A stretch of DNA of 64,000 bases from Actinacidiphila yanglinensis (GCF_900107965.1 NZ_FNVU01000003.1:248001-312000), one strand, 5' to 3'. Shown: positions 1 to 64,000, counted from the stretch's first letter. The notes: a model not told the origin generated them from the letters alone. A program made the numbers and translations.

Positions 1-181
1 GATCAGACATGTGAGTCCTTCGGGAGTTCGCGGTGCGCTCCCGTACGGAGTCACGAACGTCCAGCGGACGGGCGGGAGCGCGGCAGAATGAATGTCGACA
101 TCGCTCTCGCCTCCTCTTCCGGGTCCTGGCTGGACGTGGTCGTGACCGTAGTCCAGCCCCGCGAGAGGTGTCCAGCGCTTT

Positions 182-602
182 TCACGGCGCCTCCTCACCG
201 GCGCGTACTCCCGCGGCGGAGTCCCCGGAGCCGGCCCGGTCCACCGATCCGCCGGCGTTCCAGCTCGCCAGCAGCGCCAGACGTTCCGCGGTCGGCGAGC
301 CGGCCGGCGCGGTGTACGCCACCAGCAACTGGTCCGGCTCGCCCGGCAGCGCCAGCGTCTCGTACCCGAAGTCCAGGTCGCCGGCGAGAGGATGGCGCAG
401 CCGCTTCACGCCGTATGTCTTCTCCTTGACCTGGTGGTCCGCCCACAGCCGCCGGAAGTCCTCGCTGTGCACGGACAGCTCGCCGACCAGCGCGGCCAGC
501 CGCTCGTCGTCCGGGCGGCGCCCGGCGTACAGCCGCAGGTACGCGACGGTCTCGGCGGCGACGGCCGGCCAGTCCCGGTAGAAGGTGCGGGCGTCGGGGG
601 TC
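182..602 (-). pseudogene. XRE/MmyB-type regulator, C-terminal remnant
   Basis: Only the C-terminal ligand-binding part of a helix-turn-helix regulator of the MmyB-like family survives. The minus strand reads through DARTFYRDWPAVAAETVAYL and then RLWADHQVKEKTYGVKRL to a normal stop. No in-frame start or N-terminal HTH domain exists upstream, because the reading frame runs at about 597-602 into the body of a short-chain dehydrogenase gene on the other strand. Family members usually have roughly 280 residues and often lie divergent to an SDR gene. The simplest reading is that one deletion removed both 5' ends and the shared promoter. An internal GTG could make a peptide of about 96 residues, but it would have no DNA-binding domain. 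Confidence 0.8.
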
Positions 603-944
603 GCCGACCTGGTGGACGTCTCCTCGATCGGCGCCCACCTGACCTTCCCCGGGTACGCCGTCTACAGCGCCACCAAGGCCGCGCTCACCCACCTGTCGGC
701 CTCGCTGCGCGCCGAGTTCGGCCCGCGCGGCGTGCGGGTGACCAACATCGAACCCGGCCTGACCGGCACCGAACTGGGCGGGCACGTCGACAACCCGGGG
801 CTCGCCGCCGAGCTGGACGGCATGTTCGAGGCGATGGAGGCGATGACCCCGCAGGACATCGCGGACCTGATCGGCTATGCCACCAGCCGCCCGGCCCGGG
901 TTAACCTGCGGCAGGTGATCATCCTGCCGACCCGGCAGGTGTGA
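598..944 (+). pseudogene. SDR family oxidoreductase, C-terminal remnant
   Basis: This is the C-terminal half of a classical NAD(P)-dependent short-chain dehydrogenase. Visible are the VDVSS strand, the active-site segment with YSATK (catalytic Tyr and Lys), the following helix, and the VTNIEPGLTGTEL loop. The N-terminal Rossmann glycine motif and about 130 residues are missing. Homology stops at about 598, where the fragment abuts the truncated MmyB-type regulator on the opposite strand. A GTG at 585 opens the frame, but the product could not bind cofactor. It is therefore read as a deletion remnant, not a functional enzyme. Confidence 0.8.
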
Positions 945-971
945 ACGGGCGACGTGAGCGGGGGTGCGGCG

Positions 972-1916
972 ATGGACCTGGACCTGGCCCAGGTGCGGGC
1001 CTTCACGGTGACGGCCGAACGGCTGCACTTCGGGCAGGCGGCCGCCGAACTGTTCCTCACCCAGCAGGCGTTGTCCAAGCGGGTGGCCCGGCTGGAGGAC
1101 GCCCTGGGCCGCAAGCTCTTCGAGCGGACCGGCCACGGCGTGGAACTGACCGCGGCCGGGCGGCGCTTCCTCGAACCGGCCCGGGAACTGGTCCGGGCCG
1201 GCGAGGCCGCGGTCGCCGCCGCCCGGCTCGACGAGCGCCCGCTGCGGATCGGCGTCTGGGGCCACCTCTTCGCCCCGATGCGCACCCTCCGCACGCTGGT
1301 GGACCGCGAACCCGGCCTCGCCATCGAGCTGGGCCCGCGGCCCGGCTTCACCGAGGCGATGGCCGGACTGCGGTCCGGCGAGATCGACTTCGGCCTGGGC
1401 CGCACCCACGCGCTGGACGAGCCCTGGCCGCCCGCCGTCACCCGGCGGCTGGTCCGGCTGGAGCCGGTCAAGGCCGTGATGAGCCGGGAGAACCCGCTGG
1501 CCGGGGTGGACGTGCTCAGCCCCGCGGACCTGCGGGCCGGGCGGATGTGGTTCCCCGCACCCGCCGGGCGCGTCGGGTTTCTGGCCGCCTTCGCCGCGCA
1601 CTTCGCGGTGCCGGCCGACTTCGCCGGGATCAACCTCGGCCTCGACCCCTTCTTCGGGTACCTCCACGACCACCCCGAGCACTTCTCGCTGATCTGCGCC
1701 GACGTCGAGGTGCCGCCGGCCGCCGACCTGCACGAAGCGGCCCTCGCCGGCCCGGTGCCCCTCTACGCCTGGCACGCGGTGTGGCGTACCCACGAACGGC
1801 ACGCGGTGCTCCCGCAGTTGCTCGCGGCCTTCGCCGCGGCCGCCCGCGACGAGGGCTGGCTCGACCACGACCCGCAGCGGCACTGGCTCCCCGAGGAGGA
1901 CATGCCCTCGGCGTAG
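972..1916 (+). CDS. LysR family transcriptional regulator
   Basis: A 314-residue LysR-type regulator. The N-terminal winged helix (about residues 3-60) has the family pattern FGQAAAELFLTQQALSKRVARL, and the rest is a periplasmic-binding-like effector domain. The ATG at 972 is preferred over the GTG at 954, because GGGGGT lies 7-10 nt upstream and LysR proteins normally begin just before the first helix (MDLDLAQVRAF). The gene follows the broken SDR fragment after 27 nt. If the SDR was its former target or operon partner, the regulon is now damaged. Its target and effector are not visible from sequence. Confidence 0.9.
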   Translation: MDLDLAQVRAFTVTAERLHFGQAAAELFLTQQALSKRVARLEDALGRKLFERTGHGVELTAAGRRFLEPARELVRAGEAAVAAARLDERPLRIGVWGHLFAPMRTLRTLVDREPGLAIELGPRPGFTEAMAGLRSGEIDFGLGRTHALDEPWPPAVTRRLVRLEPVKAVMSRENPLAGVDVLSPADLRAGRMWFPAPAGRVGFLAAFAAHFAVPADFAGINLGLDPFFGYLHDHPEHFSLICADVEVPPAADLHEAALAGPVPLYAWHAVWRTHERHAVLPQLLAAFAAAARDEGWLDHDPQRHWLPEEDMPSA

Positions 1917-1953
1917 CGGAGGGGGACGGCCCGGGCGTGCGGCGGCGCCGCGG

Positions 1954-2841
1954 TCAGCGGGCCAGCAGTGCGCGCAGGGCCGCGGCCACCTCCGCGGGGG
2001 CCTCCTCCGCCATGAAGTGGCCCCAGCCGACGGTGGTGTGCACCAGGTCGGACGCCCACCCGCTCCACAGTTCGCGCGCGTCGTAGCCGAGGGCCGCGCC
2101 CCAGTCCTGCTGGAGCACGGTGACCGGCATCCGCAGCCGGTTCCCGGCTTCCCGGTCGGCCCGGTCGTGGTCGACGTCGATCCCGGCGGACGCGCGGTAG
2201 TCGGCGACGATCGACGGGACGGCCGCGCGGCACGCCTCCAGGTACGCCGTACGCACCTCCGCCGGCAGCGCGCCGGGGTCGCCGGACCACGCGTCCAGGA
2301 AGTGCCCGAAGAACGCGTCCGGCGCCGCACCGATCATCTGCTCGGGCAGGCCGGGCGGCTGCGCCATCAGGTACAGGTGGAAGCCGATCGCGGCCGAGGT
2401 GCCGTGCATCGCCGCCCACATGTCGAGGGTGGGCAGCACGTCCAGACAGGCCAGGTGCGTCACCGCGTCCGGGTGGTCGAGCCCGGCGCGGAACGCGACC
2501 AGCGCGCCGCGGTCGTGGCCCGCCAGCGCGAAGCGGTCGTGCCCGAGCGCCCGGGCCAGGGCGACGGTGTCGGCCGCCATCGTGCGCTTGCTGTAGGCGG
2601 TGCCGTCCGGGTCGGCGGGTTTGTCGCTCGCGCCGTACCCGCGCAGGTCCGGGCAGATCACGGTGTGGTCCGCGGCGAGGTCGGCGGCCACGTGCCGCCA
2701 CATCAGGTGGGTCTGCGGGAAGCCGTGCAGCAGCACGAGGGGGCGGCCCGAGCCGCCGATCGCCACGTTGAGGCTGACGCCTTCCGCCACGGGGACGCGG
2801 CGCTGCTCGAAGTTCGGGATCGCGAGGGGTGTCGGTGCCAT
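1954..2841 (-). CDS. alpha/beta hydrolase, haloacetate-dehalogenase-like
   Basis: A 295-residue alpha/beta hydrolase. HGFPQTHLMW (from His39) forms the oxyanion loop. GHDRGA places the nucleophile at Asp110, Asp134 (CLDVL) and His275 (GWGHF) complete the triad, and DLRGYGASDKP is typical of the fluoroacetate dehalogenase/epoxide hydrolase group. Compared from memory with the Rhodopseudomonas fluoroacetate dehalogenase, Arg111 and His155 are kept. The second carboxylate-binding Arg (114) is Leu, and the halide-binding Trp (156) is Leu in HLYLMAQP. Fluoroacetate is therefore doubtful; a non-halogenated ester or epoxide is possible. No clear ribosome site precedes the ATG at 2841. The gene converges with the LysR gene. 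Confidence 0.85.
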   Translation of the reverse strand: MAPTPLAIPNFEQRRVPVAEGVSLNVAIGGSGRPLVLLHGFPQTHLMWRHVAADLAADHTVICPDLRGYGASDKPADPDGTAYSKRTMAADTVALARALGHDRFALAGHDRGALVAFRAGLDHPDAVTHLACLDVLPTLDMWAAMHGTSAAIGFHLYLMAQPPGLPEQMIGAAPDAFFGHFLDAWSGDPGALPAEVRTAYLEACRAAVPSIVADYRASAGIDVDHDRADREAGNRLRMPVTVLQQDWGAALGYDARELWSGWASDLVHTTVGWGHFMAEEAPAEVAAALRALLAR

Positions 2842-2970
2842 GGGTTTTTGAGCCGTTCTGGGCTGGTTTTTTCCGGTGGGAGGTCCAGCTTCTCCCGCCC
2901 CGATCAGCAACGAATCAGTGTGCCCCGGTCCGCCCGGGGTGCCCAGTCCTGTCGGTTCCCGGACCATCCG

Positions 2971-3163
2971 GCGGTGGGTGGCTTGTCGCGCAGTTCCCCG
3001 CGCCCCTCGGAGGCTCGCCGTCGTGGCCGCGCCTCGATTCCGACCGCTACGCGGTGGGTGGCTTGTCGCGCAGTTCCCCGCGGCCCTGGAGAACACGCCG
3101 CTCGCCCGCGTTCGACGGGGGACCCGCACGCACAGGGGCGCGGCGAACTGCGCGGGCAACCAC
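2971..3163. repeat. Streptomyces-type dispersed intergenic repeat, three copies
   Basis: Two direct copies (2971-3007 and 3051-3087) of a unit beginning GCGGTGGGTGGCTTGTCGCG and running into CAGTTCCCCGCGCCCCT, plus one inverted copy (3133-3163). The direct and inverted copies can pair into a long hairpin. This family of unit is scattered through Streptomyces intergenic regions; two more copies lie at 16419 and 16519 and a partial one at 37383. Here it fills most of the 382-bp divergent gap between the hydrolase and the BTAD regulator, so it is not simply a terminator. No other gene is seen in the gap. Confidence 0.85.
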
Positions 3164-3223
3164 TTGCCGGGTGGAGGCCGAGTCCGGGCCGGGCTGGTAC
3201 GGGGGGAGCCGTAGCGTGGGGGG

Positions 3224-5233
3224 ATGGAGGACGTGGTGTTCGGGGTGCTCGGCGCGGTCGTGGGGGAGCGCGGCGGGAGGCCGCTCGCACTGAAGGGCCC
3301 GCGGCACAAAGCGGTGCTGGCCCGGCTGGTGGTGGCCCGACGGCGGGTCGTACCGGTGGCGCGGCTCGTCGAGGACCTGTGGGAGGAACCGCCGCGGGGA
3401 GCGGTGGGCGCGGTGCAGACGTTCGTCGCCGCGCTGCGCCGGGTGCTGGAGCCGGAACGACCGCCGAGGACCCCGGCCCGGCTGCTGGTGACGGAGGGAC
3501 CCGGGTACGCGCTGCGGGCGGAGCCGGACGCGGTGGACGCCTGGCGGTTCGAAGCCGCGGTACGCGCCGCCGCCACGCTGCCACCCGCACAGGCGCTGGA
3601 CCGGCTCCAGGAAGCCCTCGGAATGTGGCGCGGCCCCGCGTTCGCCGAGTTCGCGGATGAGCACTGGGCGCGGGCCGAACGCGCCCGGCTCGCCGAACTC
3701 CGCCTCCAGGCCGAGGAGCGCCGGGCCGAGGCGCGGCTGGCGCTGGGGCTGGCCGCGGAGGCGGTGCCGGACCTGGACGCCCACCTCGCCGACCATCCCT
3801 GGCGCGAGGACGCCTGGCGGCTGCTGGCCCTCGCGCTGTACCGCGGTGGCCGCCAGGGCGACGCGCTGGCGGTCCTGCGCCGCGCGAGGGCCATGCTCGT
3901 CGACCGGCTGGGGGTGGACCCGGGCCCGCGGCTGCGCCGCCTGGAGGCGGAGATCCTCGCCCAGGACCCGCGCCTCGACCCCGACCCGGCCCCCGAACCC
4001 CCCAGCTCCGCCGACCGGTTGTGGCGGGAGACCGCCGCGGCCTACGACCGTACGGTCGGCGGGGGCGCCAGGGCCCGGCTGGAGTCGACCGTCGGCCTGA
4101 TCCGCAACCTCGCGGTGACCGGGGGCGGCGGGCTGGAGGCGGCCCGGCGGCACCGGCTCGCGGCGATCTCCGCGGCGGAGGAACTCGTCGACCCGGAGCT
4201 GACCACCCGGGTGATCGGCGGCTACGACGTGCCCGCGATCTGGACCCGGGGCGACGACCCCGCGTCGGACGCGCGGATCGTCGAGGCGGCCGAACGCACC
4301 CTGGCGGCGCTGCCCTCGCGGGGTACGGGCCGGGCGCCGGAGCCGTACGACGCGGCGCGCTGCCGCCTGCTCGCCACGATCGCGGTCGAGATGCGCGGCA
4401 CCCGCTCCCCGCGCGGCCCGGAGGCGGCCCGGGCGGCCGAGGAGGCCGCGCGGCGGCTGGACGATCCGGGGCTGCTCGCGTACGCGCTCAACGGGGTGTT
4501 CATGCAGTCCTGCACCCGGGCCGGCCTGGCCCCGCGCCGGGACGAGGTCGGCGCCGAACTCGTCACGCTCGCCGCCCGGCACGGCCTCGCGACCTTCGAG
4601 GTGCTCGGGCACCTGATCCGGATGCAGGCGCGGGCCGCGCGCGCCGACTTCGCCGCCGCCGACGCGCATGCCGCCGCGGCGGACCGCCTGGCCGTACGCC
4701 ACGAACTGCCGCTGGTCGGCGTCTTCACCGAGTGGTACGCGGCGCTGCGGCTGGCCGCCAGTGGGCCGCCGGGTCCGGCCGAGGCCGCGTACCGGGCAGC
4801 CGACGCCCGGCTGGAGGGCGCGGGCATGCCCGGCGTACGGCGCGGCCTGCTGCCGCTCGCGCTGCTGTGCCGCCGGCTCGCGGACGGCGCCGCGCCCGTC
4901 GAGGACGCCGCCGGGCGGATCGAGCCCGGCGCGGACTGGGGCCCGTACCGCCCCTGGGCCGAGCCGTTCCTCCTGCTGCGCGACGGCCGGCGCGCCGACG
5001 CTCGCGACGCGCTGGGCGCCGTGCCCGAGCCGCCCGCCGACCTCACCTACGAGGCCCTGTGCTGCCTGCACGCGTGCCTCGCCGCGCACTTCGCCGACCG
5101 CCCGGCCCTGCGGGCCGCCCGCGCCCGCCTGGTGCCGGCCGCCGCCGAACTCGCGGGCGCGGGCACCGGCATGTTGACGGCCGGCCCGGTGGCTCGCCAT
5201 CTCGCCCTGATCGGCGCGGCGTTGGGCGAGTAG
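3224..5233 (+). CDS. BTAD/AfsR-SARP-type transcriptional regulator
   Basis: A 669-residue regulator. Residues 1-95 form an OmpR/SARP-type winged helix (VVPVARLVEDLWEEPP, then an AVQTFVAALRRVLEP recognition region). Residues 100-250 form the helical bacterial transcriptional activation domain (RLAELRLQAEERRAEARLAL, ending MLVDRLGVDPGPRLRRLE). The remaining ~400 residues are Ala/Arg-rich helices, probably TPR-like. I see no Walker A, so it is not a full AfsR with an NB-ARC ATPase. The start is ATG 3224 with GGGGGG just upstream. It converges on the ABC exporter of the peptide cassette with 22 bp between stops, so regulation of that cassette is possible but unproven. Confidence 0.88.
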   Translation: MEDVVFGVLGAVVGERGGRPLALKGPRHKAVLARLVVARRRVVPVARLVEDLWEEPPRGAVGAVQTFVAALRRVLEPERPPRTPARLLVTEGPGYALRAEPDAVDAWRFEAAVRAAATLPPAQALDRLQEALGMWRGPAFAEFADEHWARAERARLAELRLQAEERRAEARLALGLAAEAVPDLDAHLADHPWREDAWRLLALALYRGGRQGDALAVLRRARAMLVDRLGVDPGPRLRRLEAEILAQDPRLDPDPAPEPPSSADRLWRETAAAYDRTVGGGARARLESTVGLIRNLAVTGGGGLEAARRHRLAAISAAEELVDPELTTRVIGGYDVPAIWTRGDDPASDARIVEAAERTLAALPSRGTGRAPEPYDAARCRLLATIAVEMRGTRSPRGPEAARAAEEAARRLDDPGLLAYALNGVFMQSCTRAGLAPRRDEVGAELVTLAARHGLATFEVLGHLIRMQARAARADFAAADAHAAAADRLAVRHELPLVGVFTEWYAALRLAASGPPGPAEAAYRAADARLEGAGMPGVRRGLLPLALLCRRLADGAAPVEDAAGRIEPGADWGPYRPWAEPFLLLRDGRRADARDALGAVPEPPADLTYEALCCLHACLAAHFADRPALRAARARLVPAAAELAGAGTGMLTAGPVARHLALIGAALGE

Positions 5234-5255
5234 CCGGGTGCCGGGCGCGGCCCGT

Positions 5256-7187
5256 TCAGGACGCGGAGCCCACCGGGTCGTCGGAGAGCTGGTAGCCCTC
5301 GGCCTGGAGGCGGAAGAGCGCGGCATAGCGGCCGTCGCGGGCCATCAGGGCCGCGTGGTCGCCCTCCTCGACGATCCTGCCGCCTTCCAGGACGACGATG
5401 CGGTCGGCGTCGCGCACGGTGCTGAGCCGGTGCGAGATCAGCAGGCCGGCGCGCCCGCGACGGTGGTCGCGCAGCCCGCGGTGGATCTCGCGTTCGGCCA
5501 CTGGGTCGAGGCCGGAGGAGGGTTCGTCCAGGATCAGCAGGTCCGCGTCGTCGCGGAGCAAGGCGCGGGCCAGGGCGACCCGTTGCCACTGCCCGCCGGA
5601 CAGCAGCACGCCGGTCCCGCTGCCCGGCGCCCCCTTCGGTGCCCCATCCGGCCCGCCGCCGCGCCGGCCCACCCTGCCGCCCGTGGCGCGCGCGCCGGGG
5701 TTCCGCACGTGCATGCGGCTGAGATAGGTGGCGTATCCGTCCGGCAGCGCGGCGAGCCCGCCGTCGATCCCGGCGCGGGCGGCGGCGTCGCGCAGCCGGG
5801 GCAGATCGTGCAGGGCGGAGAGGTCGCCGACGGCGATGTTGTCGGCGGCGGACATGTCGTACGTCATGAAGTCCTGGAAGACCGCACCGATCCGGCGGCG
5901 TACGGAGGGCAGGTCGAGGCGGGCGAGGTCGGTGCCGTTCCAGGTGACGCTGCCCCGGGTCGGCCGGTAGAGCCCGAGCAGCAGCTTGACCAGGGTCGAC
6001 TTGCCGGCGCCGTTGAGGCCGACGAGGGCGACGGACTCCCCCGGGCGGATCGTCAGGTCCACGCCGCGCAGCACCCAGTCGTGGTCGGGGTGGTAGCGGA
6101 ACCACACCCCGCGCAGGGCGGCGCCCTCGACCAGCGGGCCCGCCTCCCCGGCCGGCCCGTCGTCCGCCGTCGGCCCGGGACCGGGCGGGGCGGCAGGCGG
6201 GCGGACCAGGTCGGTGTAGTGGCGGAAGAGCATCAGTGCCTGGCTCATCCCGCCGAGCAGGCTCACCAGGGAGGCGATGCTGAGCTGGACGCCGGCCAGC
6301 GCGCCGGTGACCACGGCCAGTTCGCCGACGCTGCCGTGGCCGGAGTCGATCCGGTGCACCGCCAGGAACAGGGCGGCGGCCGACACCCCCGCGGACAGCA
6401 GGCCGAGCGACCCGTCGACGCGCAGCACCGTGCGATCCACGGCGCGGTTGCCCTCCTGCGCGCCGCACAGGTCCCGCAGCATCCGGTCCCGGAAGAACCC
6501 GCCCAGGCCGTACAGCCGGATCTCCTTCGCCGCGCGGAGGTCGGTCATCAGCGTCACGTAGAAGACCTGGCGCCGCAGCAGGGGCGTGGTCAGCTCGGCC
6601 ATCTCGCCGCGCCGGCGCCCCAGCCGGATCTGGGCGAACAGGGCGGGCAGCGCGGCGGCCGGCACGAGCAGGGCGATCCGCGGCGAGAACGCGCAGAGCG
6701 CCGTGACGAAGGTGCCGACGGTCAGCGCGCTCTGCACGACGGTGAGCACGGCGCCGACGATCAGCTGCGGGCTGCTCTGGCTGGCCTGCTGGGCGAGCCG
6801 GAGCCGGTCCTGGTGGCCGGGGTCCTCCAGTTCGGCCAGGCCCTGCCGTGCGCCGATACCGGTGAACAGCGCGGACTGCGTGTGCAGGGTGATCCGGCGG
6901 TCGGCCTCACGGTCGCTGTAGCGGGACAGCTCCTGCGCGACGGCCAGCACCCCGCCGACGGTGGCCAGCACGCCGACCGCGAGCCACAGGGGCGGGCCGG
7001 CGTGCCGTCCGAGCCGGTCCAGGACGGACTTGGTGGCCCAGGCGGTGGCGATCGGCGCGACCCCGGACAGCAGCGTGGTGGCGACCCGGACCAGCGCGGA
7101 GACCGGGGCCGCCCGCACGTACAGCGCGCAGGCCCGGAGCAGCAACGACCAGAAGCCGGAGGGCTGTTCGGTGGTGCGGCGGCGCAT
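5256..7187 (-). CDS. ABC transporter, fused permease and ATPase (probable peptide exporter)
   Basis: A 643-residue half-transporter. A six-helix membrane domain covers about residues 15-325. The nucleotide-binding domain has Walker A GLNGAGKST (390-398), LSGGQ (529-533), Walker B LLILDEP (550-556) and the switch His in LLISHRLSTV. There is no N-terminal C39 peptidase domain, so it would not cleave a leader. About 30 Gly/Arg-rich residues (495-526) are inserted just before LSGGQ, where relatives have only a short loop. It starts 5 nt after the thioredoxin-like gene and is last in a four-gene cassette with a small Cys peptide, so export of that peptide is the natural inference. Confidence 0.9.
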   Translation of the reverse strand: MRRRTTEQPSGFWSLLLRACALYVRAAPVSALVRVATTLLSGVAPIATAWATKSVLDRLGRHAGPPLWLAVGVLATVGGVLAVAQELSRYSDREADRRITLHTQSALFTGIGARQGLAELEDPGHQDRLRLAQQASQSSPQLIVGAVLTVVQSALTVGTFVTALCAFSPRIALLVPAAALPALFAQIRLGRRRGEMAELTTPLLRRQVFYVTLMTDLRAAKEIRLYGLGGFFRDRMLRDLCGAQEGNRAVDRTVLRVDGSLGLLSAGVSAAALFLAVHRIDSGHGSVGELAVVTGALAGVQLSIASLVSLLGGMSQALMLFRHYTDLVRPPAAPPGPGPTADDGPAGEAGPLVEGAALRGVWFRYHPDHDWVLRGVDLTIRPGESVALVGLNGAGKSTLVKLLLGLYRPTRGSVTWNGTDLARLDLPSVRRRIGAVFQDFMTYDMSAADNIAVGDLSALHDLPRLRDAAARAGIDGGLAALPDGYATYLSRMHVRNPGARATGGRVGRRGGGPDGAPKGAPGSGTGVLLSGGQWQRVALARALLRDDADLLILDEPSSGLDPVAEREIHRGLRDHRRGRAGLLISHRLSTVRDADRIVVLEGGRIVEEGDHAALMARDGRYAALFRLQAEGYQLSDDPVGSAS

Positions 7188-7192
7188 CCGGG

Positions 7193-7726
7193 TCAGCCGA
7201 TCGGGAGCGGCAGCGGCAGCGCGCCCAGCGCGGGCCCGCTCGCGACGACCCGTCCGTCGGCGCCGACCAGGAAGTACGCCGGGGTCAGGTCGCTGCGGAA
7301 CCGCCTGGCCAGCTCCGCGGCGTCCTCGCCCACCAGCAGGCGGCCGGTCGAGGAGAGCAGCGGGCGCAGGCCCTCCCGGTCGGCACCGGTGTCGACGAGG
7401 GCCGACAGGAGGTGCACGCCCGACGCCGCCAACGCCCCTGCGCGCGTGGCCAGTTCGGGTGCATGCCGCGCGCACTCCGGGCACGTGGTGGCGAAGAAGG
7501 CGACCAGCGTGGGGTGCCCGCGCAGCGACTCCCCGGTCACCGGCTCGCCCCGCGCGTCGCGCAGGTCCACCTCCGGTACCGCGGCGCCGGGTGCGAGGCC
7601 GTGCGAAGGGACGCTTCCGCCGGGAGCGGCAGCGGTGCGCAGCCGGCGGATCACCGCGCCGCTGACCGCGAGGTTGAGCACGCACAGGACGCCGACGACG
7701 ATGACGGCGGCCGTCAGGACCACCAT
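7193..7726 (-). CDS. TlpA/MauD-like membrane-anchored thioredoxin
   Basis: A 177-residue redoxin. An uncleaved N-terminal membrane anchor (about residues 3-25) is followed by an AhpC/TSA-TlpA fold, with the redox pair at Cys82 and Cys85 in FATTCPECARHAP. The C-terminal LTPAYFLVGADGRVV is the cis-Pro strand region of the family. The topology puts the active site outside the membrane, suited to making or isomerising disulfides in exported protein. AAGGAGG lies 7 nt before the ATG. It lies between a MauE-like gene and the ABC exporter. In methylamine dehydrogenase clusters a MauD thioredoxin and MauE together mature a disulfide-rich subunit, which is the analogy used here. Confidence 0.88.
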   Translation of the reverse strand: MVVLTAAVIVVGVLCVLNLAVSGAVIRRLRTAAAPGGSVPSHGLAPGAAVPEVDLRDARGEPVTGESLRGHPTLVAFFATTCPECARHAPELATRAGALAASGVHLLSALVDTGADREGLRPLLSSTGRLLVGEDAAELARRFRSDLTPAYFLVGADGRVVASGPALGALPLPLPIG

Positions 7727-7806
7727 GGTGGGGCCTCCTTGGAGAAGGGGTTGGGTGCCGGGTGCGGGCGTGCGGGTTCGTGCGCTGGGCGCGGGCGGGA
7801 CCGGGG

Positions 7807-8376
7807 TCAGCCGGGCGTCGCGAGCAGGTCCGCCAGGTCGTCCCAGAACGCGGCGATCCAGGCGGGCGCGGTCGCGGCCAGGACGCCGACCAGCAGCGCG
7901 GGCACGCCGATCGGCCGGGCTCCCGAGTCGCCGAGCGAGCCGGCCAGCCCGGTGCCCGCGGTCGCCATGAGCAGGGCATTGCGCGCCAACTGGGCGCGGC
8001 CGACGGGCGCGTGGCCGGCCCCGAAGCAGTTGCAGGAGACGGTGCTGCCGCGCCGCAGCGCCCCGGCCAGGGCCGCGCTGAACGCCAGTAGTAGGACGAA
8101 CGCGGCGGCCAGCGCGAGGTCGGAGCCGGCGGGCGCGAGCAGGCCCGCCACGAGCAGGGCCTCCGCGGCGGGCACCGCGGCCGGCAGGGCCCGGTCGCCA
8201 CGGTGCCCGGCCGTCCACCGGCCGAGCGGACCGCTCAGTTCCGCAAATGACTTGCGAAAACTTGCGTAGCCGCCGGCCGGAAACACCTTGGTCGCGGCGG
8301 AGAAAGCGAACACCATCGCGAGGACGAGCCGGGATTCCACTTGCGCCCAATGGGATATCGGAATCACGTATTCCAC
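7807..8376 (-). CDS. MauE/DoxX-like redox-associated membrane protein
   Basis: About 189 residues with four to five predicted membrane helices. Cys115 and Cys117 sit in VSCNCFGAG, a pattern typical of MauE-family proteins. The likely role is passing electrons between the cytoplasm or quinones and the adjacent external thioredoxin. The start is uncertain: GTG 8376 gives MEYVIPISHW, GTG 8367 is an alternative, and neither has a strong ribosome site. Weak translation would fit the strong hairpin just upstream, which separates it from the peptide gene. It is followed after 80 nt by the TlpA-like gene. No quinone-binding residues could be identified by eye. Confidence 0.8.
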   Translation of the reverse strand: MEYVIPISHWAQVESRLVLAMVFAFSAATKVFPAGGYASFRKSFAELSGPLGRWTAGHRGDRALPAAVPAAEALLVAGLLAPAGSDLALAAAFVLLLAFSAALAGALRRGSTVSCNCFGAGHAPVGRAQLARNALLMATAGTGLAGSLGDSGARPIGVPALLVGVLAATAPAWIAAFWDDLADLLATPG

Positions 8377-8405
8377 CCCGGGTTTTCTGCGAGATACTGG
8401 CGGGT

Positions 8406-8442
8406 GGTGCGTGGGGGCGAATTCCGGTCGCCCCCACGCACC
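8406..8442 (-). terminator. 15-bp perfect stem-loop between peptide gene and mauE-like gene
   Basis: GGTGCGTGGGGGCGA (8406-8420) and TCGCCCCCACGCACC (8428-8442) pair perfectly around a 7-nt loop. It starts 20 nt beyond the peptide stop codon and ends 30 nt before the MauE-like start. There is no clear U-tract. Such a hairpin could act as a partial terminator or 3'-end stabiliser, giving more peptide mRNA than downstream enzyme mRNA, as seen in many small-peptide operons. Confidence 0.75.
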
Positions 8443-8462
8443 CCCACGAGATGACCGGCGGG

Positions 8463-8672
8463 TCAGACGCCGCAGTCGGCGGCGTACACGACGCCGCTGA
8501 TGTGGAGCTGGCAACGCACCGCTCCGCTGCACGAGTTGATGCTCTCGTACATGACCTCGTCGCCGACCTCCCAGATCGGCTTGTAGGGGCCCCAACCGCA
8601 GGCCGCCGCCTCCCTCTTGGGTGCTACGGCACGCAGAATGCGGTCGCCGACCCGCTCGAACGTCGTACGCAT
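8463..8672 (-). CDS. small four-cysteine peptide, candidate exported/modified precursor
   Basis: A 69-residue product of unrecognised family. Residues 1-24 (MRTTFERVGDRILRAVAPKR...) are charged and probably helical, like a leader. Residues 25-69 hold four cysteines (25, 48, 54, 67), are rich in Gly, aromatic and hydroxyl residues, and end DCGV. There is no Sec signal or transmembrane segment. The start ATG has GGAG 7 nt upstream, one of the best ribosome sites in the area. Directly downstream lie a strong stem-loop, a MauE-like protein, a TlpA-like thioredoxin and an ABC exporter. The inference is that the peptide is exported and gains two disulfides. It could instead be a small soluble protein unrelated to the exporter. 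Confidence 0.75.
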   Translation of the reverse strand: MRTTFERVGDRILRAVAPKREAAACGWGPYKPIWEVGDEVMYESINSCSGAVRCQLHISGVVYAADCGV

Positions 8673-9004
8673 GGCTTCTCCTTCGGTCGTTCCCACGAAT
8701 TTCAGGGGTGCCGGACGGCCGGTACGCGAATCCACCGGACCCGGCCGCACAAGAATGAAAGCACAGCCCGGAAATATTCAAGCCGCGGAACGAAAAAACT
8801 CGGAGCCGCACCCCGGGGAAACCGACGAAGCGTCACATAGTCGCCCATAGCGGGGAGTTGGATCGCGCAAGCACGTTGACTCGACTGAGCCGAAGATGTG
8901 AGGATCGCGAATGAAGGAAGGTAAATATCTTGCGCAGGGATGGTGATTGTTGACATCGACAGCCGTGGTGAGGGTTCGACCCGGGGATGCCAGCAAGCAG
9001 GCAT
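8673..9004 (-). promoter_or_regulatory. AT-richer upstream region of the peptide gene
   Basis: This stretch between treY and the peptide gene is visibly richer in A and T than anything around it, especially about 8740-8960. It holds no convincing gene: the open frames across it lack ribosome sites and recognisable motifs. It most likely contains the promoter and a long leader for the peptide cassette. A weak candidate, TTGAAT with CATTCT 18 nt downstream on the minus strand near 8755-8785, is not strong enough to call. Confidence 0.4.
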
Positions 9005-9029
9005 GCGTGCGGCGGAGGGGGCCGCACGC
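9005..9029 (-). terminator. hairpin downstream of treY
   Basis: GCGTGCGGC (9005-9013) and GCCGCACGC (9021-9029) form a perfect 9-bp stem with a 7-nt loop, about 40 nt after the treY stop. It probably ends the glgX-treY transcript and insulates the peptide cassette. No U-tract follows, as is common in Streptomyces. Confidence 0.55.
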
Positions 9030-9067
9030 GCGACCGGGGAGGAGTTACGGGCGGGCGGGGCGGCCGT

Positions 9068-11755
9068 TCACCCGCGGGTCTCCTCCGGTCCGGGTTCGCG
9101 GGTGAGCAGCGCCACCGGGGAGGAGGCGAGGAGGCCGGCGAGGGGGACCGCACCCTCGTGGGTGCCGCCGCCCAGCCGGTCGTGCCAGCGGCCCGGCGGC
9201 AGCGGCAGGACGGTCTCCCGCCAGCCGCCCGACTCCGCCAGCCGCAGCGACAGCCGGGTCACCACGGTCAGGGCGCCGCCGCCCCGGACGAAGGCCACGC
9301 AGTGCGCGGCGGCGGGGCCGTCGGCGGTCAGCGGGGCGTAGTCGGACCGCGGGCCGTACCACTCGGGGTGGTCGCGGCGCAGCCGCAGCGCGGTCGCGGT
9401 CAGCCGCAGCTTCTCCTCGTCGGGGTGCCGCGCCCCCGCCCCGCCCAGCACCCGCTCCAGGGTGCGGTCGACGTCGCCCCGGACGGTGCCCGGCTCGGGA
9501 GCGCTGAGCGGGCCCCGGTTGTCGGGATCGACGAGGGTGCGCACGGGGAACTCGGTGCCCTGGAACACGTCGGGCACGCCCGGCACGGTCAGGTGCAGCA
9601 GGGCCGCGCCCAGCGAGTTCGCGACGGCGTACGGCTCCAACTCCGCCGCGAAGGCGCGCACATCGTCCTGCCGCGCCCCGCAGGGACCCTCGCGGGTGAA
9701 GTCGGTGACCGCCTGCTCGTACGCCGCGTCCTGCTCGGTCCAGGTGGTGTGCAGCCCCGCCTCGCGCACGGACTTCAGGGCGGCGGGCAGCAACCGGTCC
9801 GGGTCGCAGGAGCCGAGGCCGATCGCGGTCTGGTGGACGGTGTACTCGGTGTGCCGGTCGGGCGCGGCGGCGCGGTCCTCCCCGGCGCGGACCGAGACGC
9901 CCGCCAGCCAATCCCGCCAGGCGGCCGGCCGCTCGGACAGCACCGCCAGCCGCAGCCGCAGATCCGCGCTGCGCTTGGTGTCGTGGGTGGACAGCACCGT
10001 GCCGGTGCCCGGCCGGGTGCGCTGTAGGAGCGCGCAGGAGGCGTGGAACTCGCCGGGGGAGACGGCGGGCTCCCCGGGATCGCGGCCCACCTCGCACAGC
10101 GAGAGCAGCGGCCCGTACCGGTAGAACGCCGCGTCCTCCACGGACTTGGCGTGCAGCGCGGAGGCGACCTGCGGGAAGCGGACGAGGAAGTCGTCGGCGT
10201 CCGGGCCCGGCGCGCAGCCGGCGGCGCCGGTCCGGCCGAGCGCCAGGTCGCGGAGCATCGCGAGGACGGGCGCCAGGGGCCGGCCGCGGTCGGCGGCGGC
10301 CTCCTCCGCGGCGCGGGTGAGCATGGTGACGTCGCGCTCCGCGGCCGGGGCGCCGGGGCGTACGTACGAGCGGTAGACGGGGACGCGCACCAGCAGTTCG
10401 CGCAGCGCCTCGTCCAGGATCTCCGGTGCGTACGGCGCGGTGTAAGGGCCGGTGTCCGTGTCGTCGGCCCTTACGTAAGGGCCGCCTTCCGGGAGTTCGG
10501 GGCTTACCTTCGCGGCGGCGCCCCCCGCCTGCCCCGCCTGCCCCGCCGCCCCCGCCTGCCCCGTCCGCTGCGCCCGATGCGCGCTGCGCGCCAGCCGGGA
10601 GACCTCCGCGGCCAGCTCCCGGGTGACGACGTTGTACGCGGCCCGCCGCACCGTCGGCCGCCAGCGGCCGCCCAGGTCGTCCGGTACTCCGGTGAACTCC
10701 CGGTAGAAGTCGGCCACTTCGGCGGCACCGACCGGGTCGGTGAACAGCCCGTCGATCCGGTCGAGGGCGTCGTAGCCGGTGGTTCCCGCGCACGCCCACC
10801 CCGCCGGCAGTTCCTCCCCGCGCTGGAGGATCTTCTCCACCACGGTCCAGCGGCCCCCGCTCGCCGCCGCCAGCTGCCGCAGGTAGCCCTCCGGGTCGGC
10901 GAGCCCGTCCGGGTGGTCGATGCGCAGCCCGTCGGCGACCCCGTCCCGCAGCAGCCGCAGCACCGTCGCGTGGGTCGCCTCGAACACCTCCGGCCGCTCC
11001 ACCCGGACCGCGATCAGGTCGGAGATGGTGAAGAACCGCCGGTAGTTCAGATCGGTGCGGGCCGTGCGCCAGTACGCCAGCTCGTAGTGCTGCGCGGCGA
11101 CCAGCTCCGGCAGCGGAAGGTCCTCGGTGCCCGGCCGCAGCGGGAAGCGGTGCTCGTAGTAGGCCAGTACCTTGCCGCCGCCGCCGGCCGCCCCGCCCTG
11201 CGCACCCCGCTCGCCCGGTCCACTCCGCTCGACCTGGTCCGCCACCGCGTGCCCCCGCGCCCTCTCGGCCCGCTTGTCGGTGACCACCGCCAGCTCGCCG
11301 AGCACGTCCGGCAGGGGCTCGCCCAGGACCGGCAGCAGCACCCGCCCGCCGCGCGCCGCCCAGTCGATGTCGAACCAGTCGGCGTACCGCGAGTCCGGGC
11401 CGTCCCGCAGCACCTCCCACAGCGGCCCGTTCAGGTGCTCCGGCGCCGGCACCGCCATGTGGTTGGGCACCACGTCCAGCACGAGCCCCATGCCGTGCGC
11501 CCGGGCCCGCGCGGACAGCTCGCGCAGGCCCTGCTCGCCGCCCAGCTCCGCCCGCACCCGGGTGTGGTCCACCACGTCGTAGCCGTGCGTCGAGCCGGGC
11601 ACCGCCTCAAGGACCGGCGACAGGTGCAGATGGGTGACGCCCAGCGCGGCCAGGTACGGCACCCAGGCCGCCGCGTCGGCGAAGGTGAAGCGGGGCTGCA
11701 CCTGGATGCGGTAGGTCGAGGCGGGCACCACCGAGGGGACCGAGGAAGCCGTCAT
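9068..11755 (-). CDS. treY: malto-oligosyltrehalose synthase
   Basis: An 895-residue GH13 enzyme that turns the reducing-end alpha-1,4 bond of malto-oligosaccharides into the alpha,alpha-1,1 bond of trehalose. It starts STYRIQVQPRFTFADAAAWVPYLAAL, a near-invariant TreY opening. It carries VPNHMAV, the nucleophile Asp in GLRIDHPDGLADPEGYL, the acid Glu in VVEKILQRGEELP, and STHDTKRSADLRLRL with the transition-state Asp. A linker rich in Gly, Ala and Gln (about residues 405-425, QAGAAGQAGQAGG) looks expanded. It lies 138 nt downstream of glgX on the same strand, which supplies linear substrate. No treZ is seen in the window. Confidence 0.95.
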   Translation of the reverse strand: MTASSVPSVVPASTYRIQVQPRFTFADAAAWVPYLAALGVTHLHLSPVLEAVPGSTHGYDVVDHTRVRAELGGEQGLRELSARARAHGMGLVLDVVPNHMAVPAPEHLNGPLWEVLRDGPDSRYADWFDIDWAARGGRVLLPVLGEPLPDVLGELAVVTDKRAERARGHAVADQVERSGPGERGAQGGAAGGGGKVLAYYEHRFPLRPGTEDLPLPELVAAQHYELAYWRTARTDLNYRRFFTISDLIAVRVERPEVFEATHATVLRLLRDGVADGLRIDHPDGLADPEGYLRQLAAASGGRWTVVEKILQRGEELPAGWACAGTTGYDALDRIDGLFTDPVGAAEVADFYREFTGVPDDLGGRWRPTVRRAAYNVVTRELAAEVSRLARSAHRAQRTGQAGAAGQAGQAGGAAAKVSPELPEGGPYVRADDTDTGPYTAPYAPEILDEALRELLVRVPVYRSYVRPGAPAAERDVTMLTRAAEEAAADRGRPLAPVLAMLRDLALGRTGAAGCAPGPDADDFLVRFPQVASALHAKSVEDAAFYRYGPLLSLCEVGRDPGEPAVSPGEFHASCALLQRTRPGTGTVLSTHDTKRSADLRLRLAVLSERPAAWRDWLAGVSVRAGEDRAAAPDRHTEYTVHQTAIGLGSCDPDRLLPAALKSVREAGLHTTWTEQDAAYEQAVTDFTREGPCGARQDDVRAFAAELEPYAVANSLGAALLHLTVPGVPDVFQGTEFPVRTLVDPDNRGPLSAPEPGTVRGDVDRTLERVLGGAGARHPDEEKLRLTATALRLRRDHPEWYGPRSDYAPLTADGPAAAHCVAFVRGGGALTVVTRLSLRLAESGGWRETVLPLPPGRWHDRLGGGTHEGAVPLAGLLASSPVALLTREPGPEETRG

Positions 11756-11893
11756 GACGTCTTCCCTACCCCGAAACCGCGGCGGCCCCGCCGCTTCGCC
11801 GCGCCCGCGCTCCGGACGGCGGGCACCGGCCCGGCCGCCGGGCCGCGGCCGGGGAGCGTCACGGCCGCGCCCGCCGCGATTCACCCGTGCGGG

Positions 11894-14032
<2,139 letters not shown>

Positions 14033-14271
14033 GTGAGGACTCTTCCGCTGCGGGGACCGACCGCGTGGCGGGGGCCACGCGCCGGGCAGTACCTTGCGAG
14101 AGCATCCTCCCATCCCGCTCCCTCCCGAGGGTGACACTGCGGCAACGGCCAGCGACGGCACGGCAGATGGGGTTGTCTGCTAGTAGTCAAGTAGGGTCGT
14201 TCCGGCTGCGACACCCCCCGCACCGCAGTACCCTTCCTTGATCGTGGACGGGGGTGGGAGGCGGTGAGGTG

Positions 14272-15528
14272 GTGACGTCCGGAGGTCTGATGCTCCCGGG
14301 TGGCGGTGAGCAGGGAGACCGGCACGTCACGGGGGACGTCACGGACGACGAGTCCGCCACGCTGCCCGGCGTGGTCTCCGTCGCCGCGCCGATGGAGATC
14401 GGAGCGGAACTGGACTGGGGCGCCGACGCGTGGGCCGAGGTGCGCACCCGCGCCCGCCGGGCCGGGCGCGCCTACGTGTGGCTCAATCTCGTCGAGCAGC
14501 GGCTGCGCGCCGTCGTCAACGCCGTGCTGCGGCCGATCTACGAGCCCGTGCACGGCGAGGAGTGGGTGGTCGCCGCCGCCGGGCCGGCCGGCCACGAATG
14601 GGTGCAGCGGGCGGTCGCGGTGCGCGAGGTCAGCCGCCGCAAGGGCTTCCTGCTCGATCCGGCCGACGACAACGTGCTGAGCTTCCTGACCCTGCCGCAG
14701 CTGCGCGAGCTGGTGGTGCAGCACTGGCCCTGCTTCGAGCCGTACTTCGACGACCGGCGCGAGCTCGAACTCGCGTTGGACGAGCTGGAAGTGGCCCGGC
14801 ATGTGGTCTCCCGCAACCGCGCGCTGTCCCGCACCGTGCTGGACCAGGTCGAGCGGGCCTCCGCGCGGCTGCTGGAACTGCTCGGCTCGGGGCCCTCGCA
14901 CGCGGCCGGGCAGCGGCTGCCGGTGGACGCGGTGGAGGAACTGGTCGCCGACCGCTACTCCGACGTGATCGGCGTCTACCCCGACCGGGTGCGGCTGCAG
15001 CGCCAGTTGCCCGTCGAGGATCTGTTCACCGGCGCCAGGCGGCTGGACGCGGTCGGCATCGGCCTGAACCTGCTGGTGCAGAACTACTCGGGGCGGCGGC
15101 TGGTCCGGCTCGCGGAGTCCGGCTGCCGGGTGCGGCTGCTCTTCCTCAACCCGGCGAGCAGCGCGGTGCGCCGGCGCGAACGGGAACTCGGCCTCGGGCG
15201 CGGCGAGCTGGCCCGCTCGGTGGAGATGAACATCCTGCACATGCGGCGGGTACGCGCCCGGGTGCGTGACCAGGGCGCCTTCGAGATCAAGGTGTTCGAC
15301 GAGACCCCGCGGTTCACCGCCTACCTCGTCGACGGCGACAGCACCGGCGGGCTCGCGGTGGTGCAGACCTACCTGCGCCGGGCCCGCGGCATGGAGGTGC
15401 CCGTGATGGTGCTGCGCGGCGGCAACCGGCGGGTGGTGCAGGACGAGAAGCCGGCCGAGGGCGGCCTCTTCGACGTCTACCGCGAGGAGTTCGAGGGCAT
15501 CTGGGCCGACTCCCGGCCGGTCTCCTGA
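14272..15528 (+). CDS. SAV2148 family HEPN domain-containing protein
   Basis: A protein of about 418 residues that I recognise as the actinobacterial SAV2148-type HEPN family, named for its Streptomyces avermitilis member. Hallmark stretches are PMEIGAELDWGADAW, YVWLNLVEQRLRAVV, LSFLTLPQLRELVVQHWPCF and the C-terminal EIKVFDETPRFTAYLVDG. HEPN domains often bind RNA or act as RNases, but no function is established for this family and I cannot point to an RxxxxH active site with confidence. GGAGG at 14257 fits a GTG at 14269 or 14272; the latter matches the family start (TSGGL). Confidence 0.85.
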   Translation: MTSGGLMLPGGGEQGDRHVTGDVTDDESATLPGVVSVAAPMEIGAELDWGADAWAEVRTRARRAGRAYVWLNLVEQRLRAVVNAVLRPIYEPVHGEEWVVAAAGPAGHEWVQRAVAVREVSRRKGFLLDPADDNVLSFLTLPQLRELVVQHWPCFEPYFDDRRELELALDELEVARHVVSRNRALSRTVLDQVERASARLLELLGSGPSHAAGQRLPVDAVEELVADRYSDVIGVYPDRVRLQRQLPVEDLFTGARRLDAVGIGLNLLVQNYSGRRLVRLAESGCRVRLLFLNPASSAVRRRERELGLGRGELARSVEMNILHMRRVRARVRDQGAFEIKVFDETPRFTAYLVDGDSTGGLAVVQTYLRRARGMEVPVMVLRGGNRRVVQDEKPAEGGLFDVYREEFEGIWADSRPVS

Positions 15529-15662
15529 CCCGCGGCCGGACATACCGGGTGCGTCCCGGGTGCGTCCCGGGCGCCGTATCCGCCCGGCCCGGCGCGGGGA
15601 CTGTCAGTGGGTCAGGCGATGATGGCTGGGCACACGGGGGAGAACGGCTGGAAGGACACGCC

Positions 15663-16370
15663 ATGGCATGGCACGAGGATCTGCTGGTCGGCTTCGACCT
15701 GGAGACCACGGGGACCGATCCGCGGCAGGCCCGCATCGTGACCGCGGCGGTCACCGAGGTCAAGGCGGGGGAGCCGGTGCGGCACCGCGGATGGCTCGCC
15801 GATCCGGGCGTGCCGATCCCGGCGGAGACCACCGCCATACACGGCGTGAGCACCGAGCGGGCCACCGCGGAGGGGCGGCCCGCGCCGGAGGTCGTGGCCG
15901 AGGTCGCCGACGCGCTGCGCGGCTACTGGGCGGCCCGGGTTCCGGTCGTCGTCTACAACGCGCCCTTCGATCTCACCCTTCTGGACGAGGAGTTGGCGCG
16001 GTACGCGCTGCCCCGGCTGGCTGCTGCCGACGGGGCTGCCGGGCCGGTGATCGACCCGCTGGTCATCGACCGGGCACTGGACCGCTACCGGCGCGGCAAG
16101 CGCACGCTGGAGGCTGCCTGCGGGGTCTACGGAGTGGTGCTCGACGGTGCGCACGAAGCGGGTGCGGATGCGCTTGCCGCGGTGCGGGTGGCCCGCGCGC
16201 TCGCCCTGCGGTTCCCCGAGGCCGGGGAGGCCGATCTGTGGGAGCTCCAGATCCGCCAGCGCGACTGGTACGCGGCCTGGGCCGAGGATTTCCAGTCCTG
16301 GCTGCGCCGCAAGGACGCTGACGCTGTGGTCGACCCGAGCTGGCCCATGGGAGCGCCTTCCCGCGTGTGA
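15663..16370 (+). CDS. DEDDh 3'-5' exonuclease (DnaQ-like)
   Basis: A 235-residue exonuclease of the epsilon/DnaQ fold. Motif I FDLETTGTDP carries Asp and Glu, motif II is VVYNAPFDLTLLDEEL, and motif III HEAGADA gives the His and Asp of the DEDDh type. It probably trims single-stranded DNA or RNA ends in repair or proofreading. It has no polymerase, UvrC or BRCT domain. The ATG has GAAGGA 7 nt upstream. It follows the HEPN gene by 134 nt on the same strand, and its 3' end faces the phosphotransferase gene across a repeat hairpin. Confidence 0.9.
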   Translation: MAWHEDLLVGFDLETTGTDPRQARIVTAAVTEVKAGEPVRHRGWLADPGVPIPAETTAIHGVSTERATAEGRPAPEVVAEVADALRGYWAARVPVVVYNAPFDLTLLDEELARYALPRLAAADGAAGPVIDPLVIDRALDRYRRGKRTLEAACGVYGVVLDGAHEAGADALAAVRVARALALRFPEAGEADLWELQIRQRDWYAAWAEDFQSWLRRKDADAVVDPSWPMGAPSRV

Positions 16371-16418
16371 CGGTCTGGCCGTGGGTGGTTGCGCTTGTCC
16401 GCCCGGCGGCGGCCCGGT

Positions 16419-16549
16419 GTGTGGCTGGTCGCGCAGTTCCCCGCGCCCCTGATGTGGTTGCTCGCCGTCGTCGGCTGACGGTTCCTCAGGGCTCAGTTGG
16501 GCGGGAGACGTTCACCATCAGGGGCGCGGGGAACTGCGCGAACAGCCCC
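16419..16549. repeat. inverted pair of the dispersed repeat; probable bidirectional terminator
   Basis: GTGGCTGGTCGCGCAGTTCC running to CCGCGCCCCT (16419-16450) is mirrored by CAGGGGCGCGGGGAACTGCG (from 16519). Together they can fold into a long GC-rich hairpin between two convergent genes. A GGACCGCAAGGTCC element at 16553-16566 recurs exactly at 37563-37576, so the two islands share modules. Confidence 0.8.
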
Positions 16550-16621
16550 AGTGGACCGCAAGGTCCTGTGACGGCAGGACGGGGCAGCCCGGGGGGGTCG
16601 GGGCGCCCAAGGAGAGTTCGG

Positions 16622-17485
16622 TCAGAACGAGTACCAGCGGACCGAGGGGTCCTCCGCGCGGAGCGAAGCCACGCGGCGCCGGAACTCCGTGCGTGCAGCG
16701 GAGTTCGCCGGGGCGTGCTGGGCCACCCACGCGCACCCGGCGGTCTCCCGGGCGCCGCGCAGCGTCTCGTAGCCGTCCCACGTGGTGACGTCCCACCCGT
16801 ACTCCGCGGTGAACGCGTCGTACTCCGCGACGGGCACCCCGTAGCGGTCCCGGCTGAGTGCCTGAACCACCAGATCGTGCTCGCGCAGGTCGGAGGAGAA
16901 GGTCTCCAGGTCGACCAGGACCGGGCCGTCCGGGCCGATATGGACGTTGCGCGGCAGCGCGTCCCCGTGGATCGGACCCCGCGGCAGATGCGGGACCAGC
17001 TCGGCCGCGGCCTGCGCGAAACCGTCCCGCCGGCGCCGCAGGTACGCCGCGTCGGCCGGGTCCACCGCGTCGCCGGCCGCCCGCAGCCACCGCTCCACGC
17101 CGTCCAGCAGATCCCGCGGCGGGAGCCCGAAGTCGGGCTCGGGCAGGGCGTGGACGAGCCGCAGCAGCGGTGCCACGTCCGGCGTCTCCGCGGGCCGCAG
17201 CGACTCCGGCAGCCGCTGCCAGTACGTGATCGGGTGCCCTTCGACCAGCCGCACCTCGGACTCCGCCGACCGCACCGCCGGTACGTCGTGCTTGGCCAGC
17301 CAGTCCGCGGTGCGCACCTCGCGCCTGGCCCGGTCCAGCAGATCGGCGCCGCGCCCCACCTTGATCACCAACCGGCCGGCGGCGAAGACCGCGTTCTCCC
17401 CGAAGGACAGCAGATCGGCCTCCCGGTGCCCGGCGGCGTCCAGCACCGCACGCGCCCGCTCCTGCGTGAACACCGCGTCCGCCAT
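16622..17485 (-). CDS. aminoglycoside phosphotransferase family protein
   Basis: A 287-residue APH/choline-kinase-fold protein. The Brenner motif reads PIHGDALPRNVHIG (catalytic Asp and Mg-binding Asn) and the Mg-binding strand is VLVDLETFSSD. LVIKVGR near the N-terminus supplies the ATP-binding Lys. ATG 17485 (MADAVFTQER) with GAGAGG upstream is preferred to the longer frame. Members phosphorylate hydroxyls of antibiotics, sugars or metabolites. No resistance genes surround it and the substrate cannot be assigned. Confidence 0.88.
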   Translation of the reverse strand: MADAVFTQERARAVLDAAGHREADLLSFGENAVFAAGRLVIKVGRGADLLDRARREVRTADWLAKHDVPAVRSAESEVRLVEGHPITYWQRLPESLRPAETPDVAPLLRLVHALPEPDFGLPPRDLLDGVERWLRAAGDAVDPADAAYLRRRRDGFAQAAAELVPHLPRGPIHGDALPRNVHIGPDGPVLVDLETFSSDLREHDLVVQALSRDRYGVPVAEYDAFTAEYGWDVTTWDGYETLRGARETAGCAWVAQHAPANSAARTEFRRRVASLRAEDPSVRWYSF

Positions 17486-17764
17486 GCCCAGCCTCTCGCT
17501 TCTCCGCCTGCCCGGCCCACCCGCGCCCGTACGCATATGCCAGAGGTATCGGCCATCAGTTCGGGCAGGGCAAGTGTCGCACCCCGGCCCGGTGGATTTT
17601 CCGTGGATTTCCTGGAAGTCCGCCGAAACCTGTCGCGGATACGTACCCGCCGTACCGATGAGTTACGACCCCGGCACTGGTCGTATCACGTGAGGACCCT
17701 TTCGGGTGACCGGAACGGGACAGGAAGCCGGTGGGCCGGGACAGGACGGGGAGGAGGGACGGCT

Positions 17765-18064
17765 GTGGCGTCCAGCGGCGGGCACACTCCGCGCGAACCT
17801 GACGGCACATGCGGCGGCGCGGCGCCGGTGCCGGTGGACGTCTGCGGTCTCACCGCCGACCGCGGCGCCTTGGCCGCGCTGGCCCGCGTCGCGCTGGCCG
17901 CGCGCCGGGCCGGCTTCCGGGTGCGGCTGTGCGGCGCCTCGGCCCCGCTACGCGCCCTCGTCGAACTCGTCGGGCTCGCCGGGCAGTTCGAGTGGGAGCC
18001 CGAAGAGCGGGAAGAGGTGCTCGACGTCGAGGAAGGAGTTCAGCGCGGTGATCCGCCCCTCTGA
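17765..18064 (+). CDS. STAS-like domain protein overlapping the sigma gene
   Basis: A small gene of 99 residues starting at GTG 17765 with GGAGGAGGG about 9 nt upstream. [20 protein letters not shown] and [20 protein letters not shown] fit the core of a STAS (anti-sigma antagonist-like) domain. The last 39 codons (from about [10 protein letters not shown]) lie antisense to the 3' end of the ECF sigma factor gene. Small STAS-like genes facing an ECF sigma gene are familiar in streptomycetes, and a regulatory link is plausible. The conserved Ser/Thr phosphorylation site is not evident, so it may not be a phosphoswitch. Confidence 0.65.
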
Positions 18065-19039
18065 GACGTCCAGCACCTGGAGCGCCCAGCCGTGGTGCCC
18101 GGACCCTGACGGATCGCGGCGATACTGGCCGAAACCGGGTGCGCCGCTCGCCGCGACGGGCAGCAGCCGGGAGCCCGCGCAGCCGATGCCGGTGCCCCCG
18201 AACCACGCGCGTATCTCCTCGCGGCCCCGCAGCCACATCGGGTAGGGCGGCATGGACAGCGTGGCGTCCTCGTGCAGCAGGCTGGTCAGGGCGTCGAGGT
18301 CGTACCGCTCGAAGGCGTCGACGTAGCGGTCCAGCAGGGCCTGCCGCTCCTTGTCCATGGCCGGCGCGGACACGCCGGGAACGCCGCCCGAGGCCGCGGC
18401 CGCCTCCGGGTCGGCCCGGTGCTCGGCGGAGACCCCGGACTCCGCCAGGGTGGCCCGGGCCCGCTGGAGGGCGCTGTTGACCGACGCGACGGTGGTGCCC
18501 AGGAGTTCGGCGGTCTCGCTCGCCTTCCAGGCCAGCACCTCCCGCAGGATCAGCACCGCGCGCTGCCGGGGCGGCAGGTGCTGCAGGGCGGCCACGAAGG
18601 CCAGCCGGATGCTCTCGCGGGAGACCACCACGTCGGCCGGGTCGCCGGAGGAGGGCAGCGCCCGCACGTCGGGCACCGGCTCCACCCAGTCGGCCTCCGG
18701 GGTGCGGTCGGCCAGCACCGCGTCGGCCCGCGAGGCGGGGGACAGGTCCATCGGGCGGGCCCGGCGGTTGCCGGCCTTGAGGCTGTCCAGGCAGACGTTG
18801 GTGGCGATGCGGTACAGCCACGAACGCAGGCTGGCGCGGCCCTCGAAGCCGTCGGCGCCCCGCCAGGCGCGCACCATGGTCTCCTGCACCGCGTCCTCGG
18901 CCTCGAAGGCGGAGCCGAGCATCCGGTAGCAGTACCCCGTCAACTCGGACCGGTGGGCCTCCAGCCGCTCCTCGATCCCCTCGCCGGACCGGGTCCGCCC
19001 GGCCACCGCGGTCCGGCCTGCGCTCTGCCGTACGCTCAT
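17948..19039 (-). CDS. ECF sigma factor with C-terminal SnoaL-like domain (SigX5/TIGR02960-like)
   Basis: A 363-residue sigma-70 family factor. Region 2 is at about residues 30-100 ([38 protein letters not shown]). Region 4 is at about 165-225 ([35 protein letters not shown]). A SnoaL/NTF2-like domain follows ([20 protein letters not shown] to the C-terminus). Such fused domains can replace an anti-sigma factor by controlling the core activity. Its 3' end overlaps the STAS-like gene by 117 bp on the other strand. It follows the MMPL gene by 90 nt on the same strand. Confidence 0.92.
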
Positions 19040-19129
19040 GGGCCCACCGTACTCGCGGGCACTGACAGTGCCCCCGCACCGGCGTGGCGCGGGGGCACTG
19101 CGAGCGGCTCGTGTGCAGGTGGGGCGGGG

Positions 19130-21400
19130 TCAGACGCGGTCCGGGACCGGCTGGGCCGGGCGGCTCGGGGTGGCCGGCGGCAGCGGCAGCACCGACTCGT
19201 CGTGCGTCAGGTCGGGCATCCGCCGCATCCAGCGCGGCAGGTACCAGTTCCGCTCGCCGAGCAGCATCATCACCGACGGCAGCAGCACCCCGCGGATCAC
19301 CGTGGCGTCGATCAGGACCGCGAAGGCGAGGCCGACCCCCATCTGCTTCATGCTCTGCATCGACAGCGTCCCGAAGATCGCGAACACCGCGACCATGATG
19401 ACGGCGGCGCTGGTGACCACGCCCGCGGTGGTGGTGATGCCGTGCTCGATCGCGCCCTTGGTGGTCAGGCCGCGCATCCGGGCCTCGCGGATCCGGGAGA
19501 CCACGAACACGTGGTAGTCCATGCTCAGCCCGAACAGGATCACGAAGAGGAACAGCGGCAGCCAGGCCACCACCGCGCCGGTGCCCGACGCGCCCACCAG
19601 CGAGGCGCCGACCCCGTGCTGGAAGACCAGCGTCAGCACCCCGTAGGCCGCGCCCACCGACAGCAGGTTCAGCACGATCGAGGTGAGCGCGATGGTCAGC
19701 GACCGGAAGGACAGCAGCATCAGCAGGAAGGCGAAGGCGATCACGAAGGCGAACACCGGCGGGACGCTGCTGCCGATCTTGTGGGTGAAGTCCATCGACC
19801 CGGCGGTGTCACCGGTGACCGGCGCCTGCACCCCGTCGACCTTGCCGAGCGTGTCGGGCCGCACGTGGTCGCGCAGCAGCCGGACGTCCGCCTCGGCCTT
19901 GGCGCGGTCGGTGCCGCCGGCCAGCGGCACGTCGATCTCCGCGACGTTCTGCGGGCCGTGCACGGTGACGGTGACCGGGCCGGTGCTGGCGCCCGAACGG
20001 ACCGCCTCGGCGCGGAAGTCCGCGATGGCCTTCTTCACCTGGGGGGAGTTGATCGCGCCGGCCTCGACCACCACGTGCGCCGGGTCGGGGCCGCCGGGGA
20101 AGGCGGAGTTGATGTGCTCGTAGGTCTTGATGATCGGCAGGCTGTCGCCGAGTTCCTGCTGCGTGGACAGGTTCGCGGTGTGCATCGAGAACGCCGGGAT
20201 CGCGAGGGCGATCAGGGCGCCGCCGGCGATCAGGGTGGAGGTCTTCGGGTTGCGCAGCACCGGGCGCAGTACGGTCCGCCAGAAGCGGCTGCCGCCGCCG
20301 GCCGCAGGAGTGCGGCCGCGCTTCCGCGCCGCGCGCCCGACGAAGGGGAGGCGGCCCTTCTCGACCCTCCCGCCCAGCAGCGACAGCAGTGCGGGCAGCA
20401 CCGTCACCGAGCCGAACATCGCGATGGCCACCACGATCATCGTGGCCATGCCCATCGCCTTGAAGTCCCCGATGCCGGTGAAGAGCATCCCGGCCATCGC
20501 CACGATCACGGTGAACCCGGAGATCAGGATGGCCCGGCCGGAGGTGGCCGCGGCGATCCGCAGCGCGGTCTCGCCGTCGTGGCCGGCGGCCCGCTCCTCG
20601 CGCTCGCGGCGCAGGTAGAACAGGCAGTAGTCGACGCCGACGGCCAGACCGACCAGCAGCATCACGGAGTTGGCGGTGTCGCTCATCGGGATCGCGTGGC
20701 TGACCAGTGCGACCACCCCGGTCGCGCCGAGGAAGGCCGTCAGGGCCAGGGCCACCGGCAGCAGCGCGGCTACCAGCGCGCCGAAGGCGATCAGCAGGAT
20801 CGCCAGCGCGACCGGCACCGCCGAGTACTCGGCGGTCTTGAAGTCGCTGCCGAAGGCGTTGTTCACCGTGTGCTCGCCGCTGGCGTCGCCGAACTCCTCG
20901 ATCCGCAGGTCCTTGTGCGCGGCCTGCGTCCTGGCCACCGCGTCGAGCACCGGCTGCACGTGGTCGGCGGCGTCGTCCGCCGACCCGCGCATGTCGAACT
21001 TCACCAGCGCGGAGCGGTGGTCCTTGGAGACGGCCTGGGTGTCGTACGGCGAACTGATCGCCGTCGCCAGCCCGGTGGAGCGCACCGCCGTGATCACGTC
21101 GCCGACCGCGGTGCGGACGGCCGGGTCGGTGACGGTGCCGTGCGCGGTCTGCACCAGCACCATCTCGCCGGCCCTGTCCTTCAGGCCCGCGTGGTCGGTG
21201 ATGGTCGCGGCCTGGTTGACCTCGCCGGGCATCGACCGGTCCTCGTTGACGTCGGAGCGGCCCACCGCCTGCCCGATCACCATGGCCGCGATGACGAACA
21301 GCAGCCATCCGCCGACCGCCGCCCAGCGGTGCCGGGCGCTCCATCCGCCCATCGCCGCCGCGATGCCCATTCTGCTGCCGTGTGCGCGAGCGCGACTCAC
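19130..21400 (-). CDS. MMPL family RND transporter
   Basis: A 756-residue MmpL/RND-type exporter with two repeats of one helix, a large external loop and five helices. Signature pieces are LVGLAVGVDYCLFYLRREREE in half one and ILFGLSMDYHVFVVSRIREA in half two (the proton-relay Asp-Tyr region). GTG 21400 is chosen because GAGGGGG precedes it; ATG 21370 would still keep the first helix. Members export lipids, siderophores or drugs; the cargo is unknown. It is transcribed toward the sigma factor gene. Paired direct repeats lie in its promoter region. Confidence 0.92.
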   Translation of the reverse strand: MSRARAHGSRMGIAAAMGGWSARHRWAAVGGWLLFVIAAMVIGQAVGRSDVNEDRSMPGEVNQAATITDHAGLKDRAGEMVLVQTAHGTVTDPAVRTAVGDVITAVRSTGLATAISSPYDTQAVSKDHRSALVKFDMRGSADDAADHVQPVLDAVARTQAAHKDLRIEEFGDASGEHTVNNAFGSDFKTAEYSAVPVALAILLIAFGALVAALLPVALALTAFLGATGVVALVSHAIPMSDTANSVMLLVGLAVGVDYCLFYLRREREERAAGHDGETALRIAAATSGRAILISGFTVIVAMAGMLFTGIGDFKAMGMATMIVVAIAMFGSVTVLPALLSLLGGRVEKGRLPFVGRAARKRGRTPAAGGGSRFWRTVLRPVLRNPKTSTLIAGGALIALAIPAFSMHTANLSTQQELGDSLPIIKTYEHINSAFPGGPDPAHVVVEAGAINSPQVKKAIADFRAEAVRSGASTGPVTVTVHGPQNVAEIDVPLAGGTDRAKAEADVRLLRDHVRPDTLGKVDGVQAPVTGDTAGSMDFTHKIGSSVPPVFAFVIAFAFLLMLLSFRSLTIALTSIVLNLLSVGAAYGVLTLVFQHGVGASLVGASGTGAVVAWLPLFLFVILFGLSMDYHVFVVSRIREARMRGLTTKGAIEHGITTTAGVVTSAAVIMVAVFAIFGTLSMQSMKQMGVGLAFAVLIDATVIRGVLLPSVMMLLGERNWYLPRWMRRMPDLTHDESVLPLPPATPSRPAQPVPDRV

Positions 21401-21451
21401 GGTGTCCCCCTCGAAGGATCGTCGTGGGTGGCGGCGTTGACCTGCCGCTCT

Positions 21452-21492
21452 GTCCACCCATGACGTTATGAGGCGAGGGGGCGTCCACCCAT
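21452..21492 (-). promoter_or_regulatory. direct repeat upstream of the MMPL gene
   Basis: GTCCACCCAT occurs twice (21452-21461 and 21483-21492), 31 bp apart start to start, about three helical turns. On the minus strand TAACGT, a possible -10 element, lies between them. The pair is placed to bind a regulator of the MMPL gene, which starts about 50 nt downstream. Confidence 0.4.
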
Positions 21493-22398
21493 CCGGCCAA
21501 CTGGTGACTTCCGCTGGGGCGATCTCCCCCTCAGGGGTGGGGAAAGCCCCACCCCACCCTGGAGGGTGTCCCTTAGAGGTTCGGGGGCCGCGGCCCTGAG
21601 ACGCGCCTGGTCGTACCTGCGCAGCAGCAGTGCGGCGAGTTCGGGGGCCGGGCCGAGGACGTCGGCGAGGACGTCCGCGCCGGCCTCGCGCGCGCCCGCG
21701 GCGATCCGGTCCGGCAGGAAGCCCGGGGCGATGACGTACGGCGCCACCGCGACCCGGCGGACCCCCTCCGCGCGCAGCGCGCGCACCGCGTCCTGGGTGC
21801 GCGGCAGGGAGGCGGAGGCGAACGCGGGCCGCACGGCGCACCAACCGGTACGCCGCCACTCCCGCGCGATTTCTGCGATCACCGCGCTCGCCTCCGGATC
21901 GGTGGAGCCGGCCGACGCCAGGACGACGCCGGTCCCGGCCCGGTCGCCCGGCCGTACCCCGGCCGCCCGCAGCCGCCGCTCCAGGGCGGCGACCAGCAGC
22001 GGCGAGGGGCCCAGCACGTCGGCGGTGTGCAGCCGCAGGCCCGGCAGCGACGCCGCGGACTCGGCCAGCACCGCCGGGATGTCGGTCTTGGCGTGGAAGG
22101 CCCGGGTCAGCAGCAGCGGCAGCGCCACCGCGTCCCGGACGCCTTCGGCCGCCAGCCGCCGCACCGCGCCGGGCACCGAGGCCGGCTCGAAGTCCAGGAA
22201 CGCGGTGTCCACCCGCAGTTCCGGCCGCGCCGCCGCCACCCGCGCGGTCAGCGCCCGTACGGTCGCGGCGTGCCGCGGGTCGCGGGAGCCGTGCGCGATC
22301 ACCAGCAGCGCCGGACCGGCCCCGGCGTGCGGGTCCGGGCCGGGCGGCGCCGGGCGGTGGGACGCGGCGTGGAGGACCGCCGGGTGGTGCGGGCGCAC
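21466..22398 (-). CDS. sirohydrochlorin chelatase (CbiX/SirB family)
   Basis: About 310 residues with two tandem CbiX-type domains, the long form common in actinobacteria. ALLVIAHGSRDPRH holds the first active-site His; TRAFHAKTDIPAVL and VAPYVIAPGFLPDRI are the metal-binding loops of each half. It inserts iron (or cobalt) into sirohydrochlorin. As last gene of the sulfur cluster it would supply siroheme to the sulfite reductase at the other end. GTG 22398 lies 2 nt after the permease stop. The last ~35 residues (from about RDTLQGG) are read from a GC-rich intergenic-looking repeat with no family similarity; a TAA in another frame just before suggests an older stop lost by frameshift. Confidence 0.85.
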   Translation of the reverse strand: MRPHHPAVLHAASHRPAPPGPDPHAGAGPALLVIAHGSRDPRHAATVRALTARVAAARPELRVDTAFLDFEPASVPGAVRRLAAEGVRDAVALPLLLTRAFHAKTDIPAVLAESAASLPGLRLHTADVLGPSPLLVAALERRLRAAGVRPGDRAGTGVVLASAGSTDPEASAVIAEIAREWRRTGWCAVRPAFASASLPRTQDAVRALRAEGVRRVAVAPYVIAPGFLPDRIAAGAREAGADVLADVLGPAPELAALLLRRYDQARLRAAAPEPLRDTLQGGVGLSPPLRGRSPQRKSPVGRMGGRPLAS

Positions 22399-22400
22399 GC

Positions 22401-23333
22401 CTACCGGGTTCCCACGGTCAGTCCGCGGCTGCGCAGCACCCAGCGCTCCAGCGGGCTGAAGACGATCTGGTCGATCGCGATGCCGACCACGAGGATCAGC
22501 AGGATGCCGAGGAACACCCCCGCCATGTCGGACGCCTCCCGCATGTTCTCCAGGTAGCGGCCCAGGCCCACGCCCAGGTCGGGCGAGGAGGCGATCAGCT
22601 CGGCGGCCATCAGCGAGCGCCAGGAGAACGCCCAGCCCTGCTTGAGCCCCGCCACGTAGCCGGGCAGCGACGCGGGCAGCAGGATGAACCAGGCGCCGCG
22701 CAGCCCGGTCGCGCCGATGGTGCGGCCCGCCCGCAGGTACAGCGGCGGGACCTGGTCGATGCCGGCGACCAGGCCGTTGGCGATCGACGGGACCGCGCCG
22801 AGCAGGATCACCGCGTACATCGCGGAGTCGCTCAGGCCCAGCCAGATCACCGCGGCCGGCACCCACGCCACCGACGGGAGCGACTGGAGCCCGGACAGGA
22901 TCGGCCCGATCGCCGACCGGACGAACGGCACCCGGGCGACCACCAGGCCCAGCGGGGTGCCGATGGCCAGGGCGGCGAGGAAGCCGAGCAGGCCGCGCTC
23001 GACGCTGGTCCAGATGATCGAGAACAGGTCGCCGGCGTTCCAGCGGTCCACCAGTTCCTGCCACACCGCGTGCGGGCTGGGCAGCTTCGTCGGGTCGGCG
23101 ACCTTGCCCCACGCGCACAACTGCCAGACCACCAGCACCAGTACGACCGCGGTCAGCGGCGGCAGCACCTTCTTCAGCAGCAGCTGCCCGGCAGGGGTGC
23201 GGCCGACGGTGACGGTCTCCAGCGCGTCCAGGCCGGCCTCCAGGCCGGACAGGTCGCGGGTCGGGCGCTCGTCGGCCCGGTCCTTCCCGTCCAGCGGCGC
23301 GGTGTCCTTCGCTCCGGTCTCAGTGCTGGCCAT
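22401..23333 (-). CDS. ABC transporter permease, sulfonate/taurine type
   Basis: A 310-residue inner-membrane permease of the SsuC/TauC family. After a charged N-terminal tail there are six helices. The EAA-like loop region is RTIGATGLRGAWFILLPASLPGYVAGLKQGW, with WRSLMAAELI following. It overlaps the ATPase gene by 14 nt and is followed after 2 nt by the chelatase, so translation is coupled. The family also moves nitrate and thiamine precursors; placement within a sulfur cluster argues for sulfonates. Confidence 0.9.
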   Translation of the reverse strand: MASTETGAKDTAPLDGKDRADERPTRDLSGLEAGLDALETVTVGRTPAGQLLLKKVLPPLTAVVLVLVVWQLCAWGKVADPTKLPSPHAVWQELVDRWNAGDLFSIIWTSVERGLLGFLAALAIGTPLGLVVARVPFVRSAIGPILSGLQSLPSVAWVPAAVIWLGLSDSAMYAVILLGAVPSIANGLVAGIDQVPPLYLRAGRTIGATGLRGAWFILLPASLPGYVAGLKQGWAFSWRSLMAAELIASSPDLGVGLGRYLENMREASDMAGVFLGILLILVVGIAIDQIVFSPLERWVLRSRGLTVGTR

Positions 23334-24114
23334 GACGGCGGATCTCCCCCCGGAGTTCTTCGGTGATCTCGACGGACAGGTCGGCCACGTCCGCGTCCTC
23401 GATACGGCGCGGCTGCGGGATGTCGATGGCCCACTCCCGGTTGACCCGGCCGGGCCGCGAGGACAGCAGCACCACCCGCTGGGCCAGCCGCACCGCCTCG
23501 CGCACGTTGTGCGTCACGAACAGCACCGACAGGTCGGTCTCCGACCAGATCCGGGTCAGCTCGTCGTGCAGCACGTCCCGGGTGATCGCGTCGAGCGCCG
23601 CGAACGGCTCGTCCATCAGCAGCAGTTGGCTGTCCTGGGCGAGCGCGCGGGCGAGTGCCACCCGCTGCCGCATGCCGCCGGACAGCTCGTGCACCCGCTT
23701 GCCGTAGGCGCCGCCGAGCCGGACCAGCGACAGCAGCCGCTCGGCCTCGGTCCGGCGGTCCTCGCGGGGGACACCGCGCAGCCGCAGCGCCAGCTCGATG
23801 TTCCGGCCGGCGGTCAGCCACGGGAACAGCGCGTGCTCCTGGAACATCAGCGCGGGCCGGCCGCCGGGCGCGTCGATGGTGCCCGCGGAGGGCTTGTCCA
23901 GGCCGGCCACCAGGTTCAGCAGCGTGGACTTGCCGCAGCCGGAGGCGCCCAGGAGGCAGACGAACTCGCCCGGGGCCACGTCCAGCGTGATGTCGTCCAG
24001 TACGAGCTGCTGGGCGCCGGGCCTGCCGAACGCCTTCGATACATGGTCGATTCGTGCGGCGTACCCGGCGGGTCCCGCCTGTGGCGCCGCGGGGCCGGTG
24101 AGGGTGTCGGCCAT
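23320..24114 (-). CDS. ABC transporter ATPase, sulfonate/taurine type
   Basis: A 264-residue ATPase of the SsuB/TauB type. Walker A is LLGASGCGKSTLLNLVAGL, the Q-loop region MFQEHALFPWLT, the signature LSGGMRQRVALARAL, Walker B LLLMDEPFAALDA, and the switch is FVTHNVREAV. ATG 24114 has a near-perfect GGAGGTGACC ribosome site. It sits between the binding protein and permease genes and powers uptake of the sulfur source bound by that lipoprotein. Confidence 0.92.
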   Translation of the reverse strand: MADTLTGPAAPQAGPAGYAARIDHVSKAFGRPGAQQLVLDDITLDVAPGEFVCLLGASGCGKSTLLNLVAGLDKPSAGTIDAPGGRPALMFQEHALFPWLTAGRNIELALRLRGVPREDRRTEAERLLSLVRLGGAYGKRVHELSGGMRQRVALARALAQDSQLLLMDEPFAALDAITRDVLHDELTRIWSETDLSVLFVTHNVREAVRLAQRVVLLSSRPGRVNREWAIDIPQPRRIEDADVADLSVEITEELRGEIRRHGQH

Positions 24115-24222
24115 GGTGGTCACCTCCTGGGGTCCTCGGTCTTCAACATGGCGTACGGGGGAGTGGGGAAGGCGCGGCGGCACGGCGCGGCGGGTGGATG
24201 CCGCGCCGTGCCGCCCGCGCGG

Positions 24223-25371
24223 CTACTGGGTGCCGAGCCCGGCGGCGCTCACGGTGGGCTTGCCCTGCTCCTTGAGAACCTTGTTGAGCAGCGTCAGGTC
24301 GTAGATCCCGTCCAGCTTCGGCGCCTTGAGCAGGCCCGCGGACACCGCGTGCTCCGCCTCGGCCTTGGCCGTGCTCGCCAGCGGGTCGTCCAGGATCTGG
24401 ATGGACTTCCACGCCGGGTCGAGCTGGCTGGCCGGCAGGGACTTCTGGGTCAGCGCCTTGATCTGGTCGTTCGCGTCGGACTTCGCCTTGTCGGGGTTGG
24501 CGTTGATCCACGCGTTGGTCTTCACCGAGCCGCGCAGCACCGCCTCGACCACGTCGGGGTGCGCCGTGAGGAACTTCTGCGACACGATCACGTTGGTGAT
24601 CACGAACTGCTTGTCGGGCCACAGCGAGCTCTCGTCGAGCAGCACCTTCGCGCCCTCGTCCACCAGCTTGGAGGCGGTGGGCTCCGGCACCCACGCGCCG
24701 TCGATGGAGCCGTTGGCGTACGCCTGCGGGGTGATCGAGTTGTCGGTGCGGACCACCGAGACGTCACCCTTGCCGCTCTGCGCGTCGACCTTCCAGCCCT
24801 TGGACTTGATGAAGTTCAGCAGCGCCACGTCCTGGGTGTTGCCCAGCTGCGGGGTGGCGATCTTCTTGCCCTTGAGGTCCGCGATGCTCTTGATCTTCTT
24901 CGGGTTGACCACCAGCTTGACGCCGCCGGACGCCGACCCCGAGATGATCTTCAGGCTGCTGCCGTTGGACTGGGTGTAGCCGTTGATCGAGGGTGAGGGG
25001 CCGATCCACCCGATGTCGATCGAGCCGGCGTTGAGCGCCTCGATCTCCGCGGGGCCCGCGTTGAAGGTGGACTGCTTGATCTTGGTGCTGCCCAGCTCCT
25101 GCTGGAAGAACCCCTCCTTCAGGCCGACCAGTGCGGTGGCGTGGGTGAGGTTCGGGAAGTAGCCGATCTTCACCTGGTCGGTGGAGAGCTTCTTGGTGCT
25201 CGCGCTGCCGCTCGCGGCGGCCGGTGCGGTCGACGCGGTGTCGTCGGACTTGCTGGAGCCGTAGCCGCAGGCGGCCAGAGCGCCGAAGAGGATCGGCAGG
25301 GCGGCGGCCGCGGCGACGAGTCTGCGGCGGCGGGAGGCGCGTGGGGCGGGTATGCGGGGCTGGGCAGACAC
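24223..25371 (-). CDS. sulfonate-type ABC substrate-binding lipoprotein
   Basis: A 382-residue solute-binding protein of the SsuA/TauA-like family. A twin-Arg-rich signal is followed by the lipobox ALAAC with the lipidated Cys35. VKIGYFPNLTHATALVGLKE opens the mature domain, and STFNAGPAEIEALNAGSIDIGW and IATPQLGNTQDVALLNFIKS are typical of aliphatic sulfonate binders. The start is GTG with GAAGGG upstream. It follows cysN after 321 bp, so it may have its own promoter. The exact ligand (taurine, alkanesulfonate, sulfate ester) cannot be told. Confidence 0.9.
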   Translation of the reverse strand: MSAQPRIPAPRASRRRRLVAAAAALPILFGALAACGYGSSKSDDTASTAPAAASGSASTKKLSTDQVKIGYFPNLTHATALVGLKEGFFQQELGSTKIKQSTFNAGPAEIEALNAGSIDIGWIGPSPSINGYTQSNGSSLKIISGSASGGVKLVVNPKKIKSIADLKGKKIATPQLGNTQDVALLNFIKSKGWKVDAQSGKGDVSVVRTDNSITPQAYANGSIDGAWVPEPTASKLVDEGAKVLLDESSLWPDKQFVITNVIVSQKFLTAHPDVVEAVLRGSVKTNAWINANPDKAKSDANDQIKALTQKSLPASQLDPAWKSIQILDDPLASTAKAEAEHAVSAGLLKAPKLDGIYDLTLLNKVLKEQGKPTVSAAGLGTQ

Positions 25372-25692
25372 GGCTGTGTCCCTTCGTAAGGCCCGGCGTG
25401 TCGCGCCCGTTGAGGTGTCTAGGGCGCGGCCGGAGTGGCGTCAGGTCTTCGAAAGCGGTACGGCGGCAGGCCGCGCGCGGTGCGGCGGCGGGCCGGGTGG
25501 GTCGGAGGTCTGCGCCGTACCCGGCGGGTACGGCGGTCGGCGGTGGCCGCGGCGTCAATGCGTGGCGCGGCCGGACGGGTCAGCCCGCACATCGTGCGAC
25601 CCCGCCCGTCCCCGAGCCGAGCGAGCCGCTGCCGACCCGTCCGCCCTCCTTCGCGAAGCCCGAGAAGGCTTCCTGAGCCAGCTGGTGCACGG
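25372..25692. other. gap between cysN and the binding-protein gene
   Basis: 321 bp with no gene I can support. I searched both strands for a short leader peptide of the kind found before the sulfite reductase gene and found none. A promoter for the transporter genes is expected here on the minus strand, but no good -35/-10 pair stands out. Confidence 0.5.
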
Positions 25693-27048
25693 TCAGAAGT
25701 CCCATCCCTCGTCGTCGGCGGTGGCGGCAGCCGGTGCCTGCGGGCGGGCGGCGAACGCCTCGCCCGCCATGCCGGCCGTCAGCGTGGTGCCGTCGGCAGG
25801 GTCTATCAGCAGGAACGACCCGGTCAGCCGCGACTCGGCGTAGGCGTCCACCGGTAGCGGCTCCGCGGTGCGCAGCACCACCGCGCCGATGTCGTTGACC
25901 TCCAGCGCCACCGGGTTCTCCTCGTGGGCCAGCCCGTGCGAGAGGTCGATCCGGTAGGGCAGGCCCTTCACGATCGCCTTCACGGTGCGGGTGGCGTGCT
26001 TGAGGAGCACCCGCTCGCCGACCCGCAGCGGCCGCTCGTGCAGGTGGCACGCGGTCGCCGTGATGTCCTGGGTGACCGCGGGCGCGTGGGCGGTCGGGGC
26101 GATCAGGTCGCCGCGGGAGACGTCCACGTCGTCGTCGAGCAGCAGCGTCACCGACTGCGGGGCCCACGCGGTGTCCACGCGGGTGCCGAGCGCGTCGATC
26201 CCGGCGATCGTGGTGGTGCGGCCCGAGGGCAGCACCGTCACCGGGTCCCCGACCCTCAGCAGTCCGGAGGCGATCTGCCCCGCGTAGCCGCGGTAGTCGG
26301 GGTGCTCGGCGGTCTGCGGCCGGATCACGTACTGCACCGGGAAGCGCGGCGGGCAGCCGGTGAGGTCGTGACCGACCGGGACGGTCTCCAGGTGTTCCAG
26401 CACCGTCGGGCCGCCGTACCAGTCCATGTTCGCCGACGGCTCCACGACGTTGTCGCCGGCCAGCGCGCTGATCGGGATGGCGGTGATGTCGGGCACCCCG
26501 AGCGAGGCCGCGTACGCGGTGAACTCCTCGGCGATCGCGGCGAACACGGGTTCGGCGTAGGAGACGAGGTCCATCTTGTTGACCGCGAGCACCACGTGCG
26601 GCACCCGCAGCAGCGCGGCGACCGCCGCGTGCCGCCGGGTCTGCTCGACCACGCCGTTGCGCGCGTCGACCAGCACCACGGCCAGTTCGGCGGTGGACGC
26701 GCCGGTGACCATGTTGCGGGTGTACTGCACGTGGCCGGGGGTGTCGGCGAGGATGAACCGGCGCCGCGCGGTGGCGAAGTAGCGGTACGCCACGTCGATG
26801 GTGATGCCCTGCTCGCGCTCGGCGCGCAGCCCGTCGGTGAGCAGCGCCAGGTCCGGGGTCTGCTGGCCGCGCACCAGGGACGCCCGCTCGACCGCCTCCA
26901 ACTGGTCGGTGAGCACCGACTTGGAGTCGTGCAGCAGCCGTCCGACCAGGGTGGACTTGCCGTCGTCGACCGAGCCGGCGGTGGCGAAGCGCAGCAGGGT
27001 GGTGGCCGAGATCTGCTCGGCGGTGATCGGGCTCGTGGTGCCGGTCAT
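25693..27048 (-). CDS. cysN: sulfate adenylyltransferase subunit 1 (GTPase)
   Basis: A 451-residue EF-Tu-like GTPase that drives ATP sulfurylase. G1 is GSVDDGKSTLVGRLLHDSK, G3 DTPGHVQYTRNMVTGAS, and G4 NKMD, followed by two beta-barrel domains. It pairs with CysD, whose stop lies 2 nt upstream, to make adenosine 5'-phosphosulfate. There is no fused APS kinase domain at the C-terminus; cysC is a separate gene here. Confidence 0.96.
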   Translation of the reverse strand: MTGTTSPITAEQISATTLLRFATAGSVDDGKSTLVGRLLHDSKSVLTDQLEAVERASLVRGQQTPDLALLTDGLRAEREQGITIDVAYRYFATARRRFILADTPGHVQYTRNMVTGASTAELAVVLVDARNGVVEQTRRHAAVAALLRVPHVVLAVNKMDLVSYAEPVFAAIAEEFTAYAASLGVPDITAIPISALAGDNVVEPSANMDWYGGPTVLEHLETVPVGHDLTGCPPRFPVQYVIRPQTAEHPDYRGYAGQIASGLLRVGDPVTVLPSGRTTTIAGIDALGTRVDTAWAPQSVTLLLDDDVDVSRGDLIAPTAHAPAVTQDITATACHLHERPLRVGERVLLKHATRTVKAIVKGLPYRIDLSHGLAHEENPVALEVNDIGAVVLRTAEPLPVDAYAESRLTGSFLLIDPADGTTLTAGMAGEAFAARPQAPAAATADDEGWDF

Positions 27049-27050
27049 GG

Positions 27051-27986
27051 CTAGAAGTACCCCTCGCGCTTGCGGTCTTCCATCGCGGCCTCGGACATCT
27101 TGTCGTCGGCGCGGGTGGCGCCCCGCTCGGTCAGCCGGGAGGCGGCGATCTCGGTGATCACCGCGTCGAGCGTGGTGGCGTCGGAGTCGACCGCGCCGGT
27201 GCAGGACATGTCGCCGACGGTGCGGTAGCGCACCAGCCGGTTCTCGACCGGTTCGCCGTCCTTCGGGCCGCCCCACTCGCCCGCGGTCAGCCACATGCCG
27301 GCCCGGTTGAAGACCTCGCGCCGGTGCGCGAAGTAGATCTCCGGCAGCGCGATGTGCTCGCGGGCGATGTACTGCCAGACGTCCAGCTCGGTCCAGTTGG
27401 ACAGCGGGAAGACCCGGACGTGCTCGCCGGGGGCGTGCCGGCCGTTGTAGAGCGACCACAGCTCGGGGCGCTGCCGGCGCGGGTCCCACTGGGAGAACTC
27501 GTCGCGCAGCGAGAAGACGCGCTCCTTGGCCCGCGCCTTCTCCTCGTCGCGCCGCCCGCCGCCGAACACCGCGTCGAACCGGTGCTGCTGGATGGCCTCG
27601 GTCAGCGGGACGGTCTGCAGCGGGTTGCGGGTGCCGTCGGGGCGCTCGCGCAGCCGGCCGTCGTCGATGTAGTCCTGCACCTTCGCCACGTGCAGCCGCA
27701 GGGCGTGCTCGGCGACCGTGCGGTCCCGGAACTCCAGCACCTCGGGGAAGTTGTGCCCGGTGTCGACGTGCAGCAGCGAGAACGGCACCGGGGCCGGCGC
27801 GAACGCCTTGAGCGCCAGGTGCAGCATCACGATCGAGTCCTTGCCGCCGGAGAACAGGATCACCGGCCGCTCGAACTCGCCCGCCACCTCGCGGAAGATG
27901 TGCACCGCCTCGGACTCCAGCGCGTCCAGGTGTGTGAGCGCGTACGGACTGTCCGTCGTATCGCTCTGCGCGACGGTCGTCGTCAT
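27051..27986 (-). CDS. cysD: sulfate adenylyltransferase subunit 2
   Basis: A 311-residue N-type ATP pyrophosphatase subunit. The PP-loop is VILFSGGKDSIVML; FPEVLEFRD, DAVFGGGRRDEEKARAKERVF and the C-terminal MSEAAMEDRKREGYF are characteristic of CysD. It makes APS from ATP and sulfate with CysN. Its ATG overlaps the cysC stop (ATGA), so the cys genes are translationally coupled. Confidence 0.96.
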   Translation of the reverse strand: MTTTVAQSDTTDSPYALTHLDALESEAVHIFREVAGEFERPVILFSGGKDSIVMLHLALKAFAPAPVPFSLLHVDTGHNFPEVLEFRDRTVAEHALRLHVAKVQDYIDDGRLRERPDGTRNPLQTVPLTEAIQQHRFDAVFGGGRRDEEKARAKERVFSLRDEFSQWDPRRQRPELWSLYNGRHAPGEHVRVFPLSNWTELDVWQYIAREHIALPEIYFAHRREVFNRAGMWLTAGEWGGPKDGEPVENRLVRYRTVGDMSCTGAVDSDATTLDAVITEIAASRLTERGATRADDKMSEAAMEDRKREGYF

Positions 27987-28540
27987 GCCCTGCCTCCTTC
28001 GCTCGCGAGCCGGCCGCTGGTCCCCAGGTACGCGTGCACGGCGGCAGCCGACTGCTCGACGGTGCTGCCCTCCGTCTCGATGCGCAACTCGGGTTCCCGC
28101 GGAACCTCGTACGGGTCGTCCACCCCGGTGAGCCCGGTCAGCTCGCCCGCGGCCTGCTTGGCGTACAGCCCCTTGACGTCGCGCACCGCGCAGACGTCGA
28201 CGGGGGTCGCGACGTGCACCTCGACGTAGTCGGTGCCGCGGGCCTCGTGGCGCTTGCGGACCGCCTCGCGGCTGTCGGCGTAGGGCGCGATCACCGGGAC
28301 CAGCACCAGCACGCCGTGGGAGGCGAGCAGTTCGGCGACGAAGCCGATCCGCTGCACGTTGGTGTGCCGGTCCTCGCGGCTGAACCCGAGCCCGGCGGAG
28401 AGGAATTCGCGGATCTCATCGCCGTCCAGGACCTCGACCCTGCGGCCGTCGGCGCGCAGCGTGCCGGCCAGGGCGGTGGCGATGGTGGTCTTGCCCGCGC
28501 TGGGCAGGCCCGTGAGCCATACGGTGGCTCCGCCGCTCAT
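27983..28540 (-). CDS. cysC: adenylylsulfate kinase
   Basis: A 185-residue APS kinase making PAPS. Walker A GLPSAGKTTIATALAG, the DGDEIREFLSAGLGFSREDR loop, and the lid residues YVEVHVATPVDVCAVRDVKG are all present. AGGAGAACC precedes ATG 28540; a longer frame upstream overlaps the cysH end and lacks a ribosome site. Having both APS kinase and a CysH with Fe-S cysteines leaves open whether CysH uses APS or PAPS. Confidence 0.94.
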   Translation of the reverse strand: MSGGATVWLTGLPSAGKTTIATALAGTLRADGRRVEVLDGDEIREFLSAGLGFSREDRHTNVQRIGFVAELLASHGVLVLVPVIAPYADSREAVRKRHEARGTDYVEVHVATPVDVCAVRDVKGLYAKQAAGELTGLTGVDDPYEVPREPELRIETEGSTVEQSAAAVHAYLGTSGRLASEGGRA

Positions 28541-28596
28541 CCGGTTCTCCTGGTTCGTCGGGTCGGTGCGGCCGCCGGCCGCACTCACAGGTGTGT

Positions 28597-29301
28597 TCAC
28601 AGGTGGATCCCGCACTCCGTCTTGCCGAGGCCGGCCCAGCGGCCGGAACGGGCGTCCTCACCCTCGAGCACCCGGCGGGTGCAGGGGGCGCAGCCCACCG
28701 AGGCGTAGCCGTCCGTCAGCAACGGGTTCGTGAGGACACCCTGCTCGGCGACGTATGCTTCCACGTCTTCCTGTGTCCACCTGGCTATGGGGGAGATCTT
28801 CACCTTGGCGCGCCGGGCGTCCCAGCCGACCACGGGGGTGCCCGCGCGGGTCGGGGACTCGTCGCGGCGCAGCCCGGTCGCCCAGGCGTCGTAGCCGCGC
28901 AGGCCCTCCTCCAGCGGGGCGACCTTGCGCAGCGCGCAGCACCGGTCGGGGTCGCGGTCGTGCAGTTTCGGGCCGTACTGCGCGTCCTGCTCGGCCACCG
29001 TCTGCCGGGGGGTGAGCGTGATCACGTTGACGTCCATGACGGCGGCCACCGCGTCCCGGGTGCCGATGGTCTCCGGGAAGTGGTAGCCGGTGTCGAGGAA
29101 GACGACGTCCACGCCGGGCATCGCGCGCGCGGCCAGGTGCGCGACGACGGCGTCCTCCATCGAGGAGGTGACGCAGAAGCGGCTGCCGAAGGTGTCGGCG
29201 GCCCAGCGCAGCACGTCGAGTGCGGACGCCTCCTCGAGGTCGCGGCCGGCCTGTTCGGCCAGCCGTTCGAGGTCCTGCGCGGTGTGCGGTGCGGTGGTCA
29301 C
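28597..29301 (-). CDS. cysH: phosphoadenylyl/adenylyl-sulfate reductase
   Basis: A 234-residue reductase. The PAPS/APS-binding region is VTSSMEDAVVAHLAARAMPG with FLDTGYHFPET. Two cysteine pairs (RCCALRK and CAPCTRR) fit a [4Fe-4S] cluster, which marks the APS-reducing type, and the catalytic Cys is in the C-terminal ECGIHL. GTG 29301 has GGAGGCGC upstream and overlaps the preceding stop (GTGA). It passes sulfite to the reductase encoded just upstream. Confidence 0.94.
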   Translation of the reverse strand: MTTAPHTAQDLERLAEQAGRDLEEASALDVLRWAADTFGSRFCVTSSMEDAVVAHLAARAMPGVDVVFLDTGYHFPETIGTRDAVAAVMDVNVITLTPRQTVAEQDAQYGPKLHDRDPDRCCALRKVAPLEEGLRGYDAWATGLRRDESPTRAGTPVVGWDARRAKVKISPIARWTQEDVEAYVAEQGVLTNPLLTDGYASVGCAPCTRRVLEGEDARSGRWAGLGKTECGIHL

Positions 29302-29489
29302 GATGCGCCTCCGTCGGAAGAGCCGTGCGGTGAGGGAGCCTTGAATCCCTCGGCGAGCAGGCCGAGGAACTTCAACTGGAATGCGCGGTTGCACGCCCGG
29401 CATTCCCATGCGCCGTGCCCTTGTTCGGAGGGCCGAAGGTCTTCGTCGCCGCAGTAGGGGCAGTAGAACGGCGCGGCTCGCTCGGTCAT
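29298..29489 (-). CDS. small Zn-ribbon/rubredoxin-like protein of the sulfur operon
   Basis: A 63-residue protein with two CxxC knuckles, YCPYCGDEDL and WECRACNRAF, spaced as in a zinc ribbon or rubredoxin. Its start overlaps the sulfite reductase stop (ATGA) and its stop overlaps the cysH start (GTGA), so it is locked between the two reductases. This placement is familiar from streptomycete sulfur operons. It may carry electrons or serve as an assembly factor; no function can be proved from sequence. Confidence 0.88.
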   Translation of the reverse strand: MTERAAPFYCPYCGDEDLRPSEQGHGAWECRACNRAFQLKFLGLLAEGFKAPSPHGSSDGGAS

Positions 29490-31210
29490 GACAGCGCCTC
29501 CTCCGAGGCTCTGGCCGCCCACTGCGCGAAGCGCTCGCCGTCGGCCCGCTCGGCGCGGAAGCGGGACAGCAGGCGCTCGACGTAGTCGGGCAGTTCGGTG
29601 GCGGTGACCTTCAGGCCGCGGACCTTGCGGCCGAAGCCCGGGTCCAGGCCGAGGCCGCCGCCGAGGTGCACCTGGTAGCCCTCGACCTGCTTGCCGTCGG
29701 CGTCGGTGACGAGCTGGCCCTTGAGCCCGATGTCCGCGGTCTGGATGCGGGCGCAGGAGTTGGGGCAGCCGTTGATGTTGATGGCGATCGGCTCGTCGAA
29801 GTCCGGCAGCCGGCGCTCGAGTTCGTCGATCAGCGAGGCGCCGCGCGCCTTCGTCTCCACGATGGCCAGCTTGCAGAACTCGATGCCGGTGCAGGCCATG
29901 GTGCCGCGCCGGAAGGGCGACGGCCGGACCTGGAGGTCCAGCGCCTCCAGCCCGGCGGCGAGCGACTCGACCCGGTCCTGCTCGACGTCCAGCACGATCA
30001 GCTTCTGGTCGGTGGTGGTCCGCAGCCGGCCCGAGCCGTGCGCGGCGGCGAGTTCGGCGATCTTCGTCAGGGTGGCCCCGTCGACCCGGCCGACCCGCGG
30101 CGCGAAGCCGACGTAGAACCGGCCGTCCTTCTGCCGGTGCACGCCGATGTGGTCGCGCCACACCTGGGCGGGCTGCTCGGGCGCGGGACCGTCCAGCAGC
30201 GGCCGCTTGAGGTACTCGTCCTGGAGCACCTCGCGGAACCGCTCGGCGCCCCAGTCCGCGATCAGGAACTTCAGCCGCGCGCGGGAGCGCAGCCGGCGGT
30301 AGCCGTGGTCGCGGAAGATGCCGACCACCCCGGCCCACACGTCGGGCACCTCGCCCAGCGGCACCCACGCGCCGAGCCGCACGCCCAGCTTCGGGTTGGT
30401 GGACAGGCCGCCGCCGACCCACAGGTCGAAGCCGGGGCCGTGCTCGGGGTGGTCCACGCCGACGAAGGCGATGTCGTTGATCTCGTGCACCACGTCCAGC
30501 AGCGGGGAGCCGGAGATCGCGGTCTTGAACTTGCGCGGCAGGTTGGAGAACTCCTTGCTGCCGATGTACCGCTCGTGGATCTCGTCGATCGCGGGCGTGC
30601 CGTCGATGATCTCGTCCTCGGCGATGCCCGCGACGGGGGAGCCGAGGATGACGCGCGGCACGTCGCCGCACGCCTCGGTGGTGGACAGGCCCACGCCCTC
30701 CAGCCGGCGCCAGATCTCCGGCACGTCCTCGATCCTGATCCAGTGGTACTGGATGTTCTGCCGGTCGGTGAGGTCGGCGGTGCCGCGCGCGAACTCCTGG
30801 GAGATCTCGCCGATCACCCGCAACTGCGCCGTGGTGAGCCGGCCGCCGTCGATCCGCACCCGCATCATGAAGTAGCTGTCGTCCAGCTCCTCCGGCTCCA
30901 GCACGGCGGTGCGGCCGCCGTCGATGCCGGGGCGGCGCTGGGTGTACAGGCCCCACCAGCGCATCCGCCCGCGCAGGTCGGCGCCGTCGATCGAGTCGAA
31001 CCCGCGGTGCGCGTAGATCGTCTCGATCCGGGTCCGCACGTTGAGACCGTCGTCGTCCTTCTTGGACTGCTCGTTGGCGTTCAGCGGGGTGAAGTGGCCC
31101 TTCGCCCACTGGCCTTCACCGCGGTGCCGGCCCGTCCTGCGGCGCGCCGCCGCGGCCTTGGGGGCGGCGTCCCCGGCCGGGGTCTGGGGAGAGTCAGGGC
31201 TGGAGGCCAT
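29486..31210 (-). CDS. ferredoxin-dependent sulfite reductase
   Basis: A 574-residue siroheme/[4Fe-4S] reductase of the sulfite/nitrite reductase family. The cluster ligands are in TMACTGIEFCKLAIVETK and INGCPNSCARIQ. Two half-domains repeat the NirA/SirA fold (LTDRQNIQYHWIRIEDVP and LRTTTDQKLIVLDVEQDRV). The surrounding cys genes indicate sulfite as substrate; the family also includes nitrite reductases. It is the first large gene of the cluster and is preceded by a leader peptide gene 179 nt upstream. Siroheme would come via the chelatase at 21466. Confidence 0.94.
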   Translation of the reverse strand: MASSPDSPQTPAGDAAPKAAAARRRTGRHRGEGQWAKGHFTPLNANEQSKKDDDGLNVRTRIETIYAHRGFDSIDGADLRGRMRWWGLYTQRRPGIDGGRTAVLEPEELDDSYFMMRVRIDGGRLTTAQLRVIGEISQEFARGTADLTDRQNIQYHWIRIEDVPEIWRRLEGVGLSTTEACGDVPRVILGSPVAGIAEDEIIDGTPAIDEIHERYIGSKEFSNLPRKFKTAISGSPLLDVVHEINDIAFVGVDHPEHGPGFDLWVGGGLSTNPKLGVRLGAWVPLGEVPDVWAGVVGIFRDHGYRRLRSRARLKFLIADWGAERFREVLQDEYLKRPLLDGPAPEQPAQVWRDHIGVHRQKDGRFYVGFAPRVGRVDGATLTKIAELAAAHGSGRLRTTTDQKLIVLDVEQDRVESLAAGLEALDLQVRPSPFRRGTMACTGIEFCKLAIVETKARGASLIDELERRLPDFDEPIAININGCPNSCARIQTADIGLKGQLVTDADGKQVEGYQVHLGGGLGLDPGFGRKVRGLKVTATELPDYVERLLSRFRAERADGERFAQWAARASEEALS

Positions 31211-31366
31211 GGCGATGCGTCCTTCGAGCAGGCGTGTATACGGTCGATACGGCGCGGGGCGGCATCAGGCCCGGACGGCCCGGGGCCCTGACAGCGGGCG
31301 GGGCGGAGGCGATGTCCCGGCGTGAGGCGGCTCCCGCGCATCCACGACGGCGGGGACGGCGGGTCG

Positions 31367-31389
31367 GCGCGCTCGCGCTACGAGCGCGC
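31367..31389 (-). promoter_or_regulatory. hairpin overlapping the leader-peptide stop codon
   Basis: GCGCGCTCG (31367-31375) and CGAGCGCGC (31381-31389) form a perfect 9-bp stem with a 5-nt loop. On the transcribed strand it begins at the last base of the leader-peptide stop codon. A stalled or terminating ribosome would therefore block its folding, as expected for attenuation. No U-tract follows. Confidence 0.6.
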
Positions 31390-31484
31390 TAGTGTGCGGT
31401 CGGCCTCGCCGGACAGATGGCGCTGGACACGCGGCAGAAGTCGACGTGCGGCCGACCTACCAAGGCGATTCCAGTGCGTGACAT
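31389..31484 (-). CDS. 31-residue cysteine-containing leader peptide of the sulfur operon
   Basis: A very short frame starting ATG 31484. Residues 13-24 read HVDFCRVSSAIC, the hallmark of a family of putative leader peptides found before sulfur and other genes in streptomycetes (usually RRHVDLCRVSSAIC). The two cysteines (17 and 24) fit cysteine sensing by ribosome stalling. The stop codon abuts a 9-bp hairpin. The ribosome site is weak. It lies between the GAF regulator and the sulfite reductase on the same strand as the reductase. Confidence 0.8.
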   Translation of the reverse strand: MSRTGIALVGRPHVDFCRVSSAICPARPTAH

Positions 31485-31576
31485 GACGAAAGCGTGGCAC
31501 GCGTGTGTTCGGCCAGTCCACCGACATCCACGATGTGGACTACTTCATCTCGATATGCGGGCAACCGTGATGCGGG

Positions 31577-32851
31577 TCACTCCCGCTCCGCGAGTACCGC
31601 GGGAGCCAGCGAGCGGGGCAGCAGCTCGTGCCCGCGGAGCGGGCGGAGCAGCTCCACCTCGACCCCGTCGGCGAACCGGTACGGGCGGTGCGCCAGCACC
31701 CCGCCGAGGGTACGGCGCAGCCGCGACATCTCGGCCCGGACGGTGACGGTGCGGCTCGGGTCGCCGAAGAGATCCGCGGCCAGCTGGGCCGCGCTGCGCC
31801 CGCCGCGGTGCAGCGCCAGCACGAACAGCAGCTCGGCGTGGCGCGGCGAGAGCGGCTGCGCCCAGTTCCCGGCGGGGCCGTGCACGGTCACCGTGCTGTC
31901 GCCGGCCCCGCTGAGGTCGAGCACCACCCGGTTCCCGGCCGGCGGCCGCTCCCGTGCCCCCGGCCGGATCAGCCAGCCGCCCGGCAGCGGGTCCAGCTCG
32001 CACAGCCCCAGCGACGGCAGCCACACCTGCCCCGCCCGCGCCTGCGCGGGCAGCGGCACCCGGTCCGGTGGCGCCATGCCGGTCACCGCGGCCGTCCAGC
32101 CGTTCCCGTCCACCACCAGCGCCTGCCCGGCGATCCGCGCCAGCAGCGGCGCCGCCACCGACCGCAGCCGCTCCACCGCGGCCCAGTGCCGCGTGCGCAG
32201 CTCCCCCTCCGCGACCCGCGCCACCGCCGACACGAGTGCGAGCGTGGCCGGGTGCACGCTGGCCACCGGGCCGCTCACGTCGACCACGCCCAGCAGACGG
32301 CCGTCCCGCGGGTCGTGCAGCGGCGCGGCGGCGCAGGTCCAGCCGTGGTGGGTGCGCACGAAGTGCTCGGCCGAGTGCACCTGCAACGGGGTGCCGGTGA
32401 TCAGCGCGGTGCCTATCGCGTTGGTGCCCACGGTGTCCTCGGCCCAGGACGCGCCCTCGGCGAAGCCCAGCCGGTCCGCGCTCCTGCGCACCGCGAGGCT
32501 GCCGTCGCGCCACAGCACCCGGCCCTCGGCGTCGGTGACGACCATGATGTGCCAGGCCGCGTCCGCGACCGACACCAGCCCGTCGCGCAGGCCGGGCAGG
32601 ATCTCGGCGATCGGCGTGGACCGCCGGCGGTGCTCGATCTCGTCGGTGCTCAGCACCCCGTTCGGCGTCCCGTTGTCCGGGTCCACGCCCAGCCGCAGCG
32701 CGCGCCGCCACGACTCACCGATCACCGCGCGCGGCGCCGTCCGCGGCACCTTGCCGGCCAGCGCGGCCTCCCGCACCGACGCCAGCAGCCGCGCCGAGGT
32801 CTGCGGGCCGGTACCGCCCGGTCGCACCGGGCCGATCGGAAGGTGTGCCAT
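31577..32851 (-). CDS. GAF-domain transcriptional regulator
   Basis: A 424-residue regulator. A central GAF domain (about residues 75-215, with SWAEDTVGTNAIGTALITG and WTCAAAPLHDPRDGRLLGVV) resembles the sensor part of AcoR-like activators. The C-terminal ~75 residues (SPRHAELLFVLALHRGGRSA then SRTVTVRAEMSRLRRTLGG) form a winged helix of the OmpR/SARP type. No sigma-54 AAA domain is present. ATG 32851 follows GGGGGCGAC. Ligand and targets are unknown; the next gene upstream is an acyl-CoA dehydrogenase on the same strand. Confidence 0.85.
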   Translation of the reverse strand: MAHLPIGPVRPGGTGPQTSARLLASVREAALAGKVPRTAPRAVIGESWRRALRLGVDPDNGTPNGVLSTDEIEHRRRSTPIAEILPGLRDGLVSVADAAWHIMVVTDAEGRVLWRDGSLAVRRSADRLGFAEGASWAEDTVGTNAIGTALITGTPLQVHSAEHFVRTHHGWTCAAAPLHDPRDGRLLGVVDVSGPVASVHPATLALVSAVARVAEGELRTRHWAAVERLRSVAAPLLARIAGQALVVDGNGWTAAVTGMAPPDRVPLPAQARAGQVWLPSLGLCELDPLPGGWLIRPGARERPPAGNRVVLDLSGAGDSTVTVHGPAGNWAQPLSPRHAELLFVLALHRGGRSAAQLAADLFGDPSRTVTVRAEMSRLRRTLGGVLAHRPYRFADGVEVELLRPLRGHELLPRSLAPAVLAERE

Positions 32852-33143
32852 GTCGCCCCCGCTCAGCCGCTGTTGCCAGTTCCGGTTGGGTCGGTGCGCC
32901 GCGCCGCCGCAGCCGCCGCCGTGCGCCGGGCCTGCCTGCAACGTGCTGCAACCGTTGCGAGACTACGCGCATTCGACGGAAGGTGACGGCAGGTCACCGG
33001 TCCGCTCCGGGTCCGACTCGCGACCCTGGGCGCCCCTTCGGGGAGGCCGTGGACCGGGGGTGGCGCCGAGTCGGCGCGGCGCCACCCCCCTCGACCGCGA
33101 CGGCCGCCGTTCCACGGCCCTCCGTAGGACGCCGGCGCCGCCC

Positions 33144-34793
33144 TCAGCGCTCCACCGGCCGGGCCCGTTCGACCAGTGCGGCCAGGTCGGCCGAGCGCGG
33201 CAGCGTGCCGAAGGCGGTCCCCCAGTCCCGGCCCAGCCGCGACGCGCAGAACGCGTCGGCGACCGGCGCCGGCGCGAACCGCACCAGCAGCGAGCCCTGC
33301 AGCACCAGCGCCATCCGCTCCACCACCCGCCGGGCCCTGGCCTCGATGTCCTCCAGGTCGGCGAGGTCGGCGAGCAGGTCCTTCACCGCGGCGTCCAGCC
33401 GGTGGTCCGCGCCGTGCGCCAGCCCGATCTCGGTGAGGAACGCGTCGACCGCCTGCGGCTCCCGCTGCAGCACCCGCAGCACGTCCAGCGCCTGGACGTT
33501 GCCGGAGCCCTCCCACACCGAGTTCAGCGGCGACTCCCGGAAGATCCGCGGCATGCCGGACTCCTCCACGTAGCCGTTCCCGCCCAGGCACTCCAGCGCC
33601 TCGACGGCCACCGCCGGGCAGCGCTTGGTGACCCAGAACTTGGTGACCGCCACCGCGAGGCGCCGCAGGCTGCGCTCCTGCGGGGTGTCCGCGTCGTACG
33701 CGGCGGCCAGCCGCAGCACCGTGGTGGTCGCCGCCTCCGACTCCAGTGCCAGGTCGGCCAGGACGTTGCGCATCAGCGGCTTGTCGATCAGCGGTCCGCC
33801 GAACGCGTGGCGGTAGGTGGCGTGGTGCACCGCCTGGGCCACCGCCTGGCGCATCAGCGCGGCCGAACCCAGCGCGCAGTCCAGCCGGGTGGCGGCGACC
33901 ATCTCGATGATCGTGGCGACGCCGCGGCCCTCCTCGCCGACCCTGCGCGCCCAGGTGCCGGCGAACTCCACCTCCGAGGAGGCGTTGGAGCGGTTGCCGA
34001 GCTTGTCCTTCAGCCGCTGGATCGCGAAGACGTTCCGGCTGCCGTCGGCGAGTACCCGCGGCACCAGGAAGCACGTCAGCCGGTCCTGCCCCTGCGCGGG
34101 CACCTGGGCCAGCACCAGGAAGCCGTCCGACATCGGCGCCGAACAGAACCACTTGTGCCCGGTGAGGGCGTACGTGCCGTCCTCGGCGAGCGGCTCCGCG
34201 CGGGTGGTGTTGGCCCGCACGTCGGAGCCGCCCTGCTTCTCGGTCATGCCCATACCGAACAGCGCGCCCGGCTTCTGCCCGGGCGGCAGCAGCCGGGCAT
34301 CGTAGACGCGCGAGCCGAGCCGCGGCTCCCACTCGGCGGCCAGTCGGGGGTCGGCGCGCAGCGCGGGCACCGCGGCGTGCGTCATCGACACCGGGCAGCC
34401 GTGCCCGGCCTCGACCTGCGACCACACCATGAATCCGGCCGCCCGGCGCAGGTGCCCGTCGGGCCGCGACCAGGCGTCGGTCAGTCCGGAGGAGACCGCG
34501 TGGCCCAGCAGCCGGTGCCAGGACGGATGGAAGTCGACCTCGTCGATCCGGTTGCCGTAGCGGTCGTGGGTGCGCAGCACGGGTGTAAAGGTGTTCGCCT
34601 CCTCGGCCCACCGCTGCGCCTGAGCGGAACCCGCGGCCTTGCCGAGGTCGCGCAACTCGCCGGTGATCTCCGCCAGCCGCACCGGATCCGCGTGCCGGGC
34701 CACGCCTTCGGCGAGCGCGCGGTCGGTGCTGTACACGTCATGGCCGACCAGGGGCGGCGCCTGGTTCGTGACCGTGTGAGTGGGGGCAGTCAT
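33144..34793 (-). CDS. acyl-CoA dehydrogenase, AidB-like
   Basis: A 549-residue flavoprotein of the AidB-type acyl-CoA dehydrogenase group. FGMGMTEKQGGSDVRANTTRA and GHKWFCSAPMSDGFLVLAQ line the FAD site. RLKDKLGNRSNASSEVEFAG, FGGPLIDKPLMRNVLADLAL and ALECLGGNGYVEESGMPRIF are the family blocks, and the last has the AidB-like ECLGGNGY motif. E. coli AidB binds DNA and is linked to alkylation response; the actual role here is unproved. Its start codon lies only 18 bp from that of the divergent YihY gene. Confidence 0.9.
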   Translation of the reverse strand: MTAPTHTVTNQAPPLVGHDVYSTDRALAEGVARHADPVRLAEITGELRDLGKAAGSAQAQRWAEEANTFTPVLRTHDRYGNRIDEVDFHPSWHRLLGHAVSSGLTDAWSRPDGHLRRAAGFMVWSQVEAGHGCPVSMTHAAVPALRADPRLAAEWEPRLGSRVYDARLLPPGQKPGALFGMGMTEKQGGSDVRANTTRAEPLAEDGTYALTGHKWFCSAPMSDGFLVLAQVPAQGQDRLTCFLVPRVLADGSRNVFAIQRLKDKLGNRSNASSEVEFAGTWARRVGEEGRGVATIIEMVAATRLDCALGSAALMRQAVAQAVHHATYRHAFGGPLIDKPLMRNVLADLALESEAATTTVLRLAAAYDADTPQERSLRRLAVAVTKFWVTKRCPAVAVEALECLGGNGYVEESGMPRIFRESPLNSVWEGSGNVQALDVLRVLQREPQAVDAFLTEIGLAHGADHRLDAAVKDLLADLADLEDIEARARRVVERMALVLQGSLLVRFAPAPVADAFCASRLGRDWGTAFGTLPRSADLAALVERARPVER

Positions 34794-34811
34794 GCCAGCT
34801 AACGTAAGGGG

Positions 34812-36173
34812 GTGCAAGCAGCAGACGAAAGAAGCCATCGGCGTCCGGGCCGCTGGCGGAGAGCCCGTGCGCTGTACCGGAATGTCTCCAAACGCCGGAT
34901 GGCCTGGCTGCTGCTGAAGGACACCGTCGACTCGTGCATGGAGTACCGGGTCACCGGACTCGCCGCCGAGGCGGCCTTCTTCGTCCTGCTGTCCCTCCCG
35001 CCGCTGCTGCTCGGCCTGGTCGGCGCGCTGGGCTACGTCGACACCGTCATCGGCCTGGACACGATCGACCACATCCGCCAGAACATCCTCAAGGCGTCGG
35101 CCACGGTGCTCTCCGACAAGGGCGTCAACCAGCTGGTCAAGCCCCTGGTGGACGACGTCTTCCACGGTCGCCGGCCGGACCTGATCTCGATCGGCTTCCT
35201 CATCGCCCTGTGGTCGGGCTCCCGCGCCGTCAACGTCTTCGTCGACACCATCACCATCATGTACGGCCTGGAGGGCCGCCGCGGCATCGTCCGCACCCGG
35301 CTGATGTCCCTGGTGCTGTACGTGGCCGCGCTGCTGGTCGGCGCGGCGGTGCTGCCGCTCATCGTGATCGGGCCCGACACCCTCACCGGGTTCCTGCCCG
35401 GCGGCGCGGCCACCGAGCACATCCTGTACTGGCCGGCCGCGCTCTTCGCCTCGATCGCCTTCCTCACCACGCTCTACCACGTCTCCGTGCCGGTCAGGTC
35501 GCCCTGGTACGAGGACGTGCCCGGTGCCCTGGTGGCGCTGCTGATGTGGGTGGTCGGCAGCTTCATCCTGCGGATCTACCTCACCCACGCCGTCGAGGGG
35601 CACACGATCTACGGCTCGCTGGCCGCGCCCGTCGCGGTGCTGCTGTGGATAGGCGTGTCCGCGTTCGCCGTTCTGGTCGGCGCGGCGGTCAACGCGGCCG
35701 TGGACCGGGTGTGGCCCTCGGTCGCCACGTCGGCGGCCCGCGAGGAGAACAACCGGCTGCGCGAGGCCGCCGCCGAGGCCGTGGTGGCCCGCGCGGCCGC
35801 GCGCCGGGCCCGGCACGCTGCGCCGAGCAGCGACGACGAGGAGGAGCGCGAGGCGCAACTGCCGCCGGCGGAGTACCCGGAGCGCTGGGCCGACTTCCAC
35901 CCCCATCTCGACGTCCGGGCCCGGCTGCGGCCCAGCCGTCCCGGCACCACGCCGCGCCGCCGCCCCCCGGCCCCCGACGCCCGCGCGTACCCGGGCGAGT
36001 TGCCGCCCGTCCCGCCGCCCGCCGCTCCCGCGCCGGCACCGCCCGCCGCGCCGCCCGCCGCGCCCGCGCCGTTCGGCCCGCCGTCCCCGCGCGTACCGCC
36101 GATGCCGCCGAACGCCCCCAGCGCCCTGGGCGACGGCAGGCCGCCCCCTGCCCAACCGCCCGCGCGCGGGTGA
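34812..36173 (+). CDS. YihY/YhjD-BrkB family membrane protein
   Basis: A 453-residue integral membrane protein of the YihY/BrkB family with about six helices (residues 45-300; EYRVTGLAAEAAFFVLLSLP opens the domain). The cytoplasmic tail (300-453) is first helical and charged, then Pro/Ala-rich low complexity. The family has been proposed to act as transporters or envelope proteins, without a firm function. GTG 34812 follows AAGGGG closely; an ATG at 34899 is a possible later start. Confidence 0.88.
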   Translation: MQAADERSHRRPGRWRRARALYRNVSKRRMAWLLLKDTVDSCMEYRVTGLAAEAAFFVLLSLPPLLLGLVGALGYVDTVIGLDTIDHIRQNILKASATVLSDKGVNQLVKPLVDDVFHGRRPDLISIGFLIALWSGSRAVNVFVDTITIMYGLEGRRGIVRTRLMSLVLYVAALLVGAAVLPLIVIGPDTLTGFLPGGAATEHILYWPAALFASIAFLTTLYHVSVPVRSPWYEDVPGALVALLMWVVGSFILRIYLTHAVEGHTIYGSLAAPVAVLLWIGVSAFAVLVGAAVNAAVDRVWPSVATSAAREENNRLREAAAEAVVARAAARRARHAAPSSDDEEEREAQLPPAEYPERWADFHPHLDVRARLRPSRPGTTPRRRPPAPDARAYPGELPPVPPPAAPAPAPPAAPPAAPAPFGPPSPRVPPMPPNAPSALGDGRPPPAQPPARG

Positions 36174-36183
36174 CAATGAGGGC

Positions 36184-36861
36184 GTGTACAGCGAGTGGGC
36201 GCATCCGGCCGGCGGGGTGACCGTGTGGGCGCGGACGCACGGCGGCGGCGATTACCGCGTGCTGCCCGACGGCTGCATGGACCTGATCTGGCGTGACGGC
36301 GAGTTGCTGGTCGCCGGCCCCGACACCGCGGCCCACGCCGAGCGGGAGCGCCCGGGCGTGGCGTACGCCGGGCTGCGCTTCGCACCGGGCACCGGTCCGT
36401 GGCTGCTGGGCGCGCCCGCACGCGAGGTACGCGATCTGCGGGTGCCGCTGGACGCGTTGTGGCCCGGCGCCGCCGCCCGGCGCCTGGCGGCGCGCGCCGC
36501 GGACGACCCGGTGGCGGCACTGACCGGGTGGGTGACCCGGCGCACCCGGCAGGCGGGCCCCGCGGACCCGCTGCCCGGGCGGGTGGCCGGGGCGCTGGCG
36601 GACGGGCGCTCGGTCGCTCAGGTGGCCGGCTGGACCGGCCTGGGGGAGCGGCAGTTGCGGCGCCGCTGCGAGGCCGCGTTCGGCTACGGGCCGAAGACGC
36701 TGGCACGGGTGCTGCGCCTGCAGCGGGCGCTGGAACTGGCCCGCGCGGGCGGGTCGTTCGCCGCGGTGGCGGTGGCGGCGGGGTACGCCGACCAGCCGCA
36801 CCTGTCCCGCGAGGTGCGCGCGCTGGCCGGGGTCCCGCTGCGCGAACTGGTCAGACGGTAG
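36184..36861 (+). CDS. AraC family transcriptional regulator
   Basis: A 225-residue regulator. The N-terminal part resembles the DUF6597-type sensor found in many actinobacterial AraC proteins (YRVLPDGCMDLIWRDGELLVAGP). The C-terminal helix-turn-helix pair spans about 135-223 (GRSVAQVAGWTGLGERQLRRRCEAAFGYGPKTLARVLRLQ). GTG 36184 has GAGGG upstream, 10 nt after the YihY stop. Its last 11 bp overlap the convergent VOC gene. Confidence 0.9.
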   Translation: MYSEWAHPAGGVTVWARTHGGGDYRVLPDGCMDLIWRDGELLVAGPDTAAHAERERPGVAYAGLRFAPGTGPWLLGAPAREVRDLRVPLDALWPGAAARRLAARAADDPVAALTGWVTRRTRQAGPADPLPGRVAGALADGRSVAQVAGWTGLGERQLRRRCEAAFGYGPKTLARVLRLQRALELARAGGSFAAVAVAAGYADQPHLSREVRALAGVPLRELVRR

Positions 36862-37276
36862 CGTCCCCGGCCGCGGACGGCAGTGCCGCGAACAGGTCCA
36901 CCGCGTTGCCGTCGGGGTCGTGGACGATCGCGTAACGCTGGCCCCAGAAAGCGTCCCAGGGTTCGAGGTGGCCCTGGTGCCCCGCGCCGGTCAGCTCGGC
37001 GTAGCAGGCGTCCACGCCTTCCGGGCTGGCGCAGTCGAAGGCGAGCGAGACCCGCGTGCCGGTGGCCGGCGTCCACCGCGGGTCGAAGGAACGGACGGTG
37101 TCGACGGTGTCCCACGCCAGGCGCAGCCCGCCGGGCAGGCCCACCTCGACGTGCGGCTGCGCGTCGGCGTCCGCGGGCACCTCCAGCCCGAGTCGGCGGT
37201 AGAAGGCCAGCGAGGTTGCCATGTCGGCGACGGTCAGCGCGACCAGGTCGATCCGGGGAGTTGTCTTTGTGCTCAT
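36851..37276 (-). CDS. VOC (glyoxalase/bleomycin resistance) family protein
   Basis: A 141-residue protein of the vicinal oxygen chelate fold, with two beta-alpha-beta units (LVALTVADMATSLAFYRRLG and the C-terminal YAIVHDPDGNAVDLFAAL). Candidate metal ligands are a His in the first half and the C-terminal Asp/Glu region, but they cannot be assigned with certainty. The family includes dioxygenases, isomerases and drug-binding proteins. Convergent AraC-VOC pairs are common in streptomycetes. Confidence 0.88.
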   Translation of the reverse strand: MSTKTTPRIDLVALTVADMATSLAFYRRLGLEVPADADAQPHVEVGLPGGLRLAWDTVDTVRSFDPRWTPATGTRVSLAFDCASPEGVDACYAELTGAGHQGHLEPWDAFWGQRYAIVHDPDGNAVDLFAALPSAAGDATV

Positions 37277-37323
37277 GAGGGCCACGCTACGGCCGAGCTC
37301 CCCCCCACGTCTTGAACGTTTCG

Positions 37324-37609
37324 GACCCTCCCGGGTGCCCCTGTCCGCCGGTCGAGGGACCATCTGCCGGTGGCCTGCTGAGCGCGCAGTTCCCCGCGCC
37401 CCTTGGCGGGTGCGGCTCCCTCCGCGAAAGGAGGGCAACCACCAAGGGGCGCGTGGGGGCACTCCCCCTGGCTTCGCCGGGGGCACCCCCACCCAGCCGC
37501 CAGGCTGGGGGAGAACTGCGCTCCCCCAGAGCTCCGCCTGGGGGGACCCCCACACCACCGCCGGACCGCAAGGTCCCTCGACCGGCGGACATGGGCGCCC
37601 CGGTGGGTC
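37324..37609. repeat. nested inverted-repeat island
   Basis: An outer inverted repeat, 37324-37361 with 37572-37609, matches at 34 of 38 positions, including a perfect 20-bp core (37342-37361 with 37572-37591). Inside lie a dispersed-repeat copy at 37383-37403, an 11-bp perfect pair GCGCCCCTTGG/CCAAGGGGCGC (37396-37406, 37442-37452), and several G/C-tract dyads such as GTGGGGG/CCCCCAC. It fills the 331-bp gap between the VOC gene and the alginate lyase stop, and the outer arm reaches that stop codon. It would fold into a large multi-branched structure. No gene is seen in it. Confidence 0.85.
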
Positions 37610-38900
37610 AGGGCACGACCGCAGGATTCTCCGCGTTGGTGAGCGTCTCCCACGCCACGAACAGGTCGTTCGTGCCCGCGGGGCGGCGGGACTCGGTGAG
37701 CGTCTGGGTGTTGGTCATCGCGATGCCCATCCGGTTGTGCAGCGCGTTGTAGCCGACCTCGGTGACCGGGCCGAGCCCGAGGGTGAGGGACCCGCCGCAC
37801 AGCCACGACGGCGGGGCGGTGCCCAGCTCGTACTTGGACTGGAACCCCAGTGCCTGCCGCAGCCGTTCGCCGACCTGCGGGTAGAGGTCCTGGCCCTGGA
37901 TCGCCGCGGTCTCGGCGACGTCCGAGATGGACGCGATGCCGTAACCCGTGTGGGTGAAGTCGCGGCAGGTCTCCTGGGTCAGCCCGGTGACGAACGTCGA
38001 CTGCCCCTGCCAGTAGCTGATGATCTTCGCGCTGGTGTCCAGCCCGGAGCCCGGCACGGTCTTGGGCAGCGCGCCGTCGGTGGAGAGGTAGACGTACGCC
38101 GCGACCCGGTTGAGGTAGCGGGTGATCGCCTTGTCGTAGTCGGTGGCGTCGTTCAGGAAGATGGAGATGCCGACCGCGGCCTCCATCATCGTCAGCTCCC
38201 AGTTGCCGTTGCTGTTGGAGCCGTTGATGACCTCGGGCAGGTAGACGGTGCGCAGCATGGTGGAGAACTTGGTGATGTCCGCGGCCGACCAGCCGCTGTA
38301 GGTGTAGCGGATGATCTCCGCCGCGCGCGGCCACACCGAGCCCGCCCAGCCGGTCTGCAGCGGGGCGTTGCTGTTGGTGTGCTGGGTGATGGTCGACGCC
38401 CAGGCGTTCATCAGCTCGATGGACTTCTGCGCGTAGGCGCTGTTGCCGGAGATGTACCAGGCCAGCGCGTCGGTGTAGGCGGCGATGGCGTCCTGGCGCT
38501 CGTCCGTGCAACCGTTGTTGGGGTTGGAGTACGGGCCGCAGTCGACGCTGGCGCGCGGCTTGGGGGTGCGGGACAGGGAGGCGTAGGAGCTCCCCGTCAT
38601 CTGGTTGTACGCGTCCTTCCAGGGCTCGGCGTTCGCCTGCACCTTGCCCTTGATGAAGTCGAGTTGGGGCAGGCTGACCATCACGCCGGGGTGGGTGAAG
38701 GTGGTCGGCGCGGCGGCGACGGCCGGCGCGGCCGCGGCGGGTGCGGCGGCCCTGGCCCGTCCGGCGGCCGAGGCGGCGCCGGTGCCGGGCAGCGCGGCGA
38801 ACGCGGTGCCGAGCGCGGCCGCGGCGGCGATCAGGACGGTGGCGCGCCGAAAGCGTTTCCGGGTGGGGGAGGGGGTGCTGCTGCGGGGGGTTCTGCGCAT
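37608..38900 (-). CDS. secreted alginate lyase family protein
   Basis: A 430-residue exported protein with a Sec signal peptide (residues 1-51, RRATVLIAAAAALGTAFAAL with an Ala-rich tail), followed by an alginate-lyase-like alpha-barrel domain. Family blocks include NNGCTDERQDAIAAYTDALAWY, NSNGNWELTMMEAAVGISIFL (the NW/Trp-Glu active-site helix) and SYWQGQSTFVTGLTQETCRDF. It probably cleaves uronic-acid polysaccharides outside the cell. ATG 38900 has AGGAG 7 nt upstream. It is divergent from another secreted protein, suggesting joint control of polymer use. Confidence 0.85.
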   Translation of the reverse strand: MRRTPRSSTPSPTRKRFRRATVLIAAAAALGTAFAALPGTGAASAAGRARAAAPAAAAPAVAAAPTTFTHPGVMVSLPQLDFIKGKVQANAEPWKDAYNQMTGSSYASLSRTPKPRASVDCGPYSNPNNGCTDERQDAIAAYTDALAWYISGNSAYAQKSIELMNAWASTITQHTNSNAPLQTGWAGSVWPRAAEIIRYTYSGWSAADITKFSTMLRTVYLPEVINGSNSNGNWELTMMEAAVGISIFLNDATDYDKAITRYLNRVAAYVYLSTDGALPKTVPGSGLDTSAKIISYWQGQSTFVTGLTQETCRDFTHTGYGIASISDVAETAAIQGQDLYPQVGERLRQALGFQSKYELGTAPPSWLCGGSLTLGLGPVTEVGYNALHNRMGIAMTNTQTLTESRRPAGTNDLFVAWETLTNAENPAVVP

Positions 38901-39122
38901 GGGGGGCTCCTGGTTCCGCATGGGCGGGGACGCGCGGGAGTGCACGCAGGGAAGTGCGGGAACAACTCCGGTACGGAACGGGAAGGAAACCTTCCTGTCC
39001 GTGGTAGGCGAGGATCGCGGTGGTACGCCGTGGAGTCAAGGGGCTGAACACACGTCAAGCCGCTGACCTGGTCGGCCCAGTTGACGGGCCATGGATTCGG
39101 ACAGAGGTCATTGACATGAACA

Positions 39123-39134
39123 TAGTCTGGACCT
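39123..39134 (-). promoter_or_regulatory. possible DasR-like operator in the divergent secreted-enzyme promoter
   Basis: On the minus strand the site reads AGGTCCAGACTA. Its core GGTCCAGAC matches the chitinase-promoter direct-repeat element TGGTCCAGACCT and the DasR operator family. It lies 58 bp before the ThuA/lectin start. One half is degenerate. A GGAAGG-aaa-CCTTCC dyad at 38981-38995 is the other notable structure in this 291-bp gap, which holds no gene. Confidence 0.3.
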
Positions 39135-39191
39135 TTGAATTCCCGGTACAGGCGCACGTCCCCACCGTCGCGCGACAGGAAGGTCCCCCAC

Positions 39192-40442
39192 ATGATCAGA
39201 TCCCGCACGGCCGCGACCTGGTCCCGCTCCCTCGTCACCCTCTTCGCCCTGCTCGCCGCCGTGCTCGGCGTGCAGGCGGGACCCGCGCACACCGCCCACG
39301 GCGCCGCGCCGTTCAAGGTGATCGCGTTCTACAACGGCGACTACGACGCCGCCCACATCAGCTTCGACCACGAGGCGAACGCGTGGTTCCCGCAGCAGGG
39401 CGCCGCGAACGGGTTCACCTACACCGCGACCACCGACTGGAGCCAGCTCAACACCGCCAACCTGGCCAACTACCAGGTGGTGATGTTCCTGGACGACTAC
39501 CCGCACACCGCCGCCCAGCAGTCCGCGTTCCAGACCTACATGCAGAACGGCGGCGGCTGGATCGGCTTCCACGTCGCCGCGTACAACGACGCGGTGCCCA
39601 GCGACTGGTCCTGGTACCACAACACCTTCCTGGGCACCGGCACCTTCAAGAGCAACAGCTGGGGGCCGACCCAGGAGACGCTGAAGATCGAGGACCCGAA
39701 CCACCCGGCCACCGCGGGCCTGCCGTCGACCATCACCTCGTCGGTGAGCGAGTGGTACAGCTGGCAGAACGATCTGCGCACCAACCCCGACATCGACATC
39801 CTGGCCTCGATGGACCAGTCGACGTTCCCGATCGGCACCGACCCCGACCAGACCTGGTACAGCGGCTACTACCCGATCGTGTGGACCAACCGGAACTACA
39901 AGATGGTCTACAACAACTTCGGCCACAACCTGATGGACTACGACACCAACACCACGCTGTCGTCCACCTTCGCCAGCGCCCAGCAGAACCAGCTGCTGCT
40001 CCAGGAGATCCGCTGGGCGGCCGGCCAGAGCGGCACCGTCACCCCGCCGCCCGCCGACCCGACCGGTCAGGTCACCGGGTACGGCGGCAAGTGCGTGGAC
40101 GTGGCCGGCGCGAGTTCCACCAACGGCGCCGCCGTGCAGCTCAACGACTGCAACGGCACCACCGCGCAGCAGTGGACGGTCGGTTCCGACGGCACGCTCA
40201 AGGCCCTGGGCAAGTGCATGGACGTCAGCTCGGCCGGCACGGCGAACGGCACGAAGGTCCAGCTCTACGACTGCAACGGCACCGGGTCGCAGGTCTGGCA
40301 GCCCGGCAGCGGCGGCTCGCTGGTCAACCCGCAGTCGGGCAAGTGCCTCGACGCCACCGGGCCCAGCTCCGCCAACGGCACCCGGCTGCAGATCTGGAGC
40401 TGCACCGGTTCCGCCAACCAGGTCTGGAACCTGCCGGGCTGA
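39192..40442 (+). CDS. secreted ThuA-domain protein with C-terminal ricin-type lectin
   Basis: A 416-residue exported protein. Residues 1-38 form a signal peptide. About 40-280 form a ThuA-like, class I glutamine amidotransferase-fold domain (FKVIAFYNGDYDAAHISFDH, GGGWIGFHVAAYND), thought to act in sugar metabolism. About 295-416 form a ricin B/CBM13 lectin with repeats of the QxW type (AQQWTVGSDG, SQVWQPGSGG, NQVWNLPG) and GKCVDVAG/GKCLDATG strands. It probably binds and acts on polysaccharide. ATG 39192 has AGGAAGG upstream; an earlier ATG lacks a ribosome site. Confidence 0.88.
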   Translation: MIRSRTAATWSRSLVTLFALLAAVLGVQAGPAHTAHGAAPFKVIAFYNGDYDAAHISFDHEANAWFPQQGAANGFTYTATTDWSQLNTANLANYQVVMFLDDYPHTAAQQSAFQTYMQNGGGWIGFHVAAYNDAVPSDWSWYHNTFLGTGTFKSNSWGPTQETLKIEDPNHPATAGLPSTITSSVSEWYSWQNDLRTNPDIDILASMDQSTFPIGTDPDQTWYSGYYPIVWTNRNYKMVYNNFGHNLMDYDTNTTLSSTFASAQQNQLLLQEIRWAAGQSGTVTPPPADPTGQVTGYGGKCVDVAGASSTNGAAVQLNDCNGTTAQQWTVGSDGTLKALGKCMDVSSAGTANGTKVQLYDCNGTGSQVWQPGSGGSLVNPQSGKCLDATGPSSANGTRLQIWSCTGSANQVWNLPG

Positions 40443-40514
40443 CCGGCACCCCGCGTGCGGCCCGGACCGACGGGCCCGGGCCGCACGCCGAACCGGCCCC
40501 GCCGGCCGGGCCGT

Positions 40515-41675
40515 TCAGCCGCGGGTGGAGTACGAAGCGGCGCCGGTCCCGGCCAGGCCGCCGCCCGCCACGATCAGGTACTCGTCGCGGATCGGGCTGC
40601 CGTCCAGCCAGTCCTCCAGGATCTCCCGGGTGCCGGCCGCGTAGCGGGCCTGCGCCGACAGGGTGGTGCCGGAGATGTGCGGGGTCATGCCGTGGTGCGG
40701 CATGGTCCGCCACGGGTGGTCGGCCGGCGCCGGCTGCGGGAACCACACGTCGCCGGCGTACCCAGCCAACTGGCCCGAGCGCAGCGCACGTTCGACCGCA
40801 TCGCGGTCGGCTATCCGGGCCCGCGCGGTGTTGATCAGGTACGCGCCGCGTTTCATCCGCCCGATCAGCGCGTCGTCGAACATCCCCTCGGTCTGCGGGT
40901 GCAGCGGCGCGTTGATCGTCACCACGTCGCAGTGCGGCACCATCGCGGCGCCCGACTCGTGGAAGACCAGGCCGAGTTCGCGCTCCACCGGCTCGGGCAG
41001 CCGCTTGCGGTCGGTGTAGTGCAGCGTCACGTCGAACGGGGCCAGCCGGCGCAGCACCGCCAGCCCGATCCGCCCCGCCGCGACCGTTCCGACGTGCATG
41101 CCCTCCAGGTCGTACGACCGCTGGGCGCAGTCCGCGATGTTCCAGCCGCCGTCCAGCACCCACCGGTGCGACGGCAGGTAGTTGCGGACCAGCGACAGCG
41201 TCATCATCACCACGTGCTCGGCGACGCTGATGCTGTTGGAGAAGGTGACCTCGGCGACCGTGACGCCGTGCGCGATGGCCGCGTCCAGGTCGACGTGGTC
41301 CGAGCCGATGCCCGCGGTGACGGCGAGCCTGAGGTTCCGCGCGGTGGCCATCCGCTCCGCGGTCAGGTACGCCGGCCAGAACGGCTGCGAGATCACCACG
41401 TCCGTGTCGACCAGTTCCCGCTCGAAGACCGATCCCGGCCGGTCCTTGTCCGAGGTGACCACCAGGGTGTGGCCGCGGCTCTCCAGGAAGGAGCGCAGGC
41501 CCAGCTCGCCGGACACGCTGCCGAGCAGCTGCCCGGGCGTGAAGTCGGTGCCCTTCGGGGTGGGGGCGGTCTGCCCGTCGGGGTAGCGGTCGATCACCGG
41601 CAGGTCGTCGCGGGCGTAGCCGGACGGGTATCCGTCCACCGGGTCGTCGTACAGCACACACAGCACCTTTGCCAT
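40515..41675 (-). CDS. NAD-dependent formate dehydrogenase
   Basis: A 386-residue metal-free formate dehydrogenase of the D-2-hydroxyacid dehydrogenase superfamily. The Rossmann motif is VGTVAAGRIGLAVLRRL; TFSNSISVAEH gives the formate-binding Asn; NTARARIADRDAV gives the Arg; TPHISGTTL the catalytic His. HYTDRKRLP carries the Asp that selects NAD over NADP. It oxidises formate to CO2. It needs no molybdenum, which makes its place downstream of modABC curious. It follows a LysR gene by about 100 nt. Confidence 0.94.
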   Translation of the reverse strand: MAKVLCVLYDDPVDGYPSGYARDDLPVIDRYPDGQTAPTPKGTDFTPGQLLGSVSGELGLRSFLESRGHTLVVTSDKDRPGSVFERELVDTDVVISQPFWPAYLTAERMATARNLRLAVTAGIGSDHVDLDAAIAHGVTVAEVTFSNSISVAEHVVMMTLSLVRNYLPSHRWVLDGGWNIADCAQRSYDLEGMHVGTVAAGRIGLAVLRRLAPFDVTLHYTDRKRLPEPVERELGLVFHESGAAMVPHCDVVTINAPLHPQTEGMFDDALIGRMKRGAYLINTARARIADRDAVERALRSGQLAGYAGDVWFPQPAPADHPWRTMPHHGMTPHISGTTLSAQARYAAGTREILEDWLDGSPIRDEYLIVAGGGLAGTGAASYSTRG

Positions 41676-41762
41676 GACGGCGGCTCCTCAACTGGGGTGC
41701 GGGAAGGTGCACTTCACGTTCCTCGGGAGCGCGGGGGAGCGTCAAAGCGAACGTTTCTATGC

Positions 41763-41785
41763 CCGGATAGGCGCCGGCTATCCGG
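41763..41785 (-). terminator. hairpin at the lysR stop codon
   Basis: CCGGATAG (41763-41770) and CTATCCGG (41778-41785) pair perfectly around a 7-nt loop, overlapping the LysR stop. It may end or weaken transcription from modABC-lysR into the formate dehydrogenase gene. The bases that follow on the minus strand are mixed, without a U-tract. Confidence 0.45.
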
Positions 41786-42704
41786 AGGTGTGGGCGGCCA
41801 GCAGCAGGTCGAGGCGGTTCCGCACCCGCACCTGCCGGGCGACCGCGAGCAGCGCCCGGGTCAGGGCGGGCACCGGGGCGCGGTCGGCCAGGACCAGGCC
41901 GACCCGGGGGCCGTGCGCGGGACCGGCGAGCGGCACCGCCCGCATTCCGGCCGGCACCCCGAACATGTGCAGCCAGGCGTGGGCGATCACGCACGACCAG
42001 TGGCCCGCGTCGAGGTGGGCGTAGAGCCCGGCGACGGTGTCCGCCTCCACCGCGGGCGCCGCCACCAGACCCTCGGCGGCGAAGTAGTCGTTCATGATCC
42101 GCCGGTTGCGCATCGTCGGCGCCAGCAGGCACAGCGGCAGCGCGGCCACCTCCGCCCAGCTCACCTCGGCCCGGCCGGCCGCAGGGCCGTCCACCGGGGT
42201 GAGCAGCAGGTACCGCTCCTCGTACAGCGGTATCTTGCGGACCTGCCGCAGCGTCTCGTCGTCCAGGTAGGTCATGGCGACGTCGAGTTCGGCGTCGGCC
42301 AGGCCGGCGGTGATCTCGCGCGAGGACAGCGAGCGCAGCGACACCCGCGCCCGCGGGTGCGCGGCGCAGAACGGCGAGGTCAGCAACGAGGTCGCGGTGA
42401 GCGCGGTCGGGATCGCGCCGATCCGCAGGGTGCCGGTCAGCCCGCCCCGCATCACCGACAACTCCTGCTCCAGCGCGTCGCGTTCGGCCAGCACCTGGTG
42501 CGCCCAGGCCAGCACCCGCTCGCCCTCGGGGGTCAGCCCCTCGAAGCGGCGCCCGCGCCGGACGATCGGCACGTCCAGTTCGTGCTCCAGCTTCGCGATC
42601 GCCGCCGAGAGCGACGGCTGCGAGACGAAGCAGGCCGCGGCCGCCCGCGCGAAGTGCCGTTCCCGCGCCAGGGCCACCAGGTACTCGAGCTGGCGCAGCA
42701 ACAT
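41778..42704 (-). CDS. LysR family regulator beside formate dehydrogenase
   Basis: A 308-residue LysR-type regulator with a canonical opening (MLLRQLEYLVALARERHF) and HTH (AAACFVSQPSLSAAIAKLE), then an effector domain (TGTLRIGAIPTALTATSLL). It is encoded 24 nt after modC and about 100 nt before formate dehydrogenase, all on the minus strand. The most natural target is the formate dehydrogenase gene, with formate or a one-carbon metabolite as effector. Control of modABC is another option. Confidence 0.9.
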   Translation of the reverse strand: MLLRQLEYLVALARERHFARAAAACFVSQPSLSAAIAKLEHELDVPIVRRGRRFEGLTPEGERVLAWAHQVLAERDALEQELSVMRGGLTGTLRIGAIPTALTATSLLTSPFCAAHPRARVSLRSLSSREITAGLADAELDVAMTYLDDETLRQVRKIPLYEERYLLLTPVDGPAAGRAEVSWAEVAALPLCLLAPTMRNRRIMNDYFAAEGLVAAPAVEADTVAGLYAHLDAGHWSCVIAHAWLHMFGVPAGMRAVPLAGPAHGPRVGLVLADRAPVPALTRALLAVARQVRVRNRLDLLLAAHTSG

Positions 42705-42728
42705 GGGAGCGGCCCTCCGGACGGGATG

Positions 42729-43963
<1,235 letters not shown>

Positions 43964-43967
<4 letters not shown>

Positions 43968-44824
43968 ACCGCGCCCGCCCCCGTCCAGCGGTCGCGCAGC
44001 CCGGCGAGGACCGTGATGGAGACCGCCAGCAGTACCAGGCTCAGCGCGACCGCAGCGTCCGGGTCGTCCTGGAGCGCGAGGTAGACCGACAGCGGCATGG
44101 TCTGGGTGCGGCCGGGGAAGCTGCCGGCGAAGGTGATCGTCGCCCCGAACTCGCCGAGCGCACGCGCCCAGGCGAGCACGGCGCCCGCCGCCACCCCGGG
44201 CGCGATCATCGGCAGGGTGACCCGGCGGAAGGCGGTGAACCGGGAGGCGCCCAGCGTCGCCGCCGCCTCCTCGTACCTGCTGTCGGCGGCGCGCAGCGTG
44301 CCCTCGACGCTGATCACGAGGAACGGCATCGCCACGAACGCCTCGGCGACGACCACCCCGGCCGTGGTGAAGGGCAGGGTGATCCCGAACCACGAGTCGA
44401 GCCACTTCCCGACGACCCCGTTGCGGCCGAGCGCCAGCAGCAGCGCCACCCCGCCGACCACCGGCGGCAGCACCAGGGGCAGGGTCACCAGGGCGCGGAC
44501 GATCCGGCGGCCGGGGAAGCGGGTCCTGGCCAGCAGCCAGGCCAGCGGCACCCCGAGCACCAGGGCCACGGCCGTCGCGGAGGTCGCCGTCTCCAGCGAC
44601 AGGCGCAGCGCCTGCCACACCGCGGAACTGGTCAGCAGGTCGGGCATGCCCCGCCAGGGGGCCCGGATCAGCAGCGCCAGCAGCGGCACCAGCAGGAAGG
44701 CCAGGCCGACCACGGCGGGCAGCAGCAGGGGCAGCGGGACGGCGCCGCCCCTGCCGCGCGGGCGCCGAGCCCGGGCGCGCGGCCCCGGCGGCTCGACGTC
44801 CGCGTTCTTCAGTGCGGGGATCAC
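43964..44824 (-). CDS. modB: molybdate ABC transporter permease
   Basis: A 286-residue permease with about six helices. LPLVLPPVVGGVALLLALG opens the core, and the EAA loop is EEAAATLGASRFTAFRRVTLPM, with WARALGEFGATITFAGSFPG typical of ModB. The start GTG overlaps the modA stop (GTGA) and its stop overlaps the modC start (ATGA), so all three are coupled. A Pro/Arg-rich cytoplasmic tail precedes helix one. Confidence 0.93.
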
Positions 44825-45690
44825 GGGTTCAGGAAGCCCGCCTGGGTGAGCACCTTCTGGCCCTCGGCGGACTTCACCAGCGCGATGAACGCCGCGGCGC
44901 CGTCCGGGTTCGGCGCGCCCTTCAGCGGCGCGATCGGGTACTCGTTGATCGCCTTCGCCGACTCGGGGAAGTTGACGCCCTGCACCTTGCCGCCGGCGCT
45001 GTTCACGTCGGTCTTGTAGACCACCGCCGCGTCGGCCTCCTTCAGCTCCACTTTGGTCAGCGCGGACTTCACGTCCTGCTCGTACGACTTCGGCGTCAGC
45101 TTGAGGCCGCTGGCGGTCAGCGCGGTCTGGGCGGCGGCGCCGCACGGGACCGTCTTGGCGCACAGCACCACCGACAGGCCGGACCCGGTCAGGTCCTTCA
45201 GGCTGCTGATGTGCTTGGGGTTGCCCGGCAGCGTGGCGATCTCCAGCTGGTTGCGGACGAAGTCCGAGGGCGTGCCGCTCGCGTCGCCCTTGTCGGTGAC
45301 GGTCTTCATCGTCGCCGGGCTGGCCGCCGCGAACACGTCCGCGGGTGCACCGCCGGTGATGCTCGCCGCGAGCTGGTCGCTGCCGCCGAAGCTGAAGACG
45401 ACCTTGGTGCCGGGGTACGCCTGCTGGAAGTCCTTGCCGAGCGTGGTGAAGGTCTCCTTCAGCGATGCCGCCGCGAAGACCACCACCGTGCCGGAGACCT
45501 TCTTCTGCGCGCCGGTGGCCGACGCGCTGCCGGACGGCGCGGCCGACGACGACGGGTCCGAGGAGGACGTGTCCGAGGAGGAGGAACACGCGGAGAGCGC
45601 GAGGAGCAGCGCGGCGCCGCCGGCGATCGCGCACAGGCCGGGCGCACGCCGTATGTGGGGGTGGGCCGGTCGCGTACGTCGTGTGGTCAC
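44821..45690 (-). CDS. modA: molybdate-binding lipoprotein
   Basis: A 289-residue solute-binding lipoprotein. The signal ends in LALSAC, giving lipidated Cys35, followed by a Ser-rich linker. TVVVFAAASLKETFTTLGKDF and FSFGGSDQLAASITGGAPADVF hold the oxyanion-binding Ser residues of ModA; AVVYKTDVNSAGG is also typical. The start is GTG 45690 with GGGAG about 10 nt upstream. An upstream ATG frame would add a non-signal extension and is rejected. Confidence 0.92.
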   Translation of the reverse strand: MTTRRTRPAHPHIRRAPGLCAIAGGAALLLALSACSSSSDTSSSDPSSSAAPSGSASATGAQKKVSGTVVVFAAASLKETFTTLGKDFQQAYPGTKVVFSFGGSDQLAASITGGAPADVFAAASPATMKTVTDKGDASGTPSDFVRNQLEIATLPGNPKHISSLKDLTGSGLSVVLCAKTVPCGAAAQTALTASGLKLTPKSYEQDVKSALTKVELKEADAAVVYKTDVNSAGGKVQGVNFPESAKAINEYPIAPLKGAPNPDGAAAFIALVKSAEGQKVLTQAGFLNP

Positions 45691-45803
45691 AGAAAACTCT
45701 CCCTCTCTGCCGCGCCGCAGGACGCGGGCACGGGCACGATGATAGTTCCGCATCTGCCAGGGGAAAGTCTGCTGTCGCATCGCATAATCCAAACAACCGG
45801 GAG

Positions 45804-45856
45804 CCCCACCCTGGCCTGTGCGATCGCACGACGATCGCTTTCAGGCCAGGGTGGGG
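45804..45856 (-). terminator. 15-bp perfect stem-loop after kdpE
   Basis: CCCCACCCTGGCCTG (45804-45818) pairs perfectly with CAGGCCAGGGTGGGG (45842-45856) around a 23-nt loop that holds two GCGATCGC-like dyads. It begins 20 nt past the kdpE stop and should end the kdp transcript before the modA promoter. Confidence 0.8.
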
Positions 45857-45875
45857 CCGCCGTCACTGCGGGGGG

Positions 45876-46559
45876 TCACGGTTCGAAGCGGTACCCCATC
45901 CCGGGCTCGGTGACGAAGTGCCGGGGGCGGGTGGGGTCGTCCTCCAGCTTGCGGCGCAGCTGCGCCATGTAGACCCGCAGGTAGTTGGTCTCCGTCCGGT
46001 AGGTGGGGCCCCACACGTCCCGCAGCAGCTGCTTCTGGCTGACCAGCCGGCCCGGGTTGCGGACCAGTGCTTCCAGCAGGTGCCACTCGGTGGGGGTCAG
46101 CCGGACGTCCACACCGTGCCGGCTGGCCTTCTTGGCGGCCAGGTCCACGGTGAAGGCGTCCGTCTCCAGCCGGGCGGCCGACGGCTCCTGCTCCTGGTCG
46201 GAGCGGCGCCGCTCGGCCGCCCGCAGCCGGGCCAGCAGCTCGTCCATCGCGAACGGCTTGGTCACGTAGTCGTCCGCGCCCGCGTCCAGCGCCTCCACCT
46301 TCTCGTCGGAGCTGTGCCGGGCCGACAACACGATGATCGGTACCCGGGTCCAGCCCCGTATGCCGGCGATGACGTCCACGCCGTCCATGTCGGGCAGGCC
46401 GAGGTCGAGCAGCACCACGTCCGGGTGCCGGTCGGCGGCCATCCGCAGGGCGGTGGTGCCGTCGTAGGCGGCATCCACCTCGTAGCGGCGTGCCCGCAGG
46501 TTGATCACCAGGGCCCGTACGATCTGCGGTTCGTCGTCGACGACGAGGATGCGCGTCAT
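45876..46559 (-). CDS. kdpE: KdpE-type response regulator
   Basis: A 227-residue OmpR-family regulator. The receiver domain carries acidic Asp residues in ILVVDDEPQ, phospho-acceptor Asp in VVLLDLGLPDMDG, and VTKPF with the Lys. The C-terminal winged helix includes LTPTEWHLLEALVRNPGRLV and TNYLRVYMAQLRRKLEDDP, closely KdpE-like. It starts 2 nt after kdpC. Its partner kinase KdpD is encoded at the other end of the gene set, not next to it. Confidence 0.94.
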   Translation of the reverse strand: MTRILVVDDEPQIVRALVINLRARRYEVDAAYDGTTALRMAADRHPDVVLLDLGLPDMDGVDVIAGIRGWTRVPIIVLSARHSSDEKVEALDAGADDYVTKPFAMDELLARLRAAERRRSDQEQEPSAARLETDAFTVDLAAKKASRHGVDVRLTPTEWHLLEALVRNPGRLVSQKQLLRDVWGPTYRTETNYLRVYMAQLRRKLEDDPTRPRHFVTEPGMGYRFEP

Positions 46560-46561
46560 GG

Positions 46562-47167
46562 TCAACCCAGCTTCGCCAGGGCCAGGTTGAGGGTGACCAC
46601 GTTGACGTACGGCTCACCCAGGAAGCCCACCGCGCGGGTGTGGGTGTTCGACGAGACGAGGCTGCGCACCTTCGCCGGGCTCAGGTCGCGGGCGTTGGCG
46701 ACCCGGTTGACCTGCTCGGCGGCGTACGCCTTCGAGATGTCCGGGTCCAGGCCGGAACCGGAGGCGGTGATCGCGTCGGCCGGTACGTCCTTCGGGTTCA
46801 CCCCGTCGAACGCGGCGACCGCGGCGCGGCGCTCCTTGATCGTCTTGACCAGGCCGGGGTCGTTGGGACCCAGGTTGGACGCGCCCGACGCCGTCGGGTC
46901 GTAGCCCCCGGCGGACGGCCGCGGCTGGAACCACTTCGGGTCCGGCGACGGCGTCGTCTGGCCCTTCTTGAGCGGCAGGTTGAAGTTCTGCCCGATCAGG
47001 CTGGAGCCGACGGTCTTGCCGTCCAGCTTCACCTGCGAGCCGTTGGCCTTGCCGGGGAACGCCGCCTGGGCGACACCGGTGACCAGCAGCGGATAGGCCA
47101 GGCCGCAGATCACTGTGAACACCAGGAGCATTCGCAGGGCGGCCAGATGGTTGCGCACGATACGCAC
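46562..47167 (-). CDS. kdpC: potassium-transporting ATPase subunit C
   Basis: A 201-residue subunit with one N-terminal membrane helix (LRMLLVFTVICGLAYPLLVTG). Family blocks are SLIGQNFNLP, WFQPRPSAGGYDP, ASGSGLDPDISKAYA and VNVVTLNLALA. It stabilises ATP binding in the KdpFABC potassium pump. The start is GTG, 16 nt after kdpB. Confidence 0.95.
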   Translation of the reverse strand: MRIVRNHLAALRMLLVFTVICGLAYPLLVTGVAQAAFPGKANGSQVKLDGKTVGSSLIGQNFNLPLKKGQTTPSPDPKWFQPRPSAGGYDPTASGASNLGPNDPGLVKTIKERRAAVAAFDGVNPKDVPADAITASGSGLDPDISKAYAAEQVNRVANARDLSPAKVRSLVSSNTHTRAVGFLGEPYVNVVTLNLALAKLG

Positions 47168-47183
47168 GATGACTTGCCCTTTC

Positions 47184-49325
47184 TCAGTTCAGGCCGGGGA
47201 TGAACTGCACGACGAGGTCGATGAGTTTGATGCCGGCGAACGGCAGGACCAGCCCGCCCAGGCCGTACACCCATATGTTGCGGCTGAGCAGCGCGGAGGC
47301 CGAGGACGGCTTGTAGCGCACGCCGCGCAGGGCCAGCGGGATCAGGGCCACGATGATCAGCGCGTTGAAGATGATCGCGGAGGTGATCGCCGAGGTCGGG
47401 CTGTGCAGGCCCATGATGTTGAGGTGGTGCAGGCCCGGGTACACGCCGGCGAACATCGCGGGGATGATCGCGAAGTACTTCGCGACGTCGTTGGCGATGG
47501 AGAAGGTGGTCAGCGCGCCGCGGGTGATGAGGAGTTGCTTGCCGATCTCGACGATCTCGATCAGCTTGGTCGGGTTGGAGTCGAGGTCCACCATGTTCCC
47601 GGCCTCCTTGGCGGCCGAGGTGCCGGTGTTCATCGCCACGCCGACGTCGGCCTGGGCCAGCGCGGGGGCGTCGTTGGTGCCGTCGCCGGTCATCGCGACC
47701 AGCTTCCCGCCCTCCTGCTCCCGCCGGATCAGGGCCATCTTGTCCTCGGGCGTGGCCTCGGCGAGGAAGTCGTCCACGCCGGCCTCGTCCGCGATCGCCT
47801 TGGCGGTCATCGGGTTGTCGCCGGTGATCATCACGGTGCGGATGCCCATCCGGCGCAGCTCGTCGAACCGCTCCCGCATGCCTGCCTTGACGACGTCCTT
47901 GAGGTTGATGACGCCGAGCACGGTGGCGACCTTGGTCCCCTCGCGCTCGACCACCTCACCGACGACCAGCGGGGTGCCGCCGGCCCCGGCGATGGCGTCG
48001 ACCATCGGGCCGATCTCCTCGGTGGGGTGGCCGCCGTTCTCGCGGATCCACTGCATCACCGCGGTCGCGGCGCCCTTGCGCAGGCTGCGCTGGTCGCCGT
48101 CCTCGACGAGGTCGACACCGCTCATCCGGGTCTGCGCGGTGAACGGCACGAACTGCGCGCCCCGCAACTCGCCCTCGGCGCGGCCGCGCAGGGCGTACCG
48201 CTCCTTGGCCAGGACCACGATGGAGCGGCCCTCGGGCGTCTCGTCGGCCAGCGACGACAGCTGGGCGGCGTCGGCGAGTTCCTCGATGGTCACCTTGCCC
48301 GCGGGCACGAACTCGGCCGCCTGCCGGTTGCCCAGGGTGATGGTGCCGGTCTTGTCCAGCAGCAGGGTGTTGACGTCGCCCGCCGCCTCGACGGCACGTC
48401 CCGACATGGCCAGCACGTTGCGCTGCACCAGCCGGTCCATGCCCGCGATGCCGATCGCGGACAGCAGCGCCCCGATCGTGGTCGGGATCAGTGCCACCAG
48501 CAGCGCCACCAGGACCACGATGGTCTGCTCGGCGCCCGCGTAGATCGCGAACGGCTGGAGGGTCACCACGGCCAGCATGAAGATGATGGTCATCGACGCC
48601 AGCAGGATGTTCAGCGCGATCTCGTTCGGCGTCTTCTGCCGTGCCGCGCCCTCGACCAGGGCGATCATCCGGTCGATGAAGGTCTCACCCGGCTTGGAGG
48701 TGATCTTCACGACGATCCGGTCGGACAGGACCGTCGTACCGCCGGTGACCGCGGAACGGTCGCCGCCGGACTCGCGGATGACCGGTGCGGACTCGCCGGT
48801 GATCGCCGACTCGTCGACCGAGGCGACGCCCTCGACGACGTCGCCGTCGCCGGGGATGATCTGCCCGGCCTCGACCACCACGTGGTCGCCGAGCCGGAGT
48901 TCGGCGGCCGGCGCCGACTCCTCGCGCGGGTTCGCGGCGCCGTGCCGCCAGTCGACCAGCCGCCGCGCGACGGTGTCGGTCTTGGTCCGGCGCAGCGTCT
49001 CGGCCTGCGCCTTGCCGCGGCCCTCGGCCACGGCCTCGGACAGGTTGGCGAAGATCACGGTCAGCCACAGCCAGACGGCGATCACCCAGGCGAAGACGCT
49101 CGGGTCCTTGATCGCGGACAGCGTGGTCAGTACCGAGCCGACCTCGACCACGAACATGACCGGGTTGCGGACCATGGTGCGGGGGTCGAGCTTCCGGCAC
49201 GCGTCAGGAAGCGAGACGAGCAGTTGCTTCGGATCGAGCATCCCGCCGGAGACCCGGTGCCGCTCGGGCGGCTCCGGGGTCGCCCCCGGCGATACGGGGG
49301 GTTCGAGGGTGGTCACGGACGACAT
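47184..49325 (-). CDS. kdpB: potassium-transporting ATPase subunit B (P-type)
   Basis: A 713-residue P-type ATPase. The phosphorylated Asp is in [16 protein letters not shown]; the actuator loop has [19 protein letters not shown]; the hinge is [18 protein letters not shown]. Seven membrane helices fit the family. It drives high-affinity K+ uptake with KdpA, C and F. The stop of kdpA overlaps its ATG by one base (TGATG). Confidence 0.97.
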
Positions 49326-50989
49326 CAGTGGAGACCTTCCGCAAGCGGCCCCAGCGCGAGCGCGGGGAAGTACGTGAGACCGACGACGATGATGACCACC
49401 GCGGTCAGCAGGCCGACGAACTGCGGCCGGTGGGTGGGCAGGGTGCCCGCGGTCGCCGGCACCGGTTGCTGCTTACCGAGCGAGCCGGCCAGCGCCAGGA
49501 TGAACACCATGGGCAGGAAGCGGCCGATGAGCATGGCCAGGCCCAGCGCGGTGTTCCACCAGTTCGAGGTCACGGTGATACCGGCGAACGCGGAGCCGTT
49601 GTTGTTGGCGGCCGAGGTGAAGGCGTACAGCACCTCGGAGAAGCCGTGCGCGCCGGTGTTGAGCATGTTCGCCCGCTCGCCGGGCAGCGCCATCGCGATG
49701 CCCGCGCCGACCAGCACCACCGCGGGGGTGGTGAGGATGTACAGCGAGGCGAACTTCATCTCCCGGCCGCCGAGCTTCTTGCCCAGGTACTCCGGGGTGC
49801 GGCCGACCATCAGACCGGCCACGAAGACCGTGATGATGGCCAGGATGAGCATGCCGTACAGGCCGGAGCCGGTACCGCCGGGCGCGATCTCGCCCAGCAT
49901 CATGTTGAAGATGGTCGTGCCGCCGCCCAGCGGCGTGAACGAGTCGTGGAAGGAGTTGACGGCTCCGGTCGAGGTGAGCGTGGTCGACGCCGCGAACAGC
50001 GCCGACCCCCAGACCCCGATCCGCTGTTCCTTGCCCTCCAGCATGCCGCCGGCCGCGTGGCCCGCCGCGCTGTGGTAGCTGTGCAGCTCGTTGACGGTGA
50101 TGATCGCCACCGAGGCGGCCCAGATCAGCGCCATCACCGCGAGGATCGCGTAGCCCTGGCGCTTGTCGCCGACCATCGTGCCGAAGGTGCGCGGCAGGCA
50201 GGCGGAGATCACCAGCAGCAGGTAGATCTCGACGATGTTGGTGAAGGCGTTGGGGTTCTCGAAGGGGTGCGCGGAGTTGGCGTTGTAGAACCCGCCGCCG
50301 TTGGTGCCGAGTTCCTTGATGGTCTCCTGCGAGGCGACCGGACCGCCGGTGATGCTCTGGTGGTCGCCGACGATCGTGGAGATGGAGTGGACGCCGTGGA
50401 AGTTCTGGATGGCGCCGCACGCGACCAGGATGATCGCGAAGACGAAGGCCATCGGGAGCAGCAGCCGCAGCACGATCCGGGTCAGGTCCACCCAGAAGTT
50501 GCCGACCCGGTCGGTGCGCCTGCGGGTGAAGCCGCGGATCAGGGCGGCGACGACCGCGATGCCCACGGCGGCCGACACGAAGTTCTGCACCGCCAGACCC
50601 GCCATCTGCACCAGGTGGCCCATGGTCGACTCACCGGAGTACGACTGCCAGTTGGTGTTGGTGACGAAGGACACGGCGGTGTTGAAGGACGTCGCCGGGT
50701 TGACCGCCGCCATCCCTTCGGCCAGCGGCAGGTGGTTCTGCAGCCGCTGGAGCCCGTACAGGAACAGCACGGACATCGCGGAGAACGCCAGCACGCTGCG
50801 CAGGTAGACCGGCCAGCGCTGGTCGGCGTCACCGTCCACCCCGCCGGCCCGGTAGAGGAACTTCTCCACCTTCCAGTGCCGCGGCGAGGTGAGGATGTGG
50901 GCCATGTAGTCGCCCAGCGGCCGGTAGGACAGGGCGAGTACGGCGAGCAGCGCGAGGATCTGCAGCCAGCCCGCAAGGGTGTCGTTCAC
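49325..50989 (-). CDS. kdpA: potassium-transporting ATPase subunit A (channel-like)
   Basis: A 554-residue K+-binding and translocating subunit with about ten helices. Selectivity-loop regions include [40 protein letters not shown] and [14 protein letters not shown], all conserved in KdpA. The start is GTG 50989, overlapping the kdpF stop by one base. Length is normal. Confidence 0.97.
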
Positions 50990-51078
50990 TAGAACTTCTC
51001 CGGGTGGATCAGGGCCAGCACCAGGTATCCGACCAGGGCCACCGCGACGACGAGTCCGACGACGTTCTCCACGCTCAC
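50989..51078 (-). CDS. kdpF: small Kdp subunit KdpF
   Basis: A 29-residue single-helix peptide starting [20 protein letters not shown] and ending IHPEKF, matching KdpF, the subunit that stabilises the pump complex in the membrane. Start GTG overlaps the stop of the preceding small peptide (GTGA) and its stop overlaps the kdpA GTG (TAGTG). Confidence 0.93.
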
Positions 51079-51158
51079 AGCCGCTCCACCCCCTTGGCCA
51101 CCAGGCCGATGACGGCGAAGACGACGACGCTCAGGAGAATGAATAGAAGGTCTGGCAT
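51075..51158 (-). CDS. 27-residue membrane peptide heading the kdp genes
   Basis: A frame from ATG 51158 encodes [20 protein letters not shown] and ends AKGVERL: one hydrophobic helix with a basic C-terminus. Its stop overlaps the kdpF start (GTGA). Similar small peptides precede kdpF in other streptomycetes as I recall. It may be an extra pump subunit or a leader that sets kdpF translation; the ribosome site is weak. Confidence 0.75.
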
Positions 51159-51325
51159 GCGAAGGCACCCCGGGAAGTCATTCGATGAGGGACGGAACCG
51201 CCCGCCTGCCGTGGTGGGGCAGGTGGGCGACGCCGACCGGTTCACCGGTCGGCCCCCCTACTGAATCCCGCCGCCACCCGACCGGCGGCCCGCGTTAGCG
51301 CCTTCCTGACGCGCCCACCTGCGGC

Positions 51326-51343
51326 CTTGACGGTGTCTTGACG
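51326..51343 (-). promoter_or_regulatory. candidate KdpE site before the kdpFABC genes
   Basis: CTTGACG occurs at 51326-51332 and 51337-51343, 11 bp apart start to start, with a related CCTGACG 21 bp away at 51305-51311. A one-turn spaced direct repeat is the usual site for OmpR-family dimers. The same arrangement occurs before kdpD. It lies about 170-185 bp before the first small gene. Confidence 0.55.
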
Positions 51344-51380
51344 CCCGTGACCGGGGCGTGATGACCCGCAGGGCGGACGG

Positions 51381-54041
51381 CTACTGGTAGAGCTCCGACC
51401 GGGACGGGTCGGGCTCGGGCACCGGGCCCGGTTCCGGCCCCGCCGAGGGCAGCGAGAGCACCATCGTCAGGCCGCCGCCCGGGGTGTCCTCGGGGGTCAG
51501 CGAGCCGTGCATCGCCTCGGTCAGGCCGCGGGCCAGCGCCAGGCCGAGACCGAGGCCGGTGCCGTTGTCGTGGTCGCCCATCCGCTGGAAGGGCTCGAAG
51601 GCGCGCTCCCGGTCCCGCTCGGGCAGGCCCGGGCCGCGGTCGACCACCCGCAGCTCCACCCGGTCGCCCAGGGCGCTCGCGGTCAGCACCACCGGGTGCT
51701 GGGCCGGCGCGTGCCGTACCGCGTTGGCCAGGAGGTTGGCGATGATCCGCTCCAGCAGCGGCGGATCGGCCAGCACGGCCGGGGCCCGCTCCAGGCCGTG
51801 GGTGTCGATGCCGGGGGCGTCCGCGGGCAGCGACTCCAGCGCGGCGGGCAGCACCTCCTCCAGCGCGGTGGCCCGCAGCCGCAGCCGCAGGGCGCCCGCC
51901 TGGAGCCTGCTCATGTCCAGTAGGTTGTCCACCAGCCGGCTCAGCCGCGCCAGCGACTCCTCCGCGGTGGCCAGCAGCTCCTCGCGGTCCTCGGCGGAGA
52001 ACTCCACGTCCTGGCTGCGCAGCGAGCTGACCGCGGCCCAGCCCACCGCCAGCGGGGTGCGCAGGTCGTGGCTGACCGCGGCCAGCAGCGCGGTGCGCAT
52101 CCGGTCGGCCGCCTTCACCGGCTCCACCTCGGCGGCGACCTCGGCGAGCCTGGCCCGCTCGGCGGCCCCCGAGACGTGCGCGGCGAACGCGGCCAGCACC
52201 CGCTGGTCCGACGCGGACAGCGAACGGCCGCGCAGCACCAGCACCATCCCGTCGCCCGCCGGCACCCGGACCTCGCTCGTCCCGCCGGGGCCTTCGGGGC
52301 CTTCGGGGCCGGCATCGGAGGCGGCGCCCGGTTCCGGCGGACCCGGATCCGCCGCGACCAGCTCCGCGCTGTCCATGCCGAACGTCTCCCGCGCCCGGTC
52401 CAGCAGCGCCGGCAGCGCGTCGCCGCCCCGGACGATGCTGCCCGCCAGGGACGACAGCGTCTCGGCCTCGGCGGTGGCCCGGGCCGCGCGCCGGGACAGC
52501 CGGAGCGAGCGGTCCACGACGGCCGCCACCGTGCCGGCCACGACCACGAACACCGCCAGCGCCAGGATGTTGTTGGGCTCGGCAATGGTGAACTTCCCGA
52601 CCGGCGGGATGAAGTAGTAGTTCAGCAGCAGCGACGCCGTCACCGACGCCACCACCGCGGAGACCACCCCGCCGAAGCACGCGACACCGACCACCGCGAG
52701 CAGGAACAGCAGCGCCTCGCTGGTCAGGTTGAGGCTGCCGCGGCTGTTGGCGAGCACCGCGGTGAGCGCCACCGGCAGCACCAGCCCGCTCACCGGGCCG
52801 GCGACCAGCCGCCACGTGGTGAGCGTGCGGCGCCGCGACGGCAGCAGCCGGCCGTGCCCGGCCCGCTCGTGCGTGACCATGTGCACGTCGATGTCGGCCG
52901 AACTGCCCACCGTGGTCTCGCCGATGCCCCGCCCGGTCAGCAGCCGCTCCCACCGCCGGCGGCTGCTGGTGCCCAGCACCAGCTGGGTCGCGCCCACCCC
53001 GCGGGCGAACTCCAGCAGCGCGCCGGACACGTCGTCGCCGACCACCGAGTGGTAGCTGCCGCCCAGGCTCTCCACGAGCTGCCGCTGCCGGGCCAGCGCG
53101 GCCGGCGACGCGCCCACCGCGAGCCCGTCGCTGCGCGCCACGTGCACCGCGAGCAGGTCCCGGCCGCCGTCGATGCCGGGCGAACCCCCGCCGGCGGACC
53201 GGTCGGCGATCCGGGCCGCCCGGCGGATCAGCGTCTCGCCCTCCGGGCCGCCGGTCAGCGCCACCACCACGCGTTCCTTGGTCTCCCAGACCCGCCCTAT
53301 GCCGTGCTCGCTGCGGTAGCGGTGCAGCGCCTCGTCGACCCGCCCGGCCACCCACAGCAGTGCCAGCTCCCGCAGCGCGGTCAGGTTGCCGATCCGGAAG
53401 TAGTTGGCGAGGGCCGCGTCGACCTTCTCCGCGCTGTAGACGTTGCCGTGCGCCATCCGGCGGCGCAGGGCCTCCGCCGGCATGTCCACCAGCTCGATCT
53501 GGTCGGCGCGCCGCACCATCTCGTCGGGTACGGTCTCGCGCTGCGGCACCTCCGTGATCTTCTCGACCACGTCGTTGACGGACTCCAGGTGCTGGATGTT
53601 GACGGTGGTGACCACGTCGATACCCGCGGCGAGCAGCGTCTCCACGTCCTGCCAGCGCTTGGCGTTGCGCATGCCGGGCGGGTTGGAGTGCGGCAACTCG
53701 TCCACCAGCGCGACCTCGGGGCGGCGGGCGAGCACCGCCTCCAGGTCCATCTCGCTGACCACGGTGCCGCGGTACTCCCGCTCCAGCCGGGGCACCACTT
53801 CGAGGCCGTCGACCAGCGCCAGGGTGTGCCGCCTGCGGTGGCACTCCACCAGCGCGACCACCACGTCCGTGCCGCGCTCGGCGCGGCGGTGGCCCTCGTC
53901 CAGCATCCGGTAGGTCTTGCCGACGCCGGGCGCCGCGCCGAGGAACACTTTCAGCACTCCGCGGCGGCCCTGCCGCCGTTCCCGTTCCCAGAGGTCGGAC
54001 GGGGTGGGTGACGGCAGCCGGCCGTCCGTGGCGTCGGGCAT
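51381..54041 (-). CDS. kdpD: KdpD-type osmosensing/potassium-sensing histidine kinase
   Basis: An 886-residue kinase. The N-terminal KdpD domain (about 20-230) has the Walker A-like FLGAAPGVGKTYRMLDEG and VDELPHSN. A USP-like domain follows (about 250-375), then four helices of DUF4118 (about 400-500), a GAF-like segment, HisKA with VSHDLRTPLAVGW, and HATPase with NLLANAVRHAP and GTGLGLGLALARGL. ATG 54041 has GGAG 8 nt upstream. It controls KdpE, encoded 5 kb downstream on the same strand. A 222-bp gap with a candidate KdpE site separates it from the structural genes. Confidence 0.95.
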   Translation of the reverse strand: MPDATDGRLPSPTPSDLWERERRQGRRGVLKVFLGAAPGVGKTYRMLDEGHRRAERGTDVVVALVECHRRRHTLALVDGLEVVPRLEREYRGTVVSEMDLEAVLARRPEVALVDELPHSNPPGMRNAKRWQDVETLLAAGIDVVTTVNIQHLESVNDVVEKITEVPQRETVPDEMVRRADQIELVDMPAEALRRRMAHGNVYSAEKVDAALANYFRIGNLTALRELALLWVAGRVDEALHRYRSEHGIGRVWETKERVVVALTGGPEGETLIRRAARIADRSAGGGSPGIDGGRDLLAVHVARSDGLAVGASPAALARQRQLVESLGGSYHSVVGDDVSGALLEFARGVGATQLVLGTSSRRRWERLLTGRGIGETTVGSSADIDVHMVTHERAGHGRLLPSRRRTLTTWRLVAGPVSGLVLPVALTAVLANSRGSLNLTSEALLFLLAVVGVACFGGVVSAVVASVTASLLLNYYFIPPVGKFTIAEPNNILALAVFVVVAGTVAAVVDRSLRLSRRAARATAEAETLSSLAGSIVRGGDALPALLDRARETFGMDSAELVAADPGPPEPGAASDAGPEGPEGPGGTSEVRVPAGDGMVLVLRGRSLSASDQRVLAAFAAHVSGAAERARLAEVAAEVEPVKAADRMRTALLAAVSHDLRTPLAVGWAAVSSLRSQDVEFSAEDREELLATAEESLARLSRLVDNLLDMSRLQAGALRLRLRATALEEVLPAALESLPADAPGIDTHGLERAPAVLADPPLLERIIANLLANAVRHAPAQHPVVLTASALGDRVELRVVDRGPGLPERDRERAFEPFQRMGDHDNGTGLGLGLALARGLTEAMHGSLTPEDTPGGGLTMVLSLPSAGPEPGPVPEPDPSRSELYQ

Positions 54042-54176
54042 GGACACGTCTCCAGGTGCCGGGCAGCGGGCATCGGGCCCGGTCAGGCTGGTTGCCGGGA
54101 TCATCGTCCCCACGCAAGCCGACGGGGTGGCCCGCGGCCAGATCGTTGACGTTTTCCTGGCACCGGAGCCCGGAAT

Positions 54177-54194
54177 CTTGACGCGCCGTTGACG
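54177..54194 (-). promoter_or_regulatory. candidate KdpE site before kdpD
   Basis: CTTGACG (54177-54183) and GTTGACG (54188-54194) lie 11 bp apart start to start, as at 51326. A third GTTGACG is at 54145-54151. On the plus strand TTGACG could also be a -35 element for the divergent metallophosphoesterase, so the two readings compete here. Confidence 0.5.
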
Positions 54195-54282
54195 CCGCAC
54201 CCGGACCCGCCGGGTGGTACGGGCCGGGCGTGGAGCCGGAGTTGAGGCGACGGCCGGGGGCCACAGTTGTTACTCTGCGTCG

Positions 54283-55803
54283 ATGTCCGCCTCCTCGCGT
54301 GAATCGCTGGCCGGTGCCGGCTGGCAGGATCAGGAACCCGGCGCCTACCGGGAGTTGATGCCGCCCAAGGTCGTCAAGCTGTCGTGGCTGGACCCGTCCA
54401 CCCTGTGGCGGGCCCGCAACGGCCCGCTCGCCTCGATGTTCGGCGACCCCACCGGCACCGACCGGCAGCGCTGGGTCCGGGCCCAGGTCGCGCGCGGGGA
54501 CGCCGAAGAGGACCTGGTGATCACCCGCACCGACCCGGACACCTTCTCCTTCATGCTGCTCGGCGACACCGGCGAGGGCGACGGCCCGCAGTACGCGGTG
54601 GTGCCCGGATTGCTCGAGGCCGGTGCCGGCACCCGCTTCGCGGTGGTGTGCAGCGATGTGCTGTACCCGGTCGGCAGCGGCAACGAGTACCCCACGAAGT
54701 TCTTCCGCCCCTACCGCGACTACGCCGCGCCGATCTACGCGATACCCGGCAACCACGACTGGTACGACGGCCTGACCGGCTTCATGCGGGTCTTCTGCCG
54801 CGCCCCCGCCCTGCCGCCCGCCGCCCGGCCCCGGCCGCTGTCGCGCGCCTGGTGGCGCGGCCTGCTGTGGGCCCGGCCCGACACCCCCGACGACGCGCTC
54901 ATCGACGAGGCCAGGACGCTGCGCTCCGCCCCCGAACAGGCCGCGTCGCAGCCGGGCCCGTACTGGGCGATGGACGCCGGGCCGATCCGGATCATCGGCA
55001 TCGACACGGGGCTGCTCGGCGACATCGACCGGGAGCAGGGGGAGTGGCTGCGCCGGGTCGCACGCGGCCCGCGGCCGAAGATCCTGGTCACCGGCTCGCC
55101 GATCTACGTCGACGGCGAGCACCACCCGTGCGCGATAGGTGGCGGCGGGACGGTGGACGACATCGTCCGCGACCCCGCGCACCACTTCGTCGCCGCGATC
55201 GGCGGCGACATCCACAACTACCAGCACTATCCGGTCGACGTGGACGGCCGCCGGATCGAGTACGTCGTCTCCGGCGGCGGCGGGGCGTTCATGCACGCCA
55301 CCCACACCATCCCGCGGGTCGGGGTCGGCGGTGTCACCGAGGACGACTTCCGCTGCTACCCGATGCGCGGCGACTCGCTCGCCTTCTACAGCCGGCTCTA
55401 CGGCCGCCGGCTGCGGCTGCGCCGGCTGTTCGACCTCACCCCGGACCAGGCGGCCGCGGTGGTCGCGGCCCGGCTCGGCATCACCCCGGTCCGCGCCTCG
55501 GCGGACTCGGAGGGCAAGGTCACGCTGCGCGCCCGCTTCGTCGCGTCGATGCTGGGCGTCGCGACCCGCCCGCACCGCCGCCGCCGCGTGCGGCTGCCGG
55601 TCCGGCACGCCCTCACGCAGGTGCTCTCCCCGGGCTCGGCCACCTACAGCCCGCCCTTCTTCAAGAACTTCCTGCGGCTGGACGTCGGCCCCGAGGCGAT
55701 CCGGATCCGCTGCTACGCCGCCACCGGCCTGCGCGCCCAGGAGGTGGATCCGCCGGTGGAGGACGACTTCACGATCCCGTTGCGGCCCGGGGACGGCGGT
55801 TGA
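54283..55803 (+). CDS. metallophosphoesterase
   Basis: A 506-residue calcineurin-like phosphoesterase. Metal-site motifs appear in order: FMLLGDTGEGD, YAIPGNHDWYDG, and GGDIHNYQHYP with metal-binding His residues. No signal peptide is seen, so it is probably cytosolic. A ~170-residue C-terminal extension, basic around 420-445, has no known domain. ATG 54283 is preferred over an upstream in-frame start in the promoter region. The substrate (nucleotide, phosphoprotein or phospholipid) is unknown. Confidence 0.85.
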   Translation: MSASSRESLAGAGWQDQEPGAYRELMPPKVVKLSWLDPSTLWRARNGPLASMFGDPTGTDRQRWVRAQVARGDAEEDLVITRTDPDTFSFMLLGDTGEGDGPQYAVVPGLLEAGAGTRFAVVCSDVLYPVGSGNEYPTKFFRPYRDYAAPIYAIPGNHDWYDGLTGFMRVFCRAPALPPAARPRPLSRAWWRGLLWARPDTPDDALIDEARTLRSAPEQAASQPGPYWAMDAGPIRIIGIDTGLLGDIDREQGEWLRRVARGPRPKILVTGSPIYVDGEHHPCAIGGGGTVDDIVRDPAHHFVAAIGGDIHNYQHYPVDVDGRRIEYVVSGGGGAFMHATHTIPRVGVGGVTEDDFRCYPMRGDSLAFYSRLYGRRLRLRRLFDLTPDQAAAVVAARLGITPVRASADSEGKVTLRARFVASMLGVATRPHRRRRVRLPVRHALTQVLSPGSATYSPPFFKNFLRLDVGPEAIRIRCYAATGLRAQEVDPPVEDDFTIPLRPGDGG

Positions 55804-56028
55804 TCCGCGCCGGGCGCCTGACCCGTGTCCGGCGCCAGATCCCCGGCGGGCGGGGCGCCCGGGCATCCCGTGACGCCCGCCCGGCCGCGGTGCCGCCGGG
55901 TCGGGCCGCAGGCCGGGGGACCGCCGGGTCGAGCGCCCGGCCGGTCCGCGGGGAGGGATAATCGGCCGGGTGAGCCGGCGGAGGGACCACCCGACACCGG
56001 CTGCCGTGCCCTCAGCGGGGAGCCTGCC

Positions 56029-56730
56029 ATGACCACAGCGCGAGATCTTCTGACCGTCACCATGGACATGCCGTCCAGCCGGACCGTGGAGCGGGGCGAC
56101 CTCTCGCTGGCGCTCGCCGGCGCCGAACTGGCCGACCTGCTGAGGGCGGGCGCGGCCGACGTGGACCGGGGCCGGATCGTGCCGGGCCCGCGCTCCCCGC
56201 ACGACGACCGGCTGCTGGGCGAGGCGGCGACGGCGATGTCCCGCACCCTGCCGTTCGAGACGGTCGACGACTGGCTGTGGCGCCGGGGCCGCGGGCTGCC
56301 CGCGGCGTACCTGGCCGCGCTCACCGACGAGGGCCGGCTCGCCCGGCAGCGGGAGCGGCGCTGGCTGGTCTTCGGCAGCAGCCGGATGGTGCTGCTCGAC
56401 TCCGCGGACCGGCAACGCGCCGCCCACCGCTGGGCGGCCGAGGAACCGGTGCTGGTCGCCCTCGCCACCACCATCGGCGTCGCCGGGCACCGGCCCGAGC
56501 CCGCGCCACCGGACACGTCGGTCGAGGCCCGCCCGGACCTGCGCCCGCACCTCCCCCCGGAACTCCCGTCCGCGCTGCCGCCCGACCTCGCCGCGGAACT
56601 GCCGGACCCGGCCGTCGAGGCGGTGCTCTCCGCCGTGGTCCACGCCGTCGCCGAACTGTCCGAGGAGCGCCGCCGCCGTGCCAACCGCCTCAAGGACGCG
56701 CATGCCACGACGCTGCGCCGCGGCTACTGA
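56029..56730 (+). CDS. GPP34 (GOLPH3) family protein
   Basis: A 233-residue protein of the Golgi phosphoprotein 3-like family, common in actinobacteria. RDLLTVTMD, LSLALAGAELADLL and the basic hairpin region RLARQRERRWLVFGSSRMVLL fit the fold, which in eukaryotes binds phosphoinositide membranes. Its bacterial role is unknown. ATG 56029 gives the expected N-terminus. A 225-bp gap separates it from the phosphoesterase gene. Confidence 0.82.
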   Translation: MTTARDLLTVTMDMPSSRTVERGDLSLALAGAELADLLRAGAADVDRGRIVPGPRSPHDDRLLGEAATAMSRTLPFETVDDWLWRRGRGLPAAYLAALTDEGRLARQRERRWLVFGSSRMVLLDSADRQRAAHRWAAEEPVLVALATTIGVAGHRPEPAPPDTSVEARPDLRPHLPPELPSALPPDLAAELPDPAVEAVLSAVVHAVAELSEERRRRANRLKDAHATTLRRGY

Positions 56731-56815
56731 CCCGACGCCCGCCGCCTGCCGCCCCGGAGGTGGCGGCGCCGGGGCACCCTGAGGGCGGCGCGGCAGGTGC
56801 GCATAGGGTCGGGGC

Positions 56816-57958
56816 ATGGTCACCCTTGCCGAACTCGCCGACGATCCGCACGCCCACCTGGCGGAACTGCGCGCGCAGGGGCCCGTGGTGTGGCTGCCCG
56901 CGCTCGGCGGGTGGATGGTGACGGGGCGGGCGACGGCCCTCGAAGTGATGCGCGACGCGGCCGCCTTCACCGTCGACGATCCCCGGTTCACCACCGCGCG
57001 GGTGGTCGGCGCGAGCATGCTCTCCCTGGACGGGCCCGCGCACGCGCGGCACCGCGAGCCCTTCGTCGAGCCGTTCAAGCCGCGGGCGGTGCACGCGGCG
57101 TTCGGGGAGACCGTGCGGCGCGAGGCGGACCGGCTGCTGGACGGGCTGGTGCCGCGGGGCGCCGCCGAGTTGCGCCGCGACTTCGCCGGGCCGCTGGCGG
57201 CGGTGGTGATGGCCGAGGTGCTCGGTCTGACCGGCACCCCCGTCGCCGCGATCCTGGCCTGGTACGACGCGATCGTGCGGGCCGTCGACCGGCTGACCCA
57301 CGGCGACGACGCGGGGACCGAGGGCCCGGCGGCGTACGCGGCGCTGCGCGAGGCGGTCGCCGGCACCCTCGACGCGGGCCACGCCGACTCGCTCCTGGTC
57401 CGCGCCGCCGCCGACGGCCGCCTCGGCCCGCCCGAACTGGCCTCCAACGCCGCCGTGTTGCTTTTCGGCGGCATCGAGACCACCGAGGCGATGATCGCCA
57501 ACGCGCTGCTGCACGTGCTGCGCGAGCTGGGCCTGCCCGCCCGACTCCTCGCGGACGCCGACCTGCTGGACAACGCCATCGAGGAGTCCCTGCGCCTGGA
57601 GCCCGGCGCCGCCGTGGTTGACCGCTACGCCACCCGCGACGTCGACCTCGCGGGCGTACGGGTCGGCGCGGGCGACCTGGTCACCGTCTCGCTGGCCGGC
57701 GCCAACCGCGACCCCGGGGTCTTCCCCGACCCGGACCGCTTCGACGTCCACCGTCCCAACGCCCGGCTCCAGTTGGCGTTCGCCCACGGCCCGCACTACT
57801 GCGTCGGCGCCCACCTGGCCCGCCTCGAAGCCCGCACCGCGCTGCGCGCCTGCTTCGAGCGGCTGCCCGGACTCCGGCTCGACCCGGATCTGCCGAGCGC
57901 GCCGCGCGGCCTCGTCTTCCGCAAACCGCCCGCTCTGGCGGTGCGTTGGCAGGGCTGA
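56816..57958 (+). CDS. cytochrome P450
   Basis: A 380-residue class I bacterial P450. The I-helix is LLFGGIETTEAM (acid-Thr pair present as Glu-Thr), the K-helix EESLRLEP gives ExxR, and the haem loop FAHGPHYCVGAHLARLEA holds the Cys ligand. No ferredoxin or reductase gene is adjacent, and no biosynthetic cluster surrounds it, so the substrate is open. It is slightly shorter than average, beginning close to the first helix. Confidence 0.93.
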   Translation: MVTLAELADDPHAHLAELRAQGPVVWLPALGGWMVTGRATALEVMRDAAAFTVDDPRFTTARVVGASMLSLDGPAHARHREPFVEPFKPRAVHAAFGETVRREADRLLDGLVPRGAAELRRDFAGPLAAVVMAEVLGLTGTPVAAILAWYDAIVRAVDRLTHGDDAGTEGPAAYAALREAVAGTLDAGHADSLLVRAAADGRLGPPELASNAAVLLFGGIETTEAMIANALLHVLRELGLPARLLADADLLDNAIEESLRLEPGAAVVDRYATRDVDLAGVRVGAGDLVTVSLAGANRDPGVFPDPDRFDVHRPNARLQLAFAHGPHYCVGAHLARLEARTALRACFERLPGLRLDPDLPSAPRGLVFRKPPALAVRWQG

Positions 57959-57975
57959 TGCCCTGACGGCCCGAC

Positions 57976-57994
57976 GCGGGCGGGCCCCGCCCGC
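57976..57994. terminator. hairpin between convergent P450 and ATPase genes
   Basis: GCGGGC (57976-57981) and GCCCGC (57989-57994) pair around GGGCCCC within a longer GC-rich stretch. It is the only structure in the 52-bp convergent gap and probably ends both transcripts. Confidence 0.45.
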
Positions 57995-58010
57995 CGGGCG
58001 GGAGCCGGGG

Positions 58011-59234
58011 TCAGCGCTGTGCCGCCCGCGGCGCGTCGTCGGAGTCCGCGGCCAGCGCCGGGCGCGGGACCAGCCCATCGGTGCGCAGCAGGTGCCCGGC
58101 CGTGTCGAGCCCGGCGCGCAGCGCGAACGCGGCCGGCTCGTCGAGCACGCCGATCACCGAACGCCCGTCCTCCGCGCGGACCGCGCGCACGCTTCCGGCG
58201 TCCACCTCCTCGTGGTCGAGCAGGTCGGGGCTGTGGCTGGTGACCAGGACCTGGCGCCGGTCGGCCGCGTCCCGCAGCGCCTCCCTCACCACCGCGGCGG
58301 CCGCCGGGTGGAGGGCTGTCTCCGGCTCCTCGATCGCGACGGGGCCGTAGCGTCCGCCGGCGGGGGCGAAGAGCGCGAGCAGGACGCCCAAGGCGCGCAG
58401 CGTGCCGTCCGACACCGACGGCGCGGTGAACTTCCACGGGTGGGCCGCACCGGCGGTGTCCTGGGCGAACTCCACCGTCTCGGCGCCGTCCAGCACCCGG
58501 CGGCGGGTGCCGCGCAGGCCGGGCACGATCCGCTGCAGGTAGCCGTCGAGGCGGCGCCGGTCCGCGCCGTCGGCGACCCGCCCGAGGCGGTGCAGCACCG
58601 CGCCGGCGTTCGTGCCGTCGCGCAGCAGGGCCCGGCCGTCGCGCGGTGGCGCGAGCCCCCGCATGGCCGCCGGGTCGAGGCTGAACGCGCGGAAGCCCGC
58701 CAGCCCCGCGTGCACCCCGGCGAACGACTTGTGCCGCCCCAAGTCCGCGAGCAGCAGCCGCCCGGGGGCGGGCGCCGGCACCTTGCGCTCGGTACTGGCG
58801 GTCAGTTCGCCGTCCTCCACCCGGAACGCCGACCGCACCCCGCCGGCGGTCACCTCGCAGCGCTCCCGCACGATCCGGAACGACCCGCTGCCGCCCTTGC
58901 CCGCGATCTGCACGCCGTACGTGCCGGTGACGGCGCCGGAACCGGGGCCGCGTTCCCCGCCCGGGCCCTCGAAGGACAGCCGCACGGAGAAGCGGTCCGG
59001 ATGACCGGGCGCCCGGCGCCGCACCTGCGCCGCGCCGCCCCGCTCGCGCAGCGCCTCCTCCAGCGACCCGCCGATCCCCTCGGAGACCAGGCGCAGGGCG
59101 TCCAGGAAGTTGCTCTTCCCCGCGCCGTTCGGGCCGACGAGGAAGACCAGGTCCTCCAGGCGCACATCTGCTTCGGCGAAGCTGCGGTATTGCTTGAGCC
59201 GGACACGCGTGACACGGAAGTGGCTGGGCTCCAT
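58011..59234 (-). CDS. AAA family ATPase (AAA_21/OLD-like)
   Basis: A 407-residue SMC/ABC-like ATPase. Walker A is LVGPNGAGKSNFLDALRLVSE; the signature-like SVSDGTLRALGVLLALF, Walker B VAIEEPETALHP, and the switch VTSHSPDLLDH complete the site. No TOPRIM nuclease follows, so it is not a full OLD protein. Some members act in phage defence with partner nucleases, but no partner is adjacent (P450 on one side, LhgO on the other). Chromosomal housekeeping or an orphan function is equally likely. Confidence 0.85.
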   Translation of the reverse strand: MEPSHFRVTRVRLKQYRSFAEADVRLEDLVFLVGPNGAGKSNFLDALRLVSEGIGGSLEEALRERGGAAQVRRRAPGHPDRFSVRLSFEGPGGERGPGSGAVTGTYGVQIAGKGGSGSFRIVRERCEVTAGGVRSAFRVEDGELTASTERKVPAPAPGRLLLADLGRHKSFAGVHAGLAGFRAFSLDPAAMRGLAPPRDGRALLRDGTNAGAVLHRLGRVADGADRRRLDGYLQRIVPGLRGTRRRVLDGAETVEFAQDTAGAAHPWKFTAPSVSDGTLRALGVLLALFAPAGGRYGPVAIEEPETALHPAAAAVVREALRDAADRRQVLVTSHSPDLLDHEEVDAGSVRAVRAEDGRSVIGVLDEPAAFALRAGLDTAGHLLRTDGLVPRPALAADSDDAPRAAQR

Positions 59235-59438
59235 CGCCTCAGTCTGGCAGCAACCCGCCGCCGGAGGGAGATGACCAGGCCGGTGGACCGCCCGGTTGCG
59301 CGGTGGCCGCCGTCCCCGGAAGGAGCCCCACCCGGCCGGGTCGGCAGGCCACCGCGTGTCCGGACGGCCGGCCGCTCCCGGCGCCGCTTCTATGCTCGGA
59401 GGGCCGGAGGCGGTCCGACGGAGGAAGGGAGGGCGCCC

Positions 59439-60638
59439 ATGGATGCGAGCAAGCCCGTGGGGGTGGTGGGGGCGGGCCTGATCGGCCTGGCCGTGGCCCG
59501 CCGGCTCGCGCTGCGCGGCGAGGAGGTGGTCGTCTTCGACAAGGAGGACGACGTCGCCGTCCACCAGTCGGGGCACAACTCCGGTGTCGTCCACTCCGGC
59601 CTGTACTACCCGCCCGGGTCGCTCAAGGCCACGCTGTGCCGGCGCGGGGTGGGCCTGCTCAAGGACTTCTGCGCGGAGCACGACCTGCCCTACCGCGAGA
59701 TCGGCAAGGTGGTCGTCGCGCGCTCGCCGGTCGAGGTGGAGCGGCTGGGCGTGCTGGAGCAGCGGGCCCGGGCCAACGGCGTGCCCGGCGTGCGCCGCCT
59801 CGACCCCGCGGCGCTGCGCGAGATCGAGCCCGAGGTGCGGGGGCTGGCCGCGCTGCACTCCCCGACCACCGCGATCGTGGACTTCCGCGGAGTGGCCCGC
59901 GCGATGGCGGAAGAGATCACCGCGGCGGGCGGCCGGGTGCTGCTCGGCCACGAGGTGACCGCGATCCGGCCCGGCCCGCGCGGCGGCACCACCGTGAACT
60001 GCGGCGGGCAGGAGTACGCGCTGCGCGGCGCGGTGATCTGCGCGGGGCTCCAGTCCGACACCGTGGCCGGGCTCGCGGGCGACAGCCCCTCGCCCGCGAT
60101 CGTCGCCTTCCGCGGCGAGTACTACCGGCTGCGGCCCGAACGGGCCGGTCTGGTCCGCGGGTTGGTGTACCCGGTGCCGGACCCGGCCTACCCGTTCCTC
60201 GGCGTGCACCTCACGCCCCGCGTGGACGGGACCGTCGACGTCGGCCCCAACGCCGTGCTCGCGCTGGCCCGCGAGGGATACCGGCGCCGGGACGTGCACC
60301 CGCGCGAACTCGCCCGGGCGCTGGCCTGGCCCGGTACCCGCCGGCTGGTCCGCAGGCACTGGCGGACCGGCCTGCGCGAGCTGCGCGGCTCGCTGTCCCG
60401 GCGCGCGTTCGCCGCCGAGGCCGCCCGCTACGTGCCCGCCCTGACCGCCGCCGACCTCGTGCCCGCGCCGGCCGGTGTCCGCGCGCAGGCCCTGGACGAA
60501 CGGGGCGCCCTGGTCGACGACTTCCGGATCTCCGTGCTGGGACCGGTCACCGCCGTACGCAACGCCCCGTCGCCCGCCGCCACTTCCTGCCTGGCCATCG
60601 CCGAACACGTCACGGACCGGCTCGACCTCAGCACCTGA
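59439..60638 (+). CDS. lhgO: L-2-hydroxyglutarate oxidase
   Basis: A 399-residue FAD enzyme of the DAO superfamily. The dinucleotide motif is GVVGAGLIGLAVARRL; HQSGHNSGVVHSGLYYPPGS and the YPVPDPAYPFLGVHLTPRVDG block identify the LhgO group. It oxidises L-2-hydroxyglutarate to 2-oxoglutarate, feeding electrons to quinone or oxygen. GGAGGAAGGGAGGG lies just before the ATG. It converges with the ABC-F gene. Confidence 0.9.
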   Translation: MDASKPVGVVGAGLIGLAVARRLALRGEEVVVFDKEDDVAVHQSGHNSGVVHSGLYYPPGSLKATLCRRGVGLLKDFCAEHDLPYREIGKVVVARSPVEVERLGVLEQRARANGVPGVRRLDPAALREIEPEVRGLAALHSPTTAIVDFRGVARAMAEEITAAGGRVLLGHEVTAIRPGPRGGTTVNCGGQEYALRGAVICAGLQSDTVAGLAGDSPSPAIVAFRGEYYRLRPERAGLVRGLVYPVPDPAYPFLGVHLTPRVDGTVDVGPNAVLALAREGYRRRDVHPRELARALAWPGTRRLVRRHWRTGLRELRGSLSRRAFAAEAARYVPALTAADLVPAPAGVRAQALDERGALVDDFRISVLGPVTAVRNAPSPAATSCLAIAEHVTDRLDLST

Positions 60639-60666
60639 GCCCGCCTCCGCCGCCGACTGCCTTTTG

Positions 60667-60681
60667 ACAACGGTCCGTTGT
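60667..60681. promoter_or_regulatory. orphan 15-bp perfect palindrome
   Basis: ACAACGGTCCGTTGT is a perfect odd palindrome preceded by TTTTG, so TTGACA overlaps it. It resembles a TetR-family operator. It lies between the 3' ends of lhgO and the ABC-F gene, where no promoter is expected. It could be a relic of a lost divergent gene, or a weak terminator. Confidence 0.4.
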
Positions 60682-60701
60682 GGGCCGCCACCCGGCGCCG
60701 G

Positions 60702-62447
60702 TCACACCTCGGGTGCGCCGATCTCGGTCAACTCGCCGCCGGCCAGCCGCAGCCAGCGGTCCACGCCGATCCGGGCCAGGAACCGCTCGTCATGGCTGAC
60801 GACCACGAAGGCGCCCTGGTACGCCGCCAGCGCGCTCTCCAGCTGGCCGGCGCTGACCAGGTCGAGGTTGTTGGTCGGCTCGTCCAGGAGCAGCAGTTGC
60901 GGGGCCGGTTCCGCGCACAGCACGCAGGCGAGGGTGGCGCGCAGCCGCTCGCCGCCGGAGAGCACCCCGGCGGGCAGGTGGGCGCGGGCGCCGCGGAAGA
61001 GGAAGCGGGCGAGCAGGTTCATCCGGTCCGCCTCCGCACGGTGCGGGGCGAACGCGGCGAAGTTCTCGGCCACCGTGCGATCCAGATCGAGCAGGTCCAG
61101 CCGCTGGGAGAGGTAGGCGATCCCCCCGTCGGCACGCCTGATCGTCCCGCCGTCCCCGCCCTCGCCGCCGCTGTCCCCGCCCGACGCCGGCCCCGCCGCG
61201 GTTCCGTGCGCGCTGCCGGTGGCGTCGCCGGCTTCGGTGGCATCAGGGGCATCGGCGGCGGACCCGGTGCCGAGGTCGCCGTGGATCAGCCGCAGCAGCG
61301 TGGTCTTGCCCGCGCCGTTGGGGCCGGTCAGCGCGATGCGCTCCGGGCCGCGGATCGTCAGGTCGACGCCCGGCCCCGGGAAGACCTCCCGGTCGCCCAG
61401 CCGTACCCGCATCCCCTCGCCGAGGAAGACGGTGCGTCCGGCGGGGACCCCGGTGTCCGGCAGTTCCAGGGTGATGCGCTGCTCGTCGCGCAGGGCGCGC
61501 CCGGCGTCGTCGAGCCGGGATCGGGCCTCGCCGACCCGGGCCGCGTGCGTCTGGCCCGCGCGGCCCGCGGACTCCTGGGCGCCGCGCTTCATATTGCCGG
61601 CGAAGATGCGCGGCAGGCCCGCGCTCTTGAGGTTGCGGGCCGCGTTGCTCGCTCGGCGCTCGGCGCGCTCGCGGGCCTGCTGCATCTCGCGCTTCTCCCG
61701 CTTCAACTCCTGTTCCGCGTTGCGCACGTTCTTCTCGGCGACCTCCTGCTCGGCCCGCACCGCCTCCTCGAACTGCGTGAAGTTGCCGCCGTGGAAGCGG
61801 AGTTCACCGCGATCGAGTTCGGCGATGCGCTCCATGCGGTCCAGGAGTGCCCGGTCGTGGCTGACCAGCAGCAGGCAGCCGTTCCACTCCTCCAGCACGT
61901 CGTAGAGCTGGTGGCGGGCGTCGAGATCGAGATTGTTGGTGGGCTCGTCGAGCAGCAGCACGTCGGGCCGCTTCAGCAACTGCGCGGCCAGACCCAGCGA
62001 GACCACCTGGCCGCCGCTGAGGGTGCTCAGCGTCCGGTCGAGCGCGAGGCCGGCCAGACCGAGCCGGTCGAGCTGGGCGCGGGTGCGCTCCTCGACGTCC
62101 CAGTCGTCGCCGATGGTGGTGAAGTGCTCCTCGCTCACGTCCCCGGACTCGACCGCGTCCAGGGCGCGGATCACCGCGGCGACGCCGAGCACCTCGGCCA
62201 CCGTGAGGTCGCCGGTCAGGGGGAGGGTCTGCGGAAGGTAGCCGAGCGTGCCGTTGACGGCCACCGCTCCGCCGGTGGGCGCCAACTCGCCCGCGAGCAG
62301 CCGCAGCAGCGTGCTCTTGCCGGCGCCGTTGGGCGCGACCAGGCCGGTCCGGCCCGCCCCCACGGAGAAGGTCAGGCCCTCGAAGACAGGTGTGTCGTCG
62401 GGCCAGGAGAAGGACAGGTTGGTGCAGACGACGTTGACGTCGGACAT
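60702..62447 (-). CDS. ABC-F family ATPase, probable ribosome-protection protein
   Basis: A 581-residue soluble protein with two ABC domains and no membrane part. Domain 1 has LVAPNGAGKSTLLRLLAGEL, LSGGQVVSLGLA and LLLDEPTNNLDLDARHQLYD. Domain 2 has LTGPNGAGKTTLLRLIHGDL, LSGGERLRATLAC and LLLDEPTNNLDLVSA. The charged inter-domain linker (about 230-300) is the part that reaches into the ribosome in ABC-F proteins. About 45 low-complexity residues (Gly, Ala, Asp-rich) are inserted after the second Walker A. The leader upstream holds a uORF and two hairpins, which favours drug-induced expression. Confidence 0.9.
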   Translation of the reverse strand: MSDVNVVCTNLSFSWPDDTPVFEGLTFSVGAGRTGLVAPNGAGKSTLLRLLAGELAPTGGAVAVNGTLGYLPQTLPLTGDLTVAEVLGVAAVIRALDAVESGDVSEEHFTTIGDDWDVEERTRAQLDRLGLAGLALDRTLSTLSGGQVVSLGLAAQLLKRPDVLLLDEPTNNLDLDARHQLYDVLEEWNGCLLLVSHDRALLDRMERIAELDRGELRFHGGNFTQFEEAVRAEQEVAEKNVRNAEQELKREKREMQQARERAERRASNAARNLKSAGLPRIFAGNMKRGAQESAGRAGQTHAARVGEARSRLDDAGRALRDEQRITLELPDTGVPAGRTVFLGEGMRVRLGDREVFPGPGVDLTIRGPERIALTGPNGAGKTTLLRLIHGDLGTGSAADAPDATEAGDATGSAHGTAAGPASGGDSGGEGGDGGTIRRADGGIAYLSQRLDLLDLDRTVAENFAAFAPHRAEADRMNLLARFLFRGARAHLPAGVLSGGERLRATLACVLCAEPAPQLLLLDEPTNNLDLVSAGQLESALAAYQGAFVVVSHDERFLARIGVDRWLRLAGGELTEIGAPEV

Positions 62448-62470
62448 GGCGGGGACCTCGGGAACGGAAG

Positions 62471-62495
62471 AGGGCAGCGCGGACAGCTCTGCCCT
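62471..62495 (-). promoter_or_regulatory. second leader hairpin before the ABC-F gene
   Basis: AGGGCAG (62471-62477) pairs with CTGCCCT (62489-62495) around an 11-nt loop, ending 23 nt before the ABC-F start. It could sequester the path to the ribosome site or act as part of an attenuator with the hairpin at 62578. Confidence 0.5.
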
Positions 62496-62577
62496 GAGGG
62501 GCATGGGAACGAGGGAACGACGACACCGCGACCGCCACGGCGGCTGCGTTCGTACGCGCCTGCCGGTGGCCGGTCAG

Positions 62578-62596
62578 CTCCGGGTCTCACCCGGAG
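62578..62596 (-). promoter_or_regulatory. hairpin overlapping the uORF stop
   Basis: CTCCGGGT (62578-62585) and ACCCGGAG (62589-62596) pair perfectly around a 3-nt loop. The stem includes the last codons of the uORF and the loop its stop. A ribosome on the uORF would keep it open. Confidence 0.65.
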
Positions 62597-62616
62597 ATGT
62601 CGTCGTCACCTGCCAT
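62587..62616 (-). CDS. 9-residue uORF in the ABC-F leader
   Basis: ATG 62616 with GAGGAGA about 7 nt upstream encodes MAGDDDISG then a stop. The ribosome site is better than that of the main gene. Its stop lies in a perfect hairpin and it precedes the ABC-F start by 140 nt. A possible -10 (TAAACT on the minus strand, 62679-62684) lies about 65 nt upstream. Such uORFs control ABC-F and erm resistance genes through antibiotic-stalled ribosomes. Confidence 0.65.
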   Translation of the reverse strand: MAGDDDISG

Positions 62617-62778
62617 GCCTGGTCTCCTCGCGTGATGGGGGCGGCCGATCGTCCCGCGTAAGGAGCCTGCCCCGCTCGAGTTTAGCAGCGGCGGTGTCGC
62701 GGCGATCCGTGCGCCGCGTGCCGCGGTGTCCTGCCGGGCGCCGTCCGACGCGGTGCCCGGGGGCCGGACCCGCCTCGT

Positions 62779-62973
62779 TCAGAGGCCCAGGTCCAGGACG
62801 CCGAAGGACGAGGAGACCCACGACGCCTCGGCGGAGTACTGGCCCGCCGCGGGGTTCTGCGACTCCGACGGGGTCTCCATGACCATGTCCTCGACGCGGA
62901 TGCGCGCCGGCAGCCTGCCGAACCGCGCCTGCCGTGCCGCCGCCGCGCTGTCCTGGATGCGAATGCTTTCCAT
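62779..62973 (-). CDS. 64-residue orphan peptide
   Basis: A small gene with GGAGGTC 6-10 nt before ATG 62973. The N-terminal half is charged and helical (MESIRIQDSAAAARQARFGR, then LPARIRVEDMVMETP). The C-terminal third is Ser/Gly/aromatic-rich and ends SSSFGVLDLGL. It has no Cys, no signal peptide and no membrane helix. The split resembles the leader/core of a modified peptide, but no modifying enzyme is encoded nearby. A 14-bp perfect inverted repeat sits in its promoter. The ABC-F gene follows 331 nt downstream on the same strand. I do not recognise the family. Confidence 0.7.
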   Translation of the reverse strand: MESIRIQDSAAAARQARFGRLPARIRVEDMVMETPSESQNPAAGQYSAEASWVSSSFGVLDLGL

Positions 62974-63045
62974 GGTCGACCTCCGCTCGGTCGGTGACGG
63001 CCCTCTCGCCGTACCGCTCTGGCTCTGACACGACATACGTTCGCA

Positions 63046-63082
63046 CCCCTTGCGTCACCTGTCAAGATGGTGACGCAAGGGG
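63046..63082 (-). promoter_or_regulatory. perfect 14-bp inverted repeat over the peptide promoter
   Basis: CCCCTTGCGTCACC (63046-63059) and GGTGACGCAAGGGG (63069-63082) are exact inverted copies 9 bp apart. The spacer plus strand reads TGTCAAGAT, so the minus strand carries TTGACA, a consensus -35. One half-site then falls between -35 and the expected -10. A dimeric repressor, or a MerR-like activator, is the natural reading. It lies 73-109 bp before the peptide start. Confidence 0.75.
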
Positions 63083-63171
63083 AATCGAGGACGGATGCGA
63101 GCGGGTGGCCGTTCGGTCGCCGGGGCCCTACGCCCCGGGGGCGGGGGAGGGGGCGGGCCGTCGCGTGCTGC

Positions 63172-63969
63172 TCACTCCGGTTCCCATGCCACGAGCCGGT
63201 CGAACACGCGCCGGTCGCCGTCGAGCGCGGGGACGTCCACCGGGAGGCGGCCGTACATGGTCATGAGCAGCTCGTGGGCCGTCCCGCGGGCGGAGGCGTC
63301 GGGCGTACCCGGTTCGGCGCCGGACGCGGACGCGGACGCGGCGCCGGGTGCGGGGAGGCGGGCGGCCTGTGCGCCCTCGGCGGAGAGCCGGAGGCGCCAG
63401 CTGCGGCCCTCGGTGGCGTGGTAGTCGACGGTCGCCGGCGCGTGCGGCCAGGCGACCGTCGTCGCGACACAGGTGGACAGGAACTCGTCGACGCCGTCGA
63501 GTGCCACCTCCTGCGGCAGCGACTGCGGTGCGCCGATGGTGAGTTGGGCGTCGTAGGTGTGCAGCGCGATCTCGTAGAGCTGGTGCCGGGCGACGGCGCC
63601 GCAGTTCTGCGGTGACTGCGAGGTGCCCCACCACGTCCAGCAGCCGCGATCCGGGCCGGACTCCCGCAGCGCGTCGAGGAGTTGCTCCGTGGACGCGGCC
63701 AGCCAGGCCACCTGGGCCGCGCGCTCCCGGGGTACGGGCGGCGCACCCTGCGGGACGGCCTTGGAGGTGGCGGTCGGCCCGGCGGCGACGGTCGCGGCCC
63801 AGGCCCGGCGCCCCTCGCCCAGGTGCCGCACCAGGTCGAACAGCGTCCACTCGGGGCAGGTCGGCACCTGCGCGTCGAGGTCGGGCGCGGCGGCGACCGC
63901 GGCACGGAAGGCGGTCGAGCGCTCGTCGATCAGCCGCAGCAGGTCGGGGAAGTCGGGAGTCGTTTGCAC
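63172..63969 (-). CDS. maleylpyruvate isomerase family mycothiol-dependent protein
   Basis: A 265-residue DinB-like protein of the actinobacterial maleylpyruvate isomerase family. VPTCPEWTLFDLVRHLGEGRRAW is the first helix pair with the metal-binding His. HQLYEIALHTYDAQLTIG supplies two more His, and WRLRLSAEG begins the C-terminal SCP2-like part. Members use mycothiol as thiol cofactor. An Ala/Ser/Asp-rich low-complexity patch lies near residues 205-225. The start is GTG 63969. The substrate is unknown. Confidence 0.88.
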   Translation of the reverse strand: MQTTPDFPDLLRLIDERSTAFRAAVAAAPDLDAQVPTCPEWTLFDLVRHLGEGRRAWAATVAAGPTATSKAVPQGAPPVPRERAAQVAWLAASTEQLLDALRESGPDRGCWTWWGTSQSPQNCGAVARHQLYEIALHTYDAQLTIGAPQSLPQEVALDGVDEFLSTCVATTVAWPHAPATVDYHATEGRSWRLRLSAEGAQAARLPAPGAASASASGAEPGTPDASARGTAHELLMTMYGRLPVDVPALDGDRRVFDRLVAWEPE

Positions 63970-64000
63970 CCCGGCTGTCTATCACCGGGCTCCCGTCGGG

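What the first reader, a model, noticed from the sequence alone, without database searches (positions are those of the whole stretch)
5256..8672. Candidate undescribed disulfide-peptide maturation and export cassette
A 69-residue peptide with four Cys and a leader-like N-terminus heads a set of MauE-like membrane protein (CxC), membrane-anchored TlpA-like thioredoxin (CPEC) and an ABC exporter lacking a C39 protease. MauD/MauE mature a disulfide-rich subunit in methylamine dehydrogenase clusters; here the same pair is tied to a small peptide and an exporter, with no dehydrogenase gene. This could be a bacteriocin, signal or redox peptide system. The lack of a protease leaves leader removal open.
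Basis: partly seen in the sequence, partly recalled or inferred. Interest (0 to 1): 0.85.

Follow-up and report, generated by a model that had tools for sequence, protein, structure and literature searches.

The report
Leader-guided disulfide-rich secreted peptide system
The window holds one member of a widespread actinobacterial gene set that makes, folds with disulfide bonds, exports and trims small cysteine-rich peptides whose front ends are conserved and whose active ends are highly variable; the general idea had been predicted by computer in 2020, but I found no account of the family as a whole or of its peptide-cutting enzyme.

Summary
A 69-residue, four-Cys peptide gene with a good ribosome site is followed by MauE (PF07291), a membrane-anchored TlpA/MauD-like thioredoxin (CPEC) and an ABC exporter without a C39 protease. 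Of 64 loci compared, 63 carry a peptide with the same leader (…DRLLxR..P..AxA) and a hypervariable core. Of 71 peptides, 70 have an even Cys number (4, 6, 8 or 10), in 41 distinct spacings. 59 of 64 loci have MauE and 60 of 64 an S26 signal peptidase with an intact GxSMxP motif; the AxA cut site is the leader's most conserved feature. So leader removal is no longer open: S26 is part of the system. The window's cluster lacks it, but the genome carries a module-type S26 at another locus. In 35 genomes of the genus its closest homologues occur in all three with the four-Cys cluster and in only one of the other 32. A hairpin after the peptide gene is general. Most likely function: a bacteriocin-like secreted peptide (no activity shown). 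decRiPPter (2020) already predicted mauE-containing candidate RiPP families, so "undescribed" is only partly right.

The parts
8601..8672 (-). Leader of the precursor peptide, residues 1-24 (MRTTFERVGDRILRAVAPKREAAA), ending in AxA
   Evidence: Alignment A5: A22 and A24 invariant in 25 leaders, P18 nearly so; profile hit E 1.2e-9
8463..8600 (-). Core peptide, residues 25-69 (CGWGPYKP...AADCGV) plus stop; 4 Cys, two disulfides expected
   Evidence: Cys columns shared with L032 and L033
8678..8683 (-). Ribosome binding site AAGGAG
   Evidence: Sequence
8406..8442 (-). Hairpin with a perfect 15-bp stem (GGTGCGTGGGGGCGA / TCGCCCCCACGCACC) between peptide and MauE genes; likely attenuator giving excess precursor mRNA
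   Evidence: z -2.9 here; mean z -2.3 over 71 peptide genes against -0.05 in control stretches
7807..8376 (-). MauE-like membrane redox protein (CNCFG)
   Evidence: PF07291 E 2.9e-22; CxC in 59 of 59 family members
7193..7726 (-). TlpA/MauD-like membrane-anchored thioredoxin (CPEC)
   Evidence: AhpC-TSA E 3.6e-10; CxxC in 64 of 66 family members
5256..7187 (-). ABC exporter (fused membrane and ATPase domains), no C39 peptidase domain
   Evidence: 50% identical to the Dactylosporangium fulvum and 52% to the L032/L033 exporters
3224..5233 (+). SARP/AfsR-type regulator (BTAD), convergent with the exporter gene; candidate pathway regulator
   Evidence: BTAD E 1.2e-40; similar regulators near 19 of 64 loci, the window included, and a regulator of the same look inside the D. 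fulvum cluster

Best explanation
A secreted disulfide-peptide system. The precursor is made in excess because a hairpin limits read-through into the downstream genes. The 24-residue leader addresses the precursor to the dedicated ABC exporter, which moves it across the membrane. Outside, the MauE-TlpA pair forms (or reshuffles) the disulfides, MauE passing electrons to the membrane and TlpA acting on the peptide. A type I-like S26 signal peptidase cuts after A-x-A (Ala24), releasing the core Cys25-Val69 with two disulfides. In this genome the S26 enzyme is supplied from another locus (contig C25:41093-41533). The core most likely acts as a bacteriocin-like antagonist of other bacteria. Shown: gene content and conservation, leader and core pattern, even Cys number, catalytic motifs, AxA, hairpin, co-occurrence of the trans S26. 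Inferred: export, order of steps, direction of electron flow, cleavage by S26, biological activity.
For: 63 of 64 loci carry a leader peptide; MauE 59, TlpA 64, S26 60 of 64 loci, with catalytic motifs intact in all MauE and S26 and in 64 of 66 TlpA. 70 of 71 peptides have an even Cys number and none has Cys in the leader; 40 of 41 distinct spacing patterns are even. Held-out check: 14 of 20 loci from a class-wide search, not used for training, show leader peptides at E <= 0.002, and these plus the D. fulvum, Nocardiopsis ganjiahuensis and S. fragilis peptides all have 6 or 8 Cys. Cores of divergent loci are no more alike than shuffled ones (0.24-0.25 against 0.23) while leaders are (0.35 against 0.18). 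S26 serine and lysine invariant. Trans S26 in own genome E 1.6e-39; homologues at 60% identity or more only in G000, G012, G020 and G018 of 35, and the four-Cys cluster in the first three. In G012 the trans S26 sits next to a MauE 45-49% identical to the window's. In D. fulvum MauE, S26, a SARP-like gene, peptide, TlpA and ABC lie together.
Against: No experiment. No recurrent immunity gene was seen, which a bacteriocin would normally need. TlpA-type proteins often reduce rather than oxidise, so MauE-TlpA could be an isomerase or reductase pathway. The window cluster is atypical (four Cys, no local S26). Neighbours L032/L033 lack MauE at the locus, and G020 has only more distant MauE copies (37%). 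G018 has the trans S26 without a detectable peptide cluster. The trans S26 co-occurrence rests on three related genomes.
Confidence: 0.72

Rival explanations
1. Same export and disulfide machinery, but the peptide is a signal or developmental peptide (autoinducer-like, acting on the producer's own cells) and not an antagonist.
For: No immunity gene recurs; SARP regulators lie nearby; a few loci carry several tandem peptides (L119, L260).
Against: Signals are usually conserved with their receptor; here cores of divergent loci are as different as shuffled sequences, and no receptor gene recurs.
Confidence: 0.15
2. Other extracellular role of the core (enzyme inhibitor, metal or surface binding, action on eukaryotes) with the same maturation route.
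For: Disulfide-rich hypervariable miniproteins serve such roles elsewhere (general knowledge); nothing in the sequences points to a target.
Against: No direct evidence; no credible Pfam, NCBIfam or PDB relative of the peptides tested.
Confidence: 0.12
3. MauE-TlpA-ABC is a general redox or heme-type maturation cassette (CcmG/ResA or CydDC-like) and the peptide is a bystander.
For: TlpA belongs to the ResA/AhpC-TSA group; the ABC scores against CydC/CydD models, though far below their cut-offs.
Against: A leader peptide is next to the module in 63 of 64 loci, and leader homologues are not found away from it in 35 genomes.
Confidence: 0.01

Closest known systems
decRiPPter mauE/mauD candidate RiPP families (PLoS Biol 2020, PMC7794033)
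   Same: Streptomyces clusters with MauE (one with MauD) beside predicted Cys-rich precursors; role in modification suggested; the strict filter also required a transporter, a peptidase and a regulator.
   Different: Only three computational families with precursors of at least 8 Cys. In the passages read I saw no common leader, no S26 role, no breadth, no even-Cys rule and no product. Whether their precursors carry this leader could not be checked (supplement not readable here).
Pediocin PA-1 operon (pedABCD) and sublancin 168
   Same: Small leader peptide with Cys pairs, dedicated ABC exporter and dedicated thiol-disulfide oxidoreductase; pediocin has 44 residues and two disulfides (PMC4919988).
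   Different: Pediocin's exporter PedD also removes the leader, and the operon has an immunity gene. Here the exporter has no C39 domain, the leader ends in AxA, an S26 enzyme is present, MauE is present, and no immunity gene is recognised.
Methylamine dehydrogenase maturation genes mauD/mauE
   Same: MauE (PF07291) and a MauD-like thioredoxin; proposed disulfide formation in the small subunit (PMC7794033, citing earlier work).
   Different: No dehydrogenase genes recur beside the module; the partner is a hypervariable small peptide with an ABC exporter.
Type I signal peptidases (S26)
   Same: GxSMxP serine motif, invariant Lys, AxA motif in the putative substrate.
   Different: The putative substrates have no Sec signal peptide; the leader is a short segment used with an ABC exporter.

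Membership tests
decRiPPter mauE candidate RiPP families | MauE homologue next to a Cys-rich precursor | tested here: met
decRiPPter mauE candidate RiPP families | Precursor with at least 8 Cys | tested here: not met
   Window peptide has 4; other members of the family found here have 8 or 10
decRiPPter mauE candidate RiPP families | Precursor sequences identical or related to theirs | not testable with these tools
Class II bacteriocins of the pediocin type (double-glycine leader, C39 exporter) | Exporter with N-terminal C39 peptidase | tested here: not met
   No C39 peptidase match in the exporter
Class II bacteriocins of the pediocin type (double-glycine leader, C39 exporter) | Double-glycine leader end | tested here: not met
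   Leader ends AxA, invariant in 25 aligned leaders
Class II bacteriocins of the pediocin type (double-glycine leader, C39 exporter) | Dedicated thiol-disulfide oxidoreductase | tested here: met
   TlpA with CxxC plus MauE with CxC
RiPP (ribosomal peptide with leader, core, modification and removal of leader) | Conserved leader and variable core with dedicated maturation genes | tested here: met
RiPP (ribosomal peptide with leader, core, modification and removal of leader) | Post-translational modification shown in the product | not testable with these tools
   Needs mass spectrometry
Methylamine utilisation cluster | Methylamine dehydrogenase genes nearby | tested here: inconclusive
   No dehydrogenase-like gene recurs beside the module; no dedicated search of the whole genome was made

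The most novel reading that the evidence does not exclude
A large, so far unnamed class of actinobacterial secreted peptides in which disulfides are the only modification, with one conserved AxA leader feeding dozens of unrelated Cys frameworks through a shared exporter, MauE-TlpA redox pair and dedicated S26 peptidase, sometimes with the peptidase encoded in trans: a bacterial counterpart of hypervariable defensin-like peptide libraries.
Probability: 0.6. Interest if true: 0.85.

Novelty: new variant of a known kind. Interest (0 to 1): 0.72.

Why it matters
If right, roughly one in seven sampled species of this family (60 of 395 by TlpA search), and other actinomycetes, carry a dedicated line for making disulfide-rich miniproteins with swappable cores. 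The family gives a testable function to stray MauE-TlpA pairs, a defined leader and cleavage site for making disulfide peptides in Streptomyces, and a ready list of dozens of unexplored peptides. None of the eleven peptides tried (P0001 and ten others) matched a curated Pfam or NCBIfam family above its cut-off.

Tried and rejected
A direct scan of genome contigs with the peptide found no relative; the core is too variable. The first iterated profiles stored wrong-frame stretches because the first, not the best, domain per ORF was kept; redone with best domain and length limits, and only the latter is used. Some TlpA hits looked as if read through a TGA, suggesting selenocysteine; the TGA is the normal terminal stop, rejected. 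AlphaFold of the peptide alone gave pLDDT 48.8, of no use. No PDB relative of the peptide. The plasmid search gave only weak partial TlpA hits, so no sign of plasmid carriage of this subtype. A phylum-wide sample gave almost no convincing further hits outside the family, but the class-wide one did, so the system is patchy and concentrated in a few actinomycete families. Searches returned errors. Paper searches for S26 or disulfide RiPPs found nothing that describes this family.

Full report
What is there. On the - strand a short ORF (8672-8463, MRTTFERVGDRILRAVAPKREAAACGWGPYKPIWEVGDEVMYESINSCSGAVRCQLHISGVVYAADCGV) with AAGGAG in front is followed by a MauE protein, a TlpA/MauD-like membrane-anchored thioredoxin and an ABC exporter. 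Pfam confirms MauE (E 2.9e-22), AhpC-TSA (3.6e-10) and ABC_tran/ABC_membrane, with no C39 peptidase. The peptide has no Pfam, NCBIfam or PDB match. A SARP/AfsR-type regulator (3224-5233, +) converges on the exporter.

Relatives. A search of 199 related genomes found two peptides of the same type in G012 and G020 and a third with the same leader but a different core in G053. In G053 the order is peptide, MauE, S26 signal peptidase, TlpA, ABC. In G012 and G020 it is peptide, TlpA, ABC. A profile of the four TlpA proteins was then run on 395 genomes of the family: 60 have a match at E <= 1e-12. Sixty loci were fetched.

The family. With profiles built from true-frame domains, the 64 loci (window, L032-L034, L065-L124) hold MauE in 59, TlpA in 64 and S26 in 60; an ABC exporter similar to the window's is seen in nearly all. 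A leader profile finds 71 peptides in 63 loci; the one exception, L099, has none of the other module genes either and is simply another TlpA. Catalytic motifs: CxC in 59 of 59 MauE, CxxC in 64 of 66 TlpA, GxSMxP in 60 of 60 S26, and an invariant Lys in the 24 S26 proteins aligned.

Leader and core. Twenty-five leaders align without difficulty; the only invariant columns are the two alanines of AxA, with P18 nearly invariant and D-R-L-L the common middle. Over all 71 peptides 69 have AxA and the other two VEA. Cys never occurs in the leader. Core Cys counts are 6 (45), 8 (15), 10 (6), 4 (4) and 7 (1); after removing identical peptides 67 of 68 are even, and 40 of 41 distinct spacing patterns are even. 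Between loci whose TlpA proteins are 20-45% identical, leaders are 35-36% identical (shuffled 18%) and cores 24-25% (shuffled 23%). The training leaders were first picked by a regular expression that includes A-x-A, so AxA conservation in A5 is partly selected for; a held-out check was therefore made with twenty loci from a class-wide search (fetched) and three named ones from a genome scan with the exporter (Dactylosporangium fulvum L170, Nocardiopsis ganjiahuensis L171, Streptomyces fragilis L172). Fourteen of twenty have a leader peptide at E <= 0.002, as has L170; L171 (0.005) and L172 (0.06) are weaker. All of these peptides have 6 or 8 Cys, and most leaders end in AxA.

Leader removal. 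S26 enzymes in the family and the AxA at the leader end give a simple answer by established knowledge of type I signal peptidases; cleavage itself is inferred. The window locus lacks S26, but the genome has one clear module-type S26 at C25:41093-41533 (E 1.6e-39; the other S26 proteins score about 5e-13 or weaker). In the 35 genomes of the genus, S26 proteins at least 60% identical to it occur in G000, G012, G020 and G018, while the four-Cys cluster occurs in G000, G012 and G020. If distributed at random this overlap would have probability 4/6545, about 0.0006 (my arithmetic, not corrected for relatedness). In G012 this S26 lies beside a MauE 45-49% identical to the window's and an ABC ATPase, and L032/L033, which lack local MauE and S26, carry an FtsX permease divergent from the peptide. 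In D. fulvum MauE, S26, a SARP-like gene, the peptide, TlpA and ABC are side by side. The simplest history is one cluster that was split in this genus; that is inference.

Operon design. A strong hairpin follows the peptide gene: mean z -2.3 over 71 genes against -0.05 in control stretches; in the window a perfect 15-bp stem at 8406-8442. Such attenuators are common between bacteriocin or lantibiotic structural genes and their maturation genes (general knowledge). SARP-like regulators are found near 19 of 64 loci, window included.

Mechanism. Best supported: controlled expression, export of the leader peptide by the ABC transporter, oxidation by MauE-TlpA, trimming after Ala24 by S26, release of Cys25-Val69 with two disulfides. 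The even-Cys rule across many unrelated frameworks is strong indirect evidence that all Cys pair up. The hypervariable cargo argues for an antagonistic role; the missing immunity gene argues for caution.

What is known. decRiPPter (PMC7794033) flagged three candidate Streptomyces RiPP families with mauE, one also with mauD, with precursors of at least 8 Cys, and suggested a role in modification. That is the same idea and perhaps the same family; their precursor table could not be read. The closest experimentally studied analogue is the pediocin operon, with a four-Cys, two-disulfide peptide, a thiol oxidoreductase and an ABC exporter that also cuts the leader (PMC4919988). By test this is not a pediocin-type system: no C39, no double-glycine leader. 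It works like one with a different leader peptidase and an added MauE. Hence: new variant of a known kind.

Noticed in passing
L119:4441-5033; L260:7101-7915; L072 and L073; L111: Some clusters encode two or three tandem leader peptides with related but different cores, as if the core were being duplicated and diversified.
   Followed up: partly
L121:5263-7223 and L122:4612-6607: Two TlpA genes flank MauE and in one of the pair the CxxC motif is degraded to CGPT, suggesting a partner with altered redox role.
   Followed up: no
L032:6958-9876, L033, L093, L102, L104, L114: A large FtsX-type permease recurs beside six clusters; it could be an immunity or second export system.
   Followed up: partly
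window 5256-7187: The exporter's ATPase carries a Gly/Arg-rich insertion (..RNPGARATGGRVGRRGGGPDGAPKGAPGSGTG..) just before the LSGGQWQR signature; L032/L033 have a shorter one at the same place.
   Followed up: no
G012:C52:131895-132320, G020:C1:2916398-2916817, G000:C25:41093-41533, G018:C279:235-654: In G000, G012 and G020 the trans S26 gene lies in a similar neighbourhood (YCII-like, sigma-like and AAA/TPR genes); G018 has the S26 but no detected peptide, TlpA or MauE, perhaps a remnant.
   Followed up: partly
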